A stretch of 64,000 nucleotides of DNA from contig JANBPK010000722.1 of the NCBI GenBank assembly GCA_027579435.1, positions 30,634 to 94,633 on the forward strand. Direction: 5' to 3'. Made by a program: the position numbers and the translations under genes. Source of the DNA: Candolleomyces eurysporus. Taxonomy: Eukaryota; Basidiomycota; Agaricomycetes; Agaricales; Psathyrellaceae. This document shows positions 1 to 64,000 of this stretch, in pieces (positions within the stretch are counted from its first letter, which is position 1; each line of letters begins with the position of its first letter). The notes under the pieces were generated by a model. That model searched no databases and was not told where the DNA came from. It worked only from the letters and a program-made list of their open reading frames with translations.

Positions 1-96
1 ACAAGAGATCAGCGAACAAGAACAGAGAGTTCGAATGTCGGAACTGAGGGATTTTATGATCTCCAGTACGATATCTTCTGGGAGATGAGCGACCAT
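1..96 (-). CDS. F-box protein, N-terminal fragment (cut by window edge)
   Basis: Read on the minus strand from an ATG at 96, this encodes an F-box N-terminus of the form MVAHLPEDIVLEII followed by LSSD, RTLCSCSLIS. It closely matches the start of the F-box gene at 572-1656 (IAQLPEDILLEII, LSSD, KTLCSCALTS). F-box proteins are substrate receptors of SCF ubiquitin ligases, with the F-box binding Skp1. Only about 32 residues lie in the window. The match to the neighbour shows that this is the next unit of a tandem F-box array. The start is the ATG closest to the conserved LPED motif. Confidence 0.72.
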   Translation of the reverse strand, partial: MVAHLPEDIVLEIIKSLSSDIRTLCSCSLISC

Positions 97-420
97 GACG
101 ATGAGCGGAGAAAGAATGTTTCCAAGCCCCGATTAGTTCAGGTCGGGCTTCAATGTTTGTTTGCAGGTGATTGGCAGTGCTATGGCCTTGGCTCTTTGTG
201 CACTTAACTACCTACCTGCCTGCGTGCATTAGACACGCTCGTCTATTAGGGCTCAATCAAGTGGACCTTCTCATGTCCAGAGAGCTTCAGCTTTCTCAAG
301 CTGCGGATATCACATCGAGTCATGATCATGGCCGAGCGGTATCAACAGGAGCCCGTGAGCCCTTTCACTTTGTCGCCCAACGTTCGAATTATTCGCGTTA
401 GGGAGTTTTCAAGGCTTTTT

Positions 421-490
421 ATCAGCGATAGGACGTGTAAGAGCGTGACGATAAGAAACAACGAGGACTATTGACAGAGAAGAACAGTCA
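421..490. repeat. Copy 1 of a duplicated F-box upstream segment
   Basis: The stretch beginning tcagcgata and ending near agaagaac recurs with roughly three quarters identity at 2429-2495. Each copy lies upstream of a minus-strand F-box start. This supports segmental tandem duplication of F-box gene plus flank. The rest of 97-571 holds no convincing gene. Confidence 0.5.
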
Positions 491-571
491 TGAAAGTGTA
501 TACGTAGTAACAATACGAACATAGTGAGGAGGACACGTCTCGATAACCTAACCGCCCGGAATTATGTATTG

Positions 572-1656
572 CTAAAGCACAGTGCATTCAACGACCAACC
601 GACCAGTTTCTCCCAAAGACGGGAACCATCGCTTTAACCCCTGCTCATAGCCTTCCTTCATCGCCCCACGTTCAAGCCTGGACGAAAACTGAAGCTCCAC
701 CACTACAACACAGAACTTCTCGAGCGAAGGAAATCGTTCTTCAGACGTGAGAAGCTGGTCAATCTTGGTTACGCCATTCGGGATATCCACGTCCAATCGA
801 GAAGTCTGAATTCGGAGCTGGATTTCCCGCACTGGTGATCCTAGGCCTCCAAAATTCCTGAAAAACCCCACCAGCTCACCGCTGTGTCTCCCGAAAGTCC
901 AACCCTCCCAGACGTGAGAGAAATTGACCACAAGACATGTGATGCTGGAGGGTAGCACCGATCCGAAACTTGCATATCGAAAGTCCTTGTTGGCTATAGA
1001 ATAGCAAGATAAAGCGTTAGTGTCAGAATCTCTCTCGAGATCGCGACAGCAGAGAGGATTCACGTCTACACACTCACCTGGTTCAAATGTGAGGTGTGAA
1101 AGACATCCCGCCCCATGTACACCCTGCTGGCTCCCTCCCACCGCTTGTAGTAGGTCACGGCACGGTCCGCTTTCGTCGACGGGACCAAGAACGAGCTTTT
1201 CGAGCCAGTGAGATTCGAAAAACCCTCTTCGTTCCTTTATCAATCTTGCCAAAGCTTGATGGGTCTGTGCTGGGCATACTTCAAGGCGCAAAGAGATCGG
1301 AACGCGCCGAAACTGTTGTTAAAGCAGCCCAGCAACTGGGGTAGTGTCGGGTCGCTCATGTCGACATCACGGGAATAACCTGCGTCCTCTTCCGATTTGA
1401 CATGCCCGATATATGGATAGAGTTTATGGACGTAGTCTCCAAGGGACGGATTTTTCTCCAAGACATCGCGCAGCTTGTTATATCTGAATCTGGAGTGCCC
1501 GAGATGGACTATGCGGAAAATGTACGGCCGACAGCCCTGTGCCCATGCATAAGAGGTCAGCGCACAAGAGCAAAGGGTTTTAANATCGGAACTAAGGAGT
1601 TTTATGATCTCCAGTAGAATATCCTCTGGAAGTTGAGCGATCATGACAGTGGCCAA
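572..1656 (-). CDS. F-box protein, two exons
   Basis: The N-terminal ORF (1656 down to about 1280) carries an F-box motif near residues 6-35 (LPEDILLEIIKLLSSD, then TLCSCALTSYAW). The C-terminal part continues in another frame as a leucine-containing region down to the stop at 572. The frame change fits a 53-nt intron at about 1279-1227 (GTATGC donor, CGAAG acceptor), which would give a protein of about 340 residues. A one-base indel is the alternative. Fungal F-box proteins of this size usually pair the motif with a degenerate leucine-rich region and act as Skp1-linked substrate receptors. One N at 1584 lies in the F-box. A paralogue starts at 96. Confidence 0.66.
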
Positions 1657-2520
1657 AGAGAGTGTGTTTTCAAGCTGCGGCTTTGCTTGCGGTCAACTGG
1701 TGTTGGTACAGCCACAGCCCAGCCAAGCCTGGACCTTTTACGGTCAATTCAGTTCGACGGTCCTCTCGTCCATTGGTGTTGCAGGACGCGCGAGCAGCAC
1801 GTTCCATAAAAGCCAGAAACTGGCAGAATGCGCTGTTGACATACCTATGACGGCTCTCCAATACCATCCAGTCAAAGACTCGGGAAAGGTATTGACAAAC
1901 CTTTTGCAATATCGTCTCAAGATCGTAATCATTGCCGAACTTGTTTGTAGTGGGCCGTCGCTGTGCGCGGCATATTCTGAGGCCTCTGGTTTTAAGATGC
2001 ACCTTTCAATCGTATCTGTACTTTACAATTTTTTTNCTGGACATAAATAAAGAGGAGGTAAAGACGTGGTGACAATGGAGGCGAGGTTATGTTGAAGACA
2101 TAAATAGCAGGACAGTCACACAATCACGGGGCCTTCGAAGCCGTATTTCTTGGCACTTAAAACTGCAGGGTACAAGTACACGAGGCATTTAGAGGCCTCG
2201 GAATTGTGCAAACGTCTGGGTAGCGGCAACCGGAACAAATGAATGTGACATGGCCACTCCCCCTGATTCATTTTAATGCATTTTGCTGGCCACCCCTTCA
2301 GAAGAAGTCCATGATCAAACTCTTTCACTTTTCTTATCACTCACGGAGAGCCTAAACGTTGCCAACTTGTCACCGAATGTTTGTACTACTTGCACTAGGG
2401 AGTCCTTCAGAGCTGTCAGGTGTGTTCGGTCAGCGATAAGACGTGGAAAACCGTGACAACAAGACACGACGAGAATAGGCAAAGAAGAACGGTCGTATTC
2501 GTAATAAAAATAAAGTAAAG
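1657..2520. other. Intergenic DNA, no supported gene
   Basis: Several ORFs of 60-135 codons overlap here on both strands, but none shows a recognisable motif. A minus-strand frame at 2116-2340 could be the tail of another F-box relic; this is weak. The segment at 2429-2495 is the second copy of the duplicated F-box upstream sequence. Confidence 0.4.
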
Positions 2521-3306
2521 GTTCTCCCTGGTGTTTATGGGGAGGCTCCTAGGGTCGCTCTTGACTCATACCTCGTTGCCGCCATTACCTGGGCTGCTAC
2601 GCGCACCAAGCAAATCATGAATCGCGCGACTCAAGGACGAGGTAAGCAGTTGATATGTCAAACCCAAGCTCATGACTGACATCAGTCTCCGATAGTCCCC
2701 GCCGTTGCCGTCAGCGCTCCAATCCCTGAGTACATGTTCAAGAATTTGGGGATGGAGAAACCGCGTCTTGCGGTTCTTCTCGAGCGCGCAAACATTAACC
2801 CACTGCTCAATATCGGGGATAGGGACCAGCTGAGGAGAATGTTTCAGGGCCGTCAACAGCTTGGACGCGAGGCCGTGGATTGGATCATCGAGGCTCGCTG
2901 GCGCAGCCTCCTGCTCGGGGAACCATCCATGTGGGACTGGGAAGACCCCCGGACCCTACCCACCTTATACCCCGTTGTACGGGACCCTCGCCTGCTCAAT
3001 TCTATCCAAATGGCACCTCCTTCCGTTGGCAACAACGACGATTCCGATTCCGAGACTACGGCGACTCAGGGAACTACAACTCCCCCCAATTCTCCCACCC
3101 TCGCGTTTTCGACTCCAACTACTAGCGCGACGTATCCCGGCCCTCCGGACGATGTCGGATTACTCATGCAGGTTGTGTTACATCCTACTGCTTCCCGCTA
3201 TGCTCTGCGATATCCCGGCGCCAACTTGTTCGACGGATCGCTTCTCATCGATAACGGATACGTGGGCTCGGAAGCCGAGGATGCGATGGATGTGGACTCC
3301 GACTAG
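2521..3306 (+). CDS. Hypothetical protein, probably retroelement-associated, 5' end uncertain
   Basis: A continuous reading frame enters from about 2521, is interrupted by a probable 54-nt intron (2642-2695; GTAAGC donor, GATAG acceptor) and ends at 3306. The visible part has an aliphatic and basic N-terminal half, a WDWEDPRTL segment, a Ser/Thr/Pro-rich linker and an acidic tail ending DAMDVDSD. No family was recognised. Only 20 bases after the stop there is a run of G's that looks like a polypurine tract, followed by an LTR-like start TGTTGTGGG. It may therefore be the 3'-most ORF of an LTR element rather than a host gene. The upstream coding limit cannot be placed. Confidence 0.45.
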
Positions 3307-3322
3307 TTGAAGGCTCAATTGC

Positions 3323-3749
3323 TGGGGGGGGNTATGTTGTGGGTATCTGGTAACTATAAGTATCAGTAGCAATCTCTCCTTCGTATAAATTTTACTTCTT
3401 GTTTGCCTTATTTCTTTTACTACAATTACTCAGAAAACCCTTAAAAATAGTCTTTTCCTTCATTTTACTTGTATTACTAGGGCTGTTTAGTGTTGATGAA
3501 TGGGAATATGGTGTATTAGGCTTCTAATCGAAGATGACAAGGGAGCTCAAATAGCGATCAAATCCAAGCACGAGAATTATGATCCAAGCGGCCAACAACC
3601 TGGATCACCAATTTCTCAACTCCACAAATCATCGCAAAGCCTCAGGTCTGATCGGACTCATTCACGGCGCTTCTCACTGATTCTTTGCACTTCAAGAACC
3701 TTCCTTTATATTCTAAAATGATCTCATTCATTCTATTACCTTCTACTAC
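3323..3749 (+). mobile_element. Polypurine tract plus LTR-like sequence
   Basis: A poly-G tract at about 3323-3332 (with an N) is followed at 3335 by TGTTGTGGG, a form typical of Copia-type LTR starts, and a TATAAATT motif about 50 bases in. A possible end is ...CTACTACA near 3749. No second LTR was found, so this is a putative solo or truncated 3' LTR. No supported gene lies between 3750 and 4299. Confidence 0.38.
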
Positions 3750-4299
3750 AGTAATTACAACTTGTATTTAACAACCAATGAAGATGTTGAATAAAGCAGC
3801 TCTTTTACTCTACATTCACCTCTCTTGTAGCTGCACATTGCTTTGTGCTGTGCATAAACTTGCTAGTTAAAGCGCCACGCTAACTTGCAAGTCTACTGAT
3901 AGGAGAATAGGTATTGTAAATCGCTTTCTCTCTCTATACAATCAAAACTTGAATATTGAGCCTCCAGTAAGTGTGTATTCAAAGAATACACCAAAGTACG
4001 GAATTTCAAAAATCCCTAACACATGACTGTGCTTGGTCACAGTTACATTGCCTTGTTTGGGAGTCAACAAAGTCTTGGTGGGCGTCCACGGTCCCATCTT
4101 GATCATAGAAAACAAAGGGTTTACTGTTGTCATTCAATAGCCAGCACGACTGCTGGGAGACATGTGCATTGGGGGAAATAAAACTTGCTATCCGAGCCAC
4201 ACATGTACAGGCCTAGGTTCCGTATATAGAGAGCATGGGACAAGAAAAGGTTTTACATTATTGATGAAAAATATAAGGAAAAGCAGAGGGGTTTGATAG

Positions 4300-5017
4300 T
4301 TATGGTGCAATACAGATTGGAAGTGGTTTTTCCTCTATCTCCCGCTTTTCCTCCTGCTCCTGCTCCACCTCCTTCTTGGCCCATCCTGGCTCCTGCTCAA
4401 TTGTCTGCATGAAGGTTCGGAAGGTCAGGTTAACACCATAAGTATCATATTCATAAGAGTTTTGAGCTTTCTTACCTACACACTTGTTGCGTGCCTCTTG
4501 GATAAGCCAGTAGAGCAGTTCAATCCATTCTTCACAAAGGCCCTGGAACTCCAGAAAGATAGCCTCAAAGATTGGCTCAGCTTGCGCATAATTGTCAAAG
4601 AATGCGATCTTCCAGGTCTGGATTTTGTCTTAGTCACCTTCCCACCGCTTCATAGGTTCTAATGTAGGGTGTCAGGCACTGGCCACAACATTGGAGTGGA
4701 GGGTACCCCAGAGAAGAACGTAGAAGAAAGACTCAAGTTCGTGGTGATACAGATGTGGTGTTGGCTCAGTGGGGGATCTGAGAAGATCAATGGCCATGAA
4801 TGGAGGAGTTCCAGTGCGGTGATGAGCAGCAAACAGTCTGTTGATCTGACACAGGGTGTTTCCAAAAGATGCCATATCCCAGTCGTTAAGAGCTCCCTTG
4901 ATTTTCCCGTACTTGTTGAGGTAGGCTATCAGGTTATTTTCGCTGAGATTACAGCGGAAGAGGCTTCCTTCTACGCCTTGAAGTGGTTTCTAACAAAGGG
5001 TGTTTTCTGGTGTACAT
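4300..5017 (-). pseudogene. FunK1-type protein kinase, 5'-truncated pseudogene
   Basis: On the minus strand the frame shows the C-terminal lobe of a fungal-specific FunK1 kinase: a degenerate catalytic loop (RCNLSENNL in place of HRD...N), LNDWDMA in place of the DFD/DWDLA motif, GTPPFMAIDLL, and the family's HHELESFFYVLLW. It continues to a Lys/Glu-rich tail and a stop at 4300. Two in-frame stops (TGA then TAA, about 4630-4680) and loss of the HRD residues show that it is dead. The coding match ends at about 5017, exactly where the repeat at 5018-6372 begins, so the N-lobe was lost with that insertion. FunK1 kinases are expanded in Agaricomycetes. Confidence 0.72.
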
Positions 5018-6372
5018 TGATGCGCAGGTCGCGTTCTAAGGCTCAAAACACAACAAGACAAAGATCCTAACTCTAACACCAACACACACACAAAAAAAAC
5101 ACACCAAGTATCTTCAGAAGATAAGAGGCGGGCAAGGGGGTATAGGTAAAAGCTCTAAGTCAAGTCGACAGAGGCTTCTAGAACTCTTCTTGTACAATCG
5201 CAAGTTCGAGGGGGAGCTAAGGCTCAACCAGCAACGATATAAATGCTTCACGAATTGACTTTGCTAACACACGGTAAGGTTCAAGATACAACGGATAACT
5301 TCGCAAACAGAGGACACGGCCTCAAGTAACTTTAACGCAAGAACNATTCAATAAACGCAAGCAACACGACTCTGATTGACTTCGCGAACTTAAACACTCT
5401 TTTCTCGATAACAGATGGCTCTTGTAGATTCCTGGGAACACGGTCCCGACGCAAACTACAAATGCTAGCTACCTGCTAATGCTATAATGGATAAAACAGA
5501 GATGTAGATATAGGCAATTATTGTTTGGCAAGCAGGCAAAGGAACAAACGGATGACAGAGACAGGGGAGAGATAAGAAAACACAATCACATGAGGGTATC
5601 AAAGGCCAAGAGTTGAGTCTCNAAACCATGGAACGCAGCCCAGGCGCTTTGCGAACCTGTTCTGGATGCGGCTGTTGTCGAGTCCACATGGATATTCACC
5701 AAGGATTGCTTCTGGAGAGCGCGCCCTTCTGTTCGCGCACCTAATCTGATGAATTGATCCAAATTTTGGGTGCTTGGCTCCTCCAAGCCACACTGCTTCA
5801 CTACTCTGCTGACTCTTTCTATCTCTTGGCTATGAACAGGCTGACTGAGCTTCGGGTAAATGACCACATAAGCTTTAGTCTTACTTTCTGGTTTTCCATA
5901 CAGGTTCACAAACTTTGGACGATCCTCTGAAGCTCATCAACTGACGCCAATACCTTCCAAAGATGGTAAGGTCAGTGCTTATTGACTTGACAGATTGACA
6001 ATCATGTTCTCGAAGCCATTGGCTACTTCACAAAGACTTCCACTTAGCAATGTCAAGGCGAATTCCCTTGTAGTACGCATAACTCCCGCTGATATCGTCC
6101 CTCGCCAGGTCAGGCATATCAGGTAGCTTTGATTCTAGTTGTAGCTGTTTCAGATACGTTCACAAGGCCTTCACGAACTTAAAGTACTGTTGTAGAACCG
6201 TCTTACTTGTCTTTCTCATCTCTGCTAGGTAGTCTGNCTTAGTTGGCAACCAGGGAAAGTTCCAACTCTATAGTTCCCAACTTCACGAAGATCTTCTTTA
6301 CACATAAGTCAGTTCACAAACATTAGAACAAGTTCGCGAATTTTATAGGGTGTTCACACACTCGGCGCATCA
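5018..6372 (-). repeat. 1.35-kb TG...CA repeat, copy A (solo-LTR-like)
   Basis: This copy begins TGATGCGC and ends GCGCATCA, a perfect 8-bp terminal inverted repeat with canonical 5'-TG...CA-3' ends. It is the same family, in the same orientation, as 57643-58998 and is inverted relative to 11117-12466. Length (1355 bp) and ends suggest a solo LTR or a small non-autonomous element. No clear 5-bp target duplication is seen (tacat on the left, gcgcg on the right). It contains a minus-strand ORF at 5586-5909 that is conserved in the other copies. Confidence 0.68.
5586..5909 (-). CDS. Conserved ORF inside repeat copy A
   Basis: This reads about 100 residues with the family core KAYVVIYPKLSQPVHSQE, then RVSRVVKQ, EPSTQNLDQF, LGARTEGR. 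The same frame is open in copies B (11474-11863), C (58113-58490) and partly D (9184-9417). No domain was recognised. Frame conservation in four diverged copies hints at past coding constraint. It may be a gene fragment captured by an LTR. One N lies near its C-terminus (5622). Confidence 0.4.
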   Translation of the reverse strand: MNLYGKPESKTKAYVVIYPKLSQPVHSQEIERVSRVVKQCGLEEPSTQNLDQFIRLGARTEGRALQKQSLVNIHVDSTTAASRTGSQSAWAAFHGXETQLLAFDTLM

Positions 6373-6965
6373 GCGCGGCTGCTCAAAAGCGGAGCAAGAC
6401 CTTCAACGTGAAGTCAAAACCCGCAACAGCTGGAGGGTCGTCGAAGGAGAAGGGCAAGTCTGTGGCAGCAGCCACGATTGTAGAGGTTGATGAAGAGGTG
6501 GAGGAGGTTGACGTGGCAGCTCTCGCCGACGCTGTCATGTACGACTCGTCATCCGACGTGAGTCCTGTGTTTCGGATCTCTTCACCTTCGTTGCACTGGT
6601 CCGGTCTCATTTGGGATTGGGACGATGTCCCCTCTTTGCCTGCAAACTGCCTTTTGGATTGTGGCTCACAACTCGTTCTTATCAGTGATGGCTTTGTGTC
6701 CTGCCACTCGTTACCTCGTTTTAGTCTTCCACGTCCCATCCACATCAACGTTGCAATCCCTGAACTCCCTGATTCCGCCAAGATTCTGAAAACAAGAAAA
6801 AGGCTTATATACTGAGAGGGTGTCTGTCTTTCGCTTTCTTCAGCTGATAATCGTTGGTCCTCAAAAGAAATAACGGCTGTAATTGTACCGCATCTATTAG
6901 ACAATTGTGATGTTATTTTGGGCTTGCCGTGGCTCACACTAAACAAGATTGTGATTGATTTTATA
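6373..6965 (+). pseudogene. Gypsy gag-protease fragment
   Basis: On the plus strand a Gly/Lys/Glu-rich gag tail (residues KEKGKSVAAATIVEVDEEVEEVD) leads into a retropepsin: LLDCGSQLVLIS stands where LIDSGS is expected, and the flap-side motif DVILGLPWL follows in another frame after a stop at about 6815. The catalytic DSG is changed to DCG and the frame is broken, so it is inactive. It begins directly at the edge of repeat copy A and ends against a Copia fragment on the opposite strand. No RT or integrase follows. Confidence 0.66.
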
Positions 6966-8632
6966 CAACAAATAGGGAGCGTACCTTCAAGATCTTTGAT
7001 CTTGACCCCATTTACCATCCCAGCCTCTATCATCTTCCATAAGTCTCCAAAGCTTCTGTGACCCGTTGCAATGTGGAAGTCCATAAAGGACATAGTTGTG
7101 GCGTTGGCATGTAGAGGACCAGATCCGTCAGTACCGCCAACAGGATCAGTAACTCAGTACAATCCCCTAATGAGCGGCACTTGTCCAATGACCTTCAAGT
7201 CTGGGGCAGTGATGGTTGAGAGACCACCCTTCTGAAAGATGGTGTAGCCTGCGAGATCCATATGTGTGGTCAAGATGAGGGTGTAGACAAAAGAGGGGAC
7301 ACAGTACACATTGTTGAGAGTAAGTTTTGTTGGGGGCTGACCTGATCCCATCGGAAGCTCCACTACCATTGTCCCTTTCCCAGCAACGTAAGTAGTGTGG
7401 TTGTTGGCTACCCTTGTGTGCTCCTGGATCTCGATGGAGTTGGTGAGGAGGTGATGGTGAGGTGTGAAGTGGTCACTCATGCTGCAGTCAAGAATTATGC
7501 CTTGATACTTGTTTGTGGTGGCCGACATAGCAACGGGTGAAAAAGAGTGAGAGAGTCCCTTGGCAACGCATGAGTAGGTCGTCAACAAGACGTTGGCTGT
7601 TTTTGAAGTGGTGGCTGTCAAAGCAGCGTTTGAAGTCTTGCCCTCCTGCGCGAGACGTTCAGCCTGCTTCTTTTTGTACCACTCGGGTGCCGGGTGTGCC
7701 TTTCCTCCCCCTTCTGCATAGCAGCGTTCCTTCGAATGACCCTTGATGTTATAAATAGTACAGAAGTATTCCAACTTCTTTTTCTTCTTTCCGCCCTTTG
7801 TATCCTTCAAACAACTTGCGGTGAGCATGGCTGAGCTCAATCTGGAAGTTGTGGTGTTCGAATTGATGCTGTTCCTTGCTTCATGTTTGGCTATTAAGCG
7901 TTTCTTGAGTACTTCCAAAGAGAGCATCGTGCCGGCTACTTTGGCAGCACCCTCAATGGCCGAAACAAACATTCGATAGTTGGAGGTAGTCAAAAGCGAG
8001 GTGGTGATATAGGTGACAAATTGAGAGTCGGAAAGGGTATAGTCATTGTCAAGAAGGTTGTTGCACCATTTGGTAAGTTGAGATAGGAAAGCTCATATAG
8101 AACCACTGGTGTAACGGGCTGATTGGAGCTTGGTGAGGATGTCAATCTGAACGATGTTTCCTCGATGTTTGAACATAGCTTGGAGGGCTTACCATTTCTC
8201 AGCTAGAGTTCAATGAGTTTGGACCTTGCAATAGATGGAAGTGGGGAGCATATTATCAAGAATGTTGCTACTGATGCCTTCATTCTTATCATAGTTGCAA
8301 GCGGAATCTTTGAACTTGGTGACATCCTCAGCCGATAGGGGTGTGGCAAAGGCAGTGTCATCAGGTCGGAAGAATTGAATGATATTGGTCAATTCGTTGA
8401 AACACTCAATGATTTCAGTTGGTTTTCTGATGCCGCCGTTAAGGTGGCTGCGGAGACCCTTTGATTTGAGGTAGTCAGTAGTGTGGTCTTGGTAAACCAC
8501 CCAGTTGGATCCATCCTCCTTAAGCCGGTAAAGCTTGGTGATATTAACAGTATCGCTACTGAGGCTCATAACTGTCGAAGTTAGGGTCAGCTGACAGTGG
8601 GGATAGACGGTGTGGATGGCTAGTAGACACAA
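6966..8632 (-). pseudogene. Copia gag-protease-pre-integrase fragment
   Basis: Minus-strand pieces in order: 8632-8210, UBN2-type gag start (LKEDGSNWVVYQDH, YLKSKGL); 7993-7154, gag end with a degenerate zinc knuckle (CTIY...H...C, the second Cys replaced by Tyr) and a Copia protease core ILDCSMSDHF where ILDSGASDH is expected; 7093 to about 6970, a GAG-pre-integrase segment (HIATGHRSFGDLWKMIEAG, VNGVKI). Frame breaks separate the pieces and the protease catalytic motif is lost. Integrase, RT and RNase H are absent, so this is a 3'-truncated relic joined tail to tail with the Gypsy fragment. Confidence 0.74.
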
Positions 8633-8909
8633 TGTAAGGCCTCAGATAGTAAGAAATCTATAAGAAATACCTAGTAGACACGATGTGAGGCTAGAGTCTA
8701 CTGGTCAATGATACTGTAATGGCAAAATGAAATCTGGATACACACCCACAGATAGTAAGAAAGAATCTGAGGGGTGGTGGACGTAAACTAAAGGTTTAAA
8801 TACAAATGTCCGATCTAAAACTGACTGAGAAAATTAAAAATACAATGAAAAGGAGACAGATGCTGAGAGGATGAGAGCATTGACTAATATAGTATGTATT
8901 GTACTGAAT
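8633..8909. other. AT-rich flank of the Copia relic, no gene
   Basis: Only stop-rich AT-rich sequence is seen. It lies 5' of the Copia gag and may hold the remains of its leader and LTR, but no LTR ends could be fixed. Confidence 0.3.
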
Positions 8910-9349
8910 AGGGAAGAATAAGAATCCTTAACAATCCCTGACTGTTAACTAAGCAGATGCCCTAGAGAACGAAGGAACATTGAGTAAGATGGTTCTGCAA
9001 TGACACTTTAAGTTCATGAAGGTCTTGCGAACATATCTGAAATGCAGTAATACTATTCAAAGTCTAACTAGCATGCCTGACCTGGCGAGGTATGATCCTA
9101 GGGGAGTTGTGCACATTACAAAGGAATTTGACCTGACACTTGCTAAGCAAAAGATTTCATGAAGCAGCCAGTGGCTTCAAGAATTGGAAGGAATGGAAGC
9201 AGTGATAAATTTCAGACAAGCTAATCCGAAGTTTGTGAGCCTGCTTGGAAAACCAGAATGCACAACTAAGGCTTATGTGGTCATTAACCCGAAGCTCAGT
9301 CAGCCTGTCCATAGCCAAGAGAAAGAAAGAGCCAGCAGAGTAGTGAAGA
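8910..9349 (+). repeat. 1.35-kb repeat, partial diverged copy D
   Basis: This aligns in the same orientation with about 11210-11700 of copy B, with a deletion of about 47 bases near 9186. Both ends of the full repeat are missing. Most differences from copy B are C-to-T or G-to-A changes at CpG positions. It retains the start of the repeat's conserved ORF (YVVINPKLSQPVHSQEKER) before switching to unrelated sequence at about 9350. No gene is seen between 9350 and 9674. Confidence 0.62.
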
Positions 9350-9674
9350 AGGATGTCTATGTCCTTGTACCACGCAGGATGAACAACAAGACAGCAGGTT
9401 ACTTGTTCACAGTTTAGCTATGTTACTGGGGTTCTTACTTTAATAGAGAAGCATGACTAAAGGTAAGCAGCAAGAATTTTGATGAAACAAAGTACCCGAA
9501 TAGATGGATACTTTGTGTATGTTGAAGCCATAGGCCACAACCTGAAACCGTCACTGAATCTGTGAAAGACCCAAGTGAGTGACCATGCCCCAGTTCTGTA
9601 GACACCCTTGCGACACATGAACAAATGAGGACTCCCAACCAGTAGGAGAAAGGGCATGGAGCAAGACGCACCTG

Positions 9675-10800
9675 TCAGCAAAGATGCTGTGGCATGTTGA
9701 TGTGTTGTGCAAATATTTCCAATGCTGGAGATGCTTGAATATATGGAGCCAGGATTGCTGAATGCTTCCAGAGGTAGATCATGAAAGCATCACTGCTCCA
9801 GCAGCCGATAACACAAACAACATCAAACGGGATACCCCAAAGGAGGTACGTGAGAACACCGCCAATCCTGAGGCTTGGTAGCATTGATGATGAAGTGCCA
9901 AAGCTGGGAGGGGATAGGAAAGAACATCAATAATTGAGATCAGTTGGGGTACTGGGCACAGGATGGGGCATCTGCTGGGTTGTCACTACTGCGGATGTAT
10001 GAGGGGTAGACACATTTGATGGAACCATAACTCTTGAGGTGGTCGAGGATGTGCTTGAAAACATTGTTGACGGCTGTGTTCCTGCTTCTGAAATTTTGCC
10101 AACCTTTGACAACCCCCCAATTGTCCTCAAACACCCTAAAATTTGTCCCAGCTGCTGAACCTCTGGTGAGGGTGAGTGTGAGAAGTTCAAACCCAACAGC
10201 CTCGGCCCACTGGATATCCTTCTCCCCATTGCAAGATTGCCATCCTGGGAGAAGCCTCCAAGCCCTCCACTGACCCCCAATGATAATTGCAATCCCAACA
10301 CTGGAACTGGCATCAGAGAATGCCCCATGGTCTGTAAGCCTGGCAGGGAACATGTTGGAGATAGACCCATAGAAACATGTTCAGCAGAAAATGGAGAGCC
10401 ACCACTCAAGGTCCTGCCTGACTGATGAGGGTAGGTGTTGAAGAGCAAAAGAACGGTTGGAGTGAAGGCCAAGCATTGTCTCCAAGCCAGTGAGTCATGC
10501 ACGTCCAGCTGGAACAACAAGTGTTGTGTGAAGAAGCTTCCCATGTAGTTGTTGGACCTTGAGTAATGAGTGCATGGTCTTCCCCTGCCACTCCGCAATG
10601 GCATCCATATACTTCTCCTTCTTCATACCTGGCAGAGAGACACTCTTGTCCTGCAAATCCCAGTGGAGACCAATGTACTCCCCTCCTGATGCAAAAGGCT
10701 GGTCCTTCAAGACCTCCCAAGGAGCCCTAAGGAGAGACGAGAAGTTGTTGATATCCTGCAGGCTATAAGCATAATCTCCATCCAAACCTGCCACCCAAAC
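9675..10800 (-). pseudogene. DIRS-like retrotransposon relic (RT end, RNase H, tyrosine recombinase end)
   Basis: On the minus strand, 10794-10495 shows the end of a reverse transcriptase (GGEYIGLHWDL, VSLPGMKK, LHGKLLHTTLVVPAGRA). 10353-9940 shows an RNase H-like region (FSDASSSVGIAIIIGGQW, RDIQWAEAVGFELL, FEDNWGVVKGW, SDNPADAPS). 9884-9675 shows the C-terminus of a tyrosine recombinase (RIGGVLTYLLWGIPFDVV, then WSSDAFMIYLWKHSAILAPYIQ). RT plus RNase H plus tyrosine recombinase is the DIRS arrangement. The catalytic part of RT and most of the recombinase core are gone; RNase H joins almost directly to the recombinase tail, so an internal deletion has occurred. Confidence 0.66.
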
Positions 10801-11116
10801 AGAACAGTCTCACAACGAGAACTGACAATCCTCAACCAACTCCACCACTCCCCCACCTGGCCAACACCCTCCCTCATACCAAACCCTACCCCTCGCCTGG
10901 CACATTCTGCCAACTGTCCCAACTGTCCCAACCAACCTGGCCCAACCCTCCCTTGTCCTAATCAAATCCTCCAAAAACTCCCGCACGTCATTGCCCTGGC
11001 TCTAGGCATTCTGCATTCTTCCGCACTCCATGCTTTCCTTGTTATCCACGTCGGTTCACAAGACCGAAACCTATCTCGGGTTCTGAAGAGAGCTGAGGGT
11101 CTGGTCTCTACTCCGC
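10801..11116. other. C-rich spacer, no gene
   Basis: Plus-strand C-rich sequence with many CCCAAC and CCTCC words. It lies between the DIRS relic and repeat copy B and may be eroded DIRS coding sequence. No motif is visible. Confidence 0.3.
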
Positions 11117-12466
11117 TGATACGCCGTCTGCGTAGACACCCTCTCAAATTCGCGAATCTATTCGTAAAGTTTGCGAATCGACGTAGATAATTAAAGAGAT
11201 CTTCTTGAAGGACGGGAAATATAAGAGTTGGAGTTATCCCTGACTGTCAACTGAGCAGACGCCCTAGAGTACGAAAGAACGTTGAGTAAGACGGTTCAGC
11301 GACGACACTTTAAGTTCACGAAGGTCTCGCGAGCGTATCTGAAACGCAGTCATATTATTCGAAGTCTAACCAGCATGCCTGACCTGGCGAGGTACGATGC
11401 TGGAGGGAGTTGTGCATATTACAAGGGAATTCGCCCTGACATTCGCTAAGCAGAAGACTTCACGAAGTAGCCGGTGGCTTTGAGAATTGATGAGCGATCC
11501 GCTAAGTCAATAAGCGTTGACGTGACCCGAATGGGAAGGAACGGAAGCAGTGATCAACATCGGACAGCTAATCCGAAGTTTGTGAACCTGCTCGGAAAAC
11601 CGGAAAGNACGACTAAAGCTTATGTGGTCATCNANCCGAAGCTCAGTCAGCCTGTCCNTNGCCAAGAGAAAGAAAGAGTCAGCAGAGTAGTGAAGCAGTA
11701 TGGCTTGGTGGAGCCAAGCACCCAAAATTTGGATCAATTCGTTGGATTAGGTGCGCGAACAGAAGGGCGCACTCTCCGGAAGCAATCCTCAGTGAATATC
11801 CATGCAGACTCGATAACAGCTGCGTCCAGAACAGGTTCGCGAAGCGCCTGGGCTGTGTTCTAAAGTTTGAGACTCAACTCTCGGCCTTTGATACCCTCAT
11901 GTGATGGTGTTTTTTATCTCTCTCTGTCTCTGTCATCTGTTTGTTTCTCTGCCTGTTTGCCAAACAATAATTGCCTATATCTACGTCTCTGTTTTATCTA
12001 TTATAGCATTAGCGAGTAGCTAACGTTTTTTATTTCGCGTCGGGACCATGTTCCCAGGAATCTACGAGAGCCGTCTGTTATCGAGAAAGAGTGTTTAAGT
12101 TCGCGAAGTCAATCAGAGCCATGTCGCTTGCGTTTATTGAATCGTTCTTGCGTTAAAGTTGCTCGAGGCCGTGTCCTCTGTTCGTGAAGTTATCTGTCGT
12201 ATCTCGAACCTTACTGTGTGTTAGCGAAGTCACTTTGTGAAGCATTTCTATCGTTGCTGGTTGAGCCTTAGCTCCCCCTTGAACTTGCAATTGTACAAGA
12301 AGAGTTCTAGAAGCCTCTGTCAACTTGACTTAGAGCTTTTACCTATACCCCTTGCCTGCCTTTATCTTCACAAAGGTATTTGGTGTGTTGTGTTGTTGTG
12401 GTTGTGTGTGTGTTTTAGTTCTATAGTTTGGTTTTTAGAGCGCCCTAGTTTGCTACCTGCACATCA
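11117..12466 (+). repeat. 1.35-kb TG...CA repeat, copy B
   Basis: It begins TGATACGC and ends GCACATCA, giving TG...CA ends with a short imperfect inverted repeat, 1350 bp. It is the reverse complement of copies A and C over its whole length. The flanks tccgc and ccagt are not a target duplication. It abuts the 3' end of the minus-strand Gypsy element, in the place where that element's 3' LTR would be expected, yet its sequence is unrelated to the 5' LTR at 19533-20800. Five N's at 11608-11659 suggest collapsed repeat copies. Confidence 0.7.
11474..11863 (+). CDS. Conserved ORF inside repeat copy B
   Basis: 129 codons, the longest version of the ORF shared by the 1.35-kb repeats: KFVNLLGKPE, TTKAYVVI, PKLSQPV, QEKERVSRVVKQYGL, EPSTQNLDQFVGLGARTEGR. 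It is basic and hydrophilic with no signal peptide or membrane segment. No family was recognised. Four ambiguous bases lie in its centre. Confidence 0.42.
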   Translation: MALRIDERSAKSISVDVTRMGRNGSSDQHRTANPKFVNLLGKPEXTTKAYVVIXPKLSQPVXXQEKERVSRVVKQYGLVEPSTQNLDQFVGLGARTEGRTLRKQSSVNIHADSITAASRTGSRSAWAVF

Positions 12467-12535
12467 CCAGTTGATGAGTTGGACAAAGAGGAGGAGGAGT
12501 CCGACTAGAGTCCCTTGTCCCTCATCTATTTTGCT

Positions 12536-13827
12536 TCAGTCCTCTTCCCCACTTAAGTCAGGCAGCCTTAGCTTTGGCATGCCTTCAAAATTGTAGTCCA
12601 CATATGCTTCGTTTCCATCCTCTGTAGTGTTTGCCAAATCCTGTATTGTAGCTTCATCCAAATCGAAACCACTGTCCTTTCCAATTCCCACCTGTATGGA
12701 CTTCCTTGGATAATAGGGAATTACCCTGAATGCTCCAACCTTACTGCGATACACCGACCCATCTAGTTCTGCCAGAATATATGCACCGCCCTTGTTTCGA
12801 GTGACCACCACCATGTGTCCCAGGTAATGTGGCTTCATCTTCTTGTTAAGGCTAGACTCGACAGCCGTGTTTCTCATCAATACCAAGTCACCCTGCTTGA
12901 AGTCCCAATCCTTAATAGTCGCCTTGTTTGCCTTAGCATATTCCTCGACCTGACGCCACTTCTCAGCATTGACCTGCTTCATAACGCTCTCAACATGAGT
13001 CTGATGCTTTGCTAAAGCCCTTGCCCTTGCAGCTATCAAATTCTCAGTTGTCATAATACCCATTGGGGTTTCCACTAACCAAGTGGCCTCTTGCATGTCG
13101 AGTGGCGTGACAGGTTCAGCTCCCGTTAAAGCGAAGAACGGAGAGCAACCCAATCTTTTACAAACAGTGATTCTATCGGCCCACATAATGTGATTGAAGA
13201 ACTAGTACCACTTGCTCATGTTGCTGCCTGTGGCTTTGTTTACGTCCCAGTGAGGTCACTCGATTTTTCCATTTGCCTTAGAGTTATATCCTGAAATTGA
13301 AATTCCCATAATCCCATATTTCTGTCGCAGCCACTCCACCACCACAATGAAAGGTTTTCCATTGTCAGTAATAATCCAACGCAGACACCCCCATCTACAT
13401 ATGATATCCAAGAAGAGCCATGCTCCTATGGTTGCTGCAGTCTCTTTCCAAAGTGGCCTCCCTTCCATCCAAGACATGAGAGCACATCGGCCGTGCACAA
13501 TATAGCTGTGTCCATTACTAGGCGGCGTCATATGCAGGGTATCAATATGTACAGTTTGGAATATAGACGGAGTCTCCGTAACCTTCAGAGGGATCTTCAC
13601 TAGGGTTTTCTGACAAACTTGACAGAGGTGACACGTCCTGACGAACATCTCAGTATCGTGTTCGACCTCCAGCCACCAGAATCTTTTAGTGAGAAACAAC
13701 AAGGTTGCATAATGGCCTCTATGGCCGTTCGTGTTGTGCGCCCCTTTGAGAATTGCCATTCTTCATTCAGGTTCAATGTAAAGACGATGGTGTCCCTCAC
13801 CATTCTCTTGCGAATATAATCAACCAT
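12536..13827 (-). CDS. Gypsy integrase region (mutated)
   Basis: C-terminal part of the Gypsy polyprotein. It starts with an H2C2 zinc-binding segment (H...H, then CHLCQVC), then the integrase core with HIDTLH, WIITDNGKPF and NSKANGKIE, supplying the D, D and E catalytic residues. It continues to a C-terminal basic domain (FKQGDLVLMRNTA, MKPHYLGHMVV) and a tail ending LPDLSGEED. The H2C2 stretch is split between two frames (13827-13600 and 13759-13256), and a stop separates core and tail near 13190-13250, so the integrase is not translated whole. Integrase would insert the cDNA. Repeat copy B begins only 70 bases beyond the stop. Confidence 0.84.
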
Positions 13828-13960
13828 CCTTTAATACAAAGAACCTTGCTGCAAACCTCTCAAAACCTTTCCAATCCTTAGTAGTCACGTCCTGCAGCTT
13901 GACGGTAGGTGTAGTTAACCATGCTTGTACTAGGGGAACCCATTGGTCGAGCTGCTTGCC

Positions 13961-16318
13961 TCAGCTAGTTTGCCAATTGGACAGGTAGTCCTCTTCTCCC
14001 AAGTCCACCGCTTCTCCTTGCAAAGCGGCTTGAAGCAGAACTGAAGCCGCTTCAAACCCCGTGGAGATTCTCTTAGTTTCCTCAAGACGCGTCAAGAGTT
14101 GCTGAAACTCAAGGTCCCGACTAAACAAGTCCTCATCCTCTTCCACTCCTTGGAACAAGAGGTAGTGAACCATGTCTCGTGAGACGGTCTGAAGATATCC
14201 TCCCCTAGTGTCTATCTGATCCCTAAATTCCTCAAACGGTAGAGGATCATTGTCCTCCGGGAACTTTTTAGAATAAGTGATGGGATCTGGTGGATCAGTA
14301 TCGAGGAACTCTTTGAACTCACGCCACTCCAGATCACCAGGTTGCTTGCACCTCCTTGATAAACTGTTAGCAGGGAAAGTCTTGCCCATTACATGACTGA
14401 GTTCAAAGTAGAATTTCCTAACGTTCTTGATCCAGCGATTAATAGTCACATTTGGCGCCACTCCAGGATTCTGTAGCATCCCTTGTACATATTTTGCATC
14501 AGTCTCAACCACTAGAGGCCATGCCATAACCAGGGTGTACTCGTTTTCCTTGAGCGCTCGCATGATCCCATATAGTTCCCTCTTTGTCTGTGAATAATTT
14601 GCCTCTGTAGAATTTAATAAGGTTGACCCAAACCAAATATAGTTCCATTTGTTAGGGTCGACAGCGTCCCGTTGACTAATGTACCAGCCCACTGCTAGAT
14701 ACAAAGTGTCAACTGACAAACAAACAGGTTGCCCACTGGTCACGTCAAGCGGCTTGAGGACTGGAGCCTCCTCAACCGCCCTCTTAAGGTCTGCCATAGT
14801 CTTGTCTTGTTCTTCGCCCCATTCCCATTTAACTGATTTCCTAGTCAGCTTCTGGATGGGCTCAGCCCTGGATGCATAGTCGGGAATAAAGACCCTGAAG
14901 GTTCCAACTGTCCCCAGGAAAGCATGAACATCTGACATGTCCCAACAAGGACCCCATTGAGAGATAACCCCTACTCGGTCCGGAGTGGGTTTCCGTCCTT
15001 CATAAGACACCTGGTGCCCTACTACCGTAAACTCAGGCATGCATAGACAAGTCTTCTTCCCTGAGAAGGTGCCTCCACAATATTTCATCTTTTGGATGAC
15101 CCAGTTGACATCCTGAACATGTTCCCATACAAACCTTCGTATGCCTGGATTCTCAGGTATGGTCTCGTATCCTCCACCAGGTAACTCATACCGCGTCAGA
15201 GGTCCTTTGACTGGGACGTCGTCAACAAAAGGTTCTGTAATGTGGGGAATTTTGGGTTGTAGAATAGCCGTAATATCTTTGTGGAAGATGGGAACTGAAG
15301 TGGTCCACCCCATAGGTAAAGTGACAAGTCGCATAGCACCAAACAGCATCTGGAAAGTCATCAAATCTCTAGAGTGTTTGTCCAGCACCTGTTCATCGTA
15401 GCCTACATAAAAGTCCATTGTTGTGCCACATGATCGTCCTGCAAAGCAGCTAGCCAATTCCTCTGTGTTGGGAGGTAGGCCGGAATGTGCAATCGTGACT
15501 GCGTTGAGCGGCTCGAGACTATGTACGATTCATAGACTTTTCCCGTCTTTCTTCAGTACGCAGAACCACCTGCTACGATACAAAGAACTTGAGGGTTCGT
15601 ACACTCCCGCCTCTATTTTGCTCCTGATCTGTTCACAGACTGGCTCAAATAGAAACGGTGCGATAGGTCGGTTCCCTTGGACCCAGGGTGTGTGTGGGAC
15701 AGTGGCAATTTGCACTGGCTTGAAGAAATCTTCCCTAAGTTTTCCTCTCTCCGTTTCGGTCCAGGCGAATGCCTCATTCTGCTCAGCCATAAGATGGTGC
15801 ATGAGCTTTCGTTCCTCAGGCCACAAGAAGTCCTGGTGTGCCTTGTCGAACCCTTCCTTCCTTTCCTGAGTGTATCTTCCCTTGGGTGAAAACTCAGGTG
15901 GCGTCGGTGAGAGTTTAGGCATCTCTGCTAGAGGATCTCCTGTAATATTTTGCACCACGTGAAATTCCTCAGGGAGAGTACCATAGACAGGCCTAACCTT
16001 CTTGTCGACCGGTTTGTACTTCTTGCCGGTGGACACTCCCTTTATTTTCACCTCCTGTGCCTTTGGATTTCCTGATGGTTGTTCCTGTATATAAACTCCT
16101 GATTCCTCTGAGATAGAACTCAGATAAAGCTCAAAGGTTTCCCTATCCTTTTGGTCAATATCCGGTTCCCCTAATGCTTGTTGTAAGTATATGATTTTCT
16201 TTTCTTCTGATGTGAAAGCCTTCCCATCCCGTGGCTGAGCAGTTGATACAATCCTTGGAATTCCATCCTCAGACATCTCCATGATTGCTGCTATTTCCTC
16301 TCCTTGAAACTGGTTCAA
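13961..16318 (-). CDS. Gypsy reverse transcriptase and RNase H (nonsense-mutated)
   Basis: RT palm and connection motifs run in order: YTQERKEGFDKAH leader, VPHTPWVQGNRPI, IRSKIEAGVYEPSSS, YRSRWFCVLKKDGKSL, then MTFQMLFGAMRLVTLPMGWT and the catalytic EPFVDDVPV (YVDD-like box). Next come FLGTVGTFRVFIPDY and RNase H (SVDTLYLAVGWYI, TEANYSQTKRELYGIMRAL, VVETDAKYVQGML, FPANSLSRR). A TGA after KDGKSL splits the domain between 15530 and 15457. The expected Arg codon and the CTATGA context fit a CGA-to-TGA change. The RT start overlaps the protease stop by four bases in a different frame. Confidence 0.86.
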
Positions 16319-17286
16319 ATCCTCGAGGTTTGAAAAGAAGTCTGCAATTCCTCCCGGTGTTGCTCCAGGATTTCTCCTCGTGGGAAGGAGGGAACTACAA
16401 TTCTACTTGAACTGTTCAGATCCATCAAGGTGATGGTATGAGTCCCGTCTGGATGGTTATTGGACTGGGTACTCATCACAGAGAGGAAGGGTCGTCCCAA
16501 GAGCAGCTTATAAGCCATGTCACGGACAATGTGCAACTGCACATAGGCAGTTACATCGTTGCCACAATTGATAGGTACATTATGCGCCAACCCCAAGGTA
16601 CGAGCAGTTGTGTGGTTTGAGGATTGCAGCCCTATGGTCAAGTCAGGATCCCATGCGATTCCCAAAGCTTGTGCTGCTGCCTCACTTGCCAAACAAACTT
16701 GTGACTCTTCATTGAATATGCATTCCTCACGACGCGCATTGTTTACGGTCAGATAGAATACGCGAATCTTCTCAGATTCTGAAGCGGTCACAGTCCCCTT
16801 GACACAGGTGCCTCCATTTTCTAGTAAGAAAGCCTCTACCGGGTCTGGAATGATGATTCCTCCCCTAGGGACCTCACCAACACCGTCCAAAGAATAAAAG
16901 TCTGGCATTGGTAAGTCTTGCAGCAGTACCTCCACAATTCCTTGCTCGCCCTGAGCCACTTCTTCAGGGACCTCTTCCACTGAAGCAGCACAAGTGGGAG
17001 ATGCCACGAAGCCGCTCAAACTGTTCTCAGCCATCTGAGAATAGATACATTCTATGTTGTCGAGCAATGCCCTGGGCTCCAACCCCAACTGGCTATTCAC
17101 CTCCATTGAATCCTCATAGCATGCTTCCTGTACATTGGTAACCAAGCCCTCCTTGGTCTGAATAATCCTGTTCTTCCTAAGCATTTCTGAAGCCGCTTGT
17201 TTCGCTATTGGCGACATCTTGAGAAGGTCGGCAAACCTAACCGGGTGAGGTAGAGAGAAAATCTCCTTTATGATGCTAATCACCAA
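16315..17286 (-). CDS. Gypsy protease region with a mutated active site
   Basis: The frame carries a retropepsin-like domain near residues 160-300: CIFNEESQV stands where this family has a D-x-G-S type catalytic loop, followed by LGIAWDPDLTIGLQS, LGLAHNVPINCG and the flap-side AYKLLLGRPFLSVMS. Replacement of both catalytic Asp and Gly predicts an inactive protease. It lies between gag and RT, as usual for Gypsy elements. A different upstream frame (17579-17280) carries the Pro/Lys-rich gag-protease linker, so a frameshift or programmed slip lies near 17285. Confidence 0.72.
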   Translation of the reverse strand: MVISIIKEIFSLPHPVRFADLLKMSPIAKQAASEMLRKNRIIQTKEGLVTNVQEACYEDSMEVNSQLGLEPRALLDNIECIYSQMAENSLSGFVASPTCAASVEEVPEEVAQGEQGIVEVLLQDLPMPDFYSLDGVGEVPRGGIIIPDPVEAFLLENGGTCVKGTVTASESEKIRVFYLTVNNARREECIFNEESQVCLASEAAAQALGIAWDPDLTIGLQSSNHTTARTLGLAHNVPINCGNDVTAYVQLHIVRDMAYKLLLGRPFLSVMSTQSNNHPDGTHTITLMDLNSSSRIVVPSFPRGEILEQHREELQTSFQTSRI

Positions 17287-18292
17287 GTCTTTTTGAGCCT
17301 TTTAAGGTCCATAGTTTCTTTGGCTGCAGGCGTCTTCTCCAGCGCCGGTGACTTGCCGCCCGAAATAGGCTTTGTCCTAAGCGCAGGAACCTCCACATAC
17401 AGCAAAGGTTGCTGTACGGGTTCCACAATCTCCAATCCTCTAGGTCCTAATGTGTTTTTGGGTTTTTGTATTTTCTGAGTGTCGTTGACCCTGATTGTCT
17501 GGCCCTCCAGAGAGTTACCCCATTCCTTGTCAACATGCTTTGAGGAGGCCGGGGTTTCTTCCTTTGCCGGGCCTCTCAAAAATCCTCCTGGTTAGACGCT
17601 GCTGCTCAATGAGTCTGGAGCTGATTCTGTTCCATGTTCTTGAGCCGCTTGGACAGTCCTACCAACTGTTCGAAGACTTCACACGTTGTGGGTTCCTTCT
17701 GCACTTTGGCCGCTGGAGCCACTCCCTGTTGAGACGGCTTGAGCTGATTTACAAGCTTGTTGAGGAAGGATTGCTGGTCCCTCATTAACTGGTCCATAGA
17801 CTGATGCAAAACTGCATGAGTGACTGGCTCTTCCTGATGTTGGTAAAGCACCTCGAAGGCCTCTTCTTCTGCAAGGTTATATTGCTCAAGCAGGTTAAGC
17901 TCAGCCTGCATAGGTAGCTTCCACATCTTATCTACCCTTTCCTTCATGGTAGAGTTGTCCGGTGACTCCCTAGTCATCATGGTTCCTTTGCACTGAATAG
18001 TGCTTCCTTGTTGAGTAATACAACCTTTCTCAATATCGATCCTAACCTGGGGACACTGGGAAATGGTATGGGTTGGTTGCCAGCAATTGAAAGTTGCTCC
18101 CGCCGGTTGGGGATACATTCCTGGCCACTGTCCTGTTGCTTGAGGTGGATATCTGTTAGGCACTCCTGCCGAAGCACCAGTCGACGCCGCTTTAATGGTA
18201 GTAGAGAAGGTGTCAAACTGATTCGTGAGCTTGCTGACGGATTTGGAAACCTGGTCAAGCGTCGTGAAGACTCTCGCCATGTCCTCCGTCAT
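17280..18292 (-). CDS. Gypsy gag C-terminal region with degenerate zinc knuckle and linker
   Basis: The ORF at 18292-17606 begins with a coiled, Ser/Thr-rich segment, then a degenerate CCHC knuckle (NCWQPTHTISQC: C, H and C remain and the first Cys is replaced). A long helical stretch follows (LPMQAELNLLEQYNLAEEEA, LVNQLKPSQQG). A second frame, 17579-17280, carries a Lys/Pro-rich linker (VNDTQKIQKPKNT, KPISGGKSPALEKTPA). Nucleocapsid knuckles bind element RNA; the missing Cys suggests loss of function or an unusual knuckle. Confidence 0.66.
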
Positions 18293-18367
18293 AGACTCTT
18301 ACTTGACTTTCAGGTCCTTTAGACTGTCCGGGTCTTTCCTGTCAGTCAAGCTGCATGAAGTCGAGCT

Positions 18368-19531
18368 TCACAAGTACTCAGCATCTTCCTCTGTGCTAGC
18401 CACTGCCCCAAAAGGGCCAACAGCTGCTACGTCTACCATCGCGGTCGCCGTTGAAATGACAATGTCCAACGTATAAGGATCTTCTTTGTCATGTGGTGCC
18501 TCTTCAGCACCCTCTAAAGGTCCTTGACAAGACAGACATTTGTTCAAAGTGTCTCGGAAGCTGGGCTTCAAGCCGCCTAAAAACTTAACTATCAAATCCC
18601 CGTTGGCAATTATGCCTGACTCGAGTAGCAGGTCAGCTTCAGCCTTGAAACCCAACGCAAACTCATAGTAAGCAGCCTTCTCGTCCCTTCCAATGGGGCG
18701 CTTCTTGGTGTCGCAACAAATATCCTCCATGTGAGCCATAGATCCAAGATCATGCCTCGATGACTTGGGCAGAATTTGCATGACCAACTTCCTCCAACGC
18801 TTGAAGTCGTACGGATCATGCCCTCCTTTCAACAATCCCCATTTTTGAGCGGTCTGAGAGTCTAGGTAACTCAGAGCATTCTTGACAATTTCCTTGTCTT
18901 GCCCTTTCAGTCCTGCCGTCTCAGCAGCAAGGGCAACTCCATCAAAGAACCTTGTCGCCGTCAATGGATCCTTGGAATCATAGTTAGGGTGTTTGCCACT
19001 GTACGCTGCTGGCATGCTCTTGACCTGCCTCCTTGGCACAGTGGGTCCTTCCACCTCACTGCCTGCACAACTCCCTTGCACTCCTCTAGCCATTTGATTG
19101 AGAAAGCTAGTTAAATCTAAAGTACTTTCTTTGCCTTTAAGAATTGAAGAGTTTAAGGCCTCTTCGATCTGTTCTTCTTGAGCGGTATGAAAGTTCGATT
19201 CTCCTAAATCCGAGTCCGAAGTCTGTCTCCTAACAGTTCTTTGAGCGGCGGGACGTTGAGTCGGCAAATAACTGTTGACGACTACTGTTCCTGCGTCCCT
19301 TGAATTACGAGTGTTCCTTCCAACACTCTGAGCTCGTTCACTTTCCTGACGAGTTTCCTCTACCCTGTGAGATACTTCCTCAGCCAGATAGTCTTCTGGT
19401 GTTGAGCCTGGTCTTGCGAAGTAAGACGTCTTGTACGAGTCCAAATTCCGTTGGCCCGTTTGTGAACTAGAAACCCTCACTTTGTAAAGAGAGATGAAAA
19501 CCAAATATTCACCCCTCACGATGGGCTCCAA
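18368..19531 (-). CDS. Gypsy gag (capsid region)
   Basis: About 387 codons from the primer site to 18368. A low-complexity N-terminus is followed by a capsid-like region with SGKHPNYDSKDPLTATRFFD, LSYLDSQTAQKWGLL, RWRKLVMQILPKSSR and KAAYYEFALGFKAEADLLL, typical of Gypsy gag helices. The frame begins at TTG within the primer-binding site and no ATG is seen at the start, so the true initiation site is unclear. A stop near 18368 separates it from the knuckle ORF, which is in the same frame. Gag would form the virus-like particle. Confidence 0.78.
   Translation of the reverse strand: MEPIVRGEYLVFISLYKVRVSSSQTGQRNLDSYKTSYFARPGSTPEDYLAEEVSHRVEETRQESERAQSVGRNTRNSRDAGTVVVNSYLPTQRPAAQRTVRRQTSDSDLGESNFHTAQEEQIEEALNSSILKGKESTLDLTSFLNQMARGVQGSCAGSEVEGPTVPRRQVKSMPAAYSGKHPNYDSKDPLTATRFFDGVALAAETAGLKGQDKEIVKNALSYLDSQTAQKWGLLKGGHDPYDFKRWRKLVMQILPKSSRHDLGSMAHMEDICCDTKKRPIGRDEKAAYYEFALGFKAEADLLLESGIIANGDLIVKFLGGLKPSFRDTLNKCLSCQGPLEGAEEAPHDKEDPYTLDIVISTATAMVDVAAVGPFGAVASTEEDAEYL
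19515..19530 (-). other. Gypsy primer-binding site
   Basis: Two bases (TT) after the LTR end, the minus strand reads TGGAGCCCATCGTGAG, the TGG-type start expected for priming from the 3' CCA end of a tRNA. The tRNA was not identified. Confidence 0.62.
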
Positions 19532-19532
19532 A

Positions 19533-20800
19533 TGATGAGATCAGTGCTGCCGAGCTCAGAACACACACACAAAACCAACTAATCACAACCTATACCCAGG
19601 CTGCGTAAAGTCAAGCGGTGTGAGAGTCAGGCTGCACGAAGTCAAAGTGTGAGTAAGTGGGGGTTATGGAGTGAATTAAGAATACTGGGTTTCTCAGTTC
19701 TCTCATAGTTAACTTTCCACAAGTCTAGAAGTACCCTGACGCACAACTAGTGAGATTCCTAATCCCAAGTAGTCAACCCTCTGACTGCTTAAGTTCCTGA
19801 GTTCCAAGATACTGATAGTTCACGTCGTGTGAAGTATGAGCAGAAAACTTGATAGATTCATCAATNAAAACGCAAGTGAAAGATNAAAACAACAATGATA
19901 CGATGATGCCGCTCGAGTCAGTAGTTAGCGTGTATATATACTACTTTGAGCCATGTAAAAATAGACAAGAGACACATGTGATAGATAAGCAACTAGCCAA
20001 TAGTAAAAGTCCAAGCACAAGATAGAGAGAAAATAGAACCGGGTATTAGTAGAGGCCGCACCAAGATTGTAGCCGCACGAGTCAGGCGCGCCTCTGAACA
20101 CCAATTTTGGATCACCATTTCCTTTCTGGTGAAGCCGCGTGAGATGCCAACTGATGATCAAGAGTGGATGGGCATCCTTGCTCCGCGTCCCCTGCTCTCA
20201 TTGCTATTCTCAAGCTGCTTGGATAGGCACGGTTGCCTTGTCTGAAGTCACCTGCACCCTTTCTCCTGATGCCAACGGTCGGTCTGGTCATTCCCTTGAC
20301 TCAGGACTCGCGCTGCTTCAGTTCCTCGTGCCACATCGGAGTTTACCCCAGCCACCCGGCTGCACCACTAGCCACGGACTTTATTGTTTCAAAGGTCTTC
20401 CTCAAGCCGCTCCAGCACTTGTACTTGATTAATATGAAGCCGCCTGATCTCTGAACTCTCTGGTAGTGCCACCTGAGAGTCCCAACAGCTGCGTTGTCAA
20501 GGTATATGACTTTCTGAAGCTGCGTCAGTCGAGCCGCCTGACTTTTAGCACGGCGTCAACTAATGTAGCTTCCCTGGTCAGGGTATACTACAACTGGGGT
20601 GGTTTCAAGTTGACAGCCTTGGGTAGCTTCAACTCTCATGTCCCTAGAGTTGTAGTACTAACTCTTTTCCTTCTCAAGCCGCGTGAACCTTATCGATAGC
20701 GTAGTTGTTCTTGTACTTAGAGACTCAGACCGTGTCAAATTTGTAGTTTATTATTGCGAAAAGTGAACTTATATTTGCTAAAACGGACGCGGTTGTATCA
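19533..20800 (-). mobile_element. 5' LTR of the Gypsy element
   Basis: On the minus strand it starts TGATACAACCGCG at 20800 and ends CTCATCA at 19533 (1268 bp; TGAT...ATCA ends). The primer site follows at once and gag after it, which fixes orientation. A related, truncated LTR lies at about 52570-53805. The partner 3' LTR is not present beyond 12536. The LTR interior has short ORFs only. Two N's lie at about 19866 and 19885. Confidence 0.78.
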
Positions 20801-21441
20801 CTGGAGGTTGGACACCACTTTGATTGTGCTGGGAGTAAGGACTCCAGGGAGATACCATCCACTGATTCTTGACTTGCTGTCAACAAAAATTGTGGGTGAA
20901 GTCAACCATGGCCATGGTTGACTGAATGCGCATGGGAACCTTCCAGCCATTCTTTTTCTGCCCACCTGTTCCAGCCATCAGATGACTGGGGTAATGTATC
21001 TGTGTATTTGTCAGAGGACCATGGCAGCTGAACTATAGATAATTTAGCAAGGTATTTTCATTTCTCTTCATCTTGTACCTCAGTTAACCCAAGCTGCAGC
21101 ACAGGTTCTGCCCATGAGTATCAAATCCGGCAACATAGCCTCAAGTTCCTGAGGAATGTCAACTGGCTCCACCACACCCTGTACTTCAGACCAAAAGAGG
21201 TCTGTGACTAAACAGGCAGCAAGATGGACTTGCTTCCTGGAGTCCTCCCAGTGTGGGTTGATAAGACTTGGTTTGCCATTTATTCCATGATCAAGTCAGG
21301 CCATTGTCATGTAGGTCTTGGCAGACTACAAGGTCTATTCCATGGAGTAAATCCAGGTTTGAACTACAAGATGGAAGTGTACAACTACCAAATGTCCAAA
21401 TATAAAACATATCATGGAGGGTTAGCTTCTCTTCAATCCAG

Positions 21442-21655
21442 GTTCCATACTATCACCCCCAAGGTAATGCAAAACCCCAGGGATATGCAAAATTCAGGAA
21501 TATCTTTGTTGTAAATTCTTCTCAATTCTCCAAATACTAGGGTAGATGTAGTCAAGTAGTTTGTACATGAATGTGCAAAAATATCTGTGGCTACTCCCTC
21601 ACATACTGGCCATTGCACAGAATTTTGCATATTCCCGGGAAATTGACACCTTTGC
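21442..21655. repeat. Dispersed repeat with internal inverted arms, copy 1
   Basis: It runs from gttccatactatcac to gggaaattgacac and matches 25952-26161. Near its ends are inverted arms (gggatatgcaaaattc and gaattttgcatattccc) about 140 bases apart, so it can form a long hairpin, as in a MITE. The flank 20801-21441 shows no gene. Confidence 0.6.
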
Positions 21656-21705
21656 AAAGTTCAAATATTTACAAGGTGGTCAAAATACATGTATCGGTTA
21701 ACAAA

Positions 21706-22740
21706 TCATTGTCCTTTCAGATTGCTGATCCTCTGCACCATCACTAATCTTGCTTTTGCTATCACTGCTTCCAGGTCCTCCAGCTCAATCCCGGAAGCCC
21801 CCAACTTTGCACAGATAGGCGCCATTTGCACAGAGATCTCCTCCATCAGTCCACGAACCCTTGCACAGGCAGCCTCACATTGCTTTTGAGTTTCTTTCAT
21901 ACACCTGGCTGTAAATTTGGATGGTGACAGGTCAACTATTTTGTTGCTCTCTTCACAGAGATTCGAGCTCCTTGTGTTGCCTGGTTTGATACAAGGTACA
22001 GACTGAAAGCGGTCCCATTGACAGGCAGCTAATGCCTCCCGGATACCGGAAAGCTGTGCTGGTGCCAGGCAATCAACATTGAGGTGGTTCCACCAGTCAA
22101 AGACATAGGAAGGCAGGTACCAGACATTGTGCTGCCACATTCCAGTGAGGCCATGTACAGTATCGGGGGTAAGTTTGACTTGTGTCATGAGTTCCATGAT
22201 TGTAATCATATCCTGGGGTACCCACATCCTGGAATGTTGATTTAGGGCAATGCCAACCACAGCACTTGCGCACCACTAACAAGGCAGATATGAGAATCAA
22301 AGACCAATACAAGTGCGTGAGCCTACCAATTCATGCTCCATATATTTCTGGTAGGAGTCTGGAAGAGGGGTGTTCTCAAATTTCTGGAGTGCTGTCATGA
22401 CTCTTCCAGTCATGTAAAAAATGCATTGTTGCCAATCATGATGTTCCCACTTGATGAGGAAGTCTTGGTAGGGTATGACACCCTTGGAGACAGGGTTTGA
22501 CATGATGGTAGGAGGAAGAGCCTTGCCTGAGCACTTTTGATGGGAAAAAGACGAAATATTTGCTGAGACATACAACAACAAACAGTTCAATTTCATGTCT
22601 AAAAGTGGGCTGTCTAGGGAATTTCCTGTGTATTATGGGTGCGGGGCCTTGACTGGGCTTGGTACGTGTGGATTGTGTGAGGGTCTCACCATTATGATGG
22701 GATCCAGTGGTCATCAATAATATTAAGACAGAACGGGTGG
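21706..22740 (-). CDS. Hypothetical protein, probably spliced
   Basis: Two minus-strand frames look coding. The first, around 22540-22330, has KGVIPYQDFLIKWEHHDWQQ and LQKFENTPLPDSYQKYMEHE. The second (22260 to 21706) has NQHSRMWVPQDMITIMEL, DTVHGLTGMWQHNVWYLPSY and a helical C-terminus rich in Glu, Ala and Cys. A GTAGGC...TTAG intron near 22270-22325 would join them. An upstream exon may lie near 22740. No family was recognised. The surrounding DNA is CpG-poor, so this may be a decaying gene or part of an old DNA element. Confidence 0.45.
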
Positions 22741-25700
22741 GAAAAATCCTTATTTACATAAGCAAGGGAGCTCGGGAGCGCGGGTGCGTTGCTTAGGTCA
22801 TCGAAACTCTGGCGCCATCAGTTTGCTATGTTGTGATGCACAGAGCCTGGCTGCAGGGCTTGAGTCATAATTCATGGTTTATGAATTGTTGTCAGGTCAA
22901 CCCTGGGCATATGAGAATTTTTGGAAAACCATAGCTGTGATGAAAGGATGCATTATAATGTGTCTTTGGGCCAATATTAAGATATGTAAAAGAACTTGAA
23001 CATTTAATTTTAACCCCATGTGCCTTTTCACAACAAAGTTCTAGGAGGTGAGTTATAGAAAGTTGGATAGTTTGTAAACCTTCAAATTTAATGCTTTCAG
23101 TACCTCCAACCCCATCCATCAAATATTTGGCAGAGCATCTCATTTAACTATTGTGCACAAGAACTCAAGCATTCACCACAGTCAACACTGCCCTCATCCA
23201 TACCCCTGATAAACATGACCCCCAATAGAGCATAGAATAGGTCCTTTCCAAAGTAAAGTTGGTTTGCAGGAAATTTGATAGTATATGACATAAACCTTAT
23301 ACCCCATAACATATAAGTTCAAGCACCAAAAAGACATGGCTGTTGTAGCTATTCAACAGCAAGGGATTTTTCAGAAAAGGCTGCATGACAACTAGCTAAA
23401 GTGAAAGGTTGATGTAAAACTTATAGTTGAATCTTTCTCTGTGTATAGAACCTAAACTATTGCTGATTACTTTGGGGAGCTTACTGACCTCACAGAGCAC
23501 TTAATAGTTTTTTGGGATCATTGAATGGTACTCAGGCAGCATTTACAACAGTAGGAAATTTTTGTGAACCCTCCCAAAGACCTGTGTGGGCTTCATGGTA
23601 AGTATTCTGTTAAGTGCTCCAGGTTTTTAGCTCAAAAGGCACACAATGGCAATGCACAGAATATACATGTGAGAAAGACAGACTGAATGGAGCAGCAGAG
23701 CTTAATTGTTGTTTAGACAAATGTTTATACAAGTTCAATGAAGGACAGGTGATCAAGGAGTCACAAAGGTGCAATCCTTCTTCCCCCCACAGCACACCTG
23801 TGGGAAGTGGCCACTGCTTTGCACAGCAGTGGACCAAGGTATCTGGACTCCACCAGTATGTGAATTACTTTCAAGATCTTGGCATTGGAGGTTAATGATT
23901 TGGGGAGGAGAGGCCAACAAGGAGAGCAGGAAACACTGACAGGAAACAGCAGTGCCACTGTTGGCTCCTGCACATGCCATGCATCCATCTTGGCACCTGG
24001 AATCTGTGTGTATGAACTTGAGTCAAAATGCCCTGGAACACATGGATTGCATGTGCATGCATGGCTATGGTCTCACTGTCTCTTTATAATAACAAAGTGT
24101 GGGCTATTGGTCCTCAGGCCATTGATTCATTGCCTGCTACAACCACTCTAAGCCCTTCATAGACCTGAATTTTCACTGATGCTCACCATCACTGCAAAGG
24201 CTTGGTAGCAAAGACTTGAAGGTCTAAGTGTACATGAGCCAAAATGCCTTGCAAGATACCCTCCAGTAAGGCATACCCTGGAAGCTTTCCCAAGAGGTTT
24301 GCATTAATGCAATTTTGACCATAATTTCATGTACCTTCCCATACATTAGGTGGTATCTGGCAGACCACAAATTAAATTGTGAACTACAAAATTTTCCCCA
24401 GCAGGCTAGGTGTCTTCCTGACATGATGTGCTTGCCTTGCATAAGCATGGCTGTTAAGATTCAACCATCAGAAACCGAGATCCTCTTTTGATTTGCCTGT
24501 CTCCAATTTCCAAGTTGTATAGTGACTATCAGCAATTCAATTAGTAAAGCATATTGGTTTGAAGACTCAAGAACTCCCATGATTTTCAACCACTGACTAC
24601 CAAGAACTAGAAGCCCTATCATAGACTGATATTTTTTGCTCATAGCCTGAGTAATTATGCAATTGTTCCAATAAATTGGAGGTTCCCCAACACTATGTTA
24701 TTTTTATGCTGGGATAAACATTTGCATGTGCCGTGCCATAGGCACGGGTTATTACGCTTGTTAACTGGTGATTCCATAACTTCATTACATAGTTGAGGCT
24801 CCAGCCAATGTAGCCCAGGGTTTGTATGGCGATCTTGAGTAACCAAATGAAAAACCATTCTCCACTATCACAAATGATGGAAAACTTGTGAAGTGTGCCC
24901 ATGATGCCAGTGACTGTTCCTGGATATGCTGTTCCAGCCATTCCAGGAAGGAGCACCATTCCAGAGAAAGCAAAGTGAACCATGAGGAACATGTCATAAA
25001 TTCCGGAGCCATTGTCAAAAGCCCTCCAGGGCCTGAGGATTACTCAGTAAATGGAGGTGGAACGGAGATGACCAATGTTCTGTTGAGTGGAGCATCCAGG
25101 TTTTCTGGTGCATGGAGGCATAGGCAGCCTTGCGAACTTTAATGCCAGTGGTGGTGCTGCTAAAGATTCTTGTGATTGCTAAGCACGGACAAGATGGGGG
25201 AAACAGCCCCAAGGAAACGCAACACCAGAGGTTCATTGGGTGGAGAGATATCTATGTAAAATTTAGCGCCCTGATAAGCCCACAAAGAATGAACGAACCC
25301 CAGAGAAATCATCAAGCCAGCACAGATATTTTTGGAATGCCCTGACCAAACTTGTGCATGCATGAAAGTTGCATCAAGATCACTGTGGTACTCTTCCTTG
25401 AGCCCTTCTATATAATGGAGGGCCTTTTGAGAATGTATCACTGGGCTGCTTCAGCAAGTCTGCAACTCATCAGAGATAGCGCCAGGGAGATTGAATCCAA
25501 TAATAGTCGACCACCACAAAAGGCTGGCAATCTGGGGAGCAGATGCATGGAGACAGCAATAGGTGGAGTCTGCCAGGAGGTCAACACTGTATGGCAAAGT
25601 CACTAAGATAGGCAAATGGAGTTGACAGGGATTGAATGTATCATGGCATATTATCTAACCTGGATTTTCAAAGGCAGAAACACACTCTCAAAGCTTGAAG

Positions 25701-25951
25701 AGTGCCCACCAGGATGCCCTCCACAGAGTCGGGCACTTAATGGCATTGCATAAATTTGACTTTTTTCCATTGGAAAATGACAACTCGGCCTTGAAGAATT
25801 GCCATGCCACCTGAGCAACTAGCCGGGCCTCATGAATCCCTTCCCATTGTGTGTACAGATCGTGAGAGGAAGGTTGACATTGTGAGGACAAGCCCTTGAA
25901 TTGAGCCTAAAATTAGTGTTTGTCTTAGGCCTCCAAGCATGCACAAAGCAT
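22741..25951. other. CpG-poor region without a supported gene
   Basis: No ORF over about 100 codons shows a motif. Minus-strand frames at about 25640-25160 and 25018-24693 are hydrophobic (IVENGFSFGY, CDSGEWFFIWLLKIAIQTLG) and could be decayed exons of a membrane protein, but no family was recognised. CG dinucleotides are strikingly rare. Confidence 0.4.
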
Positions 25952-26161
25952 GTTCCATACTATCACTCCTGGAGTAATGTAAAATCCTGGGGATATGCAA
26001 AATTCAGGAATATCTTTGCTGTAAATTCTAAATTCTCAAATACTAAGGTAGATGTAGTCTAGTTTGTACATGAATGTGCAAAATATCTGTGGATACTCAC
26101 ACATCCCATACTGGCCATTGCACAGAATTTTGCATATCCCTGGGAAATTGACATTTTTGCC
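25952..26161. repeat. Dispersed repeat with internal inverted arms, copy 2
   Basis: Same orientation and family as 21442-21655, about 85-90% alike by eye. It ends within a few bases of the inverted-repeat element at 26165. The inverted arms are clearer here: ggggatatgcaaaattc near 25991 and gaattttgcatatccc near 26131. Confidence 0.62.
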
Positions 26162-26164
26162 CCC

Positions 26165-28057
26165 GGCATCCCCACAAAGCTGGAATCTAGCAATAAAGAT
26201 TATACTAGCATGTGTGCATTTCCAAGGGCTCTCAAAGAGGTTCATGTCAAGCCGGTGTTGTGTTCAGGAGGCATCAGAGAAATCATCACAATTTTGCATT
26301 ACTAGGGGTGTATAGTATTTGGATACTAATATTAACTTGTATCATATTTGAAGCGTGACCACAATTGGTGTCGGTAAGCCTGTGGAATTATGTTCATGTG
26401 TAGATGCCTGAGCTCTCAGGCAACCATTAGGTCAAGTTGTGTATTTGATGATACCATCAATTACCCTGTTTTCAGACCCGGGTCATTTAGGGCACCTATC
26501 CAGACTCTGAAGTCTCCCAACTTTATCCTTGACAAATTAAGGTGTTTAGATTGGCATGACTTGCTCAATCCTATTGGTGGTCTTTGACAAAAGCTTGATG
26601 TAAAAGGTGATTGTAAAGGCTGGTCTGACACATGCCCTAGGGAGCAAGGTTGGATAATGTCCAGGACACCATGGCTCACTTGCTTCCTGGCCCTCCGTGG
26701 TTCATCCAAACCTCAGATGAAACCCTGTGAAGCCTTGTAAAGTTTATTCACAACTGGATCAGCTCATTCCCTAGCTTTCACACCCTTCAGACATCAGGCT
26801 CTGAGCCCCCGGAAAGATGAGACCAATATATACACCCCTTCCATGCCTTGCCCTTGGATCCCACATGCACTCTGGAGGCAGGGTGAAGATCTGGCTGTGT
26901 CAAAACTGTATTGAGTGGTCACAGGGCAATGGCTAAGTTTAGCATGGTATCTTATCCTCTGATCCAGGCTGTTATAGGCCTGGGGACAGTATGGCCAAAG
27001 CAATCATTAGCCGCTGATTCAGGGCTCTGAGATGCAAAATCAAGTCATCTGTTGTACCATCTGGCAAACATTGGAAGGGTTCATATAAATATATTTAAAA
27101 TCTCATGTAAACTGACATCCTTCAAGCTCTGGACATTAAATTCATACCATCTACATTTTCAGTGCAATACTTGGATTCTGAAAGAAATGTACAAGATTTT
27201 TGAAACCATCCTTGAATTGATCGCATAACCATTCACTTTCCATGTTTTATGGATGTCAGGCTGAGCGCCCAGAAAGGAGATCAATGTTCATTGCCTTCCA
27301 TATCTTTGGATTTCTAGCATGATCAAGTTTCCAGCCCTGCATATAGCTTTTGATCTTCCCAGTGGTCAGCCGGCTGTAAACAAAAATGCCCAAGTATATT
27401 CTTGGCCTAGGATGCCCATGCCTTTTATTCTCCCCACCTGCCACATGCCTCTTTAGGTCCAGGAATTTCTTAATTTGGAATTATGACTTGATGCTTGCAA
27501 CATCTGACCCAATTTCAATGCCTATCCATTCCTTTGTCACTGCTGTTTTCTATTGCTCTTGTGTAACATCTAGAGTTGCTCCAGATTAATTGTTTTTATT
27601 TGATGTGCCTCCAATTCTGGACCTTTTGCAGCTAAGGTATCATTAGACCAGATTGCACCATGCTTTTGATGATATTTGTTTAGCCTTGTAGCAAGACAAA
27701 CATATATGTTCTGTCAGCTTCCCATACAAGGATCAGCTTGACTCCTTTTCACACAAGGTACAACACTGGAATTATTCCCCATTTGAGTGCTTGGTGGCCC
27801 TAAAACTAAACAAATATCAAGTGGTATGCAGAGTGATCTGGTCTATCAATCCCTCGTTAGCCGCTCTTCGGGCTCTAGAGACATGATTTATTTTAGTTTT
27901 GGAGCCGTTGTACTATCATGTAATGCAAAATTTCGATGATCCCCTAACGCCTCCTGAACACAACACCAGCTTGACATGAGACCTCTCTTTGAGCCCTTGG
28001 AAATGCGCACATGCTAGTATAATTTTTATTGCTAGATTCCAGCTTTGTGGGGATGCC
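26165..28057. mobile_element. 1.9-kb element with about 137-bp terminal inverted repeats
   Basis: The sequence at 26165-26301 (starting GGCATCCCCACAAAGC) is repeated in reverse complement at 27920-28057 with a few mismatches. The interior has no transposase ORF; the longest frames are under 90 codons. The structure fits a non-autonomous DNA transposon or foldback element. A target duplication was not clear. A pogo-like MITE (27629-27863) lies inside it near the right arm. Confidence 0.66.
27629..27863 (-). mobile_element. Pogo/Tc1-like MITE, diverged copy
   Basis: The ends CAGCTAAGG and TTAGCCG form part of imperfect inverted repeats that continue with the family-specific AGACCAGATTGC and its complement. 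The interior matches the copies at 28496-28704 and 35633-35911 in reverse orientation (GCTTGGTGGCCC). TA flanks have decayed. Confidence 0.6.
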
Positions 28058-28199
28058 AAGATGGATCAGCAAAAGCGGCAAGTGCCTATTGTTTTATCAA
28101 TGCCCAGAAGGGCATACACCCATGCCTGACAAACCAGACTTGCAAGGTAACCCATGATTGTCAATACCTGGATTGAGCCCTGGTATCTTGCAAAGGAAC

Positions 28200-29590
28200 T
28201 ATGGATCTGTAATGTTGATTTGTAGTCCTGATTTGTAAGTCCTGGGTTTTGTGTTGTAGCTCAAGGTAGTTTTGTATTCTGGAAGTCTTAATTTGTAAGT
28301 CTTGTTTGATTCGTAGTCCTGGTTTGTAGTCTCGGCTCTCAATTCATACTCCAGGGTTTTGTAGTCCAGAGTCCTGTTTGTAGTCTAGGCTTTTCAATTC
28401 ATAGTCCAGGGTTCCCCATTGTAGCCTAAGGTTGCGTTTTGTAGTCTTAATTCGTGGTCTGGTTTTGCTTTGTAGTCTGGGGTTTTTATTTGTTACAGCT
28501 AATAATGAATCAATAGACCAGACTGCTCTGTGTACCACTTGTGACACTTTAATTTTGGGGCCACCAAATACTCAAATGGGGATTAATTCAAGTGTTGTAC
28601 TTGATGAAATGGTGGCAAGGTGTTGAGGAACATGTTTGTCTTGCTCCAAGGCTAAGTAAATAAAGTGGTGCACGGAGCAATCTAATCTATTGATACCTTA
28701 GCTGTGGTTCGGGCTCTCAATTTTTGTACTCTGTGTTTTGGTTGTCCAGTGCTGATTTGTGGTCCAGGCTTTCAAATTGTTGTCTACGATTTGGCATTGT
28801 CACCCAAGATTGAGTTTTTGTAGTCCGCAGCTCTTTGTACTCCGGGTTTTCTCTGCTATCCAGGCTTTCAACTTGTAGTCAGTCTTGATTTGTATCCAGG
28901 CTCTCAATTCAGGCTCTCAATTTGTAGTCCGAGCTTACCCCAGGGTTTTGATTGGTAGTCCAGGCTTTCAATTTGTACTCTGGCCTTTCAGTTTTTGTAG
29001 TCATTGGTATAGTTCAGGCTGGGGGTTTGTCCATCCACTTGTAATCCAGGCATCTAATTTGTAGTCATTTGATTTGTAGTCTCTAGTCTTGATTGCAGTC
29101 CGGTCTCGATTTGTCCCTTGTTCATTTGTAGTCAGGCTTTTGAATTTGTACTCTATCAAGTTTTGTAGCCTGAGGCTGTTTTGTGGTCCGGAGTCCTGAG
29201 TTGTAGTCTACTTTCAATTGTCCTTCCTGGTTTTGCATTGTAGCCAACTTTCTGTAGTCATCTCCTGATTTGTCCAGGCTTTGAATTTGTAGTCCAGTCT
29301 TAATTTGTACCCCAGGGTGTTGTGCTGTAAAGGCTTTCTGTAATCCGGAATTAATCTTGGTCTTAGCTCTTAAAGTCCGGAGTTTTGCATTGTAGCCTGA
29401 GGCTGTTTTCTGGTCCGGAATTCTCAATTGTAGTCAGCTTTTGCGCTGTAGCCCAAGGCCAAGTTCTGGAGCTGAGACTCCTGATTTTGTAGTGCAATCC
29501 TGATTTGTAGTCTTGGTTTTCAATTAGTCTGGAGTTTTGCCTTCCAGCCAAGTTTACAGTTGAGCCTTTCAATTTGCAGTCTAGAGTTTT
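28200..29590. repeat. Degenerate minisatellite, GTAGTC-type units
   Basis: Dozens of irregular units built on TTTGTAGTCC(A/T)GG(C/T)TTT, spaced roughly 12-35 bases, cover almost 1.4 kb. A MITE at 28496-28704 interrupts the array. Minus-strand ORFs here (DYKxxLQ-like peptides) only reflect the repeat and are not annotated as genes. Confidence 0.7.
28496..28704 (+). mobile_element. Pogo/Tc1-like MITE in the minisatellite
   Basis: The left end TA|CAGCTAATAATG and right end ACCTTAGCTG are inverted, with the shared family words AATAGACCAGACTGCT and GGAGCAATCTAATCTATT. The interior GGGGCCACCAAATACTC matches 35633-35911. A left TA target remains; the right TA has mutated to TG. 209 bp. Confidence 0.7.
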
Positions 29591-29605
29591 CATTGCAGTC
29601 CAGGA

Positions 29606-30030
29606 TCCAGAGCAGCTGCTATGTATCATTGGCCCCCGGGCTCTGCAATTGCTCCACCCTGCCCTGTTCCCCCATCTGGCAGCTGCTCCATCCTCCCATC
29701 CTCCTAGGCAGCAGCTGGTATGTATCATTGGCCCACCAGCTTTGCAGCTGCTGTGTAGCATTAGCCCCCTGGTTTGCAGCTGCTCCACCCTCCCCTGTTC
29801 TCCCAAGCAGCAGCTGCTGTGTATCATTGACCCCCTGGTTCTGCAGCTGCACCAACCCCCCACGCTCCCTCCCTTTCTCCTGAGCAGCTGCTGCTGTGTA
29901 TCATTGACCTCCTGGTTCTGCAGCTGCACCACCCCTCTCCTGTTCTCCCAGGCAGCAGCTGCTGTGTATCATTGACCCCCTGGTTCTGCAGCTGCACCAC
30001 CCCTCTCCTGTTCTCCCAGGCAGCAGCTGC
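29606..30030. repeat. Tandem array, about 68-77-bp GCAGCTGC-rich units
   Basis: Units contain GCAGCAGCTGCTGTGTATC, ATTGACCCCCTGG, TTCTGCAGCTGCACC and CCTGTTCTCCCAG. The marker TGTATCATTG falls near 29622, 29720, 29820, 29897 and 29965, with the last two units nearly identical. The array continues after the hAT-like insertion, from 30665. Overlapping ORFs on both strands are repeat artefacts. Confidence 0.8.
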
Positions 30031-30664
30031 TAGTGTTGCCGTGGGTCCGGTTGAAACCCACGACCCGGCAAACCAACTTGAATTTTGAACTGAACTAACT
30101 TGTAAATACAGTTCACGGGTTGAATGGGTTGACAACCGGAGCCAAATGGGTTAGGTAACAGGTCAACCGGGTTAAACCAGTGACCCCTTGGCAGTTCTCT
30201 CTCCTCTCAAAATGGCTCTTACCTGGGACAATAAACCTGTTATTTGAAGAGAGGAGCTGCTTGAAATGCTTTCTCTGTCATCCCAGCCTTGTTTTTCCAG
30301 GTTTCTCACCCCCAGGATGCGTGATTACAGGCGCAACTGCCAACTGGTAGTAATTACCGTTATGTAAGTATTTAAACAGTGCTGCCATCACATTGTGCAT
30401 TTGCTACATTTCTGACACTTTCTATGACTCTGGGAGTGAAACAGAAGACACAGGGTGAGAACCAGCAAGATTTTCAGGGCCTCTGTGTCCTTATCTGTAT
30501 TTTTTCTCTTTTTTCTGGCGTCGGATATGGGTTTCCGGGTTAGTTCAGGTTGAAGCCGGTTGCTGAACCAATGATTGCTGTTCAGGTTGCCAACCTGAAC
30601 TTATTTCGCTAAACTGATGGCAAACTGAACTAAACTTGAACCAACCTAACCTTCGGCAACACTA
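30031..30664. mobile_element. hAT-like MITE with intact target duplication
   Basis: It starts TAGTGTTGCCG and ends CGGCAACACTA: an 11-bp perfect terminal inverted repeat matching the hAT YARNG rule. It is flanked by a perfect 8-bp direct repeat GCAGCTGC (30023-30030 and 30665-30672), the hAT target-site length. 634 bp with no ORF for a transposase; it is rich in GGGTTG/CAACCC words. Confidence 0.85.
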
Positions 30665-30850
30665 GCAGCTGCTGTGTATCATTGACCCCCAGGTTCTGCA
30701 GTGGCTCTCCCTTCCTCAAGCTGGGAATGCACTGCAGCTGCAGCGTCAATCACCTTCTAATGCCTGTGCAGCAGCTGCAGTGTCAATCATATGCTCACTT
30801 GCCCAGAGCAGCTGCAGCAGCTGAGATGTATCTCACCCTTGTTTTGTCAC
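30665..30850. repeat. Continuation of the GCAGCTGC tandem array
   Basis: After the MITE the array resumes in register (GCAGCTGCTGTGTATCATTG), then decays into GCAGCTGCAG-rich sequence with CAGTGTCAATCA repeats. Confidence 0.7.
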
Positions 30851-30883
30851 AGCAGATAAGATGTATACATTATAGGTTTCTGA

Positions 30884-31675
30884 CTATGAACCCTGTTGCG
30901 AGAACATGTGAAGCTTGTTGGAGAGATTCATGTCCCAGTGCTTCTTGGTCCAATGGGAGAGGAAGGCGTCGGCAAACTCAGTCCAGAACTTCTGGAGTAG
31001 GTCTGCGCGGTTGATTTTGACCCACTGCTTGTGTTTGAAATCTTTGAAACAGTTGAGAACCTTCACGACCTTCTTATCCTTGGGGATTTCCTTAGTGAGG
31101 AAGTAAGCCTCACACGTGTCAATGAATTCAACCCCAATGTCCTGACAGAGCCAATCGGCCCCGAGGGAGGGAGGTTTGGTGTTGCCCTTGGTAACCGTAA
31201 CGGTGCAGTAGACTTTGTCGGACATGGCAAAATGCAAGGTGATGACAATAAGGCGGGGTGTGTTGTTGTTCAAAGAAGAGTCTGATCTGGGGGAGATGGC
31301 GCAAGAGTTGGATGCGACAGGGAAATGGGCAGGCAATTGTGGGGGAACAAGCACTGGAGCCTGATTGGCAATGATGGAAGTACTTTCCAAATTGGGAGCG
31401 GTGACGTCACCAGGCAAAGCCGACGCAGTGCTTGACAGTGTCAACAGGGTGAGCGGGGAGGAGAAACCAGAGGCAATCTCGGGTATGCTCTCCAACAACA
31501 GCTGGGTGCATTGGGAGGTCTGTGACAAAGTTGCTGGGTCCATTCTGAAAATCAGGTCTGAGGTTAACCCCAACAGCAAAGGGAAACACCCACAGCAGGG
31601 CGATGACCGGGTGGTGAAAGTACGGTTGAAACTGGTGCTGGGTGCCTGGTGGATATCAAATGAGTCGATGCCCAA
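30884..31675 (-). pseudogene. Retrotransposon gag-like fragment
   Basis: The C-terminal half of this frame resembles basidiomycete gag proteins: CEAYFLTKEIPKDKKVVKVL, NCFKDFKHKQWVKINR, FWTEFADAFLSHWTKKHW. A plausible start is the ATG of MSDKVYCTVTVTKG near 31226; the upstream part is Ser/Thr/Pro-rich and may be leader. The frame stops at 30884 next to the GCAGCTGC array, with no knuckle, protease or RT following, so the element is truncated. Gag would form the particle shell. Confidence 0.55.
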
Positions 31676-33347
31676 TCAAACAGGTGACAGACAAGATGAG
31701 TGAGAACCTGGAAAGCTGGGGCAGGGTGGGCAAAACTCAATAGAACAACAAATAAGTTCATACGTGTTGAATCGCGCTGGCCGGGGTTGAGGAAAGGCCT
31801 GTACACGTTGACTAGTACACGGTGGGTTGAATCTCTTTAAGCGAGATGAAGAAAGATAAAAAGGGGGATATATGTGGTCTAAATTGAGACAGCGGTGAAG
31901 CAGGAATGAAAGGGGAGGGACATTTGAGGGAGAGTGTAAAAAAAAAGTGGAAAGCTGTTGTCTGGACAACCAACACTCACAGGGAGGAATACACTTGACA
32001 AACGTCTGATTGAGGTGAAATGCGATACAAGGGAAGGGATTGGGATGTTTGGTTATGTATATCTTATAGGTCCATATGTGTAAGGGTAGTGTAAGCGTTA
32101 CATTCCTCTTGATTGACATGTTATCTTCCTGGTTACTTTGCCTGTTCTGTTCTTTCCTTTGCTTTCACCACCTTTGGCATTCATGCCTTCTTTTTGTCCT
32201 CATTATGACAACTTTGACTATGCGGATGTTTCAAATGACCTTGGTCTTGGCAACTGTTATTGGTTGAATGTATCTCATGAAGCTCCTTGCTCAACGGCCA
32301 CAGTTGGTGGAGGCCAGCAAGGGGGTCCTGGGCCGCCGTTCCAGCACACAGGGGTGGTTGGTTGGTTCAACTTTGGGGTGTGGCCTGTGGGCTGCTGCCA
32401 CACGGCACAGCGAATGAGTCTTTACATTTTTTCTCTTTTCCATACAAGTAGATGTATCTGATTCCATACTATTCTAGATCAACTATCCATCACCAGGCTC
32501 AATGCAATACAGTGAAGATGCAGAACAGTAAGAATAAGAACAGGAACTGTTTGGAAACAAAGCCCCAAGAAAGGCACAGGCATACAGCAAAGCTGTGGGA
32601 AATGTCAAAGCAAATAAGGGCATAACAAGAAGGAAGGAACAATTAGTGCAAAGCAAGATGAAGACTAGTCATAACATTGGAAGGTAGCCATGAGGAGTAC
32701 CAAGAAAATTCATATCCTTGCTCTTGACCACAAGAACACAGCACCTGTTCCTCTCTAACGTTGATTGCAAACTCTTCTTCTAAGGAAAGTATTCTGGAAC
32801 AGAAATCATCACAGTCCACTGACCAAGAAAACAACCGGGGAGATAGGATGGAGAGTACCGGCCTGTCTGTCGACAGACGTAGGCTTCATGTCGGGGAACG
32901 TCTACCTTCTCCAAGGAGCCCCTGAAGAGCGCTTCCCAACCTAGGGCCTCCGAAATCATCATAGAAATTGAGGCTCGTCAATAACAACAACGCGACATTC
33001 AACTCCTCAGCCGTCTCAATAACGTTTCCGTATCAATTGACACAGTACGAGCCCCCCTTCCAACCACAACTCCTCTCCTGTTTCATAGCGTCTGATAGCG
33101 ATTACTTTGAAGTGGTCATTCTTCCATAAAGTTGACCCCTAGCCGCCCGGTGCTCCTTATTGATGGAATATGGATTAGGGAGACCATGACGATACGCCCA
33201 ATTGGAGCTTCCCTGAACCGAGGTGCTACAGGAGGGTGCCCTCGTTCAAGCTTCCGTGAACCCAAATGACGATGTAATTCTCGCCTTCTACCTGAAGAGT
33301 TTATCAAGATGTATGCACATTTCTTAATTGCTATTTCATACGGATAC
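31676..33347. other. No supported gene
   Basis: Overlapping short ORFs on both strands lack motifs. The left part is probably the leader or LTR remains of the gag fragment. A minus-strand frame at 32962-32780 (EALGWEALFRGSLEKVDVP) is uninterpreted. Confidence 0.35.
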
Positions 33348-33350
33348 ATA

Positions 33351-34534
33351 TCACAGATCTAGAACAATTAGGAAGCCCACAGTCAGGAGAAGACTTGAGA
33401 CAAGGATGGGGTGCTCTACTCGAGGGATCATGGAGGCAGACATCTGATCCTCCGGATAAATCGGCAGCGCGAAGGAATCGAACTGGACGCTGAGGTTCAG
33501 GGGATCTGCACCTAGAAGTAAAGGACCAGCGCCTATGTACACCAGGGATACCGTATGAGTCTCCCGGTTTTCATAACCAGGCGGGACGATGTTCATAGGC
33601 GGGAATTGGTGGACGCGGTAGCAACTCGAGTTCAAACTCTCTCCGCGTGCCTCATCTGCGGTGGATGCATTGGGTATGTAGGTATCAATGTAGCTGGTCG
33701 TGTTGAAGCCGTCGATGACGAGGGAGAAGACACCGCCAGTTTTGGAAGGGATGGTGCGGATCATGATCGCAGGCCCTGACGAGGGTACTATGTAAGCCAA
33801 CGATTTTCATCGAAATGAAAAGTGGTTCTAACCGGTATAGTTGAAAGATATCGTCGCGTTGAGCACATTTGTGACGCGCCTCTGGGGGCTGAGTGAGCCT
33901 CCACAGCTAGACTTGAGCTCCAAATCTTCGAGTACAACGGTGGACCACGCAGTATCCGGAACGAGGGAAATGGGACTTGAGGCCTCTGTTTCTGCCGGTG
34001 CAGGGACCGCCGTGACCGAAGGTATGGCCGTGATTTTTGTGGATGTCGGGAATGCTGAAGTGGTCACACCGTAAGGGTTGATGCAGTATACTTTCCCCTT
34101 GTCTTCACTCAGGTGGTGGCAAGTCATGCCAACCGCTTCGCGTTAACGCCCATTTACCGTCAGTTCCTTGCCAAAAACTCCAAAAAAATACGAGCAGGAC
34201 TCACGGCAACAAAAACCTGGGACCCCGATAATGTTACAACTGACTGCTCAGCGGGTCTTTGGCATTGAGTACAATTCTGAGCCTTCATGAAAGACGTATA
34301 CTGACGCAGATACGGATTTCCGATAGTGCACACCTCGTCGCTGAAGCCATTGATCACCCGGGTGCTAGGATCTTGACATATCGGAATCCCTCGACGGTAG
34401 TTGCACTTCCAGCTAACCAAGAATTTACAATTCAGCACGCTTGACACCAGGATAATTAGTTCGGCGTTTCTTACTGCGAAGGACAGCACGTCGAAAAGAA
34501 GGCAGAGCCACAAGGTATAGCGTCTCCTGAGCAA
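33351..34534 (-). CDS. Probable secreted or membrane-anchored protein, spliced
   Basis: Three minus-strand blocks join into one gene. 34534-34203 has a hydrophobic N-terminus (YTLWLCLLFDVLSFAV, signal-like) and cysteines (CQDPSTRVI, VCTIGNPYL, NCTQCQ). 34137-33840 has a Thr/Pro/Ser linker and ATISFNYT. 33793-33351 is a beta-rich segment (GPAIMIRTIPSK, VFSLVIDGFNTTS) with NSS, NTT and NAS glycosylation motifs and a hydrophobic C-terminus (PILVSSLLLTVGFLIVLDL). The introns at about 34202-34138 (GTGAGT) and 33838-33794 (GTTAGA...ATAG) keep the frame. The layout fits a single-pass or GPI-type surface protein. The first exon may contain another intron. No family was firmly recognised. Confidence 0.55.
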
Positions 34535-34983
34535 TTCGCCACCTCCTCAGAATCCGATAAGCCAAAGCCAAAGCTATCGTTCGAGCTAACTTACTGACGA
34601 ATGCGTCTGAGCAGCAATTGTTGGTAGAAAGGCCAGCCACACTAAGGCGAATGGGGGGAGCATGTATTTGTGCATGTAGTGGATTGCGGACGAAGCCGCC
34701 CTTAAAAACGCTCGGGAATTTCCTCATGGCCTCATCAACAAGACTAACTGATCTCATTTTCGAAGTGTTCATTTCTGCGCTTTCGCTCAACAGCTTGAAA
34801 TGAATGCAAACGTAAGTGTCGCCGCCACCAATATTCAGTGAATGAAATCCGTTTCTCATCTTTCCATATCGCATGCAATAAGCAAGCACCAGGCACTGGA
34901 GGTTACAAAAAAGGCTCGAAGACAGCAAGGACCGATACTAGTAGTACTACTCACTTTACAGCGCAGCTGACTAGATAAAATGG

Positions 34984-35500
34984 CTAATTATAGAGCACAC
35001 AGCACAGCAAGCCATAAACGTCCGAGAACCATCCCTTTACGGCCTCCAACAGGTTTCGAAAATCGATACGATTTAACAGCTCTGCCCTGTTTTCGACCGC
35101 CAGGACAAGGGACCTTGCGACTTGATCGGCCGTAGTCTCCCAATACACTTGTCCCTTTCCCCTGCCAAGCGTATTCCCAGGGCCGGAACTACGAGATTCC
35201 TGACGCACTGCCTGAACACCTCGAGCGGAGATGATGGTGGGGCGAAACCCTCCCGGCTTCCGAGTTGATTTTGCGCGACTCGAACGGCTGTCTATCAGGT
35301 GTCCAACGCTCTGGAATAGCAGGGCAATCGTCAGGGGAAGAGGCTGGCATTGGGAGACTGATCAAGCCATGAGAGACCACTTTCTTGCCAGGCTTGAGGT
35401 CGAAATGGTGGCGAACGAGATAGACCTCGTAGACACCTCTATCCCCTTCCTTCGAGAAAATTGGCGCTCCTAGGGGAAAACATGATTGCGGTCGATGAAT
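34984..35500 (-). CDS. Hypothetical protein, uncertain model
   Basis: A minus-strand frame ending at 35189 reads GVYEVYLVRHHFDLKPGKKV then SHGLISLP, which looks coding. A second frame at 35208-34984 reads ARSLVLAVENRAELLNRIDF then LLEAVKGWF to a stop. They overlap by about 20 bases in different frames and could be joined by an intron or a frameshift. No family was recognised. Confidence 0.3.
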
Positions 35501-35632
35501 GCAGAATCAGCATCCGAGATAGACAGGAGGTTATTGTAGAGTCGAATGAGGATGGATCGGGGCTCCTTCCGTTTGGAGTGAGCGGTGGGCAGCTCGTCGT
35601 GTGACTCAGGCTGTTGTATCGCCTTACCTTTA

Positions 35633-35911
35633 CAGCTAATTCAGTATCGATAGACCAGATTGCTTCGCGCTCCGCTTTTGATATTTGTTTAGTTTTGGGG
35701 CCACCAAACACTCGAATTTGGAATAGTTCGCGGCGTCGTGACCTTGGTTGAAGTTGTGGAATGGTAGCAAGGAGCTCAAATTGCCTCGACATCTCCTTGT
35801 TTGGGATGGCGAGCGGACTATGTTTATTCGTTCTGCTCCAAGACTAAAACAAATATCAAAAGCGTTGCGCGGAGCAATCTGGTCTATAGACTATCGATAC
35901 TGAATTAGCTG
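35633..35911 (+). mobile_element. Pogo/Tc1-like MITE, best-preserved copy
   Basis: 279 bp with inverted repeats of about 65 bp beginning CAGCTAATTCAGTATCGATA, flanked by TA on both sides (35631-32 and 35912-13). CAG... ends with TA target duplications are typical of pogo/Fot1-like Tc1-mariner derivatives. No transposase ORF. The interior word GGGGCCACCAAACACTC is shared with the two other copies. Confidence 0.83.
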
Positions 35912-36473
35912 TAATAGAATTGCCCTTTTATTTCAGCCGTTCCTTGTCATCAGATTTTCATATAGAACCCGTAATCGGTGCATCTAGCCAACCACACCTG
36001 TCCGGCTGTGGCGGCAGTGCAGGGTCTATCTCTACATGCCCCTACCAATATGTTGATCGTTCCCGCTTGATAAAAATTCGCTTCATTACAGAGCGAGGAA
36101 CGAGGAATTTTGAGTTCGGTGCGAGAGCCGACACGGAAGCGTGTCCCAGAGCGGGAATGCAAGGGCTCGGGAACTTTGATTGCGAAAGGGACCAGAGGGG
36201 AGGCAGGCTACATGGTACAGTGTAATCGTTGCCTACCCGTGCATCTAGTCATAATCATAGTCATCTACATCTGTTTGATTCATGTCTGTTTGTGCCCTTA
36301 ATTTCGATTAATCTGATCATTCATAAGGCCATGCTGTTTAACCAATTACCCAAATTAGACAGGCACTGCCCTGAGGTCGAAATTCGGGACTTTAAAGCGT
36401 TCCATGTACGTTTTGACATTCCTAACAGTTTTCTCTGTACTTTTGGCTCACGCTCCTCCTTTTGTTTTCCATA

Positions 36474-38049
36474 ATGTCCTATCCCGTTGCAATCTTTCCC
36501 TGGTTGAGAAATAAGCTTGGGTTCTTGCTATCAAACGACAAGGCTCAGAAACGAAAGCGACGCTTCATCATCCTTTCAACTCTTCTCGTACTCCTACCCC
36601 CTTCCACACTCATCGCGGCTGTTTTCTCCTTGGGATCCAAGGCGCCGATTGATGGGGCACCATCCTCAAGTCTCTTTCCTTCAGATGTCAGTACTCCTCC
36701 ATGGTTCTTTTATCTATCCTGACATCGAGGGTCATAGCCTGAGGTTGAGTTATATGTAGAGGCCGTGGCTATAGATCCAGTCGCACGTACCATGGTGATG
36801 GATTGGTACCCGAAGCTGCCTGTGTTCACATTGAACTGCTCCGAGTATCTTTCAAAGCCAATTGTTCGAGAGTTCTATATGCCATTGTACGTTCATTCTA
36901 TCCAGGTCTAGCGTCTAGTGCTGAGAGCAGGTCCTAGCACTTTGATGGATAGCTCTAGTCCAGGGTGGAGCATTTCCTCCTCTGACGTCCTCCTCCACAC
37001 TTTAAACAGTACCTCCCGATGCTTGGACGCATCTTCCTCAGCATTTTCGTCCTTTAGAACTGTCACGAAGCTTCTTTCGGCTAGGGATGCCGCGTTTTCG
37101 CCAAATCAACGTTGGAAATCGAGCCTACAGAACTATCCATTTGACGAGTAAGTGCTAAATTTTAGCCCATGTGTCCAGACACCCAGCTAATCATCTTAAA
37201 ACCGTTACACTTTTCCCAGATATTTGGCCGCGTTTGCTCTCAGTATGGTTGATCCTGACACGGGAAGGTCGAGTGCCCCAGCAATCTCGCGCTTTGTTGG
37301 GCTCGTCGTGTAAGTCATCAAGAATCGAATCAGTCCTTCGTCTTCAACCTCATCACTGGAACATTTTACATGCAGAAACTTTGAGATAAATCTCGATCAT
37401 AGCTATTCCAGACCGAACCGAGGTAGGAATAGTGAACTTGTTTTTGAGCTTGCGATCAAACGGTCGAAAGCGGTTCAAGGATATGTCGTTGGGGCCGCCA
37501 TAACAACTTGTAAGTTTATTACAGCCCAAGATTGAGCGCCATCTAGTGACTTACCTTCTTTCGAGGGCTTGCCACGACCGCATTTCTAGTTATTGTTGCT
37601 GCCACCCTGGTCTATACTGCGCATCAAATCTACTCTGAGATGTTTGTTGTTCCCGTTGGAGCTCTATTTGCCTTTTCAAGTATCCGTGCCAACCTTCCTG
37701 GGGCCCCGGACGGGTTTGGTACGTGACTTTTCATCTCACTAGCACCGGTATGCGGCTCTCATCTTGGCGATCCTGGAGTCAGGCACAATTCTTGGTGAGC
37801 TCTTAGCTTCGTTTCCTCCAGGCCAGCAGCTGAGATCCAAGCCGTAGACATGTACTCTATTCTGCCCGTTTTGATTATCATGTCCTCTTGCGTGAGCTCT
37901 CTATGCCATTTGGAGTGGATCTGGCGCTAATCACTTCGGTTCACCAGAGTTTCTCGCTCCTTCTCATCATATTGTATCGCCGGGTATCGCAGATCATGGA
38001 TTCTGACTGTAGGCATTTGTTTCTCAACTGCCCTGACTATATTGAATGA
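36474..38049 (+). CDS. DUF4436-type integral membrane protein, eight exons
   Basis: Eight exons (36474-36686, 36744-36886, 36926-37147, 37220-37309, 37376-37509, 37566-37718, 37827-37891, 37948-38049) keep one frame and give 373 residues. One membrane segment follows the start (RRFIILSTLLVLLPPS), then a long outside region with conserved FASFRTVTK-like and MVDPDTGRSS features. Three C-terminal membrane segments follow (TTAFLVIVAATLVYTAHQ; MFVVPVGALFAFSSIRANLP; YSILPVLIIMSSCSFSLL). One N-terminal and three C-terminal segments around a large loop is what I recall for the DUF4436 family, whose function is unknown. Introns are 39-108 nt with GT-AG borders. It is the best-preserved host gene in the window. 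Confidence 0.78.
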
Positions 38050-38421
38050 TCAATCAATTGCAATTAGCCCCTCACCAGTCAATTGAAGGCACTGCCTTTG
38101 ATCGTATCTCCTCAAGGGTCCCAACAACAAGGTCTTCCACTGCAATGAATATGTGAGATGACCATCAATTACCATACATAGCATAACTGATAAAATCTAG
38201 TTGTGAACTTGGTAGTACATTTGGACATAATGGTGAGCATCAATTGATGGAAGGTGCTATGCCCTTGTCCAGGGGCAACCAGGTTCCAGGATTCCAGATC
38301 AAAGAGTCTGCTGACTCTATAAGGAGTCAGTGAGAAGGGCAGAAATCAATTGTGTTGTCTTCAACTTCCAGAGTGTTCCTGTACCTTTGTGTGTTCTATT
38401 ATGGTATGATGTTCAAATATT

Positions 38422-39414
38422 ATGGCGTTCCAATGTAACATTTATTCAAGTACCACTACTTTTTGTATTTCCACCACAACTTCTCGTGTATTTGCTGAAT
38501 ATCTCATCAGATTAGAGATAAAGAAGAACATTGGTGTTCACCATCAAAAGTTGTGGTAGTTTGACAGAAACCACCACTACTTTTCTGGGACGACCAAAAT
38601 TTTCCTGCACAACCACCCCAACNTTTTTTTAAGCCACCTCAACTTTCAGACGCTTCAACGTAACATGCAAACTGTGCTCGGACTTGACCATTTCAGCTTC
38701 ATATGCGATCAACAGTGGTTCCATCCACTCGTTCTCCGAGTTCAGTTGCGTTCAATCTCTGACACTCAGCACCCATTGCTGTACATCTTCAAATGTCACC
38801 TTTCAAGAGACAATCATGAACTGATGTTAAATAATTGTTGCTAAACAAGCAAGGTACATAGTTGACGATTCAGACTCGAAATCTGGCTCTCGTACCAGTA
38901 TTTTGAGATTCATGGATGATTTTAGTGAGAGTACTCAAAGTCTTCACCATCCAATATATCTATAATACCCGTTGACAGTCTTAGGATTGAGTTGGAAGCC
39001 ATTTCGTTGAAAGTTTGTGGTTTCCTGACTCACAGCAAAACTGTCTTTGCTTCCTCTTCCCGTCGGAGATTGAACTTGATTTCATGCAGTGCCAAGACCG
39101 ATGGGCAACAAGTCCCTCTATATGCTCGAATGGACAATAGTAAGTCACGAACACTATGGATGATCCCCAAAAAGGTTGGAATGCATTGTTTCCAGAAGTT
39201 GTGGCGACAATGAAAGTTTGGGTGGTTGGTGCAAACAAAGTTGGGGTGGTGTCGAAAAAGTTGAGGTGATGCAAAAAACGGTTGGGCTGGTACAAAAACA
39301 GCTGTGGTGGTTCATCATACAGATTTACTTCTGAAATTGATTCCAAGGCCGAAAAATGTGTGGTCAAAAATAAAAAGGTGGGGTACTTGAATAAATGTTA
39401 CATCGGAACGCCAT
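38422..39414. mobile_element. 1-kb inverted-repeat element
   Basis: The ends ATGGCGTTCCAATGTAACAT and its complement at 39395-39414 continue as about 35 near-identical inverted bases, then as degenerate ACCACNACTTTT-rich arms. The interior (38640-39190) has no transposase. The flanks are A/T-rich with possible TA targets. Probably a non-autonomous DNA element. 38050-38421 shows no gene. Confidence 0.62.
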
Positions 39415-39469
39415 AAAATATGGCACTCAATAAACCACACCTATTTTTTGAGCCTCTACCACTTTTTTT

Positions 39470-39725
39470 TTTTGAGAAATCCTTAAATTTAACCTCACTA
39501 AGTCAAGTTGGTGGTTAACATTGAGATTTGTGGTGAGTTTTTATCAACCACCACAACTTTTCCACAACTACCACAACTCTTTTTTGACCATCACAACTTT
39601 TCTGCAACCACCAAAGTCCTGACTGTGACCACCAACATTTTATTCATTACTACCACAACCTTTGCTCTACCACCCATACAATTCTACCACCACAAATTTT
39701 GGAACCACCAAACTTTCATTTTGCC
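39470..39725. repeat. Low-complexity ACCACAACTTTT array
   Basis: Irregular units of ACCAC(A/C)ACTTTT repeat across about 250 bases. The same motif makes up the subterminal arms of the neighbouring 38422-39414 element. 39726-39896 is unassigned. Confidence 0.6.
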
Positions 39726-39896
39726 CTTAACTTGAAGCCAAGGATCCCAGCACCCAGCACATTGAGAACTCCCTTGAAATGGAATCTCCAGGCATCCAGC
39801 TGTGTTGGGTGTCCAGCGGTCCAGCGGTCCGGGCATCTGGCCTTATAGGTCCAGGATGTCGTGTGTTTGTTGATACAAGATGTTGTGTTCCCTTTG

Positions 39897-40458
39897 TGTT
39901 GAACAGCCATGTTCGCAGAAGAGGGAGATCCTGTTGAACTCGCCATTGCAAGTGCAAGGGAACAACCTGCGCAGAAACGTAGCCCTAGAATACTGAGTAT
40001 GATCTGACATCATACCTTGCTTGTGGCTTGATGGAGGTGAGAGGGGTTGTTGATGCTGAGTGTGCTATAAGCGTGTGTAGAAGAGTACTTGATAGTACGA
40101 GTTGTTCTGTAGAAACTAGCTACTACAAGATGGCTATTTATACGTTTCTACTATGTGACAGTCACGTCACGGTAAGTCACTCAACTGGTCTGTGCGCCAG
40201 TTGGCTGACTGAGCATTGCGTGCTTAGCACGTCATGCTGACTGAGCCTATGACGTAGTACAATAGGCTACTGACTAAGGATGACGTAGTATGATGTACAT
40301 GAAACATGATATCTACGTATGTCGAACTTCTGGCCAAGTCCAGACCTATCTAATAATAGACTACTACGTGTAACTACGTGTCCATACGTGTACTATGTCA
40401 CGTGATAGGTAAGTGATTAGGCGCTGGATAAGACGCCCATTTCACGTAAAGTTCAACA
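39897..40458 (-). mobile_element. Copia element 1, 3' LTR
   Basis: 562 bp with ends TGTTGAAC...GTTCAACA, near-identical to 48154-48715 (about a dozen mismatches by eye). On the minus strand it is preceded by a purine tract GCATGGGGGAG (40459-40469) directly after pol, which marks it as the 3' LTR. The left flank ctttg does not match the right flank catct of the 5' LTR, so no target duplication is visible. Confidence 0.88.
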
Positions 40459-40469
40459 CTCCCCCATGC
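40459..40469 (-). other. Polypurine tract of Copia element 1
   Basis: GCATGGGGGAG lies immediately upstream of the 3' LTR on the minus strand, where plus-strand DNA synthesis is primed in LTR retroelements. Confidence 0.7.
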
Positions 40470-40502
40470 GATCTATACGGTGCGTGTAGTCTAGCATAAG
40501 AC

Positions 40503-43500
40503 TTAGTGAAATACTAGTCCTAGCGACTTGCGGAATAATTCGAACTTTACTCTGCCTAAGGGCTTGGTAAAGATATCCGCGGGGTTGTCATCTGTGGGAA
40601 TATAGAACAAAGAGACATCTTCGTTCTCGACGTACTGCCTGATCAAGTGGTAGCGAACATCTATATGTTTTGTTCGGTGTTCTTGAACCGGATTGGAGGC
40701 ATTAAAAATGGCTCCTTGGTTATCCACATAGATCGGCACTGGAACCTGCATAGGAATGCCAAGTTCCTTCAGAAGAATCCTTAGCCAAATGACTTGCTTT
40801 GCGCAGTCAGATAGAGCCATATACTCTGCTTCCGTTGAGGAGGTGGCGATGGATTTCTGAGTGTACGATTTCCAAGAGACAGCACCAGATGCAAGAAGGA
40901 CTAGGTTGCCCGTCTGCGAGAGCCTGTGCGTAGGATCTTGGGCATAGTCTGAATCGGTATATGACTCAAGACCTTGACCAAGGCCTTTGCGCCCCTCGAA
41001 TACTAGAGAGTACTTCCGAGTACCTACTAAGTATTTCATAATATATAGAGCTTTTGATAGGTGCTCTTCGGTAGGGTTAGCGCAATGCTGTGCCATTTTG
41101 GTTACAGCGTAGGCAATGTCAGGTCGAGTCCCCAGCATCAAGTAGAGCAGGGATCCAATTACAGACTGATATTTGCGGGTGAGAACCGCATTGTTAGGAC
41201 CTTCATATTTCGCGGGATAATATCCCTCGACCATGGGAGTCCGAGCTGGTTTGGCATTGGCCATGCCGAAGCGTTCCAGGACCTTTTCCAAGTACTTGGT
41301 TTGATCAAGCTTGATCGTATTACCATCGTACTGGATAGTCATGCTGAGAAATTCGGTAGGCGTTCCGAGATCTCTGCATTCCCATACTCGCATGAATTCC
41401 TTTTTCTTTTGGTCAGCTAGGACCTTTAGACCAAAGAAGATGATATCGTCGACATAAGCGACCATAATAACCACTCCTTCTTGGTCACGGTATATGAAGA
41501 TACCGGAATCCGAATGCAGCCTTTTAAAGCCCAGTTTGCGTACGGATTTCTCAAGTTCAAGCCACCACGCACGGGCTGCTTGCTTGAGGCCATATATGGC
41601 ACGGTGGAGGCGGTAGACCTTCCGCTCCTGGCCTTTGGCAACAAAGCCTTCAGGTTGATCCATATAGATTTCTTCGTCTAGCTTACCGTAGAGGAAGGCA
41701 GTCTTCACATCTACGGCGGTCATATACCACCCGAATAGGGCTGCTAGAGCGAAGACGAAGCGGACGCTTTCATAGCGAACTACTGGGGAAAATAGTGCTT
41801 CGAAATCTATTCCCTCGACTTGAGAGAAACCTTTGGCTACAAATCGGGCGCGTTTGCGACCATCCGATTTGATATCATAGACCCATCTGCCTTTGATGGT
41901 CTTCCGATTCTTCGGGAGTTCGACGAGTTCAAAGACTTGGCGGCTTTTGAGAGCATCAATCTCATCGGCCATTGCCTGTCTCCATTCTCTTTGTTCCGAT
42001 TCAGGTAATCGGAGAATGTCTCGAAAGGTCCATTCTTTTGGACTTTTAATATTGGTAGGAAGTCTCTCAATTTCCACGTAGGGAACTGCCTGGGCTAGCA
42101 GATGATTGAGAAAATCTACTCCCCCATCCTGACACAGTTCGGCAAGAGTTGCACGCTCTTTGCCCTTCTGTTTTATCCCTTTTAGCAGCTCTTCAACCAC
42201 TTCTTCATCAGTAGTTGCATTGTCATCAGTGGTTGCATCGCTAGTCGCAGTGGAGTATCCTCCACTGGCGTTCTGCCGCTGCCTCTTTACTCGCTTAGTC
42301 TGTGACGCCGGAGGAGGCACACTTTCCTTAATAGGGCCCTTGCGGGCAGCAGAACTGGGGCCGGGATCCCCTTTTGTAATCGTCTGCGAGCGAGGAGGCG
42401 ACTTCCGAGTCGGCAGCTCCCCTATAGCTCTCCTAAAGGACTTCTCTCCAGCTATCTCACGGAGTATTTCCGTGGGTGCTTTCGTTTCACCATAGACATT
42501 GCCTGAACGAGTAGGGATTTTTACCTGACGCCCTGAGCGTGTTCTACGCTCCCCCTGACGAGGTTCCTCGGCGGGTCGTCTAGGTGGCTCATCGTCGTCG
42601 GACTCATTCCCGTCGGAAAGAGGAGACAAGGCTCTTTGTGGATGGGACGAGAAACTTCTGTGCTTTGTGCGCATCTGAAGTTCTTCCTCAGAGAATTCTG
42701 ATTGCTCGTCTTTAGGTTCTCGATCGTTCCTCGGTAGATGGACCGAGGTATACCGCGGAAGTGTAAAACCCTTGGCTTTAGGGAACAATGCTTCATCAAA
42801 CATTGCCTTAGTGCCTATATGTACCGAGTTATTGCTACAACGCATAAACTGGTACCCCTTGACCCCTTTCGGGAATCCAAGGAATATCATGGGAACCGCT
42901 TTAGGAGACAACTTGTTCCTTCGCGTCTCTGGACTCATCCAGACCCATGCTAGGCATCCGAACACCCGTAAGTTCGAAATGTCAGGGACTTCGCCAGTAA
43001 GCAGTTCCGTCGGCGTCAGCCAATTAAGGCGGCGAACTGGAGTACGGTTGTATACGTACACTGCATGCTGCACAGAGAACTCCCACCAGGAATCTGGAAT
43101 AGAAGCGTAGTGGCGCATAGCCTCCGCTTTATCCATAATAGTCCTGTTCAAACGTTCCCCTCGGCCGTTTTGCTGCGGCGTTCTCGGCGCTGAGGCCATC
43201 ACCTCTATGCCTAGCTCCCCCAGGAGTTTGGCAAAGGCGAGAGACTTATACTCTCCACCGAAGTCGGACATAACCGATTTAATCTTCGTGGAGTACTGCG
43301 TTTGGACCCAGGTACTAAAAGTCCTGAAGGCCTTCAAGGCCTCGTCTTTTGTCCTAAGACAGACGATCCAGCAGTGAGAAGTATAGTCATCGAGAAATGA
43401 TACGAAGTACCTATACTTGTGGTACGACTGTATCGGAAACTGTTTGAGATCTGTATGAATCCTATTGAAGGCGGCTTTTGCACGCGTGCCAGAACTCGGG

Positions 43501-43917
43501 AATGATGCACTAGGCATCTTACCCTCGGCACACCCGGAGCAAACTCCGGTGTTTTTAGGAATTCGGAGATCCTTGGGAAAGTTCTTGGTATGGCGGGTAG
43601 CCTGTTTAAGAACATCAATAGAAGGGTGCCCGAAACGCTGGTGCCAGGTTTCGTAACTTGCCGCGTAAACGACAGTGTGGGCATTGAATGATTCGACCGG
43701 ATCCTCGCGGGTCGGTCTAGTCCAATAGACGGTCTGCCCTTCAGACGCGGGGCGAGCCTCTAGGCTCATGCGTCCGGCGCTGTCCTTCAAAGTAATCCTC
43801 TCAGAGTTACCCTGAATGGAATGACCGTCCTGGAGAAATGATCCCAGAGATAGCAACTTCTCTTTGAAGCGCGGGACATAAAAGACGGGATAGAGACGGG
43901 CGACATGCTTCTATCTC
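40503..43917 (-). CDS. Copia element 1 Pol: integrase, reverse transcriptase, RNase H
   Basis: More than 1117 residues in one frame. In order: GAG-pre-integrase zinc region (YETWHQRFGHPS, CSGCAEGK); integrase with IHTDLK, MSDFGGEY and QQNGRGERLN, giving D, D and E; chromatin-side Pro/Ser/Arg-rich linker; RT (KGRWVYDIKSDG, ARFVAKGFSQ, VDVKTAFLYGKL, AIYGLKQAARAWW) with catalytic VAYVDDIIFFG; RNase H (SYTDSDYAQDPTHRLS, SSTEAEYMALS, HIDVRYHLIRQ, DDNPADIFTKPL). The order IN-RT-RH is diagnostic of Copia. All catalytic motifs look intact. The frame is shifted relative to the upstream gag-protease ORF near 43905-43925, so Pol is probably not expressed from this copy as sequenced. Confidence 0.93.
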
Positions 43918-44998
43918 CGATTCGGAGTGCAAGGAAAGCTGTTCCGCGGCCGACTATGTCTACATTTGTAGACGCCGTTGTTACCCTTTTATCTGAGACA
44001 GATTCGTAATCAACGAGATCTTGCCTGCAGTTAGTAAAATGACGACTCGCTCCAGAGTCCAAGATCCATCCTCGATTCTGATTCTTACTAACAATCACAC
44101 TCTGGTCTGACCGAAGGCAAAGATGTTCTAATTCAGCACTTTGACAGGCGAAAAATACATCTTGACTACTACTACGGGAAGCGACACTTAAGTCAGCATT
44201 GCCTATAGGAGCCTTCGTTAGCGACCTGTGAGGTGAGTTAGTAGAATGAATAACGTACCCGCAACCTTCACCATCCAGACACTCGGAACAGTTCTCTCGA
44301 TGACGATGAATTTCTTCAGACGTCATCTTCGTATTCCACGTGTCCCACGACTCGACCCACTTATTCGGTTTGGCTAAATAAAGCCAATGATAGCCTCTGC
44401 GGCAATCATACCGCGGCTTGTCACCGTAGTGGATCTCAAACCCGAACTGACCCTCCACCCAGCAGTACTCTTTCGGGATGATTACATCATCCTTCGGAGC
44501 AAAGTCCTGCCGGGGCACCACGTCGATAGTCCCCGAGGGGAAACTTCTAAGGGCATTACCCTTGTGGTGCGGACTCTTGCGGAATTCCGCAAGGGAGTCC
44601 TGGACGGACACCCAGTCTCGCCAAGGCTCGAAGTTCCAGGTCGTGGAACCCTTGTGTTTGCCAGCAACCCATCGCTGCGGCAAGACAAGGCGGCCTTGCT
44701 CGTCCCGTTCCTTGGGGATCGACTGATCGATCAACCCAAGCTCTCGGCGGGCAGCGAGCTCACTCCTCAACTCCTCTTCTTCGAAGTCGTCTTCAAACGA
44801 TCTCGGCTTGAAACGTTCTGCCGAGATTTCGTTAGCGATGTGAGTATAGTTATGACAATCGCCAATGTCAAACTCACTGGTCTGCGGAGCCTCACAGTCA
44901 GGCGAAGGAGATCTTGATCTCTTGCGACTGTTGGGCTGCGACCCGATCGAGACGAAATCGGAGTCCTCTGCCTCGGTTATCTCCATTATCTCCGTCAT
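43787..44998 (-). CDS. Copia element 1 Gag C-terminal extension and protease
   Basis: This is in the same frame as gag but separated from it by one TGA at 45011-45013. It contains a nuclear-signal-like RKRSRSPSP, an uncharacterised domain (KEYCWVEGQFGFEIHYGDKP, GYHWLYLAKPNKW) shared with element 2, a cysteine cluster (HRHRENCSECLDGEGCGYVI ending in H) and the Copia protease motif WILDSGASRHFTNC with catalytic DSG intact. The frame then shifts before the pre-integrase region. Protease would process Gag and Gag-Pol. Confidence 0.82.
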   Translation of the reverse strand: MTEIMEITEAEDSDFVSIGSQPNSRKRSRSPSPDCEAPQTSEFDIGDCHNYTHIANEISAERFKPRSFEDDFEEEELRSELAARRELGLIDQSIPKERDEQGRLVLPQRWVAGKHKGSTTWNFEPWRDWVSVQDSLAEFRKSPHHKGNALRSFPSGTIDVVPRQDFAPKDDVIIPKEYCWVEGQFGFEIHYGDKPRYDCRRGYHWLYLAKPNKWVESWDTWNTKMTSEEIHRHRENCSECLDGEGCGYVIHSTNSPHRSLTKAPIGNADLSVASRSSSQDVFFACQSAELEHLCLRSDQSVIVSKNQNRGWILDSGASRHFTNCRQDLVDYESVSDKRVTTASTNVDIVGRGTAFLALRIGDRSMSPVSIPSFMSRASKRSCYLWDHFSRTVIPFRVTLRGLL

Positions 44999-45010
44999 AG
45001 GCGACGGAGA

Positions 45011-46813
45011 TCAGGACGGAGCCATCTCCAAGTCCTTGTCCTTTTGAAGGACATCCGGGTCCTGACGGACACAGGAATCTATCTCCAGCTTCTTCATAGT
45101 CTGGGTGGTCTTACGAACACCTAGACGAGAAGCTTCTCTGCGTGATGCCTCAACTGCAGAGTAGATGGACGGAGGAGTGGGCCTCTTCTGAACCGGCACC
45201 TCCCGCTCAACACGAGATACAGCGCCACTCCCAGTGATGAGAGTGACAGTATGGAGTATCTTTTTGGGAGCAGGAGGGGTAGGAAGAGGGCGAGGAGGAC
45301 GAGTGGGAGGAGGAGTGTATTTAGAGCGTGGGTGAACCTTGTGGTCCGGGGTAAAGAAGTCGATAGGGACAGATCCTCCAGGTCCCTTTTTGCTCCCGAG
45401 GGTAATCCCGGGAAAGGGAGCATCACCCCATCTACCGCCCGTGATCGAGAACTTTGTTACTTTCCCATCCTTCTTTCGTTGGATGGGGGTATCCGTAGCT
45501 CTACTGATTTCTTCCATCAATTCGGGCATCGTATATGGCTCCCGAAGTTGGTTGGAAGATGGGAGTGGAACCTTGCGGTTACCACGGGCAGTCATACGGC
45601 CGTTGGTTCGAGGAACCAGCGGCTTGGTAGAGGGGGCCGGAGGATAGGAATGGATGGCGACATTAGTCTGCGACATCCCAAGAGAATGTTCCGGAAGCAC
45701 ATCGAATGATGAGTCGGATGATGAGGAAGGTGATGGGGAATAGCGATCGGCGGATTTGGAGGTGCTGGGCCCAGCTTGGTCTGGAATTTCTTCCAGGCGG
45801 GCCATAGAGGCGGCCAGGCTCTGCGACGCTTGGTCAGCAAGAGCGGTGGCGGCGAAGAGGCGGTCATCATCTCCGAACTCGTAATCCGAGTCGGAGTCCG
45901 AGACGTCCGCGGCGTGGGCACGGGCCTTGCCCTTGGCTTTGGCGGACTTGCCGCCCTTGCCATTTCCTCGCCCACCGCGTTGACGATGTTTCTTCCCCTG
46001 CTGCTGCTGCTGCGGAATAAACTCCGCGCGCTGCTGAGGGGGCGCAGAAGGGTGACGACCCTTCTGCTGCGAATGAAACTGGGGAGACCCCTTCTTATGC
46101 TTCACCGCAGAAATGCGGTTGGCAAGGGGTTTAACAGCAGGACGCTGCTTTCTCTCCCACTCGGTGACCAGATACCCTTTGGTATCTTCCAGCTTGAGCT
46201 GGTCCTGGTTAATATCCTGGACCAAAAGAGGCATGATGGTACGGTAGAATTCTGGAAGCTTCATAACAAGAAGCATCGACAGAACTTCGTCGTCGAAGTT
46301 GATCCCGGCCTTTGACAACTTGGAGACCAAGTCATCAAAAAGGCCCAGCTCCTTATGGGGATTTGAGGTCCCCGGGAGCTGGAATCTCATGAGTTGCATG
46401 AACCATGAGAACTTTTGGGACGACGACGTCTTCCCGTACTTCTCCTTGAAGATGGACCAAGTGGTCGCTGCATTGTCCTCGTCAACGTGGATGTGCAACG
46501 ACTCCTTGATGCGGAGCTTGAGAGCTCCAATCGCGGAATCATTATCCGCGATCCACTTCATCCTCTGCTCAATACGGAGCTTCTTGGCCTCGGCGGAGTA
46601 TCTTACCGCCGGAACGGCCTCGATCCCAGCATCCGAGTCGGCGGCAATTGCCTGGGTGTCCTTGAGCTCATCCAGGAGCTCAGACTGTCCACTGACAATC
46701 TGCCACAACGACTGGAACTGGAGGTAAGAGCGCATAGCACTCGCCCAGCGGGTATAGTTGGAGCCGTCAAAGACGGGAACGACGGAGAGGTTGTTGGCGG
46801 CGGTGGAAGACAT
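45011..46813 (-). CDS. Copia element 1 Gag (UBN2 type)
   Basis: 600 residues. The N-terminal UBN2 capsid region shows FDGSNYTRWASAMRSYLQF, AIGALKLRIKESLHIHV, FSWFMQLMRFQLP and LLVMKLPEFYRTIMP; then comes a Gln/Lys/Gly-rich basic stretch (RQRGGRGNGKGG, AKAKGKARAH) and an acidic DSDSDYEFGDDD segment. There is no CCHC knuckle, so the basic stretch may bind RNA instead. The ATG at 46813 is immediately preceded by a splice-acceptor-like CTTTATTTATAG. The ORF ends at a TGA; element 2 reads through at the same place. Confidence 0.88.
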   Translation of the reverse strand: MSSTAANNLSVVPVFDGSNYTRWASAMRSYLQFQSLWQIVSGQSELLDELKDTQAIAADSDAGIEAVPAVRYSAEAKKLRIEQRMKWIADNDSAIGALKLRIKESLHIHVDEDNAATTWSIFKEKYGKTSSSQKFSWFMQLMRFQLPGTSNPHKELGLFDDLVSKLSKAGINFDDEVLSMLLVMKLPEFYRTIMPLLVQDINQDQLKLEDTKGYLVTEWERKQRPAVKPLANRISAVKHKKGSPQFHSQQKGRHPSAPPQQRAEFIPQQQQQGKKHRQRGGRGNGKGGKSAKAKGKARAHAADVSDSDSDYEFGDDDRLFAATALADQASQSLAASMARLEEIPDQAGPSTSKSADRYSPSPSSSSDSSFDVLPEHSLGMSQTNVAIHSYPPAPSTKPLVPRTNGRMTARGNRKVPLPSSNQLREPYTMPELMEEISRATDTPIQRKKDGKVTKFSITGGRWGDAPFPGITLGSKKGPGGSVPIDFFTPDHKVHPRSKYTPPPTRPPRPLPTPPAPKKILHTVTLITGSGAVSRVEREVPVQKRPTPPSIYSAVEASRREASRLGVRKTTQTMKKLEIDSCVRQDPDVLQKDKDLEMAPS

Positions 46814-46845
46814 CTATAAATAAAGCCTTCATCAGTAAAGGCTCT
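46814..46845 (-). promoter_or_regulatory. Predicted branch point and 3' splice site before gag, element 1
   Basis: Minus-strand TTTACTGATGAAGG is followed by CTTTATTTATAG and then gag ATG. CTGAT fits the fungal CTRAY branch consensus about 18 nt before the AG. Element 2 has the same arrangement at 50939. Confidence 0.58.
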
Positions 46846-46898
46846 GCGACCAATCGAATAATTTAAAAAGAAAAATAAATTATTGAATGGGCGACCCA

Positions 46899-48270
46899 TT
46901 ACTGCTTTCCGCGCCTAGCCTCTTCCCGACATGGTCGGCGGCGTGGAGAACTGTTCTGTAAATTCAGCAACAGTACTATGCCATCGACCAGATCTCTGTT
47001 GGGATTAGGCGGAGACGGTCGTGGGGTACCCGGGTAGTCCGGAGGTGGACTAGACCCGACCACGGTTGTCGCCTCCGAAGGGGGTTGATTCTCCTTATCG
47101 GAGTCGGATTCTATCGAATGAGGATCTTCTGGGATGACACGCTCATCCGTCGAAGATCCAGCCGCGGCGATCTCAGGGTCTGGGCCAATGTCACGTCCAT
47201 CCGAGGACTGTGCACCCTGAGGGCCATCTTGAACGGCCAGTCTCTGCACTGCACGCGCGGCCAAAGCCTGCCGCACGGCAACCGTAAGAGACTCACTCGA
47301 CCCAGGCTGACCTGGAGGGACGTAGCCGTCGGGACGGCGTCTCCAGATATGTGCAGCCTGCACTGGTTGGGGGNTGTCGGGGTGTCAATAGTGTGGTAAA
47401 GGGGTTACGGGAGTTAGGATGCAGGTTCCCGCGAACAGCGGCTTCCTGCCTACTTTGATCCAGATCTGCTTGAGAAAGGATCGTAGTTTCGGACCTCCTT
47501 AACGGTGGACCAACTCGTGAAGCCGTAACCGGGGCAGCGGATCCGCGCCTCCGGCCTCTACCACTGGCACCACCGGTTTCTACCCTATAAGGGTATCTCC
47601 CCGGCGTTCCTCGACTGGGCGCATTCGCAGCTAAATGCGAGTGGTGGCCCAGCGACGGGTTCTGCAACTCGCGGCGGTGGTCCTCACAATTAGGATCGGC
47701 GCAGAAGTTGCAAGCCTGTCTTTGAGGTCGGTAACCAGCATCAACCGCAAAGCGATTTACAAAATCGCTGAGTCTGCCAATGGTACGTTCCATGTTACTG
47801 AAACGTTCCTCCATATGGCGAGCTCGGGCCTCCGACCTAAGTCGGGCGGCTTCGAAATCTCGCCTCCGGTTGTCAGACTCCCAGAACTGTCGACCGACAG
47901 ATTCTGGCATGCGGAATCTATGTCCGAGGGATCCAAACAGTGCTCGGGAGCGCTGATTGACCCAATCAATCCCTTGTGCGAGGACGCTCTCCTCCCTTCC
48001 GGGGGGCGCGTTCCTCCACAAGCGATCTAGGGCGACGTGCATCGTAAATGTGATCGTCAGCCAGACAAACCACGTAGTCAGCGTCCACTGTGAAGAGGGC
48101 GACTGCGGGTTGTACTCGGCCACGTCCAGTACGATGCCGCCGGGGCTCATAACTGTTGAACAGCCATGTTCGCAGAAGAGGGAGATCCTGTCGTACTCGC
48201 CATTGCAAGTACACGGGAACAACCTGCGCAGAAACGTAGCCCTAGAATACTGAGTATGATCTGACATCAT
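46899..48270 (-). CDS. ORF0 of Copia element 1: cysteine-rich membrane protein upstream of gag
   Basis: Starts at tandem ATGs at 48270 inside the 5' LTR, reads through the LTR end and primer site (encoding CSTVMSPGG), and ends at 46899. Visible parts: N-terminal CxC...CxxxC (Cys 20, 22, 33, 37), a membrane-like segment at residues about 62-80 (WTLTTWFVWLTITFTMHVA), a probable coiled coil at 135-175, CNFCADPNCEDH (CX2CX4CX2H, 187-198), a basic Gly/Arg region and an acidic SDSDKENQ tail. A frame break at the N at 47374, beside poly-G, splits it into 48270-47293 and 47363-46899 and is probably a homopolymer error. The homologue at 51090-52220 is one open frame. Function unknown. It is the first AUG after the LTR TATA box. 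Confidence 0.72.
48141..48153 (-). other. Primer-binding site of Copia element 1
   Basis: Directly after the LTR the minus strand reads GTTATGAGCCCCG, complementary to the anticodon arm of initiator tRNA-Met (GGGCTCATAAC). Copia-class elements are known to prime from a 5' half of this tRNA. The identical 13 bases follow the LTR of element 2 (52127-52139). Confidence 0.74.
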
Positions 48271-48275
48271 ACCTT
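48271..48275 (-). promoter_or_regulatory. Predicted 5' splice donor in the LTR, element 1
   Basis: Minus-strand CAAG|GTATGATG: the donor-like GTATGA overlaps the first ORF0 ATG. Joining it to the acceptor at 46814 would remove 1459 nt, including the primer site and all of ORF0, and place gag ATG on a short LTR leader. Confidence 0.52.
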
Positions 48276-48391
48276 GCTTGGTGCTTTGATGGAGGGAGAG
48301 GGGTTGTTGATGCTGAGTGTGCTGTAAGCGTGTGTAGAAGAGTACTTGGTAGTACGAGTTGTTCTGTAGAAACTAGCTACTACAAGAGGGC

Positions 48392-48399
48392 TATTTATA
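48392..48399 (-). promoter_or_regulatory. TATA box of Copia element 1 LTR
   Basis: TATAAATA on the minus strand within the 5' LTR. The same sequence occurs in the 3' LTR. It is positioned to start RNA roughly 90 bases before ORF0. Confidence 0.55.
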
Positions 48400-48715
48400 C
48401 GTTTCTACTATGTGACAGTCACGTCACAATAAGTCACACAACTGGTCTGTGCGCCAGTTGGCTGACTGAGCATTGCGTGCTTAGCACGTCATGCTGACTG
48501 AGCCTATGACGTAGTACAATAGGCTACTGACTAAGGATGACGTAGTATGATGTACATGAAACATGATATCTACGTATGTCGAACTTCTGGCCAAGTCCAG
48601 ACCTATCTAATAATAGACTACTACGTGTAACTACGTGTCCATACGTGTACTATGTCACGTGATAGGTAAGTGATTAGGCGCTGGATAAGACGCCCATTTC
48701 ACGTAAAGTTCAACA

Positions 48716-50938
48716 CATCTTGCTTTCGGGAAGCCATAACCAGTAATACCCCTTTCGGGGTTCCGATATCGGCCTCTTACCGTAATCAAGATATAGACCC
48801 GTGTTTCGGTACACGGCCACATACTCTTCGGGCTTAATAAAGCCGCCTTCTGGTTGCATGTCGACATTATCGACAATTTCTCCATAGGAATCCGGGCAAA
48901 ACCGAATGGTTTTCTCCTTATGGAATCCCTTTTTATGGTCGTCCCAGAAGTTGTTGAGTTGGCCGGTGATCCAAAAGGATCTTTTCCACACGGTCTCAAT
49001 GATCTTGTTAGTCTCCATATCTTCCTTGTACCACACCTTCCCGGGTACAACGTTAGTTTCGTCATATCCAGTGCCCAACTTTTCCACGAGGAATGGACTA
49101 TCCACAAATGGCATAGTTCGGAATTCCTCGTAGGTGAGTTCAGGCATGGCGGCAGGGCCGTGGGTCCCTAATCTGGGCTTCTCTGTGCGACCAAAGTCAG
49201 CGACGATAGAAGGGTCCAGATCATCGGACTTACTATTCGGTTTTTCAGAGTCTTGCGAAAGAGATCTTGATCTCTTGCGACTTCCTGGCACCGAACAAAT
49301 GGAGACTGCATCTTCATCTTCGTCTTCCGTAAACAGGACCTCATCCCTTGCTTCTATTTCCTGCATCTCGACCATAGCGACTTCATCAGTTGGAGCCATT
49401 TGCTCCTCAGAATCGAAGTTTGCTCTTTCGAGCGTCTTCATTGTCTCGGTGGTTTTAACCACCTCGAGGGATTCTGCGACCTTGCGGGATTTCTCCACGC
49501 ATGGGTAGACTGATGGGGGTGTTTCCTTTTGTTGGACCGGCGAATTTTCGGCGATAGTCCTGGAAATGGCCCCTCTACCGCTAATAAGAGTAACGGTAGA
49601 TTTTGCCTTGGGAGGCGGGCGAGGATCGGTTGACTTTTTGGAGTTTCCTCCGCGAAGCCGAGGGAGTCCGATCGTATAGTTCGGGGTATATCCCGAACCG
49701 GAAGCAATAGGAGCCTTGGGAATCTTCGAAAATGAAGTCCCAAGGTCGTCAGTCACTCCTGGGATAACCCGAGGAGGAGACGTAAGAGGAGGAAAGGCGA
49801 AGTGGGAGCGGAAATCGGGGGNTGTGAACGGCGTCATAATGCGCCTGAGAGCGAGCCGGATCATACTCAAGAGAGTTGATCGGCGGTTGGACTTCGAATG
49901 GGAGTGCGAAAGGGTTATTCTGATAAGAACTCCCCTTGGAGGTAGTCTTCTTGCCGATGGGAATAGCCATTTGGGCAAGGTTTTTCTGGATGCGTTTGAA
50001 GTTGAGCTCCTCCGGCGACAATTTGTCAGCGACAGAGGAGGTGGTGGTGGCAGGCTGAATGCGATCAGCGAGGGAAAGGGATGCGAAAAGGTTGTCCGCA
50101 TTAGGAGCGTCCGACTCAGAGTCGGAACCAGTGTCGGCAGCGTTGGCCTTGGCCTTGCCTTTGCCCTTTCCTTTCTTGGAACGGCCGGCACGCTGTCGCT
50201 TCTCCTTCTTCTGTTGTTGCTGCTGCTGCGGTTGATCCGCGCGCTGCTTGGAAGAGGAGGCAGTTGGCTGCGTAGCCTTCTGCTGCTGGTGGAAAAGGGA
50301 GCGTTCCCCTTCCGCTGGACAGCGGAGATGCGATTAGCCAGGGCTTTCTTGCCCGGCTTCTGCTTTCTTTCCCACTCCGTAAGCATATAGGACTTGACTT
50401 TTTCGACGGTCAATTCCTTTTTGTTGATATCGGCCACCATAAGTGGCACGATGTTGGAATAAACTGGCGGCATGGTAGCAACCAGCTGCATAGCCAGCAT
50501 CTTCTCCGGGATTTCCACGGAGGCGGCCTTCAACTTACTAACCAACAGGTCCCAGTGTGCGAATTCCTTCTGCGGACTCTGGGAGCCTGGGATGGAGAAC
50601 CTGTACCACTCGCAGAACCAAGAATAGATCTGCGAGTCCGAGGTTTCTCCAAAGGCGGTTTTCAGATCGGCCCAAATCTTAGGAGCGTCCGATTTCATAT
50701 GGACGCTTCTAAAATCCTCCCGGATTTTGAGAAGGATTAGGCCTTTGGCCGAATCCGATTTCTCGGTCCAAGCTTCCAACTTTTCACCGTCGGAAGGTTT
50801 GGAGATTTTTCCATCAACGATCTGCCACATGCTCTTACTAAGGAGATATAACTCCATAATCTGAGCCCACCGGGTATAGTTGGATCCGTCGAGAGTGGGA
50901 ACGGCGTTGTAGGCGGCGTCGGTCTTGGAGTGCGACAT
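48716..50938 (-). CDS. Copia element 2 Gag and extension, truncated by element 1
   Basis: UBN2-type start (LDGSNYTRWAQIMELYLLS, GLILLKIREDF, WFCEWYRFSIPGSQSPQKEF, LVATMPPVYSNIVPLMV), then a middle part that in the annotated frame is Ser/Pro/Arg-rich nonsense. In another frame (about 50300-49822) it reads QQQKATQPTASSSKQ, KKGKGKGKAKANAAD and DSESD, matching element 1. Two compensating frame changes therefore exist, the second at an N in poly-G (49822). The distal part has RKRSRSLSQDSE and the uncharacterised domain (KPEEYVAVYRNTGLYLDYGK, GYYWLWLPES). It is cut by element 1's LTR at 48716, before the protease. Confidence 0.8.
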
Positions 50939-50962
50939 CTAAAGAAAAAGATGTCAGCGAAC
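50939..50962 (-). promoter_or_regulatory. Predicted branch point and 3' splice site before gag, element 2
   Basis: Minus-strand TTCGCTGACATC is followed by TTTTTCTTTAG directly before gag ATG: a CTGAC branch site, a pyrimidine tract and an AG, all close to fungal consensus. Confidence 0.62.
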
Positions 50963-51089
50963 TTGTACAAATTTTCCATGATAATAACACATGGAAGCAA
51001 AGAATGAGCCGCCACAAGCTTTACCCGTACCTCCGGTCGTAGTTACCATGTTGCCATGTTACCAAACGAACCGGAGGGATCTCTACGAT

Positions 51090-52220
51090 CTAAAGCTTCC
51101 GAGATGGATCGTTTGATCCATCAAGGGTCCTGTCAGGTGCCTGCAATGATTGGTTTTCTTTGTCCGAATCGGACTGAGGGGGTTGAGATCCTTCAGGTGC
51201 AGATGGAGGAGTTTGGTTCCCAGGGATTGTCCTGGGAGTGTCAACTCTTCTTCTCTGCGGGATGACGTATCCCTCCGGAGGAGAAGGAGTCCTTCTCATT
51301 CCGGAGCCTGTTGAGAAATGGCGAGCAAGTGCTTGACCAATATTCTCAGGAGGCATTCCTTCCCAACGATTGTTTATGGAAGGAGGCCCTGGATCTCGGG
51401 AAATAGCTTCTTGATCGACATCAATGGGGTTATGGCTGGTACCAGGCGCCCTGAGTCGTTCTTCACGAGTGCCTCCAAAATAGGATCTGGGGCGGTTGTG
51501 AGCAGAAGCTTCCTGCTGACGTGATCCTCTGTTAAGGAGTCCATTACCTCGCCCACGTCCGGACCGGACGGGTGGATTATACGGAACTCCTCTAACCGAG
51601 TTAGCTGCGTTATCACGATCTGATGGATCTTGATTCGCTCGCACAGTCCGTCTACGAGTAGACGTCCGTCGTGGTAACGGATTCCTCGGCGTAGAATTGT
51701 GATTCTGCCTCGGATTCTCATTACTCGACGATAGCAGGTCTCTAATACTAGCCACTGTTGCGACATTCCTTCGAACTTCCTGACACAGCGTACGGATTTG
51801 GTTTCCCAATCGGCGTATGTCAGTACTGTTACGCGTAACCTGATTAGGGTACATGCGTCCGAGGATATCGCTAGGGTAGTATTGGTTCCCCAGAAAAAAC
51901 GGCATCCGAAAGGCTTCGACTGGATGAAAATTCCAGGATGCCTGATACCGATTTATCCAATCAATCGCATTATTCATTACGTCCACTCGGAAATTGAATG
52001 GAGCGTATCGAATAAGCCGATCCGCTGCCACATGTAGTGACATTGTCAGCGACATCCACACTACCCACGTAGTCAGCGTCCAACCCGAGGGTGGAGCGAC
52101 AGGGTTGTAATGCGGAGCGACAAGCGCGGGGCTCATAACTGTTAGACAGCATTTCTCGCATGGTAATGCGAGTCCAGCAGTGCCACAGCTACAAGTAGGG
52201 AGAGTATGTTGTTGAGACAT
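51090..52220 (-). CDS. ORF0 of Copia element 2: cysteine-rich membrane protein
   Basis: 376 residues in one open frame. It starts in the LTR (52220) and crosses the LTR end and primer site (CCLTVMSPA). N-terminal CSC...CEKCC (Cys 10, 12, 21, 24, 25), a membrane-like segment at about 47-65 (WTLTTWVVWMSLTMSLHVAA), then IDWINRYQ, FRMPFFLGNQYYPSD, a helical segment at 130-165, a long basic Arg/Asn/Pro region and a tail with SDSDKENQ. It aligns with element 1 ORF0 most strongly in the membrane segment (WTLTTW, HVA-DRL) and the following RMP motif. The CX2CX4CX2H motif of element 1 is absent. Function unknown; a membrane-targeting or regulatory role for the particle is only a guess. Confidence 0.74.
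   Translation of the reverse strand: MSQQHTLPTCSCGTAGLALPCEKCCLTVMSPALVAPHYNPVAPPSGWTLTTWVVWMSLTMSLHVAADRLIRYAPFNFRVDVMNNAIDWINRYQASWNFHPVEAFRMPFFLGNQYYPSDILGRMYPNQVTRNSTDIRRLGNQIRTLCQEVRRNVATVASIRDLLSSSNENPRQNHNSTPRNPLPRRTSTRRRTVRANQDPSDRDNAANSVRGVPYNPPVRSGRGRGNGLLNRGSRQQEASAHNRPRSYFGGTREERLRAPGTSHNPIDVDQEAISRDPGPPSINNRWEGMPPENIGQALARHFSTGSGMRRTPSPPEGYVIPQRRRVDTPRTIPGNQTPPSAPEGSQPPQSDSDKENQSLQAPDRTLDGSNDPSRKL
52127..52139 (-). other. Primer-binding site of Copia element 2
   Basis: GTTATGAGCCCCG on the minus strand, identical to element 1, directly after the LTR end. It lies within ORF0 and within the predicted intron. Confidence 0.72.
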
Positions 52221-52569
52221 ACCGTTATACAGGGATCGACTATAGAGTGATGCTTGAGGGATGTACTACTGACTTTGCTTAATAGAAAGTGCTTCGAGCT
52301 TTTATTCGTACTAAACTACATGGTTTATATACTACTCGAATATGTGACCGTAACGTCACACAAAGTCACCTAGTGGTCTGTGCACATTGGATGACTGAGC
52401 ATTGCGTGCTTAAGGTGTAATAATAACACCATTATGACGCTTTGCTCTAGAAGCTGAACCTAGAATACTACTAGACCTACTATATACCGAGTTTACTACG
52501 TAATACTATTTATAGAGGTTTATGTAATAAGCGCCATGGAACAGGCGTCTATTTCACATAAGTTCAACA
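52140..52569 (-). mobile_element. Copia element 2, 5' LTR
   Basis: 430 bp with ends TGTTAGAC...GTTCAACA. It carries a TATATAAA box (52324-52331, minus) about 104 bases before the ORF0 ATG and a GTATGT donor-like site at 52222-52217. It shares blocks with the element 1 LTR (CTGAGCATTGCGTGCTTA, a GTCACA-rich stretch) but is clearly diverged. Its outer end lies inside a Gypsy-type LTR. No matching 3' LTR is present in the window. Confidence 0.82.
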
Positions 52570-53805
52570 CCAACTAACACCTAACACCAACTCCAAGTCA
52601 AGCCGTGCAAGGTAAGTATAATGTATAAACCTTTTGTAGTCGTGCTGCACCAAAATCGGGGGNTGCGAGTATGGGGGGGTAGTGTAGAGTATTAAGAATT
52701 TACAAGTTCTCTCTCTTGTGCACACTAATTCCACGTAATCAAGGAGTACTCGATAATCACACAGTTAACCCTAAGGTTACTTCTNTATAGCTTTATCTTT
52801 CCTTTAACTTAGTATCACGCCGCGTGAGATAAAAGTCACAAATCCAGTCAATTGCAAACACAAAAGTAAAACACAAATAAAACAGCAGTAATTCTCTGGG
52901 AAACACTATGCTAAGAGAGTCCAATATATATACTATCTGGAGCCGCACAATCACCGGAGCATGGTAAATAGGTGTACACGAGATTTATAAATAAAGAGAG
53001 TCCAGGCCCCAGCTAGAGAGAGAGATAAAGAGATAAAAAGAGGGTATTGGATACGCCACTCCTGCGCTTGTGCTGTGACTATTAATACATTCTTGTTGCC
53101 TTTTCTAGTATGCCGAGCGGAATGCTGAAGCTGATCGAGGGTGGTCAGTCTACGGTTATTCCAACTGCCGCCTTGGTGAGCCTTTGCTCGAGCCGCATGA
53201 GGAGGAGTCGGACCTCTGTCAATTGAATAGGTTTATCTTGGCAAGTCCCTTGTGACCGCCCTCCGGGTTATCTCTTTCTGTGAACGACTTTCCTTTCAGA
53301 GTACTTTTGAGCTCCTTTTTTGTGCCGCGCCAGCCATCATGCCTCTGATGTGCCAAAACCTCACCACACATCTCTTTGTATGCTTAGGGACTTGCCCTAC
53401 TGCTCTAGCACTGAATATACTCAATTAATGTGAGGCCGCGCAAGAGGATTGGTACCTTTAGTGCCTGGGAAACCACCTCTATTGCTTTAGTAGTGAAATT
53501 GAGCCTTTCAACTGCAGGGTAGGCCGTTTGATCTGAAGCGGCGCCAACCGGCTAGCTTACTAAACCCTCATCTCAGGTATATGGCGGGCGCGCCTCTAAG
53601 TTGGCAGTCCTCGAGCAGACTCCAACTCTCGTGAACCCAAGAGTAATGTACTCTTTAATTATTCTTCGCGCCACGCGAGTTATCTTAGTACTGGAAGGGT
53701 TTCGTAACATAAAGATTTAATAGACACAACCGTTTAATTGAACGATGAACAATATATTCAATAAAATTGGTATTTATTCGCGAAAAAGCGAACACGGTTG
53801 TATCA
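52570..53805 (-). mobile_element. Gypsy-type LTR, truncated by Copia element 2
   Basis: On the minus strand it starts TGATACAACCGTG at 53805 and shows patchy similarity along its length to the LTR at 19533-20800, including the shared GCCGCGTGAGAT and GGCGCGCCTCT words. About 35-40 bases at its 3' end are missing where the Copia LTR begins. It is preceded on the minus strand by a purine tract (TTTGGGGGAGA, 53806-53816), so it is the 3' LTR of an element whose body should lie to the right. Confidence 0.62.
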
Positions 53806-53816
53806 TCTCCCCCAAA
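53806..53816 (-). other. Polypurine tract before the Gypsy-type LTR
   Basis: TTTGGGGGAGA on the minus strand directly before TGATACAACC. A similar GGTTTGGGGGAGG occurs near 57036-57048 beside another LTR-like end. Confidence 0.55.
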
Positions 53817-54420
53817 CCAGCTTTCGACTGTCCTCAGTCGCGGCGTATAGAGCAGCAGGCCTTCATTCCTTTGCTTTTTGAGAATACACACTTTAGTTTT
53901 TGGCCCGGCGCTTAGAGACCAAATCCTGTCGCGCCACATCAAACTTCACTTCCGTTTTGGTCACGTACCCGTTGGCCCGCACTCTTACTTGATTCAGTCA
54001 TATATGCGAATTCCCAGGTAGCGGCCCCATCAGGTACGCGGAAGCAAGTTAACTGATTGACTGCGGTTCCACAGCCATCAAGATCAATCCTGTCGGAGTG
54101 TCTAAGCCTCATCCCTCTTACGGGCGCTTGTCATGTTCTCACTTCCACCGTTCCCTCCCTTCTAAGCTACGCCGGTCCTTGTAAGTGTAATCTTTTCCTT
54201 GGAAGTACTTTAGAGGATTGTGGCCGACAAGTTTAGCCTACTTGCGCGGCACACAGATGCATCCAGATTTTTAACTTTCTTTAAGCTTCCTGGCACAAAC
54301 CTTATTTCTTGTGAAGCACCTTCGAAGCACATCAAACCGTTCAGCCGGTGCAGACTGAATTGTTATAAGCTGAAGTCGTGCTGTTAGGTACGCCCCCAAC
54401 TTTCTTCCTTTCCTTTCACC
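53817..54420. other. Retroelement 3' flank and upstream region of the plus-strand gene
   Basis: The minus-strand frame to 53942 (LLLYTPRLRTVESWFGG) is similar to that at 57123 (FLLYTSSRGQLRFWFGG), so this is conserved element sequence. The rest holds no gene and probably the promoter of the gene at 54421. Confidence 0.4.
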
Positions 54421-56763
54421 ATGCCGGGCCCCTCCAACACAAAGCAACCTAAGTCCGCGAAGTCAAAAGGCAAGCAGAGGGCGCGATCGGTCACGCCAAC
54501 TCCGACCTCGGGCCCCCGTGCGGCTCCCGACGTCATTCTGGCGCCTCCCATACCTCGCCCCTACGAGACTCGATTGCAGGCACAAGGTCGATCGGTACGA
54601 ACCCTCAACAAGTACCCAATCTTGGCATCGTCGCTCGAGTCGGTTGAGGCCTACCTCAACCTTCGCACGACCCTCCCGACCGATGAAGTCTCATACCGCC
54701 GGCTTTATATGGGAATTAGCCGCCTCCAGCCTCACATTGTAGTATCTTTTCCTTGCTACCTTTACACAGGCCCTGATATGGCCTCTTTTCCTTCTCTAGA
54801 ACACAGCTTTTCACGATTTCGACACATGTATGAACAAAAACCTAGCCAACTTATGCGACCACGTCTCACTCTTTCTTCGCCGGCTTGGGGAGGCCTGCCA
54901 GGTCACTGGTGAGCTCCCAGATCTGGTGCCCTCCTCCCCATCTGTGTCTGGTGCGGCCTCCCTGCCACCTCACAAAGTAATCTCTATCCACGACACCAAT
55001 GAAGATTTCCGGTACCCCTTTTCTTTCGTTCTTTATACTGCCGGTTTTCCTTTCTCATTTTTATATCATTAGCAGCCTCCGAGCCCGCTGCCGCATCGGC
55101 CAAAGACTCGGATGTCGAAATCGACGAACTTCAAGATGACAAGGAGGAGGAGGAGAAGGTAGAGGCCAATCCTCTAACAATTACCCTGCCCTCCGCTTCG
55201 TCTAAAGGCCGTGCTGCCCCATCTGCGCGTAAACTGAGCCACGCTGGTCGACCGCCAACCCATAGAGCATTTCAAGCTGCTTCCACCCCTCGGCGTCCAA
55301 TCCCGTGTCTCATCTGGCAAGAAACGTCACCAGAAGAATGAAGATTACGCTCATACCTCCGCCTCAAGCTCACTCCCTATTTATGAGTCCGGTCCCCTCT
55401 TCCTCCAGTCAGCGGCGCTCCGCGAGCTGACCATACCTGTTCACACTGGTCCGGTACCAGACTGGGTAAGCCTTTTCTTGTCTTCAAGTTGCTTTCTTTT
55501 CCGAATCTTTCTCCTCTCTTCAGGTACGCCCGGCTTGTGGACAATGTGCTTCACATGGCCTCGTCTGCACTGGGGGAGACCTCCTCAACGGAGTTCGCTG
55601 TAACCAGTGCGCCCTTCTGAAGCAAACCTGCGGTTTCGATACTCGTGTGCCTCGCTTCCGCGCGTCCCAGCAAATGGCGTTTGGCGGAGAGGACTCTCCT
55701 TGGAGTCAGTATCTTTCTTTGAGTTTCCCCTTCACCCTTCCTTTCTCACTTTCTTTTGTAGATATCACGGCCTTGGTCTCTGATGTCCTAAACCTCCGCG
55801 CTATGGCACAAATAGCCGCCTTGCACGCCGAGGACCTCTGGAAAATGACTGAGGCCAAACTCGGCACTCTGTTGCTCATTCTCCAGCGCGTGTATTCTAA
55901 TCGGGGTGATGCCGGCCTAAGCGACTACGCCCGAAACGTCCAAGATTTTCAAGAAGTCCTGGAGTACGCAAAGGACGTGCCCCTCGACACCCCGATGCCA
56001 TTCCCCCAAAGGCTCAATGCCACCGTACAAGCGCCCAAGGTTGCTGAGTACCACTGGACTACCGATTACAAGTTGTCCATCCTTTACAACCCTCCTTCCG
56101 TTGACGACGATCCAGGGAGCTTGTCTTACGTCTCCGACAACGCTATGGACGTGGCACCTACCCGGCTCCAGACACCCCCTTACAAGTCAATGATGCCGGC
56201 CCACACCGAGGCCAAACTCTGTAAGGATGACTTGGTGCCTGGTCCCTGCCTGTCGCCGGGAGGCTATGAGGTGAGTCCTTTTTCCTTATTATACTCTTTC
56301 TTCTGATTTCTCGTTCTCATCAGACACCTTTCGCAACGCCCCAGACCTCTTTCAGCGAGCTAGACGCGGCTGCCGTGCTCCAACTCACCATAGAGGATAG
56401 CGAAGACCGGGGCGAAGGTTCCAGTACTCTCCCATTGCCCCAGCCTGCCGCCTCCTCCAGTCAAGCTGCGCCGCTTCCAGCTCCTCCTGCTACTGTTGAG
56501 TCCTCTTTTCTTCCTCACCTTGACCTGCGTCTTTACCAAAGGTCTCCTTGAAAAGGTTTTCGGTCCTCAAAGTAGCCCCATCTCGTCGATGGCCAACCCT
56601 CTCATTCAGGCCGCTTTAAACCGTCGTCGTCGTCGAGGTGGAGGAGCATGGTGGGACAGGCATCTTTTCTCTTGCAGGGGTTCAGTACCTCTTCTTCTTC
56701 ATCTTTTCTTGCAGCAAAACATCCTTCGGACTTCTTTTCTTTTGGACTTTTATTTTCCTATAT
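54421..56763 (+). CDS. Multi-exon protein with Zn2Cys6-like cysteine spacing, antisense to Gypsy LTRs
   Basis: Starts MPGPSNTKQPKSAKSKGKQR at 54421 (basic, nuclear-signal-like). Introns at about 54739-54799, 55012-55075, 55465-55523, 55707-55761 and 56272-56324 are supported by GT-AG borders; the junctions near 55075 and 55310 are uncertain. The middle has an acidic DSDVEIDELQDDKEEEE stretch, then CGQCASHGLVC, TGGDLLNGVR, CNQCALLKQTC, which fits the C-X2-C-X6-C-X10-C-X2-C-X6-C spacing of fungal binuclear zinc clusters, though internal and poor in basic residues. Helical and Pro/Ser-rich regions follow (LHAEDLWKMTEAKLGTLLLI). It could be a DNA-binding protein. It lies between two minus-strand LTR ends, so it may belong to a retroelement as an antisense gene. 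Confidence 0.55.
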
Positions 56764-57048
56764 AACTTACTGGTACCAGTTATATAGTGTAGCAGTGTAC
56801 CAGTTCCTTCAAAATTCATCATCTTTCTTGTGTCTTTTATGAGTGTGAACCTTCAAGAAATTCCCTTAAGTCCTTTCTGAACTACATTGAGAAGTCTTTA
56901 TTGACCAAAAGATGAACTATTTCAGTCAAGTTAGGGCATAGTCTCGCGCCGCCCCGTACTTTAGTAAGTATAAGACAGCTAAAAAACGCGNAAAAATTCC
57001 TGAAGTCTCAGTTATGACGCAGTAAGTGGCACCACCTCCCCCAAACCA
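56764..57048 (-). mobile_element. Second Gypsy-type LTR end with polypurine tract (partial)
   Basis: On the minus strand GGTTTGGGGGAGG (about 57036-57048) is followed by TGGTGCCACTTACTG and AT-rich LTR-like sequence. The coding-like upstream frame (FLLYTSSRGQLRFWFGG) matches the one at 53942-53817. The LTR start and end are not secure. One N at 56992. Confidence 0.4.
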
Positions 57049-57257
57049 AAATCTAAGCTGTCCCCGGCTTGAGGTATATAGGAGAAATGGAACAGTAGCA
57101 GCCCCGAACATGCCGTCATTCACTGGAGTGGGCTGAGACCTAGTCTCCTTTAAAAAGAGGGACGTTGAGCCCCAGAATTACACGCCGCTCCAGATCTACA
57201 CTCGTCCTTTACCGCTCGTTGTTACCTTACCTTCAGCGTTATCCAATCTCGTTCACT

Positions 57258-57512
57258 ATGGCTTCCCAACCGCTTATGAATTCCAGCAACATAGCCGACT
57301 TCTGGAGGGAACGCCTTAACGAGATAATCCCCAAATTCTTTCTTATGCCTTTGGTTCCTGTTCTTCACTCGATAAGCCAGAACTCTGCCCTCAACCAGCC
57401 TTTGGTGGAGCAAGCCGTGCGTTATTCTTACGCCTCTCGAGCCGCTTCACTTTCTGACCTTTATTTTAAACTAGGTTCATATCCTGACGCACAATCCGAC
57501 CCTGCTCAGTAA
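57258..57512 (+). CDS. Hypothetical protein, truncated by repeat copy C
   Basis: Begins MASQPLMNSSNIADFWRERL, continues with a hydrophobic helix (FFLMPLVPVLHSISQ) and LDYL-like helices, and stops at 57512. Coding similarity may have continued (HHH-poor, NDIHSAASIHSIN-like frame) until the 1.35-kb repeat begins at 57643. It sits just downstream of an LTR end in antisense, like the gene at 54421. No family was recognised. Confidence 0.4.
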   Translation: MASQPLMNSSNIADFWRERLNEIIPKFFLMPLVPVLHSISQNSALNQPLVEQAVRYSYASRAASLSDLYFKLGSYPDAQSDPAQ

Positions 57513-57642
57513 ACCGGAAGTCGTCGGCCAGGCTATCCGTCAAGACAATCACCTGAATGACATCCACTCTGCCGCTTCAATCCACTCCATTAATAACCCT
57601 TTCCCGAAGGAACTGAGGGTCTCCCTCCAGCGTTTCATCCGC

Positions 57643-58998
57643 TGATGTGCAGATAGCGAACTAGGGCGCTCTAACAACCAAACTATAGAACTAAAACACA
57701 CACACACAACCACAACAACACNAACACACCNAAATACCTTCGTGAAGATAAAGGCGGGCAAGGGGTATAGGTAAAAGCTCTAAGTCAAGTCNACAGAGGC
57801 TTCTAGAACTCTTCTTGTACAATCNCAAGTTTGAGGGGGAGCTAAGGCTCAACCAGCAACGATAGAAATGCTTCACAAAGTGACTTTGCTAATACACGGT
57901 AAGGTTNCGAGATACGACAGATAACTTCGCGAACAGAGAACACGGTCTTGAGCAACTTTAATGCAAGAACGATTCGATAAATGCAAGCAACACAACTCTG
58001 ATTAACTTCGCGAACTTAAACACTCTTTTCTCGATAACAGATGGCTCTCGTAGATTCCTGGGAACACGGTCCCGACGCGAAATACAAACGCTAGCTACCC
58101 GCTAATGCTATACTAGGTAAAACAGAGATGTAGATATAGACAATTATTGTTTGGCAAACAGGCAAAGAAACAAACAGATGACATAGACAGAGAGAGATAA
58201 GAAACACAATCACATGAGGGTATCAAAGGCCGAGAGTTGAGTCTCGAACCATAGAACACAGCCCAGGCACTTCGCAAACCTGGTCTGGACGCGGCTATTG
58301 TCGAGTCCGCATGGATATTCACCGAAGATTGCTTCCGGAGAGCGCGCCCTTCTGTTCGTGCACCTAATCCGACGAATTGATCTGAATTTTGGGTGCTTGG
58401 CTCCACCAAGCCATACTGCTTCACTACTCTGCTGACTCTTTCTTTCTCCTGGCTATGGACAGGCTGACTGAGCTTCGGGTAAATGACCACATAAGCTTTA
58501 GTCGTACTTTCCGGTTTTTCCGAGCAGGTTCACAAACTTCGGATTAGCTGTCCAACATTGATCACTGCTTCCGTTCCTTCCAATTCGGGTCACGTCAACG
58601 CTTATTGACTTAGCGGATTGGTCATCAATTCTCGAAGCCACTGGCTGCTCTGTGAAGTCTTCTGCTTAGCGAATGTCAGGGCGAATTCCCTAGGAATGTG
58701 CACAACTCCCTCTAGCATCGTACCTCGCCAGGTCAGGCATGCTAGTTAGGCTTCGAATAGTATGACTGCGTTTCAGATATGTTCGCGAGACCTTTGTGAA
58801 CTTAAAGTGTCGTCGCAGAACCGTCTTACTCAACATTCTTTCGTCCTCTAGGGCGTCTGCTTAGTTGACAGTCAGGGTTAACTCCAACTCTTATATTTCC
58901 CTTCCTTCGAGAAGATCTCTTTGATTACATACATCGGTTCGCGAACCTTACAAATAGATTCGCGAATTTGAGAGGGTGTCTACGCAGACAGCGTATCA
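57643..58998 (-). repeat. 1.35-kb TG...CA repeat, copy C
   Basis: Begins TGATGTGC and ends GCGTATCA (1356 bp), same family as copies A and B. The flanks CCGC on the left and GCGG on the right extend the inverted ends to 12 bp with one or two mismatches, rather than forming a direct target duplication. It contains the conserved ORF at 58113-58490 (minus). Five N's at 57722-57907 suggest collapse of near-identical copies in assembly. Confidence 0.7.
58113..58490 (-). CDS. Conserved ORF inside repeat copy C
   Basis: Starts within VIYPKLSQPVHSQEKERVSR and continues VVKQYGL, EPSTQNSDQFVGLGARTEGR, almost identical to copy B. The usual upstream part (NLLGKPE) is in another frame because of an extra base in a T run near 58516. 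Unknown function. Confidence 0.38.
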   Translation of the reverse strand: MVIYPKLSQPVHSQEKERVSRVVKQYGLVEPSTQNSDQFVGLGARTEGRALRKQSSVNIHADSTIAASRPGLRSAWAVFYGSRLNSRPLIPSCDCVSYLSLSMSSVCFFACLPNNNCLYLHLCFT

Positions 58999-59805
58999 GC
59001 GGCTGCAGTCATGCTTGATTAACATGACTTGGTAGACAGTGGGGCTGCTTGTTGTTCTATGAAAGTCATAGGCCATCTAGACTGTGTGGCCCCAAATCAG
59101 CCAAGAGAATTATTGGGTTGTCTTGACAGTGCGGCTGTGGTGAAACTGCCAGATTGGTAGGCCATTTAGATGCTGCAGCTGCTGCATGTACAATTGAATT
59201 CATGTCATCTAAACAATGCAGCTGCCGCTCAGCTAACGGAATTATGGGGTTAATGATACAATCATCTTGCCAATGTTGTGGTCAGATCACAACTTCAGTG
59301 AGGTATGCAAAAATCACAGGTGCTCTGCTGATGGACGCGCTCTGGTTATTGATCCTTTGCAACTAAAACCTTTTCAATGGAACCCTGGCAAGATCACTGG
59401 TGTGACCATCACCTTTGAAATCAAACCCTGGCAGCAAGAACAATAAGCCCAGGGCATATGAATTGCTGGCAAGCTAAACCTCAAACCAAAACCCTGGCAG
59501 ATTGACACAAACTCCGGCCGCTGATACAACACCAGCAGGAATTAGATTTGAGCAGTTAAGATACAAATGCTTGCAGCCCTTAGGCCTCTGCCAGGATAAG
59601 TAAGCCCGGCAGATACAACACCAGCAGGAGTTAAATTTGAACCACCCAAAGATTTGAGCCTTCAAACTTGCAGGTGAGCGTGTTATCCAAAATGTTCACA
59701 AGCCTTAAACCCTGGTTGGGATAAGTAAACCCAGCGGGTATCCAGGCCAGGGTCAACCTTGGTAAGACAACGGCAGTGGCACCTATACAGAATGCTGCCA
59801 GCAAC
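58999..59805. other. No supported gene
   Basis: Short ORFs only. Repeated words such as CAAACCCTGGCAG and ATACAACACCAGCAG suggest decayed repetitive sequence. Confidence 0.35.
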
Positions 59806-59965
59806 CTGCAGCCGCACTGTCAACATGACAGGTCCAACTAACCAGGCCACCTGCAGCCGCACCGTCAACATGACAGGGGAACTGACCGGCATTCTGCAGC
59901 CGCACCGTCAACATGACACGGGAACTCGCCGGCATTCTGCAGCTGCCTCGTCAACATGGCATGTT
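59806..59965. repeat. Four tandem units of about 44 bp
   Basis: CTGCAGCCGCACCGTCAACATGACA recurs at 59806, 59851, 59895 and 59938 with spacers such as GGGGAACTGACCGGCATT. The last unit is diverged. Confidence 0.75.
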
Positions 59966-60213
59966 GAACTTGCACGCATCGAGTTGCATCATCTATAGTC
60001 GTGCAATATTTTATGTGGCCCCTGCCCTGCTGGCTTTGTTGGACTGTTAACGGTCACCGGGGTTCTACCATGCCAGGCAGGCAAGCGTCAATCCAGCCTA
60101 CTGTAAACGAGACTCGGTGGCCGGTGTTCTGCCATGCCTTGTGAGGCAGCGGGTCAATTATTGGATTCCATGAATTTCATACTTTGTAAAAGTACACATG
60201 CGATATGTAAATC

Positions 60214-61040
60214 TCATCTTGTACCGTTGAGGGACCCCCCAAATTTTAGCACAAATCTTTGTGCTAGCTCCCACCTGGTGGGTTTCTTCTGTATCGGATT
60301 GGCAATCTGCCGCCGGGCTTTTCGTATAATGTCGGTCGGTGCTTTCAATGGAATCCTGTATCCTGCCTCTCTCAAATTCTCCCCGAGCTTCTCCAGGCCA
60401 ACAACGCGGAGGTTCGCTGCACTGCAACTGGCTAGCTGCACCCGAGAGAGGAGTTTTCTGGCGTCTTCAAGATCGACAGGGGGTAGCGGCTGAATAGGCT
60501 TTTCGTTCCCAACCATTTGGCATCGATCTTCTTGAAATGCGTTCAAACAATCGACGAGACTTTCCAGCCGCCGGGGTACAGGTCCAATTCTCGAGAGGGC
60601 GCACCACCATGGTTCCTTGTAGTCCGCTAAAACATCGTCCGACATGATGTTGTCTGGATCATATGCGTGGTAGACCAGTGAACCCAGGACTTCCGGGGTC
60701 AGGACATCGACCCCGACAATCATCGTGTGTAGGTAGCGGAAATANGGGGGGTATCTCCATGTGGTGATTGCAGGCAGTACAAGCTAAAACAACAGCGATT
60801 GCTAACCCCTTTTTGGTCTGAGTCTCACAAAATGAAATGGATGCCGGTACAACTCACCGCCTCGTGGTGGAGATAAGAGAAGAACTCTGGATGCATGAGA
60901 TTGAAACTCCAGTCCCTGACGGCAACGGAGGCCTTGATGGCAGCTCTAAGTCTGCTGGACATGTAGTATGTCCACAGTTGAAAGTCTTCGTCCTTGTAAT
61001 CGGCGACATTGGATGAGGAAATGTGTGATGTCGGGGACAT
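60214..61040 (-). CDS. Hypothetical protein, two exons
   Basis: Exon 1 runs 61040-60858 (MSPTSHISSSNVADYKDEDF, LWTYYMSSRLRAAIKASVAV, HPEFFSYLHHEA). A 74-nt intron (GTGAGT...TTTAG, 60857-60784) follows, then exon 2 runs 60783-60214 (LVLPAITTWRYPPYFRYLHT, VDVLTPEVLGSLVYHAYDPD, and a basic C-terminus KKPTRWELAQRFVLKFGG). Phase 0 joins give 250 residues. An N at 60745 falls in a third codon position beside poly-G. No family was recognised. It shares orientation with the two downstream paralogues and may belong to the same transposon-associated host cluster. Confidence 0.6.
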
Positions 61041-61084
61041 GATGGTGAAGAGTGAAGCCTGGAAATTCAAAAACTCTGTTGCCC

Positions 61085-61640
61085 AGCCATCATCTCACTA
61101 AAATGGATATCATTTCTCACATAATAGGGGTAGAAAGCATGGACACTGGTTGCCGGGGTTCCCAGTAACCTGACGCTAGATAGCACAAAGGCATGCCATG
61201 GCATGTTTGATCTTGTCTCACCCAACTGAAATCAAGGGTCATTGATTCAGCCGGAGTTTTGATAGCCAGAGAAGAAATAGGAGCTATCATGTATTCACCG
61301 GTGGCCGAGTTAGTCAATTTACATCGTTTATGACAGACACCGGTGAGCGGGCTTCCTAGTGCACACGAGTCCCAAGGCATTTAGCACGTTTGATTTCTAC
61401 TTTTCTGGCCCAACTGAAAATTAAGGGTGACCTTGATTCAACCAGGGCTCTGACAGCCAGGGAAGAGAAATAGATAGTACGGTCACCGGTGGCCGGGGTT
61501 GGTCGTAATTTATATCATTCACCGCTACCGATATCACCAGGTAGTAAGCCTATTAAAATTCTCTGCGTCCAGCCCAACTGAAAATCGTATCATCTGTATG
61601 ACGGGTTTTGACAGCTAAAGAAAATAAATGGTATGTAATT
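61085..61640. repeat. Degenerate direct repeats, about 190 bp, between genes
   Basis: Three imperfect units share CCAACTGAAAATTAAGGGT, TTGATTCAGCC, TTTTGA(C/T)AGCCAG(A/G)GAAGA and CACCGGTGGCCG. They start near 61220, 61409 and 61575. The third is shortened. No gene lies between 61085 and 61720. Confidence 0.6.
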
Positions 61641-61720
61641 CCGGGTATAGTGCACCAGCAAACTGCGTCTAATTCTACCGAGGTTTTGAGGAAGAGCATC
61701 TAAGGTATATCTTAAATGCA

Positions 61721-63026
61721 TCAAGATGGACGATGGTAACGAACATGGCTTATAGTAGGGGTCTCCCAACAGCAGGCACAAAAGTGTTCCGGGATTCCAG
61801 AGGGCTTCCACTCGTAAACTTGAGAATCAACCTTTCTCAGTTTATCGAGGTTGCGGTCCTCTGTTGAGGCGGCAGCAACAACGTTCTCGATCGAGGCAGA
61901 GGCTCCAGCTGGTAGGTCTGCAAGGCCAACATAATGGACGAGGGGATTACAAAATGATTGGGTGAGGATGAATCGTTCCCCGGCGACAGGTGGGAAACCA
62001 TGGGGAATATAGCGCGCCATGACGGCAGTAACAGTGCCTGGCTCACAAACACCGGTGTGAGCACACGCAGGCAGGTCGACCAGTCCTGGTGCAAAATCCC
62101 CGAACTGTGCATGCACTACCCAATCTCGCTGCCGACTTGCTGGCTTGTAAGGCGTGGTAGGACGAGAGTAGTTGGATAAAAGCTGGAGGAGTGGGAATGG
62201 GAGGCAAAATGAGGGCGACAAATCGTTCACCAAGTCCTGATTGTCTACCTCTGCTTTGGAGAGATGCCGCCAGACCCGTTCCATCTGCTGATATTGATGA
62301 GGGAGGATAATGTGATCGATTGCAGAGAGGATGCAGAACAAGGGTTCCAGGTTTTCAAAAAATGTTTTGACCGCCACAGGATGGTTTCTGCATACCCTTG
62401 TTGGGCCGGGTTTCTAATATTGAGATTAGTTGGTCGTCAAAAAAGTACGGGGACAACACTTGCTAATTGCGCTGTATCCATGAAACAACAAGGTGAAAGG
62501 CGGGCCATCCCAGGACGATATTTCGAGGAGCAGGGATACTCGGCTTTGCCGTATGTTCCTGGGCTGCTTAGGAAGTTGGGAACATTGGCAAGGAGAGATG
62601 CCACCGCGGTTTCTGTGATCTTTTGCAGGCGGGGAGATATTGCACCGGGGATATTCCACACGACGAGCCGCTCTTCTTGATCTACGACAACGAAAGGCCG
62701 GCCAGTAACACCGTGACCTGGACTCCACAAGTCAACTTCACCCTTGTGTCTAATGACGTCTTCAATTGATTTGATCCCTAGAGGCACTAAGAATAGTTAG
62801 CCCGGCGGCCGGGGTATATCAAAGTGGCGGTACCTTGATTTCTAAAAGCGGACACACATGCCCGGACTGCTTGAGTGATGTCCGCCAGGAGGTCGTCTAT
62901 TTCTGTCGGAATTCTAACGTCACAGCTGATTGCTTCGGTGGCGCTTGTGGGGCCGAGCTCGGTATCCCATATTTGCAATGCGGTGAGACAAGTTAGCTTT
63001 ACACATGTTAGCCGATTGGATGACAT
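61721..63026 (-). CDS. Hypothetical protein, possibly double-stranded beta-helix type, three exons
   Basis: Exon 1 from an uncertain ATG (about 63026) to 62834 (EIDDLLADITQAVRACVSAF). A 56-nt intron, 62833-62778, follows. Exon 2 goes to about 62460 (TGRPFVVVDQEERLVVWNIP, SLLANVPNFL, SKYRPGMARLSPCCF). A short intron near 62459-62414 (junction uncertain) leads to exon 3 down to 61721 (NPGPTRVCRNHPVAV, CEPGTVTAVMARYIPHGFPP, VAGERFILTQSF). The PGT...HG...GER pattern resembles the late strands of 2-oxoglutarate-oxygenase-like proteins that are numerous in Agaricomycetes, but an HxD iron site was not seen, so the fold assignment is tentative. A paralogue follows at 63148. Confidence 0.55.
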
Positions 63027-63147
63027 GAAGCAAATATTAGATATGAGGAAGGTGGGTAGGAGAGAAGGAGCTCGATTAAGGTTTGCAGTCAAAAAATTTC
63101 ATTTTCCTAGTTAGGCCCCGACTCCCACGCACATGCTCCGACAGTTA

Positions 63148-64000
63148 CTATATATGGGTGACGCTCATGGGCGCGAAAGTATAGGTGTTTGGTGTCGCTC
63201 CATACCTCTCCCAATGGAAATTCCTGGTCAGATTTCCGATGTTTTCAATAAGCGAGATGGAAGGCGGCTGTGGTTCTGGCTTCCCCAGGAAGGCACGCAA
63301 AAACATGCCAGGCCGAACAAATTGTGCAAAGCAGAATCGTTCACCGTTGACTGGCCGAACACCGTGGATGAAGATCTTGCCCATGAGTCCAGTGACCGTA
63401 CCCAGATTGTATGCGCATTTGAGTCCTATGGTTGGGAGGGATAAGACCCCATTGTCGTAGTTTCCGAAGGTCGCCAGGAGGTCGTATCCAAGTGCCCACC
63501 CTCGAGTGTCTCTGTGATCCAAGGTCTCTCGGTTGACAATGAGCTGCATACAGTGAAATGGGGAAGACCAAAACTCCAAGAGGTCGAGCATGTCCTGCCG
63601 ATGATTTACAGGGACACATGCAATCCGCTTCGAGAGTCGGAAGCATTGGGAAAATTGGGCTGGGTTCATGATCCTCAACAGCGCTGCCATAATGCACATC
63701 ACCGGTGTTATATTATTGAGGTATTCCAAAATCGCCTGCCGATGTTTAAGACAGCTGCTTGATGGGCCGGGGTTTTCCTCGGGGAGGGACTGGATTAAAC
63801 GTCAGACATGCCAGGTGACGGGAAGGTAACATACATCGTGCGCTTGCTGGAACCAGCAGTAGCATAAACAGGCTGCTCCGTGTCCCCACACATTGGCCGC
63901 CGATGTTTGGAATAGGGAAGGGTCACACCGGGTTGGAGGGCCATCGCCAACTTTGAATAATGTAGGGGCCTTTTCGTGCAGTTGCCTTGTCGCCTTCTCC
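63148..64000 (-). CDS. Paralogue of the 61721-63026 gene, 5' end outside window
   Basis: Exon from the window edge to 63835 (LHEKAPTLFKVGDGPPTRC, AAC, LCYCWFQQAHD), a 45-nt intron 63834-63790 (GTATGT...TCCAG) and an exon to 63148 with NPGPSSSCLKHRQAILEYL, ITPVMCIMAALLRIMNPAQF, YNLGTVTGLMGKIFIHGVRP and VNGERFCFAQFVRPG. It aligns with the neighbour through NPGP...C..H, P..CI..A....I.P.Q, GTVT..M...I.HG..PV.GERF. The same splice position precedes NPGP in both. It is probably the product of tandem duplication. Confidence 0.58.

Follow-up and report, generated by a model that had tools for sequence, protein, structure and literature searches.

A predicted intron from the 5' LTR to the gag start codon, holding the primer-binding site and an accessory open reading frame, in Copia elements of Candolleomyces eurysporus

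A long-standing question about retroelements is how the same RNA is apportioned between genome and message, and it is raised by a 64,000-nt stretch of the Candolleomyces eurysporus genome (contig JANBPK010000722.1, positions 30,634 to 94,633; hereafter the window). Two Copia-type elements of different families, A and B, lie there on the minus strand. In both, a GTATG(A/T) donor-like site in the 5' LTR holds the start codon of an extra open reading frame, ORF0; the gag ATG is immediately preceded by CTGAY, a pyrimidine tract and TAG; and the intervening segment contains the primer-binding site and the ORF0 region. Judging from these features, we consider it likely that the primary transcript has one facultative spliceosomal intron, which would begin inside the 5' LTR, end at the nucleotide adjoining the gag ATG and act as a switch of both RNA fate and protein output.

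Anatomy of the two elements

The family A element is bounded by 562-bp LTRs of the TG...CA type that are 97.5% identical, a 5' LTR at 48154..48715 (TGTTGAAC...GTTCAACA) and a 3' LTR at 39897..40458; the LTR end is also marked by genome matches, 27 of 36 of which end at query position 297-303. A TATA-like box (48393..48399) lies 127 nt to the 5' side of the donor-like GTATGA (48267..48272; context AAG/GTATGA at 48272). The primer-binding site GTTATGAGCCCCG (48141..48153) follows the LTR immediately. The branch-like CTGAT is at 46831..46835 and the acceptor AG at 46814..46815, where CTGATGAAGGCTTTATTTATAG adjoins the gag ATG at 46813. The predicted intron thus occupies 46814..48272 (1459 nt). 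Gag is a 600-aa ORF (45011..46813) with a Retrotran_gag_2 match, and the remainder of gag-pol (40503..44998), integrase then reverse transcriptase, is split here between two frames (44998-43787 and 43856-40503). The sequences flanking the element, AGATG and CAAAG, do not match as a target-site duplication, and possibly this is a rearranged copy.

In family B, the 5' LTR (52140..52569, its start taken from the end TGTTGAAC) contains the donor-like GTATGT (52217..52222; context ACG/GTATGT at 52222), and is followed immediately by the primer-binding site GTTATGAGCCCCGCGC (52124..52139). ORF0 (51090..52220), the branch-like CTGAC (50953..50957) and the acceptor AG (50939..50940) come next, with CTGACATCTTTTTCTTTAG abutting the gag ATG at 50938; the predicted intron is 50939..52222 (1284 nt). 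Gag and part of pol (48710..50938) extend to the A 5' LTR, where the B element breaks off; a search of the window gave no second LTR for this truncated element.

These coordinates and lengths, and the paired donor and branch-acceptor signals, bear out the sequence observations of the original prediction, which had been made from the window alone. Its statement that both copies share the plan stands for the signals, the B copy being incomplete as an element. Its proposal that the donor includes the first AUG after the TATA box is strictly correct for A; B has an additional ATG at 52321, about 10 nt past the TATA start and probably upstream of the transcription start. An entire extra ORF in the intron was also proposed, and is present in B, where ORF0 is intact at 376 aa. 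In the window copy of A, the ORF0 region (46899..48270) is interrupted near an N at about 47377, leaving 325 aa; other A copies encode 456 aa (n=4) or 444 aa (n=1).

Membership in the Ty1/copia superfamily is indicated by PF14223 in the gag of both families and by the order of domains in family A, in which a single frame has the integrase (rve, 129-227) before the reverse transcriptase (RVT_2, 640-876). Three copies have gag-pol as a single frame (2024-2102 aa), and the predicted junction leaves it whole rather than producing the Gag-only RNA of copia and BARE. We found no gag relatives in viral contigs. The primer sites, which lie inside the predicted introns, complement the anticodon arm of host tRNA-Met over 13 nt (A) and 16 nt (B) directly after the LTR, as in copia-style half-tRNA priming. 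ARAGORN, applied to three of four pattern matches, called tRNA-Met at each; from its sequence features, we take this tRNA to be the initiator.

Conservation and specificity of the putative splice signals

The original prediction had proposed a search of related genomes for conservation of the signals; our comparison used copies from the same genome. The donor GT is kept in 27 of 27 copies, which represent several diverged lineages, and the acceptor AG and the branch motif CTGAY are each kept in 31 of 32. These counts overstate independence, since the copies share ancestry and fall into at most four lineages (A, B, C696 and C243), in only three of which the donor is visible. The single failing acceptor copy, C1226, is without a branch motif too, and its gag and ORF0 frames are short. 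Among the 32 we scored C1116, which has an N before the AG, as AG-bearing; C1095 retains the AG, but with ATC in place of the gag ATG it did not enter the ATG scan. The counts omit C121, a 5'-truncated B copy whose gag begins at about codon 8 and whose gag start, acceptor, ORF0 and LTR are lost, as well as the B-like copies C143 and C1185 and the distant gag matches C467, C977 and C538 (three of seven).

The leader and the 3' end of the intron give no blastn alignment between A and B, yet the splice signals persist; the pyrimidine tract differs among copies in length and in T/C content, and is pyrimidine-rich throughout. The anatomy that would join the leader to the gag ATG and delete the primer site, as originally proposed, is thus conserved in several diverged lineages. 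In a second species, C. aberdarensis, the N-terminus of protein P0006 reads as a translation through the same branch and acceptor. The segment accordingly has GT-AG ends, a branch motif, a pyrimidine tract and conservation in relatives, as spliceosomal introns do. Conservation of the ATG within the donor is confounded with its function as the ORF0 start codon.

A composite acceptor test (YAG/ATG, with CTRAY having its A 10-24 nt upstream and at least 6 of 9 pyrimidines) singled out 2 of the window's 2150 ATGs (both strands), and these are precisely the gag starts of A and B. Elsewhere in the genome, 27 of 5050 ATGs in other segments passed, every one a gag start, although the copies are related and these are not independent draws. 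A distant Copia family of the same genome lacks the gag acceptor in 4 of 4 copies; the two copies with a visible leader have the same primer site and no ORF0.

As had been noted originally, the predicted introns are far longer than those of the host. We re-derived four clear cases in actin-family genes, of 62-75 nt; the predicted intron, which measures 1280-1460 nt where A and B copies are full-length, is about 20 times as long and outside the host range. The B donor GTATGT also occurs in one host intron.

Predicted RNA species and alternative explanations

The predicted consequence of splicing, an AUG-poor leader joined exactly to the gag ATG without the primer site or ORF0, is well supported by this conservation across diverged lineages. 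In the unspliced RNA, which would start with the same AUG-poor leader, the first usable AUG of most copies would be that of ORF0, embedded in the donor (five copies have an additional ATG, at -3, preceding it). Such RNA would retain the half-tRNA primer site, and could serve both as ORF0 mRNA and as template for reverse transcription. The spliced RNA would shed ORF0, the primer site and 17-33 AUGs (26 copies with a full-length intron), and would be a dedicated Gag-Pol mRNA that could not be primed. The gag ATG would gain a good context: all 27 copies have A as the exon base at -3 after predicted joining, with -2 and -1 variable, and T occupies -3 of the unspliced gag ATG in 25 of 27. The fate of the RNA and the proteins made from it would thereby depend on one splice decision. 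Splicing itself, its partial nature, the identity of the packaged RNA and a role for ORF0 are points that we infer from DNA sequence.

Median dN/dS was 0.22 (A) and 0.37 (B) for the 14 ORF0 sequences that reach 370 aa and contain no more than 8 N (pairs at dS 0.03-3), the gag set comprising 23 pieces of at least 190 codons. Substitutions at the three codon positions numbered 895/565/1184, decayed copies included. By these measures ORF0 is under purifying selection within and between families, weaker than that on gag. Three families have invariant motifs in common, SDSDKEN among them, and the N-terminus, which is encoded by the LTR, is cysteine-rich. The predicted structure has a mean pLDDT of 42, and the helix at 49-72, a candidate membrane segment, is itself at only about 70. 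At 376-456 aa, ORF0 is unlike the sORF2/FAST-like proteins (63-107 aa, one transmembrane segment). No relatives were found in protein databases, Pfam, PDB sequences or prokaryotic GTDB contigs, an absence that is weak evidence since the protein search missed even the window's own ORF0, which is seemingly not among annotated proteins.

The fullest form of the model, a two-way switch in which retention gives the genome plus an orphan accessory ORF0 protein and removal gives an unprimable Gag-Pol mRNA, we put forward tentatively, as somewhat short of an even chance. ORF0 may act in the trafficking of particles or RNA, or in control of intron retention. A less probable alternative is that splicing is near-constitutive, the leader intron simply boosting Gag-Pol, unspliced RNA being scarce and used solely as genome, and ORF0 being a dispensable passenger. 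The strong B donor, with its host counterpart, and the lack of a full-length ORF0 in 12 of 27 donor-bearing copies would fit this, whereas the constraint on ORF0 and its invariant motifs would not.

It is rather unlikely that there is no splicing at all, in which case a single RNA would have ORF0 as its first cistron, gag would be expressed by internal entry, reinitiation or an internal promoter, and the acceptor-like stretch would be a U-rich leader element. The length of the predicted intron for this host favors such a view, as does the fact that U-rich elements can aid internal entry. However, the many AUGs between leader and gag make plain scanning implausible, and reinitiation, which would be needed after 376-456 codons, is inefficient over such a distance. 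Nor would there be an evident reason for the GT that stands at -2/-1 relative to the ORF0 ATG of every donor-bearing copy, or for an exact YAG/ATG junction, with a branch motif at a set distance, that is confined to gag ATGs. That the segment is chiefly an inefficiently spliced trigger of host small-RNA silencing is very improbable: its unusual length and a basidiomycete precedent, the poorly spliced DNA-transposon introns described as feeding silencing in Cryptococcus (PMC7175516), are in its favor, but it leaves the ORF0 constraint, the primer site in the intron and the exact gag junction unexplained, and silencing might accompany the switch as a by-product instead of competing with it as an explanation.

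We also searched for a spliced, reverse-transcribed genomic copy with two junction patterns, and obtained no match at 0 or 1 mismatch; pattern totals resembled those of the reversed control (36 vs 38 and 28 vs 25). Such an absence is expected under the facultative-intron model and gives no positive proof of it. C121 was considered as a spliced copy and rejected, since its gag is interrupted near codon 8, where it runs into a repeat similar to that found 5' of the B LTR in the window. Another candidate, C990:86498+, appeared to be an ORF0-deleted copy with a 376-nt predicted intron. Its LTR end is followed directly by the 3' part of ORF0, the primer site being absent; we regard this copy as chimeric or as a nested insertion and base no claim of deletion on it, although it was retained in the donor (27) and acceptor (32) counts.

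Relation to known retroelement splicing

Spliced subgenomic RNA is described for the Copia elements copia, BARE1 and EVD (PMC3735527, PMC8892269), and for BARE, translated and copied RNA pools are reported to be kept separate (PMC3735527). In these elements of Drosophila, barley and Arabidopsis, as would hold for A and B, splicing splits protein output from genomic RNA. As those sources present it, however, splicing there cuts gag/pol sequence to give a Gag-only RNA and the leader is not an intron, whereas in A and B the intron is 5' of gag, holds ORF0 and the primer site, and would yield whole gag-pol.

In foamy viruses, the primer site is downstream of the LTR donor and Gag is made from unspliced RNA; in A and B, by contrast, Gag-Pol is the predicted spliced product. 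The foamy donor is described as lying in the LTR, 5' of the poly(A) signal (PMC3694450), so that, as in A and B, spliced RNAs would lose downstream sequence; Pol and Env are attributed to spliced RNAs (PMC7828637).

Accessory ORFs have precedents also. The plant element Ogre carries an extra ORF before gag and, like A and B, combines this with splicing; it is Gypsy-type, and splices between ORFs rather than from LTR to gag. Its splicing is cited in PMC3735527. Drosophila MDG1-group elements have sORF1/sORF2 5' of gag, with a hydrophobic helix that is a candidate membrane segment, as in ORF0 (PMC11952523). Unlike A and B, they are Gypsy-type, with ORFs of about 70-110 aa compared with the 376-456 aa and cysteine-rich N-terminus of ORF0, and their long-read RNA showed no splicing. 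The ORF0 of rice Retrosat2 and FRetro3 is likewise a large ORF 5' of gag-pol without known relatives; what PMC3485330 says of it includes no mention of splicing or LTR overlap.

The claim of novelty therefore survives for the combination only, LTR donors, Copia splicing and ORFs 5' of gag being already known: among the records listed by our literature search, none describes a donor that overlaps the first codon of such an ORF, with this ORF and the primer site enclosed in one intron ending at the gag ATG. The A/B intron would be a variation on the splicing of copia, BARE, EVD and foamy viruses. It proposes an answer, legible in DNA, to the question of how genome and message are divided: the primer site and a competing ORF are placed inside an intron, removal of which would make the Gag-Pol message. 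If this is true, an uncharacterised protein family, ORF0, would be added to Copia elements, and the use of splice donors within the LTR, as described for foamy viruses, would seem to extend to Copia elements of fungi.

Arrangement of the two elements and their primer site

The window belongs to contig C1000 of the 65.9-Mb assembly, and its minus strand carries two Copia elements, one each of families A and B. Copia gag was recognized by Pfam in both, as were, in A, integrase and then reverse transcriptase. The family A LTRs lie at 48154-48715 and 39897-40458 (97.5% identity between them) and the family B 5' LTR at 52140-52569, with element B ending, cut off, at the 5' LTR of A. Since A's flanks show no target-site duplication and the second half of B is missing from the window, this layout (48154-52569 and 39897) suggests rearrangement rather than simple nesting. 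Single Ns stand immediately ahead of C runs at 52665, 49823 and 47377, probably as an assembly artefact; one of the three coincides with a frame change in ORF0, the extra ORF upstream of gag, in the window A copy.

Immediately after the LTR is the primer site, GTTATGAGCCCCG, which is complementary to a host tRNA-Met in its anticodon arm, over 13 nt in A and 16 nt in B. We take this tRNA, judged by its sequence, to be the initiator, and the arrangement to be copia-style half-tRNA priming.

Splice-like signals in the LTR and at gag

The splice-like signals of the original prediction were confirmed in both elements on the minus strand. In A, inspection of the sequence placed the donor-like AAG/GTATGA junction with GTATGA beginning at 48272, and the gag ATG (46813) is preceded by CTGATGAAGGCTTTATTTATAG; in B, the corresponding ACG/GTATGT junction has GTATGT beginning at 52222, and the gag ATG (50938) is preceded by CTGACATCTTTTTCTTTAG. 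A composite acceptor test (YAG|ATG, a CTRAY with its A 10-24 nt upstream, and at least 6 pyrimidines in 9) was passed by 2 of 2150 ATGs on both strands of the window, exactly the two gag starts, and by 27 of 5050 in the other fetched segments, every one a gag start.

These signals are conserved among copies in the same genome. Where each site was in view, the donor GT was retained in 27/27 copies, the acceptor AG in 31/32 and the branch CTGAY in 31/32, counts that are not independent because the copies are related; the exception at both of the latter sites is copy C1226, with GG and CTGAA. The copies group as A, B with its diverged subfamilies, C696 and C243, the last with no donor in view. 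Between A and B there was no blastn alignment over the leader or the end of the predicted intron, yet the signals are kept, and the pyrimidine tract differs between copies in length and letters while its kind is constant. A 33rd gag copy, C121, has lost acceptor, ORF0 and LTR, its gag being truncated at about codon 8, where another repeat adjoins it. The stretch upstream of the B LTR, 52570-53000, recurs by eye at C121, fused there to B gag at about that codon, and may be repetitive sequence that belongs to a different element.

Two further features of the copies were observed. The gag frame stops after 22 codons in C1226, C4:2522-, C990:81070+ and C370 (three related B copies, two of them near-identical, and one A copy), perhaps through C-to-T decay. 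In C696, a third family (segment L067, 938-1267), a copy of some 130 bp from the LTR 3' end stands on either side of a foreign insert, about 340 bp long, that carries an antisense zinc-knuckle-like ORF.

For comparison, we fetched four of seven distant gag hits in the same genome, from a Copia family whose gag is 25-28% identical. These have CCCACAATG or CTCACAATG at gag, with no acceptor in 4/4, and the two with primer site and leader in view (C112 and C569) have the primer site and no ORF0. A genome search with ORF0 gave 95 raw matches, many of them LTR-only stretches of about 30 codons, and none on this family's four contigs. The family's leader, from primer site to gag, is about 450-490 nt (segments L069 and L074) and apparently AUG-free, save for the ATG within the primer site. 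In a second species, C. aberdarensis, protein P0006 has an N-terminal extension, KPFADEGFLFQ, ahead of the gag Met; from the protein, this would be the conserved branch and acceptor sequence, translated by the gene model. Host introns measured 62-75 nt in the four clear cases from actin-family genes, the remaining alignments being doubtful, and one has the donor GTATGT. A search of the genome with junction patterns found no copy with the spliced structure.

Coding character of ORF0

ORF0 starts at the ATG within the donor, which leaves 39 codons in A and 27 in B up to the end of the LTR, and its frame then crosses the primer site, read as V-M-S-P. Full-length versions have 444-456 codons in A and 374-376 in B, that of C696 has 388 aa if read from its nearer donor, and 14 of the 27 donor-bearing copies keep the frame open over 370 codons or more. 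Median dN/dS values (NG86) for ORF0 were 0.22 within A (10 pairs), 0.37 within B (35 pairs) and 0.42 between A and B (34 pairs, near saturation); for the first 200 codons of gag they were 0.10 (15 pairs), 0.13 (105 pairs) and 0.29 (28 pairs), respectively. Relative to the window B copy, and with decayed copies included, ORF0 substitutions numbered 895, 565 and 1184 at the three codon positions.

Ten aligned sequences from three families have in common T-C and C-x(2,3)-C cysteines, TVMSP (the primer site), a WTLTTW-like helix, FRM and SDSDKEN. The last, at the C-terminus, is invariant (10/10). KEN is a known degron motif, and we regard SDSDKEN as resembling a KEN-box degron. Structure prediction gave a poor model (pLDDT 42) except for a helix at 49-72. 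No relatives of ORF0 were found in Pfam, PDB sequences or prokaryote contigs. Nor did any come from a protein collection of some 5.8 billion entries, where 5390 and 7990 candidates were scored; this lack is weak evidence because that collection also failed to return the window's own ORF0.

Predicted consequences of LTR-to-gag splicing

All 27 copies have A at exon position -3, positions -2 and -1 being variable (ACG 14, AAG 7, ATG 5, ACA 1), and 25 of the 27 have T at -3 of the unspliced gag ATG. Among the 26 copies whose predicted intron is full-length, splicing would eliminate 17-33 AUGs per copy. In the five copies with ATG at -3, this codon would, once spliced, be in frame with gag and add one Met; unspliced, it precedes the ORF0 AUG out of frame, which argues against a strict first-AUG rule for ORF0 in these copies. 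C377 has an additional ATG at -81 that could lie on either side of the start site.

Several parts of this arrangement have precedents. Splicing to a Gag-only RNA has been shown for copia and BARE1 (PMC3735527) and EVD (PMC8892269), all Copia elements; foamy viruses have their major donor in the LTR (PMC3694450; PMC7828637); and ORFs upstream of gag occur in MDG1 elements, where long reads are unspliced (PMC11952523), and in rice Retrosat2 (PMC3485330), plant accessory ORFs being the subject of a review (PMC7264820). The novelty first claimed thus narrows to the combination: among the matches listed, judged by title and abstract opening and including few subscription papers, we found no LTR-to-gag intron holding both an ORF and the primer site, and passages of a paper on a mushroom Copia element (PMC10817607) do not mention an intron in that element.

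From the sequence we consider splicing from LTR to gag likely, and we infer each RNA step as follows. Unspliced RNA would bear the primer site, with ORF0 as its first cistron, and spliced RNA would be a Gag-Pol message without the primer site. Because gag-pol is a single frame (2024-2102 aa in three copies), the Gag:Pol ratio falls outside this account. Replication of the element would require splicing to be partial.
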